The notes under the pieces: generated by a model
Seen by the model: only the letters and a program-made list of their open reading frames with translations
The model's database searches: none
What the model was told of the DNA's origin: nothing
Shown: piece after piece, positions 1 through 43,573 of the stretch
Numbering within the stretch: the first letter of the stretch is position 1
Layout: the number at the start of each line of letters is the position of its first letter
Made by a program: the position numbers and the translations under genes
NCBI GenBank assembly: GCA_019429305.1
Contig: JAHYIR010000002.1
Location: 1 to 43,573 of the forward strand
Direction of reading: 5' to 3'
Source of the DNA: Candidatus Cloacimonadota bacterium
GTDB lineage: Bacteria > Cloacimonadota > Cloacimonadia > Cloacimonadales > JAJBBL01
Length of the DNA: 43,573 nucleotides

Positions 1-2
1 AA

Positions 3-944
3 TTATATCCGGCTAGAGGTGTAACAGACGATTATGCTTATGGTATGCATGGTATTTTTTGCTATACTTTTGAATTAGCAACAGAATTCATTCCACCTCC
101 TGCAGCTGTACAACAGATCGTCTCCGACAATATGGAAGCTGCAATGATCTTACTCCGCAGAGTACATCACTCTACACTGACCGGACTCATAACAGATAGT
201 ATAACAGAAGAACCGGTAGTTGCAGAGATATTTATTGATGGTATAGACAATACTGGAGTATTCAGGAATCCATATCTGAGTAATCAGAATTTTGGCAGAT
301 ATTTTAGAATGCTCTTGCCGGGTCAATATACAGTACAATTCTCTGCTCCAGGATATTATACTTCAGAGGCACTCGCTTTCAGTATTATCGATCTAGAACA
401 AACAATCTTGAATTATGAGATGATACCTTTGAACATACCTGAAATTACGAATATCTTTGGTGGAGACGGATTCGTGAGATTAATGTGGGAACTGCCAATA
501 GCGGAGTCAGATATTAGACAAGATCTGCAAAGGACTAGCGAACCACTGGGATTTAATCTTTACCGTAATGACATTCATCTTAATCCTAATGAGTTAATTA
601 CTGAGAACATATACTACGATTATGATGTCATTAATGGTCAATCCTATACCTACCAATTAACTGCTGTTTATCAAGAAGGAGAATCTTTGTTATCAGAATT
701 AGTTACTGCAATCCCCCTAGAAGATGCTTTAATTTCTCCTGATAATTTGACAATATCTATACTTGGAGATGTCATTACAATAGAGTGGGCTCTACAAGAA
801 AATGCTTTAGGATATCATATTTATTCTACCGAAGATCCTTATGCTGAAGAATGGGAGTATTTGAACTATACTACTGACGCGGAATGGAGCGGCAATATTG
901 ATAATAGTTCAAAACTATTCTTTAGAGTTACAGCAGAATACTGA
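3..944 (+). CDS. C-terminal part of a secreted M14-family zinc carboxypeptidase with Fn3-like tail (5' end outside window)
   Basis: The reading frame is open from the first bases, so the gene starts upstream of the window; 313 residues are visible. The first ~50 residues match the end of an M14 catalytic domain: PARGVTDDYAYG, then GIFCYTFELATEF, where the Glu of FELATEF would be the general base, then the usual PPP. A carboxypeptidase-regulatory-like beta-sandwich follows (about residues 60-125, STLTGLITDS...PGQYTVQFSAPGYY), then two fibronectin type III-like modules (about 140-235 and 240-313) with Trp/Tyr core positions. M14 enzymes of this type are exported and trim C-terminal residues from peptides, which suits an amino-acid fermenter. 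The protein ends at FFRVTAEY with no sorting domain recognisable by eye. The signal peptide and zinc ligands lie outside the window, so activity cannot be judged. Confidence 0.8.
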   Translation, partial: LYPARGVTDDYAYGMHGIFCYTFELATEFIPPPAAVQQIVSDNMEAAMILLRRVHHSTLTGLITDSITEEPVVAEIFIDGIDNTGVFRNPYLSNQNFGRYFRMLLPGQYTVQFSAPGYYTSEALAFSIIDLEQTILNYEMIPLNIPEITNIFGGDGFVRLMWELPIAESDIRQDLQRTSEPLGFNLYRNDIHLNPNELITENIYYDYDVINGQSYTYQLTAVYQEGESLLSELVTAIPLEDALISPDNLTISILGDVITIEWALQENALGYHIYSTEDPYAEEWEYLNYTTDAEWSGNIDNSSKLFFRVTAEY

Positions 945-1002
945 AAAATCAAAAGGTTAATTAATCCAGTGCAATTTCTAATATTGTTTAGGGAATTCAG
1001 TT

Positions 1003-1692
1003 ATGAAAGAGAAACTAATATTTATTGTTGATGACGAGCCGGACATTCTGGAGCTTGTGGATCTGAACCTTAAAAAAGCCGGTTTCAGAACAAAGAAATT
1101 TGAAGATACTATCGATCTTATCAGTCAGATAGAGATGACGCCACCATCTTTAATTATCCTTGATCTAATGCTTCCTCATACGGATGGAATGGAACTCTGC
1201 AAGCAGTTAAAAGCAAACCGTGAATATCGTCATATCCCGATCATCATGCTCACTGCCAAAACCGATGAGATGGATAAAGTACTCGGCTTAGAACTCGGTG
1301 CTGATGATTACGTAACCAAACCTTTCTCACCAAGAGAATTGACCGCCAGAGTCAAAGCTGTATTGAGAAGAAAGGTGGAGGTAGAGAATGATATTAGAAC
1401 TGTTGGTAATCTTTTAACATTAGATCTGAATCAATATAATGTTACTGTAGAGGGGAAAAAAATTACTCTGACCAATACTGAATTAAAGATTCTACAACTG
1501 TTGACATCTCACATTGGTTGGGTGTTTTCCCGTGACCAGATTCTTGATTATCTATGGGGTCATGAAAAGATAGTTATTGATAGAACTATTGATGTACACA
1601 TCAATCACCTTCGTAAAAAACTCGGTAAAGCTGGACATTTAATTCATAATGTTCGTGGTATCGGTTACAAGATCGAAGATAGAACAGAATGA
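1003..1692 (+). CDS. OmpR/PhoB-family response regulator
   Basis: 229 residues, the normal size for the family. The N-terminal receiver domain (1-120) has the acidic pair Asp10/Asp11, the phospho-acceptor Asp54 in LILDLMLP, Thr84 and Lys106 (VTKPF). The C-terminal winged-helix DNA-binding domain (about 130-228) carries the typical TNTELKILQLL start, the DRTIDVHINHLRKKLG recognition helix and the RGIGYKIE hairpin. It overlaps the downstream kinase gene by 4 bases (ATGA), so the two are translationally coupled and form a cognate pair. The overall look is closest to PhoB, but no phosphate genes lie nearby, so the signal is unknown. The 58-base gap after the carboxypeptidase gene shows no terminator. 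Confidence 0.93.
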   Translation: MKEKLIFIVDDEPDILELVDLNLKKAGFRTKKFEDTIDLISQIEMTPPSLIILDLMLPHTDGMELCKQLKANREYRHIPIIMLTAKTDEMDKVLGLELGADDYVTKPFSPRELTARVKAVLRRKVEVENDIRTVGNLLTLDLNQYNVTVEGKKITLTNTELKILQLLTSHIGWVFSRDQILDYLWGHEKIVIDRTIDVHINHLRKKLGKAGHLIHNVRGIGYKIEDRTE

Positions 1693-3416
1693 AAAAACAC
1701 TCTATATTCTTAAAAATTATTTTAGGTTTTATTGTCATCAACATTGTTTTAGTTCTTGCTGTCTCACTGATATCTTATCAAATAATTAAGAATCATTATC
1801 TGGATACTTTAAGAGACTACTTGTTCGATACTGGAAATATTTTGCTCATCAATATTAAACCTCTCTTGTTAGAACAAAGATATGCCGATCTGGATATATA
1901 TATAAAAGAGTTAGGATCAAAAAGTGAATTTCGGATTACAGTTATCACCTCTGAGGGATTAGTAGTTGCCGATTCAGAAAGAGATATTTCGGAAATGGAT
2001 GACCATAGTGGTCGTCCTGAGATCATAACAGCTCTGCAAGGTACAACAGGTGAGTCAATCAGATTCAGTTCTTCGATCCAAACAGATATGCTTTATGTGT
2101 CACTACCTATCATAGAACGAGACGAGGTTATCGGAGTAGTTAGAGTCAGTTTGTTTCTTGATAAGATTGATATTCTTATCAGTTCTTTACGCAATGAGAT
2201 TTTCTTGATTGCTCTAATAGTATTCATTATTGCCTTCTTCGGTCTCTATCTCTTCTCTTTGCGTCTTACGAAACCAATCAAGGAATTATCTAAGGCAGCC
2301 AATAAAATATCTGCTGGTAATTTTGATGTGAGTGTTTATCCAAGAGCTAATGATGATATTGGTTATCTCTGCCGAAGTTTTAATTTTATGGTGACCAAAA
2401 TCCAAGAATTAATTACAGACATAACTCAGAATAAAGATGCTCTTGATACTATTATCAATACAATGCAGGAAGGTTTGTTAGTTCTCAATGAAAATGGAAA
2501 GATTGAACTTACAAATAAGAGTTTCGATCTGATTGCAGAAAGTGATGACCTCATAAGCAAATACTATTTTGAAGGCATAAGAAAACCTGAATTGAGCGAA
2601 TTTATACGAGAGATGTTTGAATCCCAAGAAAATTACTATAAAGAAATTGTTATTGATGATGACTATTTCATCAGTAACGGTTTATCGCTTCCCAATAAAA
2701 AAGATAAACTGGTCCTTCTCTTTAACATAACCGATCTACGTAAACTGGAAAAAGTAAAGAAAGATATGATCGCTAATGTTTCGCATGAACTTCGATCTCC
2801 ATTGACTGCTATTAAGGGTTTTGCTGAAACGTTGGAAGATGAAGTAACGCCTGAAGGAAAGGAATTTTTAGAAATTATCGAACGGAATATAAACCGATTG
2901 ATCAATATTGTCAATGACCTCTTGACCCTCTCCCAGCTTGAACAAAGAGATATTGTTGAACTTAAACCTATAGCGATTAATGATATTGTTAATCATATAG
3001 CTCATATTTATCGGCAAAAGATAGAAAAGAAGAATATGAAATTACAGCTGGAATTGGCTAATAATCTTCCATCAATAAAAGGGGATGAATTTAGAATAGA
3101 ACAACTGCTAGTCAATTTGTTGGAAAACTCGCTGCAGCATACTGAGGAAGGTTTTATAATAATAAGGACTTATAAAGATGACAGATTCATAGTTCTGGAA
3201 ATAGATGATACCGGTGTCGGTATTCCTGCTGAGCATAGAGACCGTATCTTTGAAAGATTTTATGTAGTAGACAAGTCACGCTCAAAAAAATATGGTGGAA
3301 CGGGCCTCGGATTGGCTATAGTAAAGCATATAGCATTATTACATAACGGCTCTGTAGCACTCAAACAAAAGGATAGCAAAGGAAGTTGCTTTGTAGTGAA
3401 ATTACCGATCAGATAA
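1689..3416 (+). CDS. PhoR-like membrane sensor histidine kinase
   Basis: 575 residues; cognate partner of the preceding regulator (4-base overlap). Order of domains: TM1 (about 9-29); an extracytoplasmic sensor of about 135 residues with a Cache/PhoR-like stretch around VVADSERD; TM2 (about 168-190, very hydrophobic); HAMP (about 192-245); a PAS-like region (about 250-345); HisKA with phospho-acceptor His366 in ANVSHELRSPLTAIKG; and an ATPase domain with N box (LLENSLQHTEEG), G1 box (DDTGVGIP), F box (FERFY) and G2 box (GGTGLGLAIVKH). All catalytic motifs are intact. The HisKA sequence is of the PhoR/WalK type. The ligand is unknown. Confidence 0.93.
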   Translation: MKKHSIFLKIILGFIVINIVLVLAVSLISYQIIKNHYLDTLRDYLFDTGNILLINIKPLLLEQRYADLDIYIKELGSKSEFRITVITSEGLVVADSERDISEMDDHSGRPEIITALQGTTGESIRFSSSIQTDMLYVSLPIIERDEVIGVVRVSLFLDKIDILISSLRNEIFLIALIVFIIAFFGLYLFSLRLTKPIKELSKAANKISAGNFDVSVYPRANDDIGYLCRSFNFMVTKIQELITDITQNKDALDTIINTMQEGLLVLNENGKIELTNKSFDLIAESDDLISKYYFEGIRKPELSEFIREMFESQENYYKEIVIDDDYFISNGLSLPNKKDKLVLLFNITDLRKLEKVKKDMIANVSHELRSPLTAIKGFAETLEDEVTPEGKEFLEIIERNINRLINIVNDLLTLSQLEQRDIVELKPIAINDIVNHIAHIYRQKIEKKNMKLQLELANNLPSIKGDEFRIEQLLVNLLENSLQHTEEGFIIIRTYKDDRFIVLEIDDTGVGIPAEHRDRIFERFYVVDKSRSKKYGGTGLGLAIVKHIALLHNGSVALKQKDSKGSCFVVKLPIR

Positions 3417-3453
3417 ATCTTAAGAGCATATCTATACAACTAACTGAAAAAAA

Positions 3454-3478
3454 AGGGGTTAGCATAAAACCAACCCCT
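3454..3478 (-). terminator. Rho-independent terminator of the thiolase-kat-kce operon
   Basis: Inverted repeat with 7-bp arms (AGGGGTT at 3454-3460, AACCCCT at 3472-3478) and an 11-base loop. Read on the minus strand, the stem is followed by eight T residues (the A run at 3446-3453), just past the stop codon of kce. On the plus strand the tail is weaker (CTTGCTTTTTA), so it may also stop transcription of the histidine kinase gene. Confidence 0.75.
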
Positions 3479-3487
3479 ACTTGCTTT

Positions 3488-4315
<828 letters not shown>

Positions 4316-4358
4316 TTACCTCTTTATTTCTTGTTTCTTTTTCTTCTTTCGATTGTTT

Positions 4359-5594
4359 TTATTTCAACTCAGATAGTGCTTCCCCAATACAGTCAGCTGC
4401 ATAGTTCAAGTCTTCATCAGTATGTCGATAGGCAATATATCCATGGTGATAAGGTTGCAGAAAGACTCCCCTTCTGATCAGATGAGTATAGAATTGAACA
4501 CGGCGGGCTTTATAGAGTTTCTGCTCATCGGAGATGAAAGTAATAAAGGGCATCCATGGTGCTCCACTAAATTCAACAGGGATAGAACTCTCTTTGACGA
4601 TTTTGTTGAGTTTAGCTGCAAACATATCACCCTTTTCTCTAATTTTACCCAGTATGTTATCACGTTGCAGAATCTCAATTGTTTTTAAAGCAGCAATTTG
4701 AGCCAAACTATTGGGGAAAAATGTTGAACTGAGAAATACCTTATCCACCAGTACATCCATGATCTCTCTCTTTCCTACAACTGCACTGATTGAATAGCCA
4801 TTAGCCATAGCTTTACCGAAAGTAGCTAAATCTGGTGTAACTCCAAACTCTTTCTGTGCCCCGCCAAGAGTAACGCGAAAACCAGTACGGATCTCATCAT
4901 AGATCATTACTGCACCATATTTATGAGTCAATTCTTTTACTTTTTCCAGATAACCCGGTTTAGGATATTCAACTTTATGAGCCAGAGGATGTCCTAACGG
5001 AGTAATAATGACAGCAGCTGTTTTATCTCCGACCTTCTTTAACATATCTTCAAACTGATCAAGGTCATTATATTCAACTTCATGTACATCTTCATATAAC
5101 TTTGGTGGAATGCCACCTTTAACTTCAACACACCAGTCATGCCAGCCATGATATCCACAACGGATGATCTTCTCTCTGTCCGTATAAGCACGAGCTATTC
5201 TAATTGCTGCAGTTGTAGCATCAGAACCGGTTTTAACAAAGACAGATTTCTCGCAACAAGGAATCAATTCTCGTAATTTAGTAGCTAAAACATTTTGTAC
5301 CGGTTGGGTTAAAGAAAAACAGAATCCTTTTTCTTTGATCTGTTTGATTACTGCATCGTCTATCTCTTCTTCTTTATGCCCGATTATGATCGGTCCATAG
5401 GCACAGAGCATATCAATGAATTCATTCCCATCAACATCTTTTACTCTGCCCCCCTTTGCCGAATCAAAAAAGATAGGATACTCTCCGGGAACGAAATTGT
5501 AAGGTCTGCGAATGCCTAATATAGCACCGGGTACTAAATCCAATGCCTCTTGATACAGTTTCTCAGAATTATCTAATTTAAGTTTATCTACCAT
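4359..5594 (-). CDS. kat: Acyl-CoA beta-transaminase (3-aminobutyryl-CoA aminotransferase), class III PLP enzyme
   Basis: 411 residues from the ATG at 5594. A GTG 15 bases upstream is in frame, but GGAGG lies 8 bases before the ATG and overlaps the GTG, so the ATG is the better start. It is a class III (fold I) aminotransferase resembling glutamate-1-semialdehyde aminomutase: KTGSDATTAAIRIAR, GYHGWHDW, the PLP-ring Asp in MIYDEIRTGFR, and the Schiff-base Lys261 in FGKAMANG. Between kce and a thiolase, the most coherent role is Kat: 3-aminobutyryl-CoA + 2-oxoglutarate to acetoacetyl-CoA + glutamate, as described (from memory) for Ca. Cloacimonas acidaminovorans. It would replace the ammonia lyase Kal. 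No hem genes are nearby, so a haem role is unlikely. Substrate specificity is inferred from context. Confidence 0.82.
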   Translation of the reverse strand: MVDKLKLDNSEKLYQEALDLVPGAILGIRRPYNFVPGEYPIFFDSAKGGRVKDVDGNEFIDMLCAYGPIIIGHKEEEIDDAVIKQIKEKGFCFSLTQPVQNVLATKLRELIPCCEKSVFVKTGSDATTAAIRIARAYTDREKIIRCGYHGWHDWCVEVKGGIPPKLYEDVHEVEYNDLDQFEDMLKKVGDKTAAVIITPLGHPLAHKVEYPKPGYLEKVKELTHKYGAVMIYDEIRTGFRVTLGGAQKEFGVTPDLATFGKAMANGYSISAVVGKREIMDVLVDKVFLSSTFFPNSLAQIAALKTIEILQRDNILGKIREKGDMFAAKLNKIVKESSIPVEFSGAPWMPFITFISDEQKLYKARRVQFYTHLIRRGVFLQPYHHGYIAYRHTDEDLNYAADCIGEALSELK

Positions 5595-5614
5595 GAATCT
5601 ATCCTCCACTATTT

Positions 5615-6814
5615 CTATTTTCTTTCATATAGAGTTGCGATGCCCATCCCACCACCAATACAGAGAGAGGCGAGCCCTTTGTTAACATCCCTTTTCTTCA
5701 TCTCGTGTAAGAGAGTTACAACAATGCGTGCTCCACTAGCTCCTATAGGATGACCTAAAGCAATTGCACCACCATTAACATTTACTATTTCTTGATTTAA
5801 ACTGCCTATATTCTCATGTTCCAGACCTTTAAGAACTGCTAATGATTGACCGGCAAAAGCTTCATTCAATTCAGCTAATTCTATATCCGATAAACTCCAA
5901 ATATTATTTGTTAACACTTTTTTGATTGCCGGTACTGGTCCTATGCCCATTATGCTTGGATTTACTCCAGCAGAAGCATAATCGATATAATATGCCAGAG
6001 GTGTAAGATTGAGTTCTCTGGCTTTTTCTTCACTCATCATTAACAGAATTGCAGCTCCATCATTAATACCTGAAGAGTTCGCAGCAGTCACTTTACCGTC
6101 TGGTTTAAAAGCAGGTTTTAGTTTAGCAACGCTATCGATCGTAGCACCCTTACGGGGATATTCATCTTCAGACACTATAACAGGTTCTCCCCTCCTTTGA
6201 GGAATAGATATCGGTACGATCTCTTCTGTGAATCTCCCTTCTTGCAAAGCTTTCTCTGCTCTATTTTGACTTGTGACAGCAAATTCATCCATCGCTTCCC
6301 TGGTTAGACTATATTTTTCAACTAAGTTTTCGGCAGTTATACCCATATGATATTTATTGAAAATATCTGTTAAACCGTCGTGGATCATAAGATCAACCGC
6401 TTTACGATCTCCCATTTTAGCCCCCCAACGCAAATCGGGCAGAATATAAGGTATCTGACTCATATTCTCTACTCCACCGGCTACTACAATGTTAGCTCTT
6501 CCACTCTCAATCATCAAGGCAGCTAAAGAGATTGATTTCATTCCGGAACCACAGACCTTGTTAACTACAAAACTCGGGATATCTACCGGTAAACCGGCAT
6601 TAATAGCTATTTGGCGAGCCACATTCTGTCCTAAACCGGCACCAATAACATTACCTATTATTACTTCATCTATCTCAGATGGTTTAACTCCTGTTTCCTG
6701 TATAATGCTCTTCAAAACATGAGTTCCTAACTCTACTGCAGAGATATCTTTAAAAACTCCACCAAAACTCCCTATGGGACTTCTGCGAGCAGAGACAATA
6801 ACAACTTTCTGCAT
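5615..6814 (-). CDS. atoB: Acetyl-CoA C-acetyltransferase (thiolase)
   Basis: 399 residues, a normal degradative/biosynthetic thiolase. The catalytic triad is visible: nucleophile Cys88 in NKVCGSGMKS, His355 in GHPIGASGAR and Cys385 in CIGGGMG. The NEAFA motif is also present. In this operon it would split acetoacetyl-CoA (made by Kat, or by CoA transfer to the acetoacetate released by Kce) into two acetyl-CoA. It is the first gene of the operon; its stop lies 20 bases before the kat ATG. GGGAGG sits 5 bases before the ATG. A thiolase used for other beta-ketoacyl-CoAs cannot be excluded. Confidence 0.92.
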   Translation of the reverse strand: MQKVVIVSARRSPIGSFGGVFKDISAVELGTHVLKSIIQETGVKPSEIDEVIIGNVIGAGLGQNVARQIAINAGLPVDIPSFVVNKVCGSGMKSISLAALMIESGRANIVVAGGVENMSQIPYILPDLRWGAKMGDRKAVDLMIHDGLTDIFNKYHMGITAENLVEKYSLTREAMDEFAVTSQNRAEKALQEGRFTEEIVPISIPQRRGEPVIVSEDEYPRKGATIDSVAKLKPAFKPDGKVTAANSSGINDGAAILLMMSEEKARELNLTPLAYYIDYASAGVNPSIMGIGPVPAIKKVLTNNIWSLSDIELAELNEAFAGQSLAVLKGLEHENIGSLNQEIVNVNGGAIALGHPIGASGARIVVTLLHEMKKRDVNKGLASLCIGGGMGIATLYERK

Positions 6815-6836
6815 ATCAACCTCCCTATTTTTGCTT

Positions 6837-6866
6837 CCAATATTAAAAGTGACTGTTTGTAGTCAA
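6837..6866 (-). promoter_or_regulatory. Candidate sigma-70-type promoter for the thiolase-kat-kce operon
   Basis: On the minus strand TTGACT (6861-6866) is followed after 18 bases by TATTGG (6837-6842), leaving a leader of about 20 bases before the thiolase ATG. The -35 is good and the -10 is poor. It lies in the 258-base divergent region shared with the sensor kinase gene, which also holds a TATAAT (6939-6944) on the plus strand without a convincing -35. Confidence 0.35.
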
Positions 6867-7072
6867 CCGATTTAACAAACTCATTAAGCTAACCCTTTCA
6901 TGTCATATCTATATTTCCTAAAGTAAGATATTGTGTGTTATAATTGATAAATAGCTTTACAAAAATTATATGGTTAAATAGAGATGATAGCAATATGAAA
7001 TCAATAAACCAAATGAGTAGTTGGTCAGTCTTCTCCACAGGAGAGATAAACTTCAGGGAGGATGTTTAACGA

Positions 7073-10000
7073 ATGAAAAAAGCTTGTTTTACTATTCTAT
7101 TGGCTCTGTTTATCCTTTCATATATATCAGCAAATGAAGAAACACTACTTAGAAAGAAAATTATCTTTGGTGGTGACTATAACTATCCCCCCTACGAGTA
7201 TGTCGACGATAATAGAAGGATTACCGGTTTTAATGTCGAGCTGACACGAGCTATAGCTCAAGAAATGAATTTAGATTTTGAGATAGAGTTAGGACCACGT
7301 GATTATATTATGGAGCAATTTCGTGCCGGTAGAATTGATGTGCTGATGGGTGTACCATATTCGAGAGAAAAAGCTGAATATTATCACTTTTCTCATTTTC
7401 ATTCTCTTTTGGAAATGGCAGTCATATTCCGCAAGGGAGATAATAGATTCATTAATACAAGAGATGTTTATGGTAAAGATATTGTTATCACTAAAAGTGA
7501 ATTTATTGATGATTTTCATCATAAGATAGAACATGCATATAACATAACAGCAGTCGATACACCCGATAATGCATTAAATCAATTAGATTCCGGCTTACAT
7601 GATCTAGCAATACTTAATCGAATTCAAAGCTCTTTTATTATTCAACAACGTGGCTTAAAGAACCTAACTACACTGCCTGATAATCTGTTTACACAAGAAT
7701 ACTGCTATATCTCGACACCTGAGAATGCTTATTTAATAGAGTTAATAAATGAAGGTTTATCAAGAATTAGAGCAAAAGACATCTATAACGATCTTCATAC
7801 CAAGTGGATATTACCATATTCTGCAAAAACCGATCCTCTTATTATCATAAAGAACATACTAACAACTTTAGGTATTCCACTATTGTTATTACTGTTAATT
7901 ATAGGTACTTGGTGGATTTTATTGAGTTTAAAGATCAAAGTGCGGAATCGTGAACTAAAAAAATCACAAGAGGCAAATAAAATTGCTATAGCTCAATTAA
8001 CAGAAACTAAAAAGAGATATAATAGTCTGGTTGAGTATCTCTCAGAAATTGTTTTTGAGGCGAATACTGAAGGTAAAATTAACTTTATCAGTAAAAATTG
8101 CCGCCATCTGTTTCAATATACACCTAAAGAAGTTGAAAATATTATGCGCTTGAATGAGTTCTTTATACCTTCTCAGAGTAAGCAGGTATTAGAACTCTTT
8201 AATAATCTACTTATCAAAAAAGAACGTTTAACAGCCGAATTTACCGGACTAACAAAAGATGGAACAAGCTTTCCTGTAAAAATAATTGCTAATGTACTCC
8301 TGAAAGATAAAGAAGCAAAAGGGGTCTTTGGCATAATCGTAGATCTTACTTATCAACGAAAAACTGAACTTTTACAATCTGCTCTATACAGTATATCTGA
8401 AGCAATTCACAAAGCAAAAGACATTGATGAACTCTTTTCTCATATTCATAAGATCACCTCCACTCTTATGCCGGCTGATAATTTTTACATTGCTCTCTAC
8501 GATGAAGAGGAAAAGATGCTAAAATACCCCTATAATGTAGAAGCAATAGATTGGGAACAATTAGATTATAATCCGTCAAAAGGATTGACTGAATATGTCT
8601 TCAAAACCGGTAAAGAGCTTTTAGCAGATGCAGAAACAATCTATCATCTTCACGAAGAAAATGAAATTGATCTAGTCGAGAAACCGGCAAAAATTTGGTT
8701 AGGCATCCCTTTAAAGATAGGGGAACAGGTGATCGGTGTAATTGCAGTGCAAGACTATGAACATGAAGGGACATATAATGAGCCGGAAAAACAAATTCTT
8801 ACCTTTATATCCGAACAGATCGCCTTGGCTATCGAAAGAAAGCAAAACAGTGATAATATAAAGAAAACACTAGCTTTACTGGAAGAAAAGGTTAAAGAAC
8901 GTACTATTGAGTTGAAACAATCAGAAACCTTGTTCAGAACACTTACAGAGAATTCTAATGATGTCATCATGCGTTTTGATAGTGATCTGAGACACCTCTA
9001 TGTTAACCCTAAAGTACAGGAACAAACTGGCATTAAAGTAGATGATTTCATCGGCAAGAAGCATAGTGAATTAGGTTTTCCAGATGATTTAGTAAAACTA
9101 TGGGAAAAGGCATTATCGACAGTCTTTAAATCCGGTAAAAAAAATCGAATTGAATTTCAGCTGCCAAACGGAGTCTGGATTGATTGGCATCTTGTTCCTG
9201 AATTCAGTAGTGATGGAACTATAAAACATGTACTAACTACCGCTCATGATGTCACAGAACGCAAGCAAAGTGAAGAGGAAATCAAGAAGCTCAATGCTGA
9301 ATTAGAGCAAAGAGTTATAGAAAGAACTAAGCAATTAGAAGATGAGATCAAAGTAAGAGAACAAGCAGAAAAAATCCAACATACTATATACTTGATATCA
9401 GAATCAGTAAATTCAACTCATGACATGAATGCGCTGTATAAAAATATTCATAAAGCAATTCAAAAATTGATGCCGGCAAAGAACTTCTGCATAGCTTTGT
9501 ATGATGCAGCTGTTGATATAGTAAGTTTCCCCTATAACGTGGATGAATTTGATCATACTCCTTCTCCCCATAAAGCGAGAAAAGGACTCACAGAACTTGT
9601 GCTTAAAAAAGCTACTGCTATGCTTGCCAAAGAAAAAGATATTAACGACCTATTGGCTAATGGTGAGATTGATTTAATCGGTAAGATGGCAAAAGTGTGG
9701 CTCGGAGCTCCACTGAAAATTAAGGACAACATTGTCGGTGTAATAATGCTTCAAGATTACAATAAAGAAGACACTTATAACGATAATGATAAACAGATTC
9801 TTACCTTTGTTTCGGAGCAAATAGCTATAGCCATTGAAAGAAAAGAGGCAGAACATCAAACTAATTTACAGAGATTGTATTTTGAGCAGCTATTCAATAA
9901 TAATCCTGCAGGTATAGTCATGCTCAATACAAAAAATAGAATACTTGCTTGCAATAATGCATTTACTAATATATTTGGATATACGCAAGAAGAGATCGTA

Positions 10001-11749
10001 CATAAAGAGATTAATGACTTAATTGTTCCCGAAACACTTAAAGAGGAAGCAAACAAACTATCCGAGTTAAGTCAAGCCGGTGAAATAATAGAGAAAGAGA
10101 GCATAAGGATTACTAAAAGCGGTGTTAATATTAACGTTAAAATATTTGGTATTCCGGTCATTATGAATGATAAACAGATCGGTATTTATGGCATTTATCT
10201 CGATACGACTGACCTTCATAATGCGTTAAATTCATTCTTTGAAGAGAAAGAGAAACTTTTAGTTATGTTGAGCTCTATTGCTGATGGTGTTATTGCTACA
10301 GATATCAACGGAAATATTTTATTGCTTAATCAGAACGCTGAAAAACTTACCGGTTGGAAACAGCAAGAGGCAGAAGGTGAAAAAATCGAGGATGTTTATA
10401 AGATTATCGATGAATCTAGTCGCAATATTGGTGAAAACCTGGTATCCAAGGTATTAAACTCAGAAGATAATGTTCGACTAACTACACGAACTATACTGAT
10501 TTCTAAAAACGGAACTGAAAGAATGGTTGAGGATAGTGCTTCACCAATTAAGGATCGAAAAGGTAACTTGATCGGTGTTATCTTGGTATTCCGTGATATC
10601 ACAGAAAGAAAGATCTATGAAGAAGAATTGCAGAAGAGAGCAAAACTTGATTCGATCGGACTCCTTGCCGGTGGTATAGCTCACGACTTTAATAATATTC
10701 TGACTGCTATCATGGGTAATATTACATTGGCAAAAAATATGATTGCTAATACAAATCCTAAAGTCAATGAACGTCTGGAAGACGCAGAAAAAGCTTCTAT
10801 CCGAGCTCGGGATCTAACCCAGCAGTTACTCACCTTCTCTTTAGGAGGAGCACCTATCAAGAAGACTGCTTCTGTTAAAGATACTATCCAGGATGCCGCT
10901 TCCTTTGCTACTCATGGTTCTATAGTTAACTGTGAATATGATTTTGCAGAGGACTTGTTAAATGTAGAAGCCGACTTAGGACAAATAAGCCAAGTCATCA
11001 ATAATATGGTCATTAATTCCAAACAGGCGATGCCAAATGGTGGAAGCATCAAAATTAAAGCCGAAAACATCGAAATGGAAAAGGAAAATATTCACAAAAT
11101 GAAACCGGGTAAGTATGTTGAGATAACAATCGAAGATTGCGGCATCGGAATACCTCAATCCCAGCTATCAAAAGTTTTCGATCCCTTCTATACTACCAAG
11201 AAAAATGGTACAGGTCTCGGCTTAACAACAAGTTACAAAATAGTAGAAAAACATGAGGGTCTGATAACTGTTGAATCTACAATAGGAGCCGGATCAAGCT
11301 TTCATGTCTTTCTCCCGGCAACTGAAAAGAAAGAGATATCTCCCCAAGATGACCAATTAAGTGAGATCCGTGGTAAAGGTGAAATACTTCTGATGGATGA
11401 CGATTTAGTTCTTATAGAAGTAGTCACAGAAATGCTGGTAAGTTTAGGATATAATGTAACCACGACCAATGAAGGATTATCAACCATAAAGAAATACAAA
11501 GAAATGAAGGAGCTCGGTCAAAAATACGATTTGGTGATTCTTGATCTAACTATTCCCGGAGGTATGGGTGGAAAAGATACAATAAAAGAGATCATTGAAT
11601 ATGATCCGGAAGCTGTTTGCATTGTATCTAGTGGTTATTCATCTGATCCGGTTATGTCTCAATATGAAAAACATGGATTTAAAGCTGTTCTCACCAAGCC
11701 ATATTCCCTACAGCAATTAGGAGACACTCTTAAGAAGGTATTAGATTAA
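7073..11749 (+). CDS. Hybrid sensor histidine kinase: SBP3 periplasmic domain, TM, PAS-GAF-PAS-GAF-PAS-PAS, HisKA, ATPase, receiver
   Basis: 1558 residues, ATG with GGAGG 10 bases upstream. Signal peptide (1-20); family 3 solute-binding domain (about 28-250; NYPPYEY, GFNVELTRAIA, GRIDVLMGVPYS), of the type that binds amino acids; TM (about 258-287). Then PAS (314-428), GAF (433-590), coiled coil, PAS (619-730), coiled coil, GAF (767-925), PAS (936-1050), PAS (1060-1182). HisKA has His1204 in GGIAHDFNNILTAI; the ATPase has INSKQAMPNGG, DCGIGIP and GTGLGLTTSYKIVEKH; a receiver (about 1440-1558) has Asp1491 in VILDLTIPGG. No DNA-binding output domain is present, so a separate phosphotransfer protein or regulator is needed. 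The two GAF-coil units are clearly homologous. Divergent from the lysine operon; amino-acid sensing is an inference from the SBP3 domain and this position. Confidence 0.92.
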   Translation: MKKACFTILLALFILSYISANEETLLRKKIIFGGDYNYPPYEYVDDNRRITGFNVELTRAIAQEMNLDFEIELGPRDYIMEQFRAGRIDVLMGVPYSREKAEYYHFSHFHSLLEMAVIFRKGDNRFINTRDVYGKDIVITKSEFIDDFHHKIEHAYNITAVDTPDNALNQLDSGLHDLAILNRIQSSFIIQQRGLKNLTTLPDNLFTQEYCYISTPENAYLIELINEGLSRIRAKDIYNDLHTKWILPYSAKTDPLIIIKNILTTLGIPLLLLLLIIGTWWILLSLKIKVRNRELKKSQEANKIAIAQLTETKKRYNSLVEYLSEIVFEANTEGKINFISKNCRHLFQYTPKEVENIMRLNEFFIPSQSKQVLELFNNLLIKKERLTAEFTGLTKDGTSFPVKIIANVLLKDKEAKGVFGIIVDLTYQRKTELLQSALYSISEAIHKAKDIDELFSHIHKITSTLMPADNFYIALYDEEEKMLKYPYNVEAIDWEQLDYNPSKGLTEYVFKTGKELLADAETIYHLHEENEIDLVEKPAKIWLGIPLKIGEQVIGVIAVQDYEHEGTYNEPEKQILTFISEQIALAIERKQNSDNIKKTLALLEEKVKERTIELKQSETLFRTLTENSNDVIMRFDSDLRHLYVNPKVQEQTGIKVDDFIGKKHSELGFPDDLVKLWEKALSTVFKSGKKNRIEFQLPNGVWIDWHLVPEFSSDGTIKHVLTTAHDVTERKQSEEEIKKLNAELEQRVIERTKQLEDEIKVREQAEKIQHTIYLISESVNSTHDMNALYKNIHKAIQKLMPAKNFCIALYDAAVDIVSFPYNVDEFDHTPSPHKARKGLTELVLKKATAMLAKEKDINDLLANGEIDLIGKMAKVWLGAPLKIKDNIVGVIMLQDYNKEDTYNDNDKQILTFVSEQIAIAIERKEAEHQTNLQRLYFEQLFNNNPAGIVMLNTKNRILACNNAFTNIFGYTQEEIVHKEINDLIVPETLKEEANKLSELSQAGEIIEKESIRITKSGVNINVKIFGIPVIMNDKQIGIYGIYLDTTDLHNALNSFFEEKEKLLVMLSSIADGVIATDINGNILLLNQNAEKLTGWKQQEAEGEKIEDVYKIIDESSRNIGENLVSKVLNSEDNVRLTTRTILISKNGTERMVEDSASPIKDRKGNLIGVILVFRDITERKIYEEELQKRAKLDSIGLLAGGIAHDFNNILTAIMGNITLAKNMIANTNPKVNERLEDAEKASIRARDLTQQLLTFSLGGAPIKKTASVKDTIQDAASFATHGSIVNCEYDFAEDLLNVEADLGQISQVINNMVINSKQAMPNGGSIKIKAENIEMEKENIHKMKPGKYVEITIEDCGIGIPQSQLSKVFDPFYTTKKNGTGLGLTTSYKIVEKHEGLITVESTIGAGSSFHVFLPATEKKEISPQDDQLSEIRGKGEILLMDDDLVLIEVVTEMLVSLGYNVTTTNEGLSTIKKYKEMKELGQKYDLVILDLTIPGGMGGKDTIKEIIEYDPEAVCIVSSGYSSDPVMSQYEKHGFKAVLTKPYSLQQLGDTLKKVLD

Positions 11750-11783
11750 AGTAGCCTTAACCGTATTAATGTACTATAGGTAG

Positions 11784-12356
11784 CTATAAAATAAATACTG
11801 CTACTAACCCGGATAAAAGGGTAATAATTATCGGATTTATCCTTGTTTTCGTCAAAATTAGGAATATGGCAGCAAAAATTATCAGGGAAGGCAACTTGAT
11901 AAATCCAAGCTGCATTTGATAAAAATCGGTACTAAAAAATCTTCCACTTATCAAACTTTTTTCAACAAAATAGACAGCAGCTACTGCAATCATACCAACA
12001 GTAACCGGTTTCACTCCATTTAAAACTGCTGCGATGATAGGATTGTCTTTAAATCTTCGCAACAGACGCAAAATAAAAAATACCAAGATGATGGATGGAG
12101 ATATTACTCCTAAAGTAGCAAAGAAAGCACCTAACACACCGGCATTGCGAAAACCGATATATGTTGCCGCATTAACAGCAATCGGTCCCGGTGTCATTTG
12201 TGAAAGTGCAACAATATCTGTAAACTCTTCTAAAGGGATAAGATTATGAATCTCTATATGTTGATATATTAGGGGTAACATCACGTATCCCCCACCGAAA
12301 CTAAACAAACCGATCTTGAAGAATATAAGATATAGATTTAGCCAACTAAGGATCAT
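11784..12356 (-). CDS. Half-size chromate (CHR) family transporter, subunit 2
   Basis: 190 residues, very hydrophobic, about six membrane segments. CHR hallmarks: FSFGGGYVMLPLIYQ near residues 17-31 and SQMTPGPIAVNAATYIGFR around 52-70. Half-size CHR proteins work as pairs of two homologous subunits with opposite topology. The partner gene lies just upstream (41 bases apart). The family name comes from chromate efflux, but the natural substrate in an anaerobe is unknown; no reductase or metal-resistance gene lies nearby. Last gene of its cluster, with no convincing terminator in the 34 bases before the convergent kinase gene. Confidence 0.85.
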   Translation of the reverse strand: MILSWLNLYLIFFKIGLFSFGGGYVMLPLIYQHIEIHNLIPLEEFTDIVALSQMTPGPIAVNAATYIGFRNAGVLGAFFATLGVISPSIILVFFILRLLRRFKDNPIIAAVLNGVKPVTVGMIAVAAVYFVEKSLISGRFFSTDFYQMQLGFIKLPSLIIFAAIFLILTKTRINPIIITLLSGLVAVFIL

Positions 12357-12397
12357 TTTACTTTACCGATTATTTCAGTTAAACTGAACATAGTTTA

Positions 12398-13018
12398 TCA
12401 TTCTTCAGTATTTGTATCAGCTTCTTCTTTGAGTGATCTTGTGAAGAAATTAATAAAACCGAATATAATTCCTCCCAAAATCATCCATGAAGCATTGATG
12501 TTAAAATAACCGATTCCTATAAAAACAATTAAGCTGATTACCATATTGATGATTAACCTTCGTTTATAAACTGTCTTGGCTAAATTTATGGTAGTTGATA
12601 ATATTAAAGCTGTAGATGCAATAATGATACCGGACAGGAATTTTTGCACCCACTCAATGTCTCTGATGTTAAGGAAAAAAATCATGATAAAAAGAATTGC
12701 TAAAAATGCCGGTAATACCAACCCTAATGCAGAAATAAAACCACCTATAACTCCTACTTTTCGATATCCAGCATTAAAGGCAGCATTAACGGCAATTGCA
12801 CCCGGTATTGCTTGTGATACCGTAAGAATATCAACTAACTCCTCATTATTAAACCATTTTTTATTGATAACTAACTCCCGATAAATAAAAGGGATCATAG
12901 CATATCCACCACCAAAAGTAATACAACCAACCTTTACGAAGATAATGAAGAGTTCAAGACAAAGCTCAATTTTTGAAGAGTCTGGCTTTTTAAAAGTTCT
13001 AGATTTTTTCTCTTTCAC
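12398..13018 (-). CDS. Half-size chromate (CHR) family transporter, subunit 1
   Basis: 206 residues, about six membrane segments, with a longer charged N-terminus (about 20 residues) and an acidic C-terminus. CHR signatures: ITFGGGYAMIPFIYREL and SQAIPGAIAVNAAFNAGYR, aligning well with the downstream partner. The likely start is a GTG at 13018 that lies inside the end of tsaB (about 20-base overlap), so translation may depend on tsaB. The A-rich overlap (AAAAAAGTGAAAGAG) has no strong ribosome site, so expression by coupling is plausible. Function as for the partner: an anion exporter of unknown natural substrate. Confidence 0.83.
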   Translation of the reverse strand: MKEKKSRTFKKPDSSKIELCLELFIIFVKVGCITFGGGYAMIPFIYRELVINKKWFNNEELVDILTVSQAIPGAIAVNAAFNAGYRKVGVIGGFISALGLVLPAFLAILFIMIFFLNIRDIEWVQKFLSGIIIASTALILSTTINLAKTVYKRRLIINMVISLIVFIGIGYFNINASWMILGGIIFGFINFFTRSLKEEADTNTEE

Positions 13019-13688
13019 TTTTTTTTAGCTCTGCTTGTGATTTTCTCAAATAATATGGCTCTAAGTCAGCAATGTTTTTGAAATCATAATTAGGGATTTT
13101 TTGTTCTTGCACAACTATGCTGATCAATGCTGAAGCAATCGGAAAGTTTTGATGAAGAAGACCGGTAGTTAAAGTATTCTTCATTGAACTGATCAGTTCC
13201 TGGTATCGATAAATTCCATCTCCTATTATCAGTGTCTTCTCCTTTATAGTACTGAGAAATTCTTCCGGTTTAGCACTTTTAGGAGCGATAAGCTCCTTCA
13301 TATCACTGTCATATAATGCTGCATAGACTTCATCCATCCGGGCATCGATAAAAGGCAGAATATTTATCTGACACCCATGAGCATTATAAGCAAGTACCTT
13401 AAGGGTATTAACCGGGTATAGAGGCACTTTCTTGGCTAAACATATTCCTTTTGCAGTTGCCAATCCTATCCTAACACCGGTAAATGATCCTGGTCCATTG
13501 GAGAGGGCAATCAAATCTATCTCATCAATACTCATTTCACTCTGCTTCAAACCGTAATCTATCTGCTGCATTAATCTTTCCGAATGAGTAACTCGGATAT
13601 CAAGATAACTAATATATTCTATTCTTCCTTCTCTGCTTAAAGCAACACTACCCCAGCTTGAAGTAGTATCAAGAGCTAAAATATTCAA
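12999..13688 (-). CDS. tsaB: tRNA threonylcarbamoyladenosine biosynthesis protein TsaB
   Basis: 229 residues from the TTG at 13688. The frame is open 57 bases further up, but this TTG has GGAG 9 bases before it and gives the family N-terminus MNILALDTTSSWGSVAL. TsaB is the ASKHA-fold, catalytically inactive partner of TsaD in the complex (TsaB/D/E with TsaC) that makes t6A37 in ANN-decoding tRNAs. Visible hallmarks are HSERLM around residue 35-40, NGPGSFTGVRIGLATAKGI and IDARMDEVYAALY. Its length is typical of the family. It overlaps the following CHR gene by about 20 bases, an unusual pairing with no obvious functional link. Confidence 0.9.
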   Translation of the reverse strand: MNILALDTTSSWGSVALSREGRIEYISYLDIRVTHSERLMQQIDYGLKQSEMSIDEIDLIALSNGPGSFTGVRIGLATAKGICLAKKVPLYPVNTLKVLAYNAHGCQINILPFIDARMDEVYAALYDSDMKELIAPKSAKPEEFLSTIKEKTLIIGDGIYRYQELISSMKNTLTTGLLHQNFPIASALISIVVQEQKIPNYDFKNIADLEPYYLRKSQAELKKSEREKI

Positions 13689-13999
13689 TTTGCTGAACTC
13701 CTTTTTTTTATTTATTTTTTCGCCTCCTCTCTTAGCGTCAAGCAAAGAATAATTGAACAGTCTTATAACACTTAATTCTAATCTTATGATACCATTAGGG
13801 AAGACCGTAGTCGGCTTTAGCTGATTACGGTCCTCCCTATTGGTAACAAAGAGAAATCTCTGAAGTGTTTACTTAATCAAATTAGGTCTGATTTCAATAA
13901 AGCAAGAGAAGGTGAGATAGCTGAGAATAACAAGTTGACATTTTAATCTCAGTACAAATTTTTATCAACAAGGGAAAAAATGAGCAATCAGGACTTTAT
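13689..13999. other. Divergent intergenic region (tsaB / acyltransferase)
   Basis: 311 bases with no gene. It holds the first copy of a long palindromic repeat (13791-13861) and a possible promoter for the downstream acyltransferase (TTGACA at 13935-13940 with a weak AT-rich -10 about 17-19 bases on). The tsaB ribosome site lies at its left edge. Confidence 0.6.
13791..13861 (+). repeat. Dispersed palindromic repeat, copy 1
   Basis: A nearly perfect inverted repeat: the left arm 13792-13815 pairs with 13820-13843 (about 24 bp with two mismatches and two G-T pairs, 4-base loop). It is followed by GGTAAC and a second short palindrome (AGAGAAATCTCT, 13850-13861). A second copy lies at 42998-43072; the left arms align without gaps at 17 of 20 positions (TAGGGAAGACCGTAGTCGGC against TAGGGAACCCAGTAGTCGGC), and the right arm, the GGTAA and the second hairpin also match. 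No T-run follows the big stem, so it is not a simple terminator. It is intergenic and upstream of both neighbours. Confidence 0.8.
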
Positions 14000-14890
14000 A
14001 TGCGGGAAAAGAGAATTAAGAGTATAATAGAATATCTGTTATTCATCATTATTCTTCAACTTTTCAAACTGTTGCCATATAAAGCAAGCCAAATGCTTAT
14101 TGTTTGGATATTTCTCTTTTCTGGATTGATAGTCGGTATTAGGAAGAGAGTAGTTCAAGAGCAGTTACAAATATCATTTCCTGAAAAAGAAGAAACTGAA
14201 ATAAAAGTGCTAACCCGCCAAATCTACAAAAATCTGGCTTTCACAAGTCTGGAAATGTTTGCCAAACAAAAACTTGATAACATTGAAGTTGAAGGTTGGG
14301 ATAACATCCTGAATGCGTTGAAACTCAAACGAGGTCTGATCATTGTAACGGGACATATCGGTAATTGGGAATTAGCCGGTAGATATATTGCCCATCAGAA
14401 GTTGACGATCAATGTAGTCATTAAACGTTTACGAAATCGTTATTTCAATGATTATGTAAATCGCACTCGGGAAAGAGATGGCATTAAGATAATTTATAAG
14501 ACAAAGACGATGAGAACTGTCTTAACTGCTCTTAAAAACAATGAAATTGTGGTGCTATTGATAGATCAGGATGCCGGCAAGGAAGGTGTGATCCTTCCCT
14601 TCTTGAATCGTGAAGCTTCGGTCTTTACAGGTTTTGCCCGTCTGGCAGAAAGATATGACACCCCCATGATAACAGGAATTGCTCTAAGAGATAGCGACGA
14701 TAAGAACCGCTTTGTTTTCGAACAGCATCTTCTTCCATCAGAGTTTAATCAAGAAGAGGACAAAATAATGAAGATAACAGCATATTTTCATGCCAGATTA
14801 GAAGACTATATCATGAAACATCCTGAACAATGGTTCTGGGTACATCGTCGTTGGAAAGGGGCTAAAAAAGCTAAAAAACTTTATCAATAG
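14000..14890 (+). CDS. LpxL/HtrB-family lipid A (lysophospholipid) acyltransferase
   Basis: 296 residues. An N-terminal membrane anchor (about 10-45) is followed by the acyltransferase domain. It has the HX4E catalytic motif in TGHIGNWELAGRY (about residues 117-129), the following VIKRLRNRYFNDYVNRTRER segment, LIDQDAGKEGVILPFL, and the C-terminal HPEQWFWVHRRWK typical of LpxL/LpxM. The enzyme adds a secondary acyl chain to lipid A or a related lipid on the inner membrane. With KdsB elsewhere in the window, this supports LPS production. AGGA lies about 6 bases before the ATG. It ends 14 bases from the convergent ATPase gene. Whether it acts as LpxL or LpxM cannot be decided. Confidence 0.9.
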   Translation: MREKRIKSIIEYLLFIIILQLFKLLPYKASQMLIVWIFLFSGLIVGIRKRVVQEQLQISFPEKEETEIKVLTRQIYKNLAFTSLEMFAKQKLDNIEVEGWDNILNALKLKRGLIIVTGHIGNWELAGRYIAHQKLTINVVIKRLRNRYFNDYVNRTRERDGIKIIYKTKTMRTVLTALKNNEIVVLLIDQDAGKEGVILPFLNREASVFTGFARLAERYDTPMITGIALRDSDDKNRFVFEQHLLPSEFNQEEDKIMKITAYFHARLEDYIMKHPEQWFWVHRRWKGAKKAKKLYQ

Positions 14891-14904
14891 ATAAAAAAAG
14901 TAAG

Positions 14905-15594
14905 TTATATCCCTATTCTTTGCACTACTTCCCATGGTTTTCTGAGAAAATAGTTAAGCACGACCTTCTTTTTCCCATAAATGTTATCTTCAATTAATTC
15001 CTGATTATCTTCGATAACAAGATAGGTGTCGAACTTGATCTTTTTTTGCTGTGCCACTTCTTCAACTATTTCTATACCGTTTTTGACCATCTGCGGAGTA
15101 GTTTCATTCATGAGATTTATATTAGCAATTATCTCAGATATCTTGAGCGAACTTGCAGTCTCCAGCATCTTCATCATATCAATTATCTCTTCTGAATTAC
15201 TGGTAAACGGACGAAGTGTATTCACTACAAAATGCATCTTGTAACCACGTTGCTCAATATTCTTAATAAATCTTCCTAAAGTACGGCAACCAGCAGGATC
15301 ACCACCGACATCAAGAATTACTGTTTTGGATTGATTCTGAATAGCACCGGCAATACGGGGTGAGATCATAGGAAGATCGGCATGTCCATACTCACCGTCA
15401 GGACTTATAACTTCAACTCCGCGGTTTGTGAAATCGTCTCTAACATCTCGGCTGCGGAAATATGGATTAACCACATCCATATCGATCAAGGAAACATCCT
15501 CTCCCAATTCTTTAAACTTCAGTGCTAGATTTATGGCATATTCACTCTTGCCACTCCCGAAGGCACCAATTACTATTATCAAATCATTTTTCAT
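14905..15594 (-). CDS. MinD/ParA/CobQ-like P-loop ATPase of unknown role
   Basis: 229 residues. The Walker A motif is GAFGSGKSEYA (residues 10-20), followed by LIDMDVVNPYFRSRDV, ILDVGGDPAGCRTL (Walker B-like, residues about 95-108) and FVVNTLRPFT, as in SIMIBI-class ATPases (MinD, ParA, CobQ). There is no Lys just after the first Gly of the loop, so the deviant Walker A signature of MinD/ParA is not met. No amphipathic membrane-targeting helix or DNA-binding domain is visible. It follows the outer-membrane protein gene by 51 bases and is probably the last gene of a purA-barrel-ATPase transcript. I do not recognise a specific function. Confidence 0.75.
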   Translation of the reverse strand: MKNDLIIVIGAFGSGKSEYAINLALKFKELGEDVSLIDMDVVNPYFRSRDVRDDFTNRGVEVISPDGEYGHADLPMISPRIAGAIQNQSKTVILDVGGDPAGCRTLGRFIKNIEQRGYKMHFVVNTLRPFTSNSEEIIDMMKMLETASSLKISEIIANINLMNETTPQMVKNGIEIVEEVAQQKKIKFDTYLVIEDNQELIEDNIYGKKKVVLNYFLRKPWEVVQRIGI

Positions 15595-15645
15595 CTATCT
15601 ACAACTGGGATTTCTCCTCTTTTATTCCTCAAAATAGTTTCTATA

Positions 15646-16893
15646 TCATCTACCTCTGGCAATAACTTCTCCTAATCTAACATTTACTGAAGCAACAACC
15701 TGAAACAGATCAAAGTTCTGTAAAACATCTTTCGCAAAAGCCATGTTGAGATCTATATCTCGCATATAATAAGAAAACCCACCTGTAATAACTAACTGGT
15801 CTGCTTTCTCAACTATACCCAAATCATAAGGTAAGGGATCAAAAATAAAGTCACCCTCAGTGATAGTATCCTCAGGAATAGCAAATGTTCCGGTATAGAC
15901 TCCGGGAATACTGATCAAACCACCACGGATATCATAGTTTTCAAATTTCTTCTCAAATCCTATTTTCATCTTCAAGCGATCATCAAAAAGCTCGTATTGA
16001 TTACTGGTTTGCTCATATTCAAAAGCAAGGGCTATGGTGATATCATCACTATATTTATATGACAAACCGGCTTCTAAAAGAGCTGGGAAATGAGTATCAT
16101 AAATATAATAATAGGGTTCGGTATTCCCCATCTTTATCTCCTCTTCAGCAGCGAATTTATAACTTACACCGAAAGCTAATAGATCATTAGCATAGAGAAC
16201 ACCGGGTTGGAATCTCAAGACCCCCTGTTGAAATTTTATTCTATCAAAATGGGGTGCTATTAAACGTAGTTCATTGAAAGTATAATAATTATAGATAACA
16301 TTCAGACCAATATTTAGCTGATCAAAATGTCCTGTCATGGTAAATGTTGTTTGGTAATTATTCATCGATGGGAAACGATCGATATATGCCCCTGTAGGTA
16401 AAGCTCTTCCCAGAAGATTGTAACGAACGGTCTGGGGAATTGAAATGCTGGCTCCTAAAGAGATATTGTGATGTGGTGAAAACCCGAATCCAAACATACC
16501 CGCTGGTATGCCCTGTTCAAGTTTTTGCTTTTCTCCCACCAGTTCATACTCATCAAGATAACTACCCGCTTCTTCTGGATCTTCAATAAAAGCGGCATAA
16601 AGATTCATCTCATCTACTGCAGCTTTCACATGTCCTTCAAAATAGAGTTTAAACCCTTCTCCCTTAAAAGCTGCCGGATTAGCAAGTGCATTCTCAATAC
16701 CGCCCTGCAGGGCTACTGTAGTAGTACCCATACCAAGAGTGCGGGCATTCAGGAAATTTATTGTATAATGATCATAAAATGACGGGATAAAATCAGGTGC
16801 TATGTGATCAGGTCCATTATCACCATTCAGCCCGGCTGTCTGAATCAGATAGATACCGATTATTATACTTATTATAAGGGCACTTCTTTTCAT
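15646..16893 (-). CDS. Outer-membrane beta-barrel protein (PorV/FadL-like, uncharacterised)
   Basis: 415 residues. A signal peptide (1-23, ending near LIQTAGLNG) is followed by a mature protein rich in alternating hydrophobic/aromatic strands. Its N-terminal motif NARTLGMGTTTVALQGGIENALANPAAF is typical of PorV/PorQ/FadL-like barrels, where an Asn-Pro-Ala turn follows the first strand. Later strands include FGFGFSPHHNISLGASISIP and LAFGVSYKFA. AGGAGG precedes the ATG. Between purA and a P-loop ATPase gene, its cargo or role is unknown; a lipid or hydrophobic transport role would follow the FadL family, but that is a guess. The C-terminus (VNVRLGEVIARGR) lacks the usual terminal aromatic residue. 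Confidence 0.75.
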   Translation of the reverse strand: MKRSALIISIIIGIYLIQTAGLNGDNGPDHIAPDFIPSFYDHYTINFLNARTLGMGTTTVALQGGIENALANPAAFKGEGFKLYFEGHVKAAVDEMNLYAAFIEDPEEAGSYLDEYELVGEKQKLEQGIPAGMFGFGFSPHHNISLGASISIPQTVRYNLLGRALPTGAYIDRFPSMNNYQTTFTMTGHFDQLNIGLNVIYNYYTFNELRLIAPHFDRIKFQQGVLRFQPGVLYANDLLAFGVSYKFAAEEEIKMGNTEPYYYIYDTHFPALLEAGLSYKYSDDITIALAFEYEQTSNQYELFDDRLKMKIGFEKKFENYDIRGGLISIPGVYTGTFAIPEDTITEGDFIFDPLPYDLGIVEKADQLVITGGFSYYMRDIDLNMAFAKDVLQNFDLFQVVASVNVRLGEVIARGR

Positions 16894-16957
16894 ATTGCCT
16901 CCTTGTGTTCTTTTAATAATTCTATTATGAATAATATACTGTTAGTTAAGCACTTTA

Positions 16958-18346
<1,389 letters not shown>

Positions 18347-18389
18347 TTAATAAGAAGTTTTTTATTAACACTTGGAGGTTTAATTCAAA

Positions 18390-18788
18390 ATGAAAAAAAT
18401 CAGAGTTCTTATAGGGAAACCGGGCTTGGATGGTCATGACCGGGGTGCTAAGTATATTGCCAGAGCATTGAGAGATGCAGGCATGGAGGTAATTTATACC
18501 GGTATCCGTCAAACTCCAGAACAAATCGTTACTGCTGCTATACAAGAAGATGTGGATGCTATTGGTTTAAGTTTATTGTCCGGAGCTCACAACTTCCTGT
18601 TCTCCAAGGTTGCTGATCTACTGAAAGAAAAAGAAGTAGAAGATATCCTCTTGTTTGGGGGTGGGGTTATCCCTGATGAAGATATTCCTTTATTGAAAGA
18701 AAAAGGATTTAAAGCAATTTTTACACCGGGGACTTCGACAGAAGAGGTTATAGACTTTTTAAACAAAGAGCTCGGTACTAAAGAATAG
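18390..18788 (+). CDS. Stand-alone cobalamin-binding subunit of a methylmalonyl-CoA-mutase-type enzyme
   Basis: 132 residues, a complete B12-binding (Rossmann-like) domain. It has the DxHxxG motif in [13 protein letters not shown], where the His replaces the dimethylbenzimidazole ligand of cobalamin, then SLLSGAH and [12 protein letters not shown], as in the C-terminal domain of methylmalonyl-CoA mutase. When this domain is a separate protein it partners a large catalytic subunit, here encoded elsewhere. Succinyl-CoA/methylmalonyl-CoA exchange (propionate metabolism) is the most likely use; related acyl-CoA mutases cannot be excluded. GGAGG lies 12 bases before the ATG. Divergent from purA. 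The mutase large subunit and MeaB-type chaperone are not in the window. Confidence 0.88.
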
Positions 18789-18881
18789 TACCTGTATCAT
18801 GAGATACATTTTAGCAGTAAAGTTATTACAAGTAATTCAGAATTTTTTTTTGTTGCTGGTAGGAGATAAAGAGGTTTAGTT

Positions 18882-19577
18882 TTGTTATTGAATCCTTTTC
18901 ATCAAAATGAAGAACTTATCTGTAGTTTTGGAGATTGCCAGTTTGATTATGATGAAGTTATTAAACAAAAAGAGATCTATGTGGGAGATACAACAGTCGA
19001 AGTGAAAAAGCTATACTTTGCTGAACAGATACATTCAGACAGTGTTTTTCAGTTAACTGATGATCTAATAATCAATGTTAGCAATACTTCAAATATTATT
19101 CCCCAAGTTGATGCACTAATAACCCATATAAAAGGTATATTCCTCTCTGTTAAGTATGCTGACTGTATTCCTGTTCTGATCTATGATGTCGCTAAAAAAG
19201 TAATTGCTGGCATACATTCCGGAAGAACAGGTACTGAGAAAAACATCACTGGAAAAACCATTCGAAAATTACAGGAAATTTACAAATCAGACCCTTCTGA
19301 TTGTATCGTAGCCTTAGGACCGGCAATTTGTGATTCTCATTATCCGGTCTCAAAAGAGATCTTTGAAGAATTTATAGAAAAAACTGAGGTTTCTCAAGTT
19401 TATCCATTCTTGGACCTTAAGAAAGTAGTTTATAAACAATTGTCTGACTCAGGAATATCTGAAGATAAGATTGTTGATTTTCCTTTCTGCACGTTTGAAG
19501 ATGAAAATTATTACTCTTACCGCAGAGATAGAACATTAAAAAGACAAATATCTTTTATAGGAATAAAAAATGGCTGA
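18882..19577 (+). CDS. YfiH/PgeF family protein (multicopper-oxidase-like fold, purine nucleoside / peptidoglycan-editing family)
   Basis: 231 residues from a TTG with GAGG 7 bases upstream. Motifs: EQIHSDSV (family QxHG), VDALITHIKGIFLSVKYADCIPVLIYD (ADCxPV with the conserved Cys), AGIHSGRTGT (family HAGWRG) and GPAICDSHYPVS. The zinc-binding His/Cys/His set is thus kept. Members act as purine nucleoside phosphorylase/adenosine deaminase (LACC1/YlmD type) and as PgeF, which prevents misincorporation in peptidoglycan precursors. The HSGRTGT variant replaces the usual Trp-Arg pair. It overlaps the next gene by 8 bases, so the two are probably coupled. Confidence 0.85.
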   Translation: MLLNPFHQNEELICSFGDCQFDYDEVIKQKEIYVGDTTVEVKKLYFAEQIHSDSVFQLTDDLIINVSNTSNIIPQVDALITHIKGIFLSVKYADCIPVLIYDVAKKVIAGIHSGRTGTEKNITGKTIRKLQEIYKSDPSDCIVALGPAICDSHYPVSKEIFEEFIEKTEVSQVYPFLDLKKVVYKQLSDSGISEDKIVDFPFCTFEDENYYSYRRDRTLKRQISFIGIKNG

Positions 19578-20931
19578 TAGTTATTATTATAATTCTGACC
19601 GCAGCTTAGTCCTTTCTGTTAAATCTAATGGAATGGAAGCATATTTGACAATTGAAGAGGGCATACCTTTCTATAATGAAGCCGAGCTTTTATCATTGTT
19701 TAAACAAGCAGGAATAGTGACCGGTTTTGTCGAAGCAAGGGAATTATCAAACAAGAAAGAAGAAACAAAACACCATGGTAAACCATTTTTACTGGCTGTA
19801 GGAACTACTCTTTCTCTTCCCAAAGGCAATTTTTCACTTTTTCAAGAAGAACAAATGATCGACAGGGATTTGCTGTTCAGTGATAGATTGCAGTTGATAG
19901 ATCTGGAATACAAAGCAAAAGCCAGAAAGAATAGTCCATTAGCTACCTTTTATGTTACTGATTCGGGACGATCCGGACACGACATATATGATAATCTAAC
20001 ACCATTGCCCAAAGATAAAATTGCCCTCTGTCATCTCTATGCAGGTGAGAATGTACTATATGACGAGGATTCAGGACAATATGTAGCAACTTCAGATGGC
20101 TATGCTTACCTTGATGAAAGCAACAGAATGGCTGTCTGCAATAATATTCAAATAAAAAGTGATGTCTCATTAACGAATCAAGTACCTGCAAACCAAGAGA
20201 ACTTCTCTCTGGCAGTAAATAAAGATTACGAGATCTGGGGTAATCTTCATGTACAAGGTAGTATTAATGGTCCCGGGAGTGTGAAGGTAAAAGGGGATCT
20301 TTTTGTTGATGGGAGAATAGATAATTGCGACTTATATGTGGAAGGAGAGACTCAGTGTCAAGGTAAGATAGTCAATACTTCATTAACCTCACTAAACAAT
20401 ATCAAAGCAATTTCAGCAGTAAATTCGAGAATCAGCAGTGGTAATGAACTCTCTATTCTCACTTATGCAAAACAATGCCTTCTAACAGCAGAAGTTAGTG
20501 TACAGGTGGTTTCTAACGATTCTTTTTGTCAGGATTGCCGTATTTATGCAGGGAAATTGATTAAACTACAAAACTGTTATAAAACTAATGTAGGTCTGTC
20601 AGAATTGATTATCAGCATCGCCCCCTTTACTAAAGAGCTTATCACACTTCTCACTAAACAACTAAAGAGTATGATCAAAAATCCTTTTAATGATAAGGAA
20701 AAGGTTCAAACAACTAAAGATGAATTGTCAGCACTCAAAGAGCATCTCATGAAGCGTTACTCTATTATAGAGTCAGAAGAAAACAAAATTGAAATCATCA
20801 AGACAATTGTTGCTGGTGTTTATGTTCGGATTATAAATTATAATCGTGTATTAGATAATGGTTTTGAGAGTGTTGAATTCTATATTGATAACGAAAAGTT
20901 AGTAACTAAATCCAAGGTGTATATCACATAA
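19570..20931 (+). CDS. DUF342 / FapA-like protein
   Basis: 453 residues. The central region (about 150-340) shows DUF342-type features: YVATSDGYAYLDESNRMAV, then a run of short beta repeats with regular Gly (IWGNLHVQGSINGPGSVKVKGD..VDGRIDNCDLYVEGE), consistent with a right-handed beta-helix of the polymer-forming/FapA kind. The N-terminal ~130 residues contain no motif I recognise. The C-terminal ~100 residues form charged, probably coiled-coil helices (LTKQLKSMIKNPFNDKEK...). No signal peptide or TM, so it is likely cytoplasmic. No flagellar genes are present. It starts inside the end of the YfiH-family gene (8-base overlap) and ends 8 bases from the convergent kdsB. Confidence 0.75.
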   Translation: MADSYYYNSDRSLVLSVKSNGMEAYLTIEEGIPFYNEAELLSLFKQAGIVTGFVEARELSNKKEETKHHGKPFLLAVGTTLSLPKGNFSLFQEEQMIDRDLLFSDRLQLIDLEYKAKARKNSPLATFYVTDSGRSGHDIYDNLTPLPKDKIALCHLYAGENVLYDEDSGQYVATSDGYAYLDESNRMAVCNNIQIKSDVSLTNQVPANQENFSLAVNKDYEIWGNLHVQGSINGPGSVKVKGDLFVDGRIDNCDLYVEGETQCQGKIVNTSLTSLNNIKAISAVNSRISSGNELSILTYAKQCLLTAEVSVQVVSNDSFCQDCRIYAGKLIKLQNCYKTNVGLSELIISIAPFTKELITLLTKQLKSMIKNPFNDKEKVQTTKDELSALKEHLMKRYSIIESEENKIEIIKTIVAGVYVRIINYNRVLDNGFESVEFYIDNEKLVTKSKVYIT

Positions 20932-20939
20932 ATAAATTT

Positions 20940-21680
20940 CTATCTGATACTATCGAACAACAACTCTGCCTTTTCTAAATCTTCTTTTGTATCAATGCCA
21001 AAGCCTTTATAATCGGTATTGACCATCCTGATCTTGAATCCATGTTCCAACCATCGGAGCTGTTCCAATTTCTCTATATGTTCAAGAATTCCTGGCCCTA
21101 AATCGGCTAAAAGATCTAGAATACCCTTACGAAAAGCATAAACGCCGATATGTTTGTAATATGGGCAATCAAGCTCTGATGATTTGTTTCTATTATATGG
21201 TATCAACGAACGTGAGAAGTAGAGAGCATCTTTGTTCAGATCTACTGTTACTTTTACTGAGTTAGGACTTTTAAGGTCGGTGGAATCATCTAAGCGATGC
21301 ATTAAAGAAGCAATTTCAACTTTTTGGTTGTTAAAGACATTGATCAGATTACTTAGTGCTTCTTTGCTAATAAAGGGTTCATCTCCTTGGACATTGACTA
21401 TTATCACTTGATTGAGTTTATCTCTTATCTCCAAAATCCTTTCCGTACCACTTTGGCAATCAGGAGATGTTAACAGAGCAAAACCTCCAAAACCTTCAAC
21501 ACAATCTTTTATTTCGTTGCTATCTGTTAATACCAAAACCTCATGAAACAAACCGGTCTCTTGTACAACTTCGTAAACCCTCTGAATGAGCGGTTTACCA
21601 GCAAGAAGCTGAAGCGGTTTCCCTGGTAATCTTTCTGATGCCATTCTTGCCGGTATGGCAGCAATTGCACCGATAGACAT
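20940..21680 (-). CDS. kdsB: 3-deoxy-manno-octulosonate cytidylyltransferase (CMP-Kdo synthetase)
   Basis: 246 residues, normal length. KdsB activates Kdo with CTP for the inner core of LPS. Visible motifs: IPARMASERLPGKPLQLLAGKPLIQRVYE (nucleotide-binding start), SGTERILE, IIVNVQGDEPFISKEAL, YFSRSLIPYNR, and YKHIGVYAFRKGIL, LEQLRWLEHGF. The ATG is preceded by GGTGGAAAA. Divergent from the aminotransferase gene and 8 bases from the convergent DUF342 gene. No other Kdo genes are in the window. Confidence 0.94.
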   Translation of the reverse strand: MSIGAIAAIPARMASERLPGKPLQLLAGKPLIQRVYEVVQETGLFHEVLVLTDSNEIKDCVEGFGGFALLTSPDCQSGTERILEIRDKLNQVIIVNVQGDEPFISKEALSNLINVFNNQKVEIASLMHRLDDSTDLKSPNSVKVTVDLNKDALYFSRSLIPYNRNKSSELDCPYYKHIGVYAFRKGILDLLADLGPGILEHIEKLEQLRWLEHGFKIRMVNTDYKGFGIDTKEDLEKAELLFDSIR

Positions 21681-21749
21681 TTTTCCACCTTTCGTTTACA
21701 TTTATAATAACAAGAATCGGTCATCCTCTTTTTGACAAGTCATTTTTTG

Positions 21750-21778
21750 TTGACTCACTGACTAAGAGCTTGTTAATT
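21750..21778 (+). promoter_or_regulatory. Candidate promoter of the aminotransferase-deoA unit
   Basis: TTGACT (21750-21755), 17-base spacer, TTAATT (21773-21778), about 50 bases before the chosen ATG. A second TTGACA lies just upstream at 21732-21737. Sequence resemblance only. Confidence 0.35.
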
Positions 21779-21833
21779 GACCAACTAAAAAAAGCGAATA
21801 GTAAATGTAGTGAGTTGTTTCAAAGGAGTAAGC

Positions 21834-23048
21834 ATGGATTTGAAATCATTATATACTAAACAGACAATTACAATGAAATCCTCTATGATCAGAGAATTAG
21901 TAGAAATGACCAAAGGTGTACCCGATCTAATATCTTTTGCCGGAGGTTTTCCCTCTCCTAAAACTTTTCCTAAACACGAATTAGCAGAGTTATTCTACCG
22001 GATAGTACTGGAGGAAGGAGATGATGTGCTGCAATATGGCTCTAGTGGTGGTGATAAAGACATAAAAGAAGCTATTATCAATTTTATTGATCCTAATCTC
22101 AAACCTGAAGAAGTTCATATCTGTAATGGGGCTACTAATGGCATCTTTTATGCCTTACAAACATTTATAGAGCCCGGCGACTGTATAATAACTGAAGTAC
22201 CGAGTTTCTTAGGATCTCTCGTTGTCTTTGAAGCATTAGGTGCCTATATCGTACCGGTATCCATAGATGAGGAGGGTATTGATACTGTCGAGCTTTATTC
22301 TAAGATAACAGAACAGAAAAAAGCCGGTAGGAAGATCAAATTTATCTATTCTATCCCGGATTTTCAGAACCCCAGCGGAATAACAATGAGTCGTAAAAGA
22401 CGAGAGAGTTTAATTCAGATAGCTATTGAGAACAATATCATGATACTGGAAGATGATCCCTATAGCAGATTGAGATTTTCCGGTTCTCCTGAAGAAAATC
22501 TTTTTTCCATAGCGAGAAATCAGTTCCACAATAATAGTGCAGTAATTTACATTGGCTCCTTTTCCAAACTTCTTGGACCCGGCTTAAGAATTGCTTATGT
22601 TGTTACCAATCAAGAAGTCATCAAATTTATGAATTCTTGGTCACAAAAGGTAAATGTAACAACTGATCGTGTAGTGCAAAAAGTAGTAGCTACCTATTTG
22701 AATAATAACCTTCTCCCAGCCCAAATAGAGAAAATTGTTTCTATCTACAAACCACTGTGTGATCAAATGCTGCAATCTCTTAGTCATCATATGCCTGCAT
22801 CAGTCAAATGGACAGAACCTGAAGGGGGGATGTTCGTATGGCTCAATCTACCAGAAGAATATAATAGTAATGATTTGTTTCAAAAAGCTTTGGAAAAGAA
22901 GGTTGCTTTTATTCCGGGATGCAAATTCTTCCCTCAGGGTAGTGAGAAATATAACGGCTTAAGACTCAATTTTACTTATCCGACCATTGATCAAATAAAA
23001 CAAGGGGTTTTGAGATTGTCAGAAGTACTTTCATCCAAACAAGCTTAA
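21834..23048 (+). CDS. Class I PLP-dependent aminotransferase (2-aminoadipate/aromatic-type, LysN-like)
   Basis: 404 residues from the ATG at 21834, which has AAGGAG 5 bases upstream. An upstream in-frame start adds 8 residues but has no such site. Fold I aminotransferase of the MocR/LysN group: SFAGGFPSPKTFP, QYGSSGGDKDIKEAI, SIPDFQNPSGITMS, EDDPYSRLRFSG, and Lys245 in GSFSKLLGPGLRIAYV. Relatives transaminate 2-aminoadipate, kynurenine, leucine or aromatic acids with 2-oxoglutarate; the substrate cannot be read from the sequence. The 20-base gap to deoA suggests co-transcription. Confidence 0.88.
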   Translation: MDLKSLYTKQTITMKSSMIRELVEMTKGVPDLISFAGGFPSPKTFPKHELAELFYRIVLEEGDDVLQYGSSGGDKDIKEAIINFIDPNLKPEEVHICNGATNGIFYALQTFIEPGDCIITEVPSFLGSLVVFEALGAYIVPVSIDEEGIDTVELYSKITEQKKAGRKIKFIYSIPDFQNPSGITMSRKRRESLIQIAIENNIMILEDDPYSRLRFSGSPEENLFSIARNQFHNNSAVIYIGSFSKLLGPGLRIAYVVTNQEVIKFMNSWSQKVNVTTDRVVQKVVATYLNNNLLPAQIEKIVSIYKPLCDQMLQSLSHHMPASVKWTEPEGGMFVWLNLPEEYNSNDLFQKALEKKVAFIPGCKFFPQGSEKYNGLRLNFTYPTIDQIKQGVLRLSEVLSSKQA

Positions 23049-23068
23049 GAAGATAATGAGGTATATAT

Positions 23069-24388
23069 ATGGAAAATCCAGTAGAATTGATAATAAAGAA
23101 ACGAAGTAGTGAAAAACTAAGTAAAGAAGAATTAAAAACACTGGTGACAGGATACATTGAAGATAATATACCAGACTATCAGATATCCGCTTTTTTAATG
23201 GCTATCTTTCTTAATGGTATGGATAAAGAAGAGATCCAACATCTTACTGAGATCTATATTAATTCAGGCAAGATAATTGAATTTTCACAAGAATTGGAGA
23301 CTGTTGATAAACATTCAACCGGTGGTGTGGGTGACAAAATCAGTTTAATGTTAGCTCCTATTGTTGCTGCTTGTGGAGCTACTATTCCTATGATCTCAGG
23401 TCGCGGTTTAGGGCATACGGGTGGCACTCTTGATAAATTGGAATCTATTCCTGGATTTAGAACTGATCTCTCTGAAAAAGAATTCCGTAAAGTTATAGAA
23501 CAAGTAGGGTTTTCGATTATCAGCCAATCGAAAGAATTAGTACCTGCTGATAGAAAAATATACGCTTTGCGTGATGTAACCGGAACTATTGAGAGCTTGC
23601 CCCTGATCACAGCGAGTATCATTAGCAAGAAAATTGCTGAAGGAGCTCAAAACCTGGTTATCGATCTGAAAGTTGGAAGCGGAGCATTTATTAAAGATAT
23701 GGATAAAGCTCGTGAATTGGGATTATTGTTAAAAAGTACTGGAGAAAGACTGGGGCAGCAAGTAAACATCGTGTATTCTGACATGAACTCCCCTCTTGGG
23801 TATCATATCGGTAATGCTTTGGAAATAAAGGAAACTATCGAGTATCTTAAGGGAAATAATATTCCGGACATTGATGCTCTAACACGATTCTTAGCAATCA
23901 GAATGCTTTTATTATCCAAGAAAGCAAAGGATGATACTGAAGCAGCAGAGAAGGTTGATAGAGCAATTTCTTCGGGTAAAGCGTTAGAACAATTTGCTCG
24001 TTTTATTGAAGCTCAGGGTGGTAATAGCAAGATCTGTGATGATACTAAACTCCTTCCACAAAGTAAATATTCTCTCAGCATCAGAGCAGAAAAATCGGGC
24101 TGGATAAGATCTATCAACTGTCAGAAAATTGGCTATGCACTCTTGCATATTGGTGCCGGAAGGCAAAAAATTGATTCTAAACTCGATTACTCAGCAGGAG
24201 CTTATCTTACTCCTAAAAGAGGGGATTTTGTTGAATCAAGCCAAGAGATAGGAAAGATCTATTGTAACGATAAAGAGAAAGGTAGTCTTACGGCTAAAAA
24301 GATCTTATCTTCCTACCAGATAAGTGATGCAGAATTACCTAAGTCCGAAAAAGTTGGTGCTGATATTATCTTGAAAATTGATGAATAA
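23069..24388 (+). CDS. deoA: Thymidine (pyrimidine-nucleoside) phosphorylase
   Basis: 439 residues, typical length. The enzyme splits thymidine/deoxyuridine with phosphate for nucleoside salvage. N-terminal helical domain, then the phosphate-binding motif VDKHSTGGVGDKIS and the family signature SGRGLGHTGGTLDKLESIPG, then LPADRKIYALRDVTGTIESLPLI-like sequence around residues 155-180 and a C-terminal domain containing YSAGAYLTPKRGDFV. The N-terminal half is closest to E. coli DeoA, but a broader pyrimidine-nucleoside phosphorylase (Pdp) is possible. No deoxyribose-phosphate aldolase is visible nearby. Confidence 0.92.
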   Translation: MENPVELIIKKRSSEKLSKEELKTLVTGYIEDNIPDYQISAFLMAIFLNGMDKEEIQHLTEIYINSGKIIEFSQELETVDKHSTGGVGDKISLMLAPIVAACGATIPMISGRGLGHTGGTLDKLESIPGFRTDLSEKEFRKVIEQVGFSIISQSKELVPADRKIYALRDVTGTIESLPLITASIISKKIAEGAQNLVIDLKVGSGAFIKDMDKARELGLLLKSTGERLGQQVNIVYSDMNSPLGYHIGNALEIKETIEYLKGNNIPDIDALTRFLAIRMLLLSKKAKDDTEAAEKVDRAISSGKALEQFARFIEAQGGNSKICDDTKLLPQSKYSLSIRAEKSGWIRSINCQKIGYALLHIGAGRQKIDSKLDYSAGAYLTPKRGDFVESSQEIGKIYCNDKEKGSLTAKKILSSYQISDAELPKSEKVGADIILKIDE

Positions 24389-24405
24389 AGTCTTATAAGT
24401 AACCG

Positions 24406-26529
24406 CTATCCTTCAATAAGAGAATCAAGCATAAATTCAGCTGAATCGTGTAAATTACCATAAGGATATTCTTCTATTAGTTGTCTAAAAATTTGAGCTG
24501 CTTCTTCAGATCTTCCCAGTTCTCGTGCAAGGATAAAAGCTTTGGAAAATAGTGCCCGATAATCATCATCATTGTTCTGATAGTTTTCTATTACTTGATC
24601 TAAGAAATCTAGTGCTTCAGTGAAACGACCTCTTAATTGAGATTGCTCTGCTAATGAAAACAACTCATCAGCTGTTAAAGTTATAAATAATCTATCGCGA
24701 TAAAATTGAACATTGTAATCGGAAATGATCTCTTGAACATACTCCTCCCAACGTTCAGTCCTTCTTTCATGAACTAAAATTTCCGACACATCTCTCTGGA
24801 CACGATCTAAGGGATAAACATATAAGGGATTGTGTTCCAGAACAATCAAAAAGAAGTACAAACCATTACTTGTCTGCTCAATTTCGCTCAATACCCCTAA
24901 TTTTGTATTCCATATCGTATTGTAGAGAGTAGTATCTTGTCCAAAAATCGGTAGATTATTATCTCTCTCAACAAATTGTAAAGATCTTATCTCTTGAGGA
25001 TATTTAGAAGCGTTTATCAAATGAATAATTGGCCATTCATCATCTTCCTCAACAGCTTGCAAGACAGTGTTTCTTGAAGCATTTGCTTCACTTTCTGTAT
25101 CGAAGAAAAAGATATTTAATCTGCGGCTTTCTTTGACTGAAAAATCATCTAGATTCTCTTCATAGTACTCTCTCAGATCTTCTTGTGTAGGGTTAGCAAC
25201 ATCAATTACCTTTTGTTGAAATAGATTCTGTAAGATAATATGTCTGCGGAGTTGCTGCACTTCCGGATTTTGGAATACTACATAATCATATCTTGTCCCC
25301 GGTTGTTCAGTCCTTATTGTTTCTCTTTCCGGATCTCCAATGATCAAATCATCATAACCCATTTCGCGGGCTTCATATGCAAATAGATTAACATCAATGA
25401 CATTGTTGATCAGTCTTTCTAATGATTCTGGACTACTCAACTCTTGCCATTCTTCTCGGGGTAAATGACGATGCAGATTGTAGTACTCAAGATTAGAAGT
25501 TAAATCGTTAGACATTATAAACGGGGTAATATTTCTAAAGTGTTCGTATAAATCACCCACTGTAACATTCATCTCAGGGATATCAGCAGTCACAACTCCT
25601 AACTTTAATTCTTCACTGAATGGTGTAAGATTAAACATATTGAGAGAAAAAAGTAAATTGTAATTAACATTAACATTGTATCTGTTCTTCAATTCTGCTA
25701 CTTTTTGGGTCTTAGCATCAATCTCTTTAACCCGTAGTAAACGGTTATTTATTTCTTCTCTGACTTCTTCGAAAGGTTTTAGCTCCCGGGAATTTCGTTC
25801 GAGGACTTTGAAAAAATGGATTCCGGTTTCTGTCTCTAACGGTCCTATCCATTCATTCATAGGAGCATTAAAAATCTCTGAATCTAACTCTTCATCTCTT
25901 CCCAAGCCCGGTATAAAACCATTCCCCATTATATTACTGATTATACCATCATTCCTTATAGAACGTTGATGTGTAGAATATCTGCTTACAATCTCATTAA
26001 AATCTCTTCTACTTTGAAGAGCATCCAAAACATCTACAGACTGAGATATGTCATCTATCATCAAATACTCGATAGTGGCATTTCCAAGCTCAGTGAACCT
26101 CTCTAAATTATTACGATAAAAACTATAAATCTCATCTTCATTGATATCAATGTTGTCCTTTATTTCAATTCTACGGAATATTCCGGCATAATAAGGGTTT
26201 AGAAGATCACGATAAGCTGTGAAAGCTTCCGGATCTCTATCAATACCTAATTGCTGTGCCTTAAGATACAAAATTTTGTTTAATACCGTCGCTTCTAAAA
26301 ACTCTATTTTGCCTTCTCTTGATGAGTATCTCGCTCTAAAAATATTGGGGAGTTTATTAAATTCTTCGTCAAAATCTGCTTTCGTAAAAATCCCGTTATC
26401 ATATTCTGCTAAGATAGTTTCTGGTGGTATTACTCTTGTTTGAGCATCGATTATTGATGAAAAACACAAAACGATGAGGATAATGATAATACTCTCCGGT
26501 CGTTTTTTAATGATACTTATATCAAACAT
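24406..26529 (-). CDS. SurA/PpiD-like parvulin-type peptidyl-prolyl isomerase with C-terminal TPRs
   Basis: 707 residues, longer than SurA (about 430). Hydrophobic N-terminal segment (15-29, signal or anchor), then a SurA-N/trigger-like helical region (35-130) and a parvulin domain (about 130-235). The latter has YLMIDD, IVSRYSTHQRSIRNDG, GNGFIPGLGRDEELDSEIFNAPMNEW and ETETGIHFFKVLE. A second, weaker PPIase-like copy lies between about 450 and 590 (EYYEENLDDFSVKESRRLNIFFFDT...). The last ~85 residues are TPR-like (ALFSKAFILARELGRSEEAAQIFRQL). Probable periplasmic chaperone for outer-membrane or exported proteins; the TPR tail on a parvulin is unusual. AAGGAG precedes the ATG. Confidence 0.82.
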   Translation of the reverse strand: MFDISIIKKRPESIIIILIVLCFSSIIDAQTRVIPPETILAEYDNGIFTKADFDEEFNKLPNIFRARYSSREGKIEFLEATVLNKILYLKAQQLGIDRDPEAFTAYRDLLNPYYAGIFRRIEIKDNIDINEDEIYSFYRNNLERFTELGNATIEYLMIDDISQSVDVLDALQSRRDFNEIVSRYSTHQRSIRNDGIISNIMGNGFIPGLGRDEELDSEIFNAPMNEWIGPLETETGIHFFKVLERNSRELKPFEEVREEINNRLLRVKEIDAKTQKVAELKNRYNVNVNYNLLFSLNMFNLTPFSEELKLGVVTADIPEMNVTVGDLYEHFRNITPFIMSNDLTSNLEYYNLHRHLPREEWQELSSPESLERLINNVIDVNLFAYEAREMGYDDLIIGDPERETIRTEQPGTRYDYVVFQNPEVQQLRRHIILQNLFQQKVIDVANPTQEDLREYYEENLDDFSVKESRRLNIFFFDTESEANASRNTVLQAVEEDDEWPIIHLINASKYPQEIRSLQFVERDNNLPIFGQDTTLYNTIWNTKLGVLSEIEQTSNGLYFFLIVLEHNPLYVYPLDRVQRDVSEILVHERRTERWEEYVQEIISDYNVQFYRDRLFITLTADELFSLAEQSQLRGRFTEALDFLDQVIENYQNNDDDYRALFSKAFILARELGRSEEAAQIFRQLIEEYPYGNLHDSAEFMLDSLIEG

Positions 26530-26634
26530 TAATAATCTCCTTCATCATGTGGTTTTTACTTAGTAACGCATTAAAAACAGAAACATATCGTGTTAGGTTA
26601 ATCATTATTTTGTGAGTATTTGAGAGTAGATCAC

Positions 26635-28395
26635 TTAGAACTCTTTATTGGGAGGTTCTGGTTCGAGGAAGAAAGAGAGTAGTGAATTCCGTTCTGCTTT
26701 TTTGAGTATTTCAATTACATACTTTCTGTTTTCAGGTTTAAACCATTGAACTATCGCCTTTTGCAGCTTTACTTCTCTTCCCTTTGGTATATAGAGCTCA
26801 TTCCCTGTATCGAAATCTCTCCCTGTATAATACATGCAACTGCTTATAGTCATAGGTGTAGGAGTGAACTCTTGCACCTGTTTTAGTTTAAGATTATTTT
26901 CTTTCAAATAAACCGCTAAATCAACAGCTTCTTTTAGAGTAGTTCCGGGATGACCTACCATAATATATGGTGTAAGCTGATGTTTAAAACCATATTGTTC
27001 ACAATAATTGCTGAATAACTTAACATATTCCTGATATGTTGAAAAAGTTTGTTTATTCATTAGTTTAAGAACCTTGTCACTCTTATGTTCAGGAGCAATT
27101 TTCAATCTTCCGCCCGTGTGATACTTAACTAATAGTTCAATGAATTTCATATTCTTTAAAGCAAGATCAGCTCTAATTCCTGAGGATACAAAGACATGAT
27201 TAACTCCATCCACATGCCTGACTTCTTCCAATAACTTCATATAAGATTTATGAGTAGTATCGAGTTTCTCACAAACTTTCGGATAGATACAAGATTTTCT
27301 TGGACACTTTAAATCTCTACACTCCATACCGTACATGTTTGCTGATGGTCCACCAATATCTGAAACTGTACCAAAAAAATAATCCTGTTCTCTTAGCTTG
27401 TCAACTTCATCTACAATGGATGTTATACTGCGAGATTGGATATATTTTCCTTGATGATAGTTCAAAGAGCAAAAATGGCAACCACCAAAACAACCACGAT
27501 GAGAAGTAATAGAATTCTTGATCTGTTCGAATGCTGGGATATGGATGTTCTTATAAATCGGATGTGGTTTTCGTGCAAAAGGTAAAGCATATATTTCATC
27601 AAGCTTACCTGTATCTAACGGAGTTTCAGGTAAGTTATGTTTTAGATATTGCATTCCCGATCTCTGATACAGAGTTTTAAAGCGATTTTGCTGATGAAAC
27701 ATCCTATTCATCTCCCAAAACAAGTCTGGTGTATAGACCTTTTCGTAATCTGGTAATAGTACTGCACTATCAGGTACTTCTGAAACATTAGTAACTGTCC
27801 CAGGCAAGTCCTTTAACTCTTTGATAGATACTCCAGTGGAGAGTTGCATTGCAACTTTCAAAACAGTCTTCTCTGCCATACCATATATCAGTAGATCCGC
27901 TTTACTGTCCAAAAGCACTGAATTTCTTACTTTATCAGACCAGAAATCGTAGTGAGGAATTCTTCGCAAACTTGCCTCTATACCACCTAAGATTACCGGA
28001 ACACCTTTAAATATCTGTTTCAAGCGCTGAGTATAGACGATCGTAGCTCTATCGGGTCTTAACCCTGCTTTGCCTGCTGGTGAGTAAGCATCTTCTGAAC
28101 GAATTTTTCGCTGAGCAGTATAATGGTTAACCATTGAATCTAAATTACCGGCTGTAACACCGAAGAAGAGTTTGGGCTTACCAAGACGAAGAAAATCAGT
28201 ATCTGATTTCCAATTTGGTTGTGGTATTATACCAACCCGAAATCCATTTGCTACTAAAAATCTGCCTATTATTGCAGCTCCAAAGGCAGGATGATCTATA
28301 TAAGCATCGCCTGTCACAATGATTATGTCTAATTCATCCCAACCGAGTTTTAAGCATTCTTCTCTGGTAACCGGTAAATACTTCACTACTTTCAC
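26635..28395 (-). CDS. ygiQ: YgiQ family radical SAM protein
   Basis: 586 residues from a GTG. N-terminal cobalamin-like Rossmann region (GWDELDIIIVTGDAYIDHPAFGAAIIGRFL, GIIPQPNW), GGIEASLRRIPHYDFWSDKVRNS, then the radical SAM cluster Cys302-x3-Cys306-x2-Cys309 in SHRGCFGGCHFC. A Cys-rich segment follows (CRDLKCPRKSCIYPKVCEKL) that could hold an additional cluster. Late motifs: KIAPEHKSDKVLKLMNKQ and FTPTPMTISSCMYYTG. The family (DUF3362/UPF0313) is conserved in anaerobes, but its reaction is not established. Its start lies just beyond the terminator of the cold-shock gene, so it is expressed separately. The GTG has only a weak site (AATAGAG) upstream. Confidence 0.93.
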   Translation of the reverse strand: MKVVKYLPVTREECLKLGWDELDIIIVTGDAYIDHPAFGAAIIGRFLVANGFRVGIIPQPNWKSDTDFLRLGKPKLFFGVTAGNLDSMVNHYTAQRKIRSEDAYSPAGKAGLRPDRATIVYTQRLKQIFKGVPVILGGIEASLRRIPHYDFWSDKVRNSVLLDSKADLLIYGMAEKTVLKVAMQLSTGVSIKELKDLPGTVTNVSEVPDSAVLLPDYEKVYTPDLFWEMNRMFHQQNRFKTLYQRSGMQYLKHNLPETPLDTGKLDEIYALPFARKPHPIYKNIHIPAFEQIKNSITSHRGCFGGCHFCSLNYHQGKYIQSRSITSIVDEVDKLREQDYFFGTVSDIGGPSANMYGMECRDLKCPRKSCIYPKVCEKLDTTHKSYMKLLEEVRHVDGVNHVFVSSGIRADLALKNMKFIELLVKYHTGGRLKIAPEHKSDKVLKLMNKQTFSTYQEYVKLFSNYCEQYGFKHQLTPYIMVGHPGTTLKEAVDLAVYLKENNLKLKQVQEFTPTPMTISSCMYYTGRDFDTGNELYIPKGREVKLQKAIVQWFKPENRKYVIEILKKAERNSLLSFFLEPEPPNKEF

Positions 28396-28430
28396 AACTC
28401 TATTTCCAAAAATGATTTATGAAAAGAAAA

Positions 28431-28457
28431 AGTCATATCCTTAAACAGGATATGACT
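28431..28457 (-). terminator. Rho-independent terminator of the cold-shock gene
   Basis: Perfect 11-bp arms (AGTCATATCCT 28431-28441; AGGATATGACT 28447-28457) with a 5-base loop. On the minus strand it is followed by TTTTCTTTTC, 29 bases after the csp stop codon. Plus-strand reading has only TTAGTTTT, so it serves the minus-strand gene. Confidence 0.88.
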
Positions 28458-28485
28458 TTAGTTTTAAAGGTGAATGGTAATACTA

Positions 28486-28716
28486 TTATTCTTCTTCAGG
28501 TTGATTTACACTCAATCTGATGACATTGATGGCTTGAACTCCCCTATCAGTCTCAATTAAATCAAACTCAACATCTTCGTTGGGTTCTAGAACTTTAAGT
28601 TCAGTTGGGGAATTTGTAACAATAGATTTCCAATGAACAAAGTACTCTTTGTTATTGGGTAATATAATAAAACCATATCCTTTATTAGGATTGAACCACT
28701 TTACTTTGCCTTGCAT
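28486..28716 (-). CDS. CspA-family cold-shock protein
   Basis: 76 residues, one OB-fold cold-shock domain. RNP1 is KGYGFI (residues 12-17) in VKWFNPNKGYGFIIL; RNP2 reads EYFVHWKSI, where most CspA proteins have DVFVHF. These proteins bind single-stranded RNA/DNA and melt secondary structure. The short acidic tail (QPEEE) is a common variation. AAGGAG lies 6 bases before the ATG. About 250 bases separate it from ppdK, which includes its own leader; I see no clear promoter there. A strong terminator follows, so it is a monocistronic unit. Confidence 0.94.
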   Translation of the reverse strand: MQGKVKWFNPNKGYGFIILPNNKEYFVHWKSIVTNSPTELKVLEPNEDVEFDLIETDRGVQAINVIRLSVNQPEEE

Positions 28717-28968
28717 AATACTCCTTCTTTTGCTTGCTTAGCTATTTGTTATTCTAACTTCCTTTGAAGCTATATCTTACGACTTAACTTCTCAAAAAGT
28801 CTCTTGTTAAACAAAATAATCATAATCATATTTGATCTATAATTCGTAATAATTAATCTAAATTCTTTTCACATAAAATACAACTTAAGAGTAACTTCCA
28901 GTCTTTTTACAAATTGCTGGCAGTACAAATAGGTTATATTGAAACGAAATGTTTCATCCATAAAATAT

Positions 28969-31689
28969 CTATTCTATTGCTGCTTGCGCTGCAGCTAACC
29001 TAGCAATTGGAACTCTATAAGGAGAACAACTAACATAATTCATGCCTACTTTATGGCAGAATTTAACAGATTCAGGTTCGCCACCATGCTCACCACAGAT
29101 ACCAATCTTCAATTCTTTGTTTGTGCTGCGACCTTTATCAATACCTAATTTAATCAACATTCCTACACCCTCTTGGTCAATAACCTGAAAAGGATCCTTC
29201 TTCAGAATATTATTTTCCAAATATACAGGTAAGAATTTTCCTGCATCGTCACGAGAATATCCAAAGGTCATCTGTGTCAAGTCATTAGTGCCAAAAGAGA
29301 AAAATTCCGCATGTTCAGCTATCTTATCAGCCACTATTGTAGCTCTGGGAATTTCAATCATAGTACCGACCAGATACTCGATACTGTCATTTCTTTCAGC
29401 AAATAATTCATCCGCAACTTTACGAATCAGTTTTTCTTGTAAAACAAATTCTTCAACTGTCCCGATCAAAGGTATCATAATCTCAGGAACAGCTTTGATA
29501 CTTTTCTTCTTTAAATTAAGAGCAGCTTCAAAAATTGCTCTTGCTTGCATCTCAGTTATTTCTGGATATGTTATTCCCAAGCGGCATCCTCTATGACCAA
29601 GCATAGGATTCATCTCATTGAGAGATTCAACCTTAGCTTTTACTTCTTTGGCACTTACTCCCAGCTCTTTAGCCATTTCTTCTTGGCTCTTTTCGTCGTG
29701 AGGGACAAATTCATGCAGAGGTGGATCCAAGAGCCGAATTGTTACAGGTAAGTTATCCATAGCAGTAAAGATACCTTCAAAATCCTCTTTTTGCATCGGT
29801 AACAATTTTTCAAGGGCTTTACGTCGACCTTCTTCATCGTGTGCTAAGATCATCTCTCTGACTGCTTTTATTCTATCTCCTTCAAAGAACATGTGTTCAG
29901 TTCTACATAGTCCTATACCTTTTGCACCAAACTTTCTTGCTATACCTGAATCTTTAGGAGTATCAGCGTTAGTTCTGACTGCCATCGTAGTAAATCGGTC
30001 ACATAATTTCATCAATGTTTCAAAATCGCCACTGACATCTGGAAGTTTAGTTTCCAATTTGCCTTCGTATACTTCACCCGTTGTTCCGTTAAGTGAGATC
30101 CAATCGCCCTCTTTCAACTCCGTATCTCCGGCTTTCAAAGTCTTAGCTCGATAATCAATAGTAACCGTTCCTGCTCCTGATACACAGCATTTTCCCATAC
30201 CTCGAGCTACAACTGCCGCATGAGAAGTCATACCCCCACGAGAAGTCAGAATGCCTTTGGCTACATTCATGCCACGCAAATCTTCTGGTGAGGTCTCTTT
30301 TCTAACCAAGATAACATCTTTCCCTCCTTGTGCCCATTCTTCTGCTTCTTCTGCAAAGAAGACAATTTGTCCAGAAGCTGCACCGGGAGAAGCGGGAAGT
30401 CCTTTAGATATAACTTTCGCTTTATCTAATGCTTCTTGGGTAAATATTGGATGTAATAGTTCATCTAACTTACTTGGATCGTTGCGTAACAGAGCCGTTT
30501 TTTCATTTATCAAACCTTCTTTGAGCATATCTACAGCTATTTTCACCATCGCCGGACCTGTTCTTTTCCCATTCCTGGTCTGTAATATCCATAGCTTTCC
30601 GTCCTGAATAGTGAACTCCAAGTCTTGCATGTCTTTATAATGATTCTCAAGTTTCTGTTGGATTTGGTACAGCTCTTTATAAACTTCCGGCATTGTCTCT
30701 TCCAAAGAAGGGTATTTACTTACCCTCTCTTCCTCTGAGATATTCTGTAATTTTGCCCAACGCTGCGAACCTTCTTTTGTAATCTCCTGAGGTGTTCTGA
30801 TCCCTGCAACGACATCTTCACCCTGAGCATTGATCAAATACTCGCCATTGAATAACTTTTCTCCGGTAGCTGCATCACGAGTAAAAGCTACTCCGGTTGC
30901 ACTATTATCGCCCATATTGCCAAAAACCATTGCTTGAACATTGACTGCTGTTCCCCAATCTGCCGGATAGCCGTGCATTTTGCGATAATATACTGCTCTA
31001 GGTGTATTCCAGCTATCAAATACTGCCATTACAGATTCCCATAATTGCTGCCAAGGGTCTATAGGAAATTCTTTACCGGTTTTTTCTTTGATAATCTTTT
31101 TAAATCTATCTACCAGAAGTTTCAAATCGTCAATAGTCAAATCTATATCATTATCAATTTTCTTTTCTTCCTTTAAATGATCAATAATCTCTTCGAAAGG
31201 ATCTGTATCTTCTTTTTTCTCAGGTTTCAGACCCATAACCACATCGCCAAACATCTGAATAAATCTGCGATAGGAATCCCAAGCAAATCTTTCATTGCCG
31301 GCAATTTTACTTAATCCTTCAACTACCTCATCATTTAAACCAAGATTAAGAACGGTATCCATCATTCCGGGCATTGAAGCTCTGGCTCCTGATCTGACCG
31401 ATAATAGTAGTGGATTGTTTTTATCACCAAAACCTGAACTCATGACCTCTTCTACTTGGGTAACTGCTTTCTTTACATCTTGTTCCAATAGTTTTTTTAC
31501 CTCATCTCTTCCCAGATCATAATATTCATTACAGGCTTCTGTAGTTATTGTAAATCCCGGAGGAACCGGAAGACCAATTAAATTCATTTCCGCTAAATTA
31601 GCTCCTTTCCCTCCTAAAAGTTCTTTCATATTAGCTTTACCATCAGCTTTTCCGTTGCCAAAGAGATATACTCTCTTTTTTTCATCCAT
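28969..31689 (-). CDS. ppdK: Pyruvate, phosphate dikinase
   Basis: 906 residues, slightly longer than the ~875 of typical bacterial PPDK. It interconverts pyruvate + ATP + Pi and PEP + AMP + PPi, central to glycolysis/gluconeogenesis in many anaerobes. N-terminal ATP-grasp (GGKGANLAEMNLIGLPVPPGFT; SVRSGARASMPGMMDTVLNLG), phospho-His490 in RGGMTSHAAVVARGMG, and a C-terminal PEP/pyruvate TIM barrel with FGTNDLTQMTFGYSRDD, GICGEHGGEPESVKFC and CSPYRVPIARLAAAQA. All catalytic elements are intact. GGAGG lies 9 bases before the ATG. Monocistronic by position; no strong terminator between it and csp. Confidence 0.96.
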   Translation of the reverse strand: MDEKKRVYLFGNGKADGKANMKELLGGKGANLAEMNLIGLPVPPGFTITTEACNEYYDLGRDEVKKLLEQDVKKAVTQVEEVMSSGFGDKNNPLLLSVRSGARASMPGMMDTVLNLGLNDEVVEGLSKIAGNERFAWDSYRRFIQMFGDVVMGLKPEKKEDTDPFEEIIDHLKEEKKIDNDIDLTIDDLKLLVDRFKKIIKEKTGKEFPIDPWQQLWESVMAVFDSWNTPRAVYYRKMHGYPADWGTAVNVQAMVFGNMGDNSATGVAFTRDAATGEKLFNGEYLINAQGEDVVAGIRTPQEITKEGSQRWAKLQNISEEERVSKYPSLEETMPEVYKELYQIQQKLENHYKDMQDLEFTIQDGKLWILQTRNGKRTGPAMVKIAVDMLKEGLINEKTALLRNDPSKLDELLHPIFTQEALDKAKVISKGLPASPGAASGQIVFFAEEAEEWAQGGKDVILVRKETSPEDLRGMNVAKGILTSRGGMTSHAAVVARGMGKCCVSGAGTVTIDYRAKTLKAGDTELKEGDWISLNGTTGEVYEGKLETKLPDVSGDFETLMKLCDRFTTMAVRTNADTPKDSGIARKFGAKGIGLCRTEHMFFEGDRIKAVREMILAHDEEGRRKALEKLLPMQKEDFEGIFTAMDNLPVTIRLLDPPLHEFVPHDEKSQEEMAKELGVSAKEVKAKVESLNEMNPMLGHRGCRLGITYPEITEMQARAIFEAALNLKKKSIKAVPEIMIPLIGTVEEFVLQEKLIRKVADELFAERNDSIEYLVGTMIEIPRATIVADKIAEHAEFFSFGTNDLTQMTFGYSRDDAGKFLPVYLENNILKKDPFQVIDQEGVGMLIKLGIDKGRSTNKELKIGICGEHGGEPESVKFCHKVGMNYVSCSPYRVPIARLAAAQAAIE

Positions 31690-31897
31690 ATACTACCTCC
31701 AGTTGTTCATTACCATATGTGATTGCTTAAACTTTTTATTAACTCTCGATAAAACGATGTGTTTCTAAAAATTTTGGTAAGTATTTCTCAGCTCTTATAT
31801 GTGTCAACAACTATTTCTAATTGTTATTATTATTTAACTTATACTCCCACTACATAACTTATCAAAGTATTTTACTAATCTATTGTCGGTTTTGTGT

Positions 31898-31926
31898 TTG
31901 ACAATAAAATTCCTGCTTAAAGAATT
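31898..31926 (+). promoter_or_regulatory. Candidate promoter of the transketolase gene
   Basis: TTGACA (31898-31903) with a weak -10 (AGAATT, 31921-31926) after 17 bases. It lies inside the longer upstream reading frame, which argues for the later ATG at 31955. Confidence 0.3.
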
Positions 31927-31954
31927 GCTCCCAAAAAAAATAAGTGAGTTTATA

Positions 31955-33865
31955 ATGAAATTATCACCAATCTCTTCAGACAAGATCGTATCTTTAAAAG
32001 AAAAAGCTTTAATAGCTCGGGCAGCAATATTGAAAGCCACCACTCTCGCCGGATCAGGACATCCCGGCGGTTCTATGTCAACAATAGACATTTTACTGAC
32101 CCTTTATGAAATGTTAAACATCAAACCTGATAACTTTCAAAGAGAAGATAGAGATCGAGTAGTAGTTAGTAATGGTCACGTTTCACCCGGTGTTTATGCT
32201 GCATTGGCAAGTAATAATTTTATGCCGATGGAAGATTTTATATCTCAGTTCCGCTTATGTGGTAGTATCTTTGAAGGTCATATCGAGAGATCAGTTCCTG
32301 GAGTAGAATGGGGAACAGGCAATTTAGGTCAGGGTCTTTCTGCGGGTTGTGGTTTTGCACTTGCTTCAAAGATCAAGGGTTTACCATACAAAGTTATTGT
32401 CATGATGGGAGATGGTGAACAGCAAAAAGGGCAGCTTTCCGAAGCACGACGTTTTGCTGCAAAATACAAACTAGATAAGCTTACAGCGATCGTTGATTAT
32501 AACAGACTCCAGATCAGTGGCAAAATCAATGATATTATGCCACAAAATATCAAAGAAAACTACCTATCCGATGGTTGGCATGTATTAGAGATAGATGGAC
32601 ATAGTTTTACCGAAATCAGTAACTCCATAATTGAAGCTTCAGCAATTGATAAACCAGTGATGATTTTAGCAAGAACCGTTATGGGTAAAGGTGTATCTTT
32701 CATGGAAAATAAAGAGAAGTATCATGGAGCTGCCATCTCTGAAGAGCAACTTACAGAGGCGTTAAGAGAATTGGGTTTTGAAAATGACATAGAGATTTAT
32801 AAAGAATTGCGAAGAGCTTATCAGCCATTAACTTCCTGTGATTTAAGAGATACTCAAAATTATAAGCTCAAGGCGGGAGAGGCAATTCTTTATGAGAAAC
32901 CTCTCGATAACCGTTCTGCTTGGGGTAATGCCATTGCTGATTTAGCTAAGATCAATAAGAAAGAGCCCTATACACCACTTTTAGTTTTTGATTGTGACCT
33001 GCAGGGTAGCGTAAAAACAAATGATTTTGAAAAAGAATTACCCCAAAATTTCTTCCAATGTGGGATCATGGAACATCATACAGCCACCATGTCAGGTGCC
33101 ATTTCATTAGAAGGGTTTCAGACCTTTTTTGCCGATTTTGGTGTATTTGGTGTAGATGAGACATATAATCAACATCGTTTAAATGATATCAATCATACGA
33201 ACTTAAAGGCCATAGTGACTCATGTTGGACTTGATGTTGGTGAAGATGGTAAAACCCATCAATGTCTTGATTATCTGGCTCTGATGAGAAATCTCTACCA
33301 TTTTCGGCCGATCATTCCTGTCTGTCCCAACCAAACCGACCGTGTTATTCGCTACCTGATCGATAAAAAAGGAAATTATCTTGTTGCCATGGGGCGTTCC
33401 AAAGTTCCAATCATCACCAAAGAGGATGGATCTCCGTACTATGATGAGCAATACCGTTTCGAGTATGGTATTGCTGATATAATAAGAGATGGGAATGATG
33501 GAGCTTTGTTAACTATGGGTACTTTAGCAGGAAAAGCTCTAGAAGTTGTAGATAGATTAAGTGAAAAGGATATTCACTTGCAGCTTTGGGCTATCTCCTG
33601 TCCAACTGCTATTGATAATATTTGTTTGCAAAAAGCTGCTTCGACCGGATTGATCTTCACTTATGAAGACCATAATGTTAATTCGGGTTTAGGAAGTATC
33701 GTTGCTGACAAATTAATGGAATCTAATCTCAACCCCAAACTAGTCAAATTCGGAGTTACCGATTATGCACTCTCCGGAAAATCAGAAGATGTCTTGCGTT
33801 ATGCCGGATTAGATCCAGTGACAATTACTGGTCGGATAAAGAACGACTTAATAGCAAGTAGTTAA
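31955..33865 (+). CDS. tkt: Transketolase
   Basis: 636 residues from the ATG at 31955. A GTG 72 bases upstream is in frame but has no ribosome site, and the TTGACA above falls inside it. Transketolase moves two-carbon units between sugar phosphates with thiamine diphosphate. Domain 1 holds GSGHPGGSMSTIDILLTLYEML, the GDGEQQKG...VDYNRLQ ThDP motif and KTMGKG-like ARTVMGKGVSFME. Domain 2 has the catalytic Glu in FQCGIMEHHTATMSGAI. Domain 3 follows at about 500-636. The sequence is of the DXS/transketolase-like short type, with MEHH in place of REHA, so a related ketotransferase (e.g. DHAP-synthase-like) is a lesser possibility. No neighbouring pentose-phosphate genes. Confidence 0.85.
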   Translation: MKLSPISSDKIVSLKEKALIARAAILKATTLAGSGHPGGSMSTIDILLTLYEMLNIKPDNFQREDRDRVVVSNGHVSPGVYAALASNNFMPMEDFISQFRLCGSIFEGHIERSVPGVEWGTGNLGQGLSAGCGFALASKIKGLPYKVIVMMGDGEQQKGQLSEARRFAAKYKLDKLTAIVDYNRLQISGKINDIMPQNIKENYLSDGWHVLEIDGHSFTEISNSIIEASAIDKPVMILARTVMGKGVSFMENKEKYHGAAISEEQLTEALRELGFENDIEIYKELRRAYQPLTSCDLRDTQNYKLKAGEAILYEKPLDNRSAWGNAIADLAKINKKEPYTPLLVFDCDLQGSVKTNDFEKELPQNFFQCGIMEHHTATMSGAISLEGFQTFFADFGVFGVDETYNQHRLNDINHTNLKAIVTHVGLDVGEDGKTHQCLDYLALMRNLYHFRPIIPVCPNQTDRVIRYLIDKKGNYLVAMGRSKVPIITKEDGSPYYDEQYRFEYGIADIIRDGNDGALLTMGTLAGKALEVVDRLSEKDIHLQLWAISCPTAIDNICLQKAASTGLIFTYEDHNVNSGLGSIVADKLMESNLNPKLVKFGVTDYALSGKSEDVLRYAGLDPVTITGRIKNDLIASS

Positions 33866-33903
33866 TACATAAATTAAGATCCCTTACTACAAACGAATCC
33901 AAT

Positions 33904-34452
33904 TTAATGGTTATCTATAGGCAACTTTTTAGCCAAATATTGTTGGAGTTTTAAGGTATCCCAGATAAAAATATCAACCAGTACAGGTTTTTTACTCGGA
34001 TATTGAATTACTTGTCTCAATATCTTTCCTTTTAAAAACTTGTGATAGAAGGAAAAGGCTTTTGATTCGTGATAACAATAGACAATAATATTTTTAATAC
34101 TCTGTTTCAAGTATTCATCAACCACCTTTTTAACAAGGTTAGTTCCTATACCTTGCCCTCTATGATCTTTATCTATAAAGAGATAGTTTATCTCTACACC
34201 TTTATCGCAATCATCTTCTTCTGCTAAACTAGAGCCAATAAAACCAACAAACTTTTCATTATAAAATGCTCCGTATAATCGCCTTATATCAGTAAAATCT
34301 TTTTCGTTTAACCAAGTATGAATTAGATTTAACTCTTGTTCATAATTAAAAGTCCCCGGCTCTACTATATTGGGGAAATCATTATCTTCACAATAGATCT
34401 TCAGTCTAACCGCATCGGATATTTCGCTTTTTTTAAGTTCTCTTATTAGCAT
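33904..34452 (-). CDS. GNAT-family N-acetyltransferase
   Basis: 182 residues. The acetyl-CoA loop is in DKDHRGQGIGTNLVKKVV (motif A, about residues 95-112), preceded by strand YLFID and followed by IIVYCYHESKAFSFYHKFL (motif B), a normal GNAT layout. The substrate (amine of a small molecule or protein) is unknown. Weak ribosome site (AAACAATAA before ATG). It is 52 bases downstream of the cupin gene and may share its transcript. Confidence 0.82.
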   Translation of the reverse strand: MLIRELKKSEISDAVRLKIYCEDNDFPNIVEPGTFNYEQELNLIHTWLNEKDFTDIRRLYGAFYNEKFVGFIGSSLAEEDDCDKGVEINYLFIDKDHRGQGIGTNLVKKVVDEYLKQSIKNIIVYCYHESKAFSFYHKFLKGKILRQVIQYPSKKPVLVDIFIWDTLKLQQYLAKKLPIDNH

Positions 34453-34504
34453 TTATTGTTTAATATTGATAATAAATACAAGATAGTTGTATTAAGCCAT
34501 CACT

Positions 34505-34777
34505 TTATTCTTCGAAATTATAGTACTTCCGGACTGGTTGTTTGATGTTCCAGACACATTTCAATCCTTTTTGGAAAACGACAAAATCACCCTTTCCAAA
34601 ATGATAAGTCCCTTCGGTAGTCTCAACTTCTACCTCTCCTTCGATCAACAAACACTCTTCTGTATTATCATAATACCAGTCGAATCGGGAGATCTCTTTC
34701 TCCCAAATAGGCCAGTTTCTAATACCTAATCGTTGTATTTCCTCTTCTGAAAGTTTTTTTATTACTAAGGATGCCAT
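34505..34777 (-). CDS. Small cupin protein (DUF861/cupin_3-like)
   Basis: 90 residues from the ATG at 34777, preceded by GGGAGG 4 bases upstream; an earlier ATG that overlaps this site is unlikely. One cupin barrel: FDWYYDNTEECLLIEGEVEVET, YHFGKGDFVVFQKGLKCVWNIKQPVRKYYNF. The ending CxWxIxxPVRKxYxF is typical of the DUF861 subgroup. The classical metal-binding HxH pair is missing, so metal binding is doubtful. Function unknown; probably a small-ligand or sugar-binding protein. It begins after the tldE terminator. Confidence 0.8.
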   Translation of the reverse strand: MASLVIKKLSEEEIQRLGIRNWPIWEKEISRFDWYYDNTEECLLIEGEVEVETTEGTYHFGKGDFVVFQKGLKCVWNIKQPVRKYYNFEE

Positions 34778-34817
34778 AAAACCTCCCATGCAAATGAAGT
34801 AGTGTTGAAAAAAAAAT

Positions 34818-34841
34818 GAGACGGGAGCATTCTCCCGTCTC
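34818..34841 (-). terminator. Rho-independent terminator of tldD-tldE
   Basis: Perfect 10-bp GC-rich arms (GAGACGGGAG 34818-34827; CTCCCGTCTC 34832-34841), 4-base loop. On the minus strand the stem is followed by A then T-rich sequence (complement of the A run 34808-34816), 10 bases after the tldE stop. One of the strongest terminators in the window. Confidence 0.9.
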
Positions 34842-34850
34842 TGAATTTTT

Positions 34851-36194
34851 CTACTGTTTACTCTTACTACTAATCGATATTTTCTTGATCAATACTGATG
34901 GAGCAGAACATGATTGCATATTGAATATTTCATCATTCCCGACTTTTTCAATGTCTTGCAAAATCTGAAAGAAGTTACCAGAAACAGTGAAATCTGAGAG
35001 TCCTGTCTTTTTAACCCCTTTTTCATAAAGAAATCCTTCAGCTGCTAACGAAAAGTCTCCTGATATTGGGTTAGCTCCTGAATGTAAACCCTGCAAGCTG
35101 ACCAGTTCTATAATTCTATCATAGCTCTTAAGTAGATCTTCTTTACTATAATCCCCAGATTGCAGCACAAAGTTAGTCGGTGATACAGTCAAAGAGGATT
35201 TGTAACTTCGCGAGGCATTTCCGGTAGATTTTGTCTTATCAATTGTCGCTGTGACATTATTATGTAGAAAACTTGTTAAAATTCCTTTATTTATCAGTAA
35301 GGTTTTCTGAGATGGATAACCTTCTGAATCAAATGGTGCAGTTGACATACCGTCAGGGTGTAGTCCATCATCAATAATAGTAACGATCGAGTTGGCTATT
35401 GTTTGACCGATTCTTCCTTTAAGAAGTGATTTCCCTTCTTGTACATTTTTTGCTGAGAATATGCCAGAAAACGTACTCAACAAAGCACCCATAGTCTCAT
35501 TGTTGATGACCACCGGAAATTGTCCGGTATCAGGTTTTTCGGCATTAAGCAGATCAATTGCCTGCCTGACAGCTTTATCAACCAGTTTTTCAGGATTTAT
35601 TTTTTGGAAATCTCGGGTAATAATAAAATCACTTCCCGATTTCTTATCTTCCCCTTCCTGAGCCAAAACCATTAGAAAAGCAACACAATGGTTAGTTTTA
35701 CTCTCTTTGTGCAATCCTTTGCTATTTGCGATCTTAGCATAACCGTAACCGTCACTATAAGCTGCATAAGGTACATTAAAAATCCTTTTATCAGCTGCCA
35801 ATGCCAGAGATTCCAATTTTTTTGCTATATCGATCTTAGCTTCAACCTTTACTTTATCCAACTCTTCTGAATAGATATCTAACTTTTGCTCTAGATCGGG
35901 AAAATTACTGAAGAAAACGGGTTCTAAGTTCTCTACAGTTTCACTATTGGCAACCGCTTCTTTGATAATCAAACTAAAAGCTTCGTCACTTAACTCTTCT
36001 GTATATGCATATCCAACCCGTCCATCTTTGATGATCCTTATACCAATTCCGATACTGTCAGCATAATCAAACGATTCCACATTCTGATTATGAATTCTCA
36101 CAGAAAATGATTTACCACTTGATAAGAGTATTTCAATATCATCTACTTTATCTTTTGCTTTCTCAAAAATCGCGTTAAATTCATTATCGTACAT
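34851..36194 (-). CDS. tldE: TldE/PmbA subunit of the TldD/TldE metalloprotease
   Basis: 447 residues. PmbA/TldE partners TldD in a heterodimeric zinc protease that threads and cuts unfolded peptides (in E. coli, microcin B17 precursor and CcdA). The N-terminal domain has IEILLSSGKSFSVRIHNQNVESFDYADSIGIGIRI-type sequence (residues 21-55), the central part contains FPVVINNETMGALLSTFSGIFSAKNVQEGKS, and the C-terminal part GANPISGDFSLAAEGFLYEKG. The catalytic HExxxH of TldD is absent, as expected for this subunit. The gene follows tldD by 17 bases and ends in a strong terminator. No RiPP gene is visible nearby. Confidence 0.9.
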   Translation of the reverse strand: MYDNEFNAIFEKAKDKVDDIEILLSSGKSFSVRIHNQNVESFDYADSIGIGIRIIKDGRVGYAYTEELSDEAFSLIIKEAVANSETVENLEPVFFSNFPDLEQKLDIYSEELDKVKVEAKIDIAKKLESLALAADKRIFNVPYAAYSDGYGYAKIANSKGLHKESKTNHCVAFLMVLAQEGEDKKSGSDFIITRDFQKINPEKLVDKAVRQAIDLLNAEKPDTGQFPVVINNETMGALLSTFSGIFSAKNVQEGKSLLKGRIGQTIANSIVTIIDDGLHPDGMSTAPFDSEGYPSQKTLLINKGILTSFLHNNVTATIDKTKSTGNASRSYKSSLTVSPTNFVLQSGDYSKEDLLKSYDRIIELVSLQGLHSGANPISGDFSLAAEGFLYEKGVKKTGLSDFTVSGNFFQILQDIEKVGNDEIFNMQSCSAPSVLIKKISISSKSKQ

Positions 36195-36211
36195 AATTTC
36201 TCAACCTCCTA

Positions 36212-37591
36212 TTATCTTCCACCGATTATAATCTGGTCAACTTTTATGGCAGGTTGTCCTACACAGGTTGGGATACTACCACTGATCGAACCGCACATAC
36301 CCTCTGAAAAATCAAGATTATCAGAAACCATGCTGATCTTTTTAAGTATTTCTCCGCCATTGCCAATAAGTGTGGCACCTCTTACAGGTGCAGCAATTTT
36401 CCCATTTTGTATAAGGTATCCTTCGGCTACTGAAAAGTTAAAGTTACCTGTCCCCGGAAGTACTGAACCTCCACCCATCTTCTTAGCATAGAGACCAAAA
36501 TCGATCGATTTGATCATATCATCAAATTTATCGTTTCCCGGTGCAATGTATGTATTACGCATTCTCGATGTAGGAGCATATCTATAAGATTGACGACGAC
36601 CACTACCTGTAGATTCCATTCCCATTTTTCTCCCACCGAGTTTATCTATCATATAAGATTTTAAGATCCCCTTGTCGATCAAAATGGTTTTCTGAGTTGG
36701 CGTTCCTTCATCATCTATGTTTGTTGATCCCCACTTGTTTTCTATTGTTCCATCATCGATAGCGGTTACTTTTTCAGATGCTATCTGTTGATTGAGTTTG
36801 CCAGCAAATATCGATGCTCCTTTTGCTACTGAAGTCGCTTCTAAACTATGTCCACAGGCCTCATGAAAAATAACCCCACCAAATCCGTTATCGATAACAA
36901 CAGGAAATGTCCCACTGGGAGCATATTTTGCTGAGAGCATTGTAACAGCAGATTTTGCTGTATCAGCTCCTATCTTGACCGGATCGAGAGTTTTGATAAA
37001 CTCATAACCGGCTAAAGCTCCGGGACCGTCAAAGCATGTTTGACTCTCTTTATCATTGCTGGCAATGATCATGGTAAAAATCCTCGTATAATTTCGTTGA
37101 TCTTCGACATGTAAACCTTCACTGTTAGCTATCAGAATATCCTGTTTTTTCTCCAATAGAGTCAGATCTACCTGTAAAACCCTTTCATTGAACCCACGAG
37201 CTGTGCTATCAATTATTCTGATAAAATCAATCTTATCCTTTTTAGCTACATTTTCACCGGGTAAGATCATCTTATGAATATTTGTTATCTGTTGATTTTT
37301 TAGTTCCCGAGGAGTGATTATTTTATCGTTCTGATCTGCTTTTGATATTGCTTCTGCAGCTGCTAACAATGATTTTTCAGATAAATCACTTGTATAGGCA
37401 TAAATCGCCGACTTTCCGTAAAACACTCGTAAACCAATACCAAAGTCTTTACCAACCACACTTTGTTGAGTCTTTCCATTATAAAAACGGATAGTTGAAT
37501 TATAAGTGTTTTCCAGAAACAGCTCAGCAAAATCAGCTCCGTTAGACAAAGCACAGTCGAGAACTTTAGCGATTAATTCTTTGCTTATCAT
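36212..37591 (-). CDS. tldD: TldD catalytic subunit of the TldD/TldE metalloprotease
   Basis: 459 residues from the ATG at 37591, with GGAGG 9 bases upstream. The zinc site HExxxH is present: His243-Glu244...His248 in FHEACGHSLEATS. Downstream are DDEGTPTQKTILIDKGILKSYM, RMRNTYIAPG and FSVAEGYLIQNGKI, the usual TldD order. Acts in the cytoplasm with TldE. It is the first gene of a two-gene operon. In species without microcins the pair handles other peptides or RiPP precursors; none is apparent in this window. Confidence 0.93.
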   Translation of the reverse strand: MISKELIAKVLDCALSNGADFAELFLENTYNSTIRFYNGKTQQSVVGKDFGIGLRVFYGKSAIYAYTSDLSEKSLLAAAEAISKADQNDKIITPRELKNQQITNIHKMILPGENVAKKDKIDFIRIIDSTARGFNERVLQVDLTLLEKKQDILIANSEGLHVEDQRNYTRIFTMIIASNDKESQTCFDGPGALAGYEFIKTLDPVKIGADTAKSAVTMLSAKYAPSGTFPVVIDNGFGGVIFHEACGHSLEATSVAKGASIFAGKLNQQIASEKVTAIDDGTIENKWGSTNIDDEGTPTQKTILIDKGILKSYMIDKLGGRKMGMESTGSGRRQSYRYAPTSRMRNTYIAPGNDKFDDMIKSIDFGLYAKKMGGGSVLPGTGNFNFSVAEGYLIQNGKIAAPVRGATLIGNGGEILKKISMVSDNLDFSEGMCGSISGSIPTCVGQPAIKVDQIIIGGR

Positions 37592-37885
37592 CAATTTTTA
37601 CCTCCATTTTTTTATAACTTTGCTGCATTTTTTTTATTCAATACAATATGTCAAATCCTATCTGGAATCTGGCGGATAAGACTATTAATTGCGACTTCTA
37701 TTTAGTACCTTTTTCTGTATCGTATAAATTGTAATCATTGGATTATATAGGCAATATTTTGGATTCAATAACATCCTAACTGAATTGTTTCAATAATTCA
37801 GAAATATTACCTTTGACTCCTAATTCTATACAATAGTTCCAGACAAATATTTGTAGTTGTGCTGAAACTTTTTTTACAGTTTTTA

Positions 37886-37916
37886 TTGACATTGTAAGCA
37901 AATAATTTTCTATATC
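37886..37916 (+). promoter_or_regulatory. Candidate promoter upstream of the barrel gene
   Basis: TTGACA (37886-37891), 19-base spacer, TATATC (37911-37916). The predicted start (about 37923) coincides with the first base of the stem-loop beginning at 37924, giving a leader of about 265 bases. The spacing is longer than ideal. Confidence 0.33.
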
Positions 37917-37923
37917 TACCCAA

Positions 37924-37995
37924 TAAGATAAGTTATCATGTCATGTTACTTGCTTTGAGTATTGGAAATATAATTGTGATAACAGGTTTATCTTA
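37924..37995 (+). other. Long stem-loop in the putative 5' leader
   Basis: TAAGATAA-GTTATCA (37924-37938) pairs with TGATAAC (37977-37983) and TTATCTTA (37988-37995). That is 15 bp with a 4-base bulge and a 38-base loop. No T-run follows, so it is not a terminator. The right arm ends 1 base before the AGGAG of the small ORF. Confidence 0.45.
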
Positions 37996-38005
37996 TAGGA
38001 GTAGT

Positions 38006-38086
38006 ATGATAAAGAATAGTTCTATCTTTGATGATTCAACAAATATTCATTCTTTTTACTTTAGATTGAATGCTGAAGTATCTTAA
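38006..38086 (+). CDS. Possible 26-residue small ORF in the leader
   Basis: ATG at 38006 with AGGAG at 37997-38001 (4-base gap), ending in TAA at 38084-38086. The product, MIKNSSIFDDSTNIHSFYFR followed by six residues, resembles nothing I know and is not hydrophobic. It lies about 100 bases before the barrel-gene ATG. It could be a leader peptide or a chance ORF; only the ribosome site and its place after the stem-loop favour it. Confidence 0.25.
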   Translation: MIKNSSIFDDSTNIHSFYFRLNAEVS

Positions 38087-38186
38087 TGCAAATTCACATT
38101 AACTTCTTTCAAAGACCTAGGCGTTAAACAATTATCAGACAATTAAAAATACTTCAGGTCTATCAATAAAAACTAAGGAGTAAAGT

Positions 38187-38807
38187 ATGAAACAGGTCGT
38201 TGTTATTGTAGCACTCTTGCTGGTATTTAGTGCACTAAATGCGCAGAAGAGTTATGGATTGAGAGGTGGATTAAGTATGGTCAAAGTCAACGATATGGAT
38301 ATGATAGGTGATTCAGATAGCAAAACCGCCTTTCATATCGGTGGCATGGTCTATTACCCTCTCGAAGGAGATTTCATTGTTCAAGTTGAAGGGCTGTTTT
38401 CGCAGCGTGGTGGTGAATACAAAGAATCTGGGTATGATGGTTGGGATTTATGGTCAGAAACCTACAAGTTGAATTTGACCTATCTTGAAGTTCCTGTACT
38501 CGTCAAATACGATATTCCTCTGGAGACATTTAATATCCAACCTTATGCAGGAGCTTCCCTGGGTTTACTGCTGAGTTCAAAAATGAAATGGACTGTAAGG
38601 GAAAGTGGTTATTCTGAATCAGGAACAGAAGATATAAAAGATGATACTAATGATATTGACTTCGGTTTGCTTTTTGGTGGTGATGTATTGCTGCGCAACC
38701 AATTTTTGCTTGGGTTAAGATACCATCTTGGACTGAGTGAAGTCAACGAAGGTTTTGGGGGTAAGAACAGTGCCATTATGATTAATGCTGGTTATCTGTT
38801 AAGATAA
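38187..38807 (+). CDS. Small outer-membrane beta-barrel protein (PorT/OMP_b-brl-like)
   Basis: 206 residues. A signal peptide (1-19, ending FSALNAQ) precedes SYGLRGGLSMVKVN, a typical first strand of the OMP_b-brl_2/PorT class. Alternating strands follow (FIVQVEGLFSQRGGEYKE, LNLTYLEVPVLVKYDIP, IQPYAGASLGLLLSSKM, QFLLGLRYHLGLSEV, AIMINAGYLLR), consistent with an 8-stranded barrel. Function unknown; such proteins are common in Bacteroidota-like envelopes. AAGGAG lies 7 bases before the ATG, and a strong terminator follows. It has a long leader, unusual for this window. Confidence 0.82.
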   Translation: MKQVVVIVALLLVFSALNAQKSYGLRGGLSMVKVNDMDMIGDSDSKTAFHIGGMVYYPLEGDFIVQVEGLFSQRGGEYKESGYDGWDLWSETYKLNLTYLEVPVLVKYDIPLETFNIQPYAGASLGLLLSSKMKWTVRESGYSESGTEDIKDDTNDIDFGLLFGGDVLLRNQFLLGLRYHLGLSEVNEGFGGKNSAIMINAGYLLR

Positions 38808-38822
38808 AAATATCTTTTCAAG

Positions 38823-38856
38823 GTGATCTTTAGACTGCTAAAGATCACTTTTTTTT
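38823..38856 (+). terminator. Rho-independent terminator of the barrel gene
   Basis: Perfect 11-bp arms (GTGATCTTTAG 38823-38833; CTAAAGATCAC 38838-38848), ACTG loop, followed by eight T (38849-38856), 15 bases after the stop codon. Confidence 0.92.
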
Positions 38857-39262
38857 AATTAGTAACAAAAAGCTTTGCTTAATCTGATATACATCAATGT
38901 TCTCTTCACTGTCAGAAATTAAACTCTGATAGTTCGCTCACAATCTTTCTAATCCCATTAGGAAGCATACGAATTATCTATGATAAAAATATACCAATCT
39001 AGACACCCTAAAAAAATCACAAACCGTTAAATCTATGTAGCACAGATATCTAAAGATAAACCTAACTTTCAGCCTCCAAAACTATGAAATCATTGTAATC
39101 AAAGTAAAGTTTCAAGGTATTGAAAAGAAAAATCAGGCAGACAGTGAGAAATAATGTGGTAGAAACTTGAGAGAGTAGCCAGAAAACCTGAAAAGGTTTG
39201 ACATGAAAGTGGTGTTTTTAGGGAATGTGCGTATAAAAAAGTTAACCTAAAGGAGATGAGAA
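38857..39262. other. Intergenic region before DUF1015-rimO-trpS
   Basis: About 405 bases without a gene. The only structure I see is a small GAAA-loop hairpin (AAACCT/AGGTTT, 39184-39199) overlapping a TTGACA (39198-39203) about 60 bases before the next ATG. No convincing -10 accompanies it. Confidence 0.5.
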
Positions 39263-40507
39263 ATGGCATTAATCAGAGCTTTTAAAGGTTTCAGACCGCG
39301 CAAAGATATGGTGGAAAAAGTCGCCAGCCCACCTTATGATGTGATCAATAGTGAAGAGGCAAGGGAGTTAGCAAAAGGTAATCCCTATAGTTTCCTGCAT
39401 GTAGTTAAGTCAGAGATTGACTTGCCGGAAGATACCGATCATTATAGTGATCTCGTTTATCAGACAGCGAAAGAGAACCTGCACAATATGATTAATCAAG
39501 GTATTTTCGTAGAAGATAAAGAGCCCTCATTGTATCTATATCAGCAGCAGATGGGTGATCATAAGCAAATAGGTCTCGTTGCTTGTGCATCGATAGATGA
39601 TTATGAAAAGGACATTATAAAGAAACATGAGTTGACCCGCGCTGATAAGGAGCAAGACCGGATCAAACACGTCGATACTCTCAATGCCAATACAGGTCCT
39701 GTATTCCTTACTTACCCGGCAGATCCCGAAATCGATAACACTGTTTCCCGTTTAATAACTCAAGAGCCGGAATATCATTTTCAAACCGATGATTCTGTAT
39801 ATCATACTTTATGGCATATCTCAGATCCGCAGGTCATTGATTTTTTTGTAAGCAAATTCGCCCATATCCCTGCTCTATATGTAGCTGATGGTCATCACCG
39901 TTCTGCTTCTGCTTATAAAGTAGGTCAAATAAGAAAAGCAGCTAATCCTAACCATACAGGTAATGAAGAATACAACTTCTTTTTATCTGTACTATTTCCC
40001 GGCGAACAGCTCAAGATATTGGATTATAACCGTGTTGTTAAAGATCTCAATGGGCTGACCAACGAACAATTCTTACAAAGAGTAAAAGAACAATTTGTTG
40101 TGGATGAGATGCCTACAGGCACACAATACAAACCTAATAGCAAACATACAATCGGAATGTATCTTGCAGGTAGTTGGTATAAACTAACTCCAAAAGAGGG
40201 AACTTATCAACCAAACGATCCTGTCAAATCACTCGATGTTGCTATCTTGATGGATAATCTGCTTAGTCCGGTTTTGGGTATCGGAGATCCACGCAAAGAT
40301 AAGAGAATAGATTTTGTTGGTGGTATCAGGGGTTTAAAAGAGCTGGAGAAACGTGTCAATCAGGGCGAAGCAGTTGCTTTCGCTATGTATCCCACTTCGG
40401 TTCAAGATCTAATAGAAATAGCTGATTCCGGTGCTATTATGCCCCCTAAATCTACTTGGTTTGAACCAAAACTCAAGTCTGGAATGGTAATCCATTTTCT
40501 GTCTTAG
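39263..40507 (+). CDS. DUF1015 family protein
   Basis: 414 residues. Signature motifs of DUF1015: SPPYDVIN near the start (residues 22-29), KHELTRADKEQDRIKHVDTLNANTGPVFLTY (about 125-155), YVADGHHRSASAYK (about 212-225) and the C-terminal FAMYPTSVQDL...MPPKSTWFEPKLKSG. The family is widespread in anaerobes and its function is not established to my knowledge. ParB-like kinase relations have been proposed for similar families, but I cannot confirm this for DUF1015. AAGGAG precedes the ATG. Its stop codon is directly followed by the rimO ATG, so it is the first gene of a three-gene operon. Confidence 0.93.
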   Translation: MALIRAFKGFRPRKDMVEKVASPPYDVINSEEARELAKGNPYSFLHVVKSEIDLPEDTDHYSDLVYQTAKENLHNMINQGIFVEDKEPSLYLYQQQMGDHKQIGLVACASIDDYEKDIIKKHELTRADKEQDRIKHVDTLNANTGPVFLTYPADPEIDNTVSRLITQEPEYHFQTDDSVYHTLWHISDPQVIDFFVSKFAHIPALYVADGHHRSASAYKVGQIRKAANPNHTGNEEYNFFLSVLFPGEQLKILDYNRVVKDLNGLTNEQFLQRVKEQFVVDEMPTGTQYKPNSKHTIGMYLAGSWYKLTPKEGTYQPNDPVKSLDVAILMDNLLSPVLGIGDPRKDKRIDFVGGIRGLKELEKRVNQGEAVAFAMYPTSVQDLIEIADSGAIMPPKSTWFEPKLKSGMVIHFLS

Positions 40508-41815
40508 ATGTCCGGATATAATAAAAAGCAGAAATTTTTTCTGGAGAGTCTTGGCTGTCCGCGCAATTTAGTTGATAGTGAGTTCTTTGCCGGTTTGGCT
40601 GAACAGGGTGGTTATCAGTTGACCAATAATCCCGAAGAGGCGACCCTCATTATAATCAATACCTGCAGCTTTATCAAGGATGCCAAAGAAGAGTCTATCG
40701 AACGCATTCTGGAATTGGCAGAGATCAAGAAAAAGCACCATTGCCAACTGATCGTTACAGGTTGTCTCGTTCAGAGATACAAAGAGGAATTGCTAAATAG
40801 CTTACCGGAAGTTGATCATTTCGTTGAATTGAAAGACTTCCAGAAGTTTTCCGGACTCCTTTCTCTAACTGATCTCAATATGCAAAGATCAGCCCTTGAA
40901 CCTCTCCCCTATGCTTATTTAAGGATCTCCGACGGCTGTGATAACCTCTGCAGCTACTGTGCTATCCCCTCCATTAGAGGAAGAGTAAAAAGCGAACCAT
41001 TAGATCAATTAATTGATGAAGCAAGATTACTCGCTGATAATGGTATTAGAGAACTCATTATCACAGCAATGGATATTACCCAATACGGTAAGGATCTCAC
41101 TCAAAAAACCGGTTTGATCAAACTCTTGGAGGAACTTTCCAGTATCTCAGGGATAGAATGGATCAGATTACTCTATCTTCATCCGGCACATATTACAAAT
41201 GAGTTGCTTTATTATATCAAAGGAAATTCCAAAGTCTGCCAGTACCTTGATATTCCTATCCAACACATCAATGATAAGATCCTTTCTCAAATGAATCGAC
41301 ACATCACCCGCAAAGAGATCGAAGAACTTATTGATAAGATAAGAAAAATTTTACCTCAAGCAGCTCTAAGAACTACATTGATTACAGGTTTCCCCGGTGA
41401 AACAGAAGAGCAACTCAATGAGTTGGTAGATTTCATTAAAAAGACGAGATTCAACCGCTTGGGTGTGTTTCAGTATTCACGAGAGAGTGGCACTCAAGCT
41501 TTCAATATACCCGATCAAATACATCATCAGACAGCTCTTCGGCGTAAAAGAGTATTGACAGAATTGCATAATTCAATTTCAGAAGAACTATTGAAGAAAA
41601 TTGTCGGACAAACTGTCGAAGTAATTATCGACAACAAGTCACTCGATGATAGTTTTTTATGGGAAGGAAGAACCCGTTTTGATGCTCCGGAAATAGACGG
41701 TATGGTCTTTATCACATCAGGAAAAGCCAAAATCGGTGATATTGTCCAGGTTAAGATTACTGATAGTCTGGTCCATGATCTGATCGGTTTTATTCCGGAC
41801 AATCAGGTGAAATAG
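40508..41815 (+). CDS. rimO: Ribosomal protein S12 methylthiotransferase RimO
   Basis: 435 residues. RimO adds a methylthio group to Asp88 of ribosomal protein S12. N-terminal UPF0004 domain with three cluster Cys: LESLGCPRN, INTCSFIKDAKEES, VTGCLVQRY. The radical SAM cluster is in DGCDNLCSYCAIPSIRG (CxxxCxxC). The TRAM domain forms the last ~65 residues. LYLHPAHI and DIPIQHINDKIL favour RimO over MiaB. It starts immediately after the DUF1015 stop codon (no gap) and ends 8 bases before trpS, so all three are translated from one message. Confidence 0.93.
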   Translation: MSGYNKKQKFFLESLGCPRNLVDSEFFAGLAEQGGYQLTNNPEEATLIIINTCSFIKDAKEESIERILELAEIKKKHHCQLIVTGCLVQRYKEELLNSLPEVDHFVELKDFQKFSGLLSLTDLNMQRSALEPLPYAYLRISDGCDNLCSYCAIPSIRGRVKSEPLDQLIDEARLLADNGIRELIITAMDITQYGKDLTQKTGLIKLLEELSSISGIEWIRLLYLHPAHITNELLYYIKGNSKVCQYLDIPIQHINDKILSQMNRHITRKEIEELIDKIRKILPQAALRTTLITGFPGETEEQLNELVDFIKKTRFNRLGVFQYSRESGTQAFNIPDQIHHQTALRRKRVLTELHNSISEELLKKIVGQTVEVIIDNKSLDDSFLWEGRTRFDAPEIDGMVFITSGKAKIGDIVQVKITDSLVHDLIGFIPDNQVK

Positions 41816-41823
41816 GAGAAAAT

Positions 41824-42807
41824 ATGAAGAGATTATTCAGCGGTGTTAAGCCCACAGGAGATCTGCACTTAGGAAACTATCTGGGTGCTATAAGACAATG
41901 GGTTAAACTACAAGATCAGTATCAGGCAGTGTATGGGATTGTTGATTATCATGCAATGACTGCAAAATACGAACCTCAGAATTTACAGGAAAATGTCTTT
42001 AAATGCGCCTGTAATTATCTCGCTTGTGGTTTAGACCCCAATAAATCGATATTAATGATCCAGTCCCATGTCAAATATCATGCTGAGCTTACCTGGATGT
42101 TGAACTGCTTGACTCCTGTATCTTGGCTGGAACGGGTACCCACCTATAAAGATAAGTGTCTGCAACAGGCAGATAATATCAACGTCGGACTTCTTGATTA
42201 TCCTGCTCTGATGACCGCTGATATAATCATCTATAAAGCTGAAGTAGTACCGGTAGGCGATGATCAAGTTCCCCATCTGGAGCTGGCTCGCGAAATAGTC
42301 AGACGCTTTAACTCAACCTTTGGACATATATTCCCCGAACCGCAAGCTATTGTCGGCAAGAGAATCAAAGGGCTCGACGGCAACGATAAAATGGGCAAGT
42401 CACTCGACAACTGTATCTATCTCTATGAAACAAAAGATCAGATCTGGGCTAAGATATCAAAAGCAATGACCGATCCGGCAAGGATCAAAAAGACTGACCC
42501 GGGAAATCCTGAAGTCTGCAATATTTTTACTATGCATAAGATTCTCTCTACAGAATTAGTCCAACAGGATGTTATTGAAGGTTGCACCAAAGCTACCATC
42601 GGTTGTCTGGAATGTAAAAGATGGCTTACAGATGCTGTTGAACAAGAGATTGCACCGATCAGAGAAAAGTACCTTTATTATATGAGCAATCCTCATGCTA
42701 TAGCTGAGATCTACATTCACGGTAATGAGAAGGCAAATAAACTCGCTTTGGAAACAATGACTGAGGTTTATGAAAAGATCGGTTTTGAATATGAGTTCTT
42801 AAAATAA
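41824..42807 (+). CDS. trpS: Tryptophan-tRNA ligase
   Basis: 327 residues, class Ic synthetase of normal length. HIGH-type motif in PTGDLHLGNYLGAIRQW (residues 10-26) and KMSKS-type motif GNDKMGKSLDNC (about 192-203), reading KMGKS. Other family segments: YHAMTAKY, NVGLLDYPALMTADI, VPVGDDQVPHLELAREI. AGGAGAA, overlapping the rimO stop, lies 5 bases before the ATG. Third gene of the operon and followed by a good terminator. Confidence 0.96.
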   Translation: MKRLFSGVKPTGDLHLGNYLGAIRQWVKLQDQYQAVYGIVDYHAMTAKYEPQNLQENVFKCACNYLACGLDPNKSILMIQSHVKYHAELTWMLNCLTPVSWLERVPTYKDKCLQQADNINVGLLDYPALMTADIIIYKAEVVPVGDDQVPHLELAREIVRRFNSTFGHIFPEPQAIVGKRIKGLDGNDKMGKSLDNCIYLYETKDQIWAKISKAMTDPARIKKTDPGNPEVCNIFTMHKILSTELVQQDVIEGCTKATIGCLECKRWLTDAVEQEIAPIREKYLYYMSNPHAIAEIYIHGNEKANKLALETMTEVYEKIGFEYEFLK

Positions 42808-42872
42808 TGGAGAGTTACTAAAGATCGTTTAGTTAGCTCGAAATATAAAAAGAAACTATTCGAAGATCATTT

Positions 42873-42901
42873 AAGGGCAACAATGAGTTGCCCTTTTTTT
42901 A
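42873..42901 (+). terminator. Rho-independent terminator of DUF1015-rimO-trpS
   Basis: 9-bp arms AAGGGCAAC (42873-42881) and GTTGCCCTT (42887-42895), 5-base loop, running into a T tract (42894-42900), 65 bases after the trpS stop. Confidence 0.9.
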
Positions 42902-42997
42902 TATGGTTCTCTTGTTTGCCATAATTACAACTATATACTAATCAATGAATTAGATAATTATCAAGAGTTTTTTTCTTCTAGCGACAATCATTGATTT

Positions 42998-43072
42998 ACT
43001 AATAGGGAACCCAGTAGTCGGCCCCCATCCGACTACAGTCCTTCCTAAGGGTAAAAGAGGGATATCTCTTTT
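42998..43072 (+). repeat. Dispersed palindromic repeat, copy 2
   Basis: Same element as at 13791-13861, same orientation. The inner stem AGTAGTCGG region (43014-43021) pairs with 43029-43036, and the outer TAGGGA (43003-43008) with TTCCTA (43042-43047); an internal loop lies between. The loop is CCCCCAT. The element is followed by GGTAA and a second hairpin, AAAAGAG (43053-43059) with CTCTTTT (43066-43072). Both hairpins are kept although the arms differ in several bases. Confidence 0.78.
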
Positions 43073-43331
43073 GAAATAAGAAGTTAAGTATTTTTGTTGA
43101 AAGACTAGCGAAATCTAGTGGCTTAAATAGTTGCTAACATAACACTCATAGCATTAACAGTCCTAAAGATTATTCGAAGAGATTATAATTATAGCTTTAT
43201 ATATTGAAACCAACAAATCGAATATTCTTTTTCAAGAACTTTTTTGTCTTGACATATGCAATTATCTTTTCGAAGTTAATGATTCTATAAGAGTAAGATA
43301 AATAACTAAAACTAATGAGAGAATGTAGAAG

Positions 43332-43573
43332 ATGAAGTTTAATCATATCGAAAGAGTACTAATCATTATTGCTATCATTTTATTGATGAGTAGTACTTTC
43401 ACTGATTTATTCTCTCAAGCAGAAGATATAAGAGTACGTAAAGTAGAATTTATCGGAAATGATCATTTATCTTCTGGTCATCTTCGTTCTCTAATGGAAG
43501 TACGCTCGAAGACTTTCTTAGAAAATTTTATGATTTGGAAGAAAGCTCCTCACTACGAAGCGGGGTTGTTAGA
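43332..43573 (+). CDS. N-terminus of a POTRA-domain outer-membrane protein (BamA/TamA/Omp85 family), truncated by the window end
   Basis: About 80 residues visible and still open at the window edge. A signal peptide (about 1-31, hydrophobic core VLIIIAIILLMSS) is followed by IRVRKVEFIGNDHLSSGHLRSLME, the first strand and helix of a POTRA domain (VxxIxFxGNxxxSxxxL). Omp85 proteins assemble or secrete outer-membrane proteins. Whether this is BamA itself or a paralogue cannot be told from the first domain. Weak ribosome site. Confidence 0.7.
   Translation, partial: MKFNHIERVLIIIAIILLMSSTFTDLFSQAEDIRVRKVEFIGNDHLSSGHLRSLMEVRSKTFLENFMIWKKAPHYEAGLL

Follow-up and report, generated by a model that had tools for sequence, protein, structure and literature searches.

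Evenly spaced intergenic palindromes and a linked orphan gene family in one clade of Cloacimonadota: a possible two-part system

Dispersed repeats of bacteria are expected to cluster or to scatter at random. Among the described systems with which the palindromes reported here can be compared, the REP/REPIN-RAYT systems ('REPtrons', with the Y1 transposase TnpA_REP) resemble them in having tens of palindrome copies dispersed between genes, some of which adjoin a partner gene, a palindrome-plus-gene unit, paired changes of the arms and persistence across a clade. REP sequences are defined by a GTAG or CGTC tag and by a stem of 5–13 bp (PMC3733652), and clusters are frequent for GTAG REPs and rare for CGTC REPs. 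With target-immune transposons (Tn3, Tn7, Mu) and their miniature derivatives, the palindromes have in common the inverted-repeat structure and the mutual avoidance of copies over about 16–20 kb; with the matS/MatP, Noc and SlmA sites, the occurrence of tens of spread, symmetric, intergenic copies with conserved core positions and a spacing of tens of kb; and with the DNA uptake sequences of Haemophilus and Neisseria, whose inverted pairs can form hairpins, the even dispersal. These uptake sequences are about 10 bp long, invariant and far denser, with one per 1–2 kb. The hairpin family matches no known family of repeats and no known type of chromosome-organising site, and the open-access literature searched contained no description of even spacing for such repeats or of palindromes in Cloacimonadota.

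The window, i.e., the whole 43,573-nucleotide stretch of contig JAHYIR010000002.1 (Candidatus Cloacimonadota bacterium, GCA_019429305.1) that was analysed, contains two copies of the palindrome, located among the following features.

13790–13845, no strand: copy 1 of the palindromic element (left arm 13790–13814, loop 13815–13820, right arm 13821–13845), in the divergent gap between 12999–13745 (−) and 14000–14890 (+)
13850–13861, + strand: short second palindrome AGAGAAATCTCT beside copy 1, overlapping the weak outer A-rich motif; no conserved family feature
42997–43053, same strand as copy 1: copy 2 (left arm 42997–43021, 7-nt loop 43022–43028, right arm 43029–43053), in the intergenic gap between 41824–42807 (+) and the gene at 43332 (+)
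43053–43072, + strand: short second palindrome AAAAGAGGGATATCTCTTTT beside copy 2; no conserved family feature
12999–13745, − strand: gene of a TsaD-family (PF00814) protein, whose 5' side is separated from copy 1 by 44 bp; context only
14000–14890, + strand: gene of the lipid A acyltransferase family (PF03279), neighbour of copy 1; context only
41824–42807, + strand: class I W/Y tRNA synthetase (PF00579) gene, neighbour of copy 2; context only

Copy 1, with the 6-nt loop CTTTAG and 21 Watson–Crick pairs among 25 stem positions, is the strongest local fold within the window (RNA folding energy −44.2 kcal/mol, z = −8.1, with none of 200 shuffled sequences folding equally well). An earlier reading made from the sequence only had noted a near-perfect stem here and a second copy 29 kb away, in the same orientation and in another intergenic gap, and the analysis bears out both observations. 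The double-hairpin plan proposed in that reading fared less well: a second palindrome does stand beside both window copies, but it is not a feature of the family, whose stems are instead flanked on both sides by a weak, symmetric, mostly A-rich motif, approximately GGTAnAnnAnAGATAA.

A BLAST search of the genome to which the window belongs (G000; 2,389,458 bases in 52 contigs, 99.9% complete) found 18 matches, and the covariance model R1, built from 16 copies, found 72 matching places, both window copies being members of this family. The sequence-only reading had supposed a dispersed family of intergenic palindromes, which is what was found; neither of the outcomes it named as fatal, a lack of further copies in the genome or a chance match of the arms to a tRNA or IS end, came about. 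None of the 70 copies with both neighbours callable by a simple gene caller lies inside a gene; 21 are located in divergent, 15 in convergent and 34 in tandem gaps, a placement with no strand or operon bias and no link to the direction of transcription. Scanning 84,980 genomes for an exact pattern gave the Candidatus Cloacimonadota MAG CSSed10_348R3 as the sole named match outside, and a pattern scan of IMG/VR gave two matches, neither of which scored with the covariance model.

The family consensus reads TACCnTTAGGGA, seven variable paired bases, AGTCGG, a loop of 6–7 nucleotides, CCGACT, seven bases and TCCCTAAnGGTA, with a 25-bp stem in the R1 and R2 alignments and an element length of 56–58 nt, or about 80 bp with the symmetric outer motif. 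The outer motif looks like a symmetric recognition sequence, because its pairing within a copy is no better than between copies. In the arms, pairing is kept while bases change: among 25 sequences from four genomes, compensatory changes were found at 19 of the 25 pairs, with 138 double-changed cells versus 41 in shuffles and a covariation score of 0.617 versus 0.192. The inner triplet beside AGTCGG is ACG, TAT or CGT in most copies of G000 and is identical on both arms in 70 of the 72, while farther out one arm can depart from the other; in chimeric copies, the outer arms are unlike and the inner 9 bp almost always match, suggesting that copies of one class exchange sequence through the core, or that one arm is corrected from the other as the DNA is replicated. 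Since quasi-palindromes are known to mutate by such correction, the covariation alone is no proof of selection for structure. Beside the freely changing positions, some arm positions are invariant in 144 of 144 or 142 of 144 arms of G000. Every G000 copy is full length; the most alike pair agrees at 47 of 50 arm positions (median 33), so that the pairwise arm comparison revealed no young copies, and a cmsearch at E ≤ 5 of 1.01 Mb, which took in the 6 kb on either side of almost every copy, revealed no fragments, partial or degenerate copies.

The most unusual property of the family is its even spacing. The 40 within-contig intervals of G000 have a mean of 29.1 kb, a coefficient of variation of 0.36 and a minimum of 16.0 kb, while in 20,000 runs of random placement the minimum had a median of 0.5 kb and did not once exceed 6.6 kb. 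Confinement to long intergenic gaps was rejected as the cause, since when random sites were drawn only from intergenic gaps of 129 bp or longer on the two complete contigs, P was still ~1e-4. Of the distributions fitted to the intervals, the shifted exponential was the best (log-likelihood −142.8, followed by gamma, −145.7, normal, −150.2, and exponential, −174.8), which indicates exclusion, i.e., a hard lower limit, plus random placement above it. The copies are thus overdispersed, and an exclusion zone of about 16 kb with random placement fits better than a fixed period. The lower limit is similar within and between sequence classes (16.0 kb for the same class, 17.6 kb for different classes), neighbouring copies share a class no more often than expected (0.40 versus 0.39) and interval length is independent of copy identity; deletion between similar copies and local duplication were rejected as causes, given the equal limit across classes and the lack of dependence on identity. 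A search artefact was considered as well, since only 150 candidates had been scored, and was rejected, since an independent pattern search gives the same places; full cmsearch of the two complete contigs, or of 1.01 Mb, found no extra copy. Even spacing is not a general property of repeats in this genome, as another repeat family of G000 is clustered.

The rigorous test of spacing refers to G000. The assemblies of the three other carriers, G001, G006 and G014, are fragmented, with each hairpin on its own contig, and contigs often end at hairpins, which indicates that assemblies break there and yields no evidence for spacing. Contigs ending a few hundred bases or less from a hairpin were seen in G001 (C8, C41, C65, C83, C85, C105, C121 and C158) and in G014 (C14, C42, C43, C46 and C74). 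In G000, a dispersed intergenic repeat of another kind (TTGTCATGTCGAGCGAAGTCGAGACATCTC..., up to 155 bp) is clustered in long gaps and sometimes stands beside hairpins (C4:108571–113742, C2:195467–203216 and L137 near 6420–6575).

In the phylum, model R1 was positive in 4 of 125 genomes. The architecture (56–58 nt, AGTCGG core, paired and freely changing arms) is present in all four genomes examined of two families and in none of the 121 others. With the broader model R2, applied to relatives, the counts are about 28 copies in G001 (same family as G000), and 16 and 15 in G006 and G014, the only representatives of the second family among the genomes examined; eight other relatives yielded no copies with R2. 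The two families are about equally close to G000 in protein identity (medians 51–54%, versus 47% for a third family), and the distribution is compatible with inheritance within a clade. Between genera, positions are weakly conserved (10 of 46 adjacent genes versus 11 of 135 distant ones, P = 0.03), partly driven by one orphan gene family, to which three of the ten conserved adjacent genes belong in G001 and two in G006. The single-contig Cloacimonadota genome G010 has a different perfect palindrome family, TTCCCATATCGCGATATGGGAA, at 13 places (L195–L207; e.g., C1 160757, 203240 and 334359), which was set aside as unrelated to the hairpin.

Comparison of adjacent genes identified this orphan protein, of about 200 aa, as the recurrent neighbour of the hairpin across genera; the suggestion of the sequence-only reading to look for a partner gene was thus well founded, though the gene is not a RAYT. 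Searches of Pfam, NCBIfam and PHROGs found nothing matching the protein, PDB sequences gave matches at chance level only, and a protein scan of IMG/VR revealed no relative. All seven homologues found first have a hairpin some 20–280 bp upstream of the start, in a sequence set enriched for hairpin surroundings; the unbiased test of linkage is a phylum-wide search for the gene, which found strong members only in G000 (2), G001 (6) and G006 (10, some with stops). A hairpin stands beside the gene in 2 of 2 cases in G000, 5 of 6 in G001 and 2 clear plus 2 weak cases of 10 in G006, and the gene lies just downstream of a hairpin at 9–11 of the 18 loci. Weak partial relatives of the protein were seen in three genomes of another family (G038:C236, G079:C242 and G084:C203; L271–L273), with no hairpins in the surrounding DNA examined.

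At 28 and 25 bp, the two gene-linked hairpins of G000 rank with the most perfect palindromes in that genome. In G001, three gene copies are 83–88% alike with a fourth, from about 14–23 nt outside the hairpin through hairpin, leader and gene; the hairpin-gene units are 82–91% alike overall, and one pair has more upstream sequence in common. The hairpin plus the gene were thus duplicated as a unit in this genome. The multi-copy state of the gene in G006, with stop-containing copies, is as would be expected for a selfish gene.

The best explanation, offered tentatively, is a two-part system of one Cloacimonadota clade, similar in logic to REPIN-RAYT and acting with long-range exclusion in cis. 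Its parts would be the near-perfect palindrome of 56–58 bp and the orphan protein (about 200 aa), whose gene closely follows some copies and which most likely recognises the palindrome in DNA, either as an extruded hairpin or as a symmetric double strand. The hairpin plus the gene would be the self-spreading unit, and solitary hairpins would be non-autonomous copies, as REPINs are to RAYTs. A resident copy may exclude others within about 16 kb in cis, by an effect like target immunity or by bound protein blocking nearby copies, and such exclusion would produce the even spacing at about 29 kb. We infer three things: binding or movement of the hairpin by the protein, an origin of the exclusion in the system itself, and upkeep of the arms' complementarity by pairing-dependent correction or by selection. 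A self-spreading pair with REPIN-RAYT-like logic and a different protein is suggested by the linkage, the duplication as a unit, the multiple gene copies and the pseudogenes, while maintenance of each copy is suggested by the lack of fragments, by core positions that stay invariant in an old family and by the even spacing. Against this explanation stand the lack of target-site duplications, young copies or fragments in G000, the hairpins of G014, in which no orphan gene was found despite 15 hairpins (assembly 82% complete), the 6–8 of 10 gene copies of G006 with no clear hairpin, and the lack of a recognisable catalytic family in the orphan protein.

Membership among REP/REPIN-RAYT elements proper, which the sequence-only reading had proposed together with BIMEs and a nearby RAYT, was rejected. 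The Y1/RAYT transposase domain PF01797 is absent in G000 (99.9% complete), G001 and G006, i.e., three of the four carriers; it is present in 13 of 21 relatives, including G014, where a strong copy has no hairpin nearby. GTAG at the foot of the palindrome occurs in 4 of 72 copies and CGTC in 1 of 72, so the copies do not carry the REP tag; unlike REPs, with stems of 5–13 bp, the hairpin has a single stem of 25 bp, and there are no dimers or clusters, no two G000 copies lying within 16 kb of each other. Of the REP properties, only the dispersed intergenic occurrence applies, and the partner of the hairpin is not a Y1 transposase. A degenerate Y1_Tnp match with a stop (G014:C109:29626–29820) is located 84 bp from a hairpin (29904), and a 287-bp flank at this hairpin recurs beside another one (L156).

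Ranked second, and not exclusive with the two-part system if the latter has been domesticated, is the possible but somewhat unlikely explanation that the copies are chromosome-organising sites: host palindromes, perhaps cruciforms, bound by the putative orphan-protein partner about every 29 kb and anchoring loops, segregation or supercoil domains, with the orphan protein autoregulating through the hairpin upstream of its own gene and a role comparable to that of matS, Noc and SlmA sites. As in matS- and Noc-type sites, a conserved symmetric sequence is combined with a non-random chromosomal distribution, and the even spacing, the intergenic position of all 70 classifiable copies with no link to transcription direction and the presence in all examined genomes of two related families agree with such a role; full-length copies with invariant positions in an old, diverged family suggest selection on each copy. 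However, the intervals show a hard lower limit with a random tail and no preferred period, positions are mostly not conserved between genera, the copy number varies (72, 28, 16 and 15), and the partner gene multiplies, decays and was not found in G014. Unlike matS/MatP, Noc and SlmA sites, the hairpins are far longer, have variable arms with true base-pair covariation, extend over the whole assembled genome and not one macrodomain, and are linked to multi-copy orphan genes. The orphan protein is only a candidate for the cognate DNA-binding protein of the hairpin.

Less probable, and in our view doubtful, is an origin in which the copies are left over from a now extinct MITE or IS, target-immune in the manner of Mu, Tn7 and Tn3 and unrelated to the orphan gene, and in which template-switch correction during replication alone kept the palindromes perfect. 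Exclusion-type spacing is expected from target immunity, and the chimeric copies fit recombination and correction with no selection. In G014 (L147–L157), IS-like ends (GTAGTGTCTCAAATGTTGGTGTAAATT) and at least three other repeat units start 10–25 nt outside the stems, at a nearly constant distance, indicating insertion or rearrangement hot spots there. Yet the carriers have no transposase in common: RAYT, integrase and rve-type partners were each considered and rejected on this ground, the rve-type domain PF00665 being absent in G001 and G006, G000 having one IS3-like gene, and its only two tyrosine recombinases being read as XerC and XerD. There is no target-site duplication in G000, with no enrichment at any offset for k = 2–9, nor are there isolated half-sites, fragments or a decay gradient, and no parent element with the same ends was seen in this genome. 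The lack of target-site duplications, of fragments, of such a parent and of an rve-type partner common to the carriers sets the hairpins apart from target-immune transposons; with no young copies either, recent movement was not seen in G000. The MITE remnant of the sequence-only reading is therefore not upheld in its ordinary form, but the hairpin-plus-gene unit duplicated in G001 leaves mobility of another type likely. Clear flank similarity to the left and to the right was seen for a single pair of G000 hairpins, C4:119714 and C26:16609 (L077, L137), in which one flank matches at 74% over about 165 bp and the other over about 30 bp.

A role as DNA-transfer or uptake tags, in which molecular drive favours one hairpin per transferred fragment and copies therefore avoid each other, is very improbable: the self-avoiding spacing, equal across sequence classes, and the common recognition core (AGTCGG) and outer ends would suit it, but no competence, GTA or transfer genes are linked, a tag does not need long covarying arms, and the hairpin, unlike the Haemophilus and Neisseria sequences, is about 80 bp long, variable and about 20 times rarer. 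Least probable of all is a transcribed element, be it a bidirectional terminator, an mRNA stabiliser or the structured RNA of the sequence-only reading, for despite the very stable fold and the leader-like position 20–280 bp upstream of orphan gene starts, the mix of gap types with no orientation bias, the lack of an Rfam match for the hairpin and sense-strand counts in which G-U (39) does not clearly exceed A-C (33) make RNA-level and terminator roles unlikely, and such an element gives no reason for the even spacing.

A sharp lower limit of about 16 kb that all sequence classes obey equally implies that a mechanism acts in cis over long range, either the immunity of a mobile system or a function at the scale of the chromosome. 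In the second case, the palindromes may belong to a chromosome-measuring system, a possibility we consider rather unlikely, in which cruciform-forming copies would be placed by a novel protein family at least about 16 kb apart, kept copy by copy through evolution in two Cloacimonadota families, and serve to organise or segregate the chromosome. The hairpin and the linked orphan family form a concrete, testable pair of a site and a candidate protein in a poorly studied phylum, and this pair may be a non-Y1 counterpart to REPIN-RAYT.
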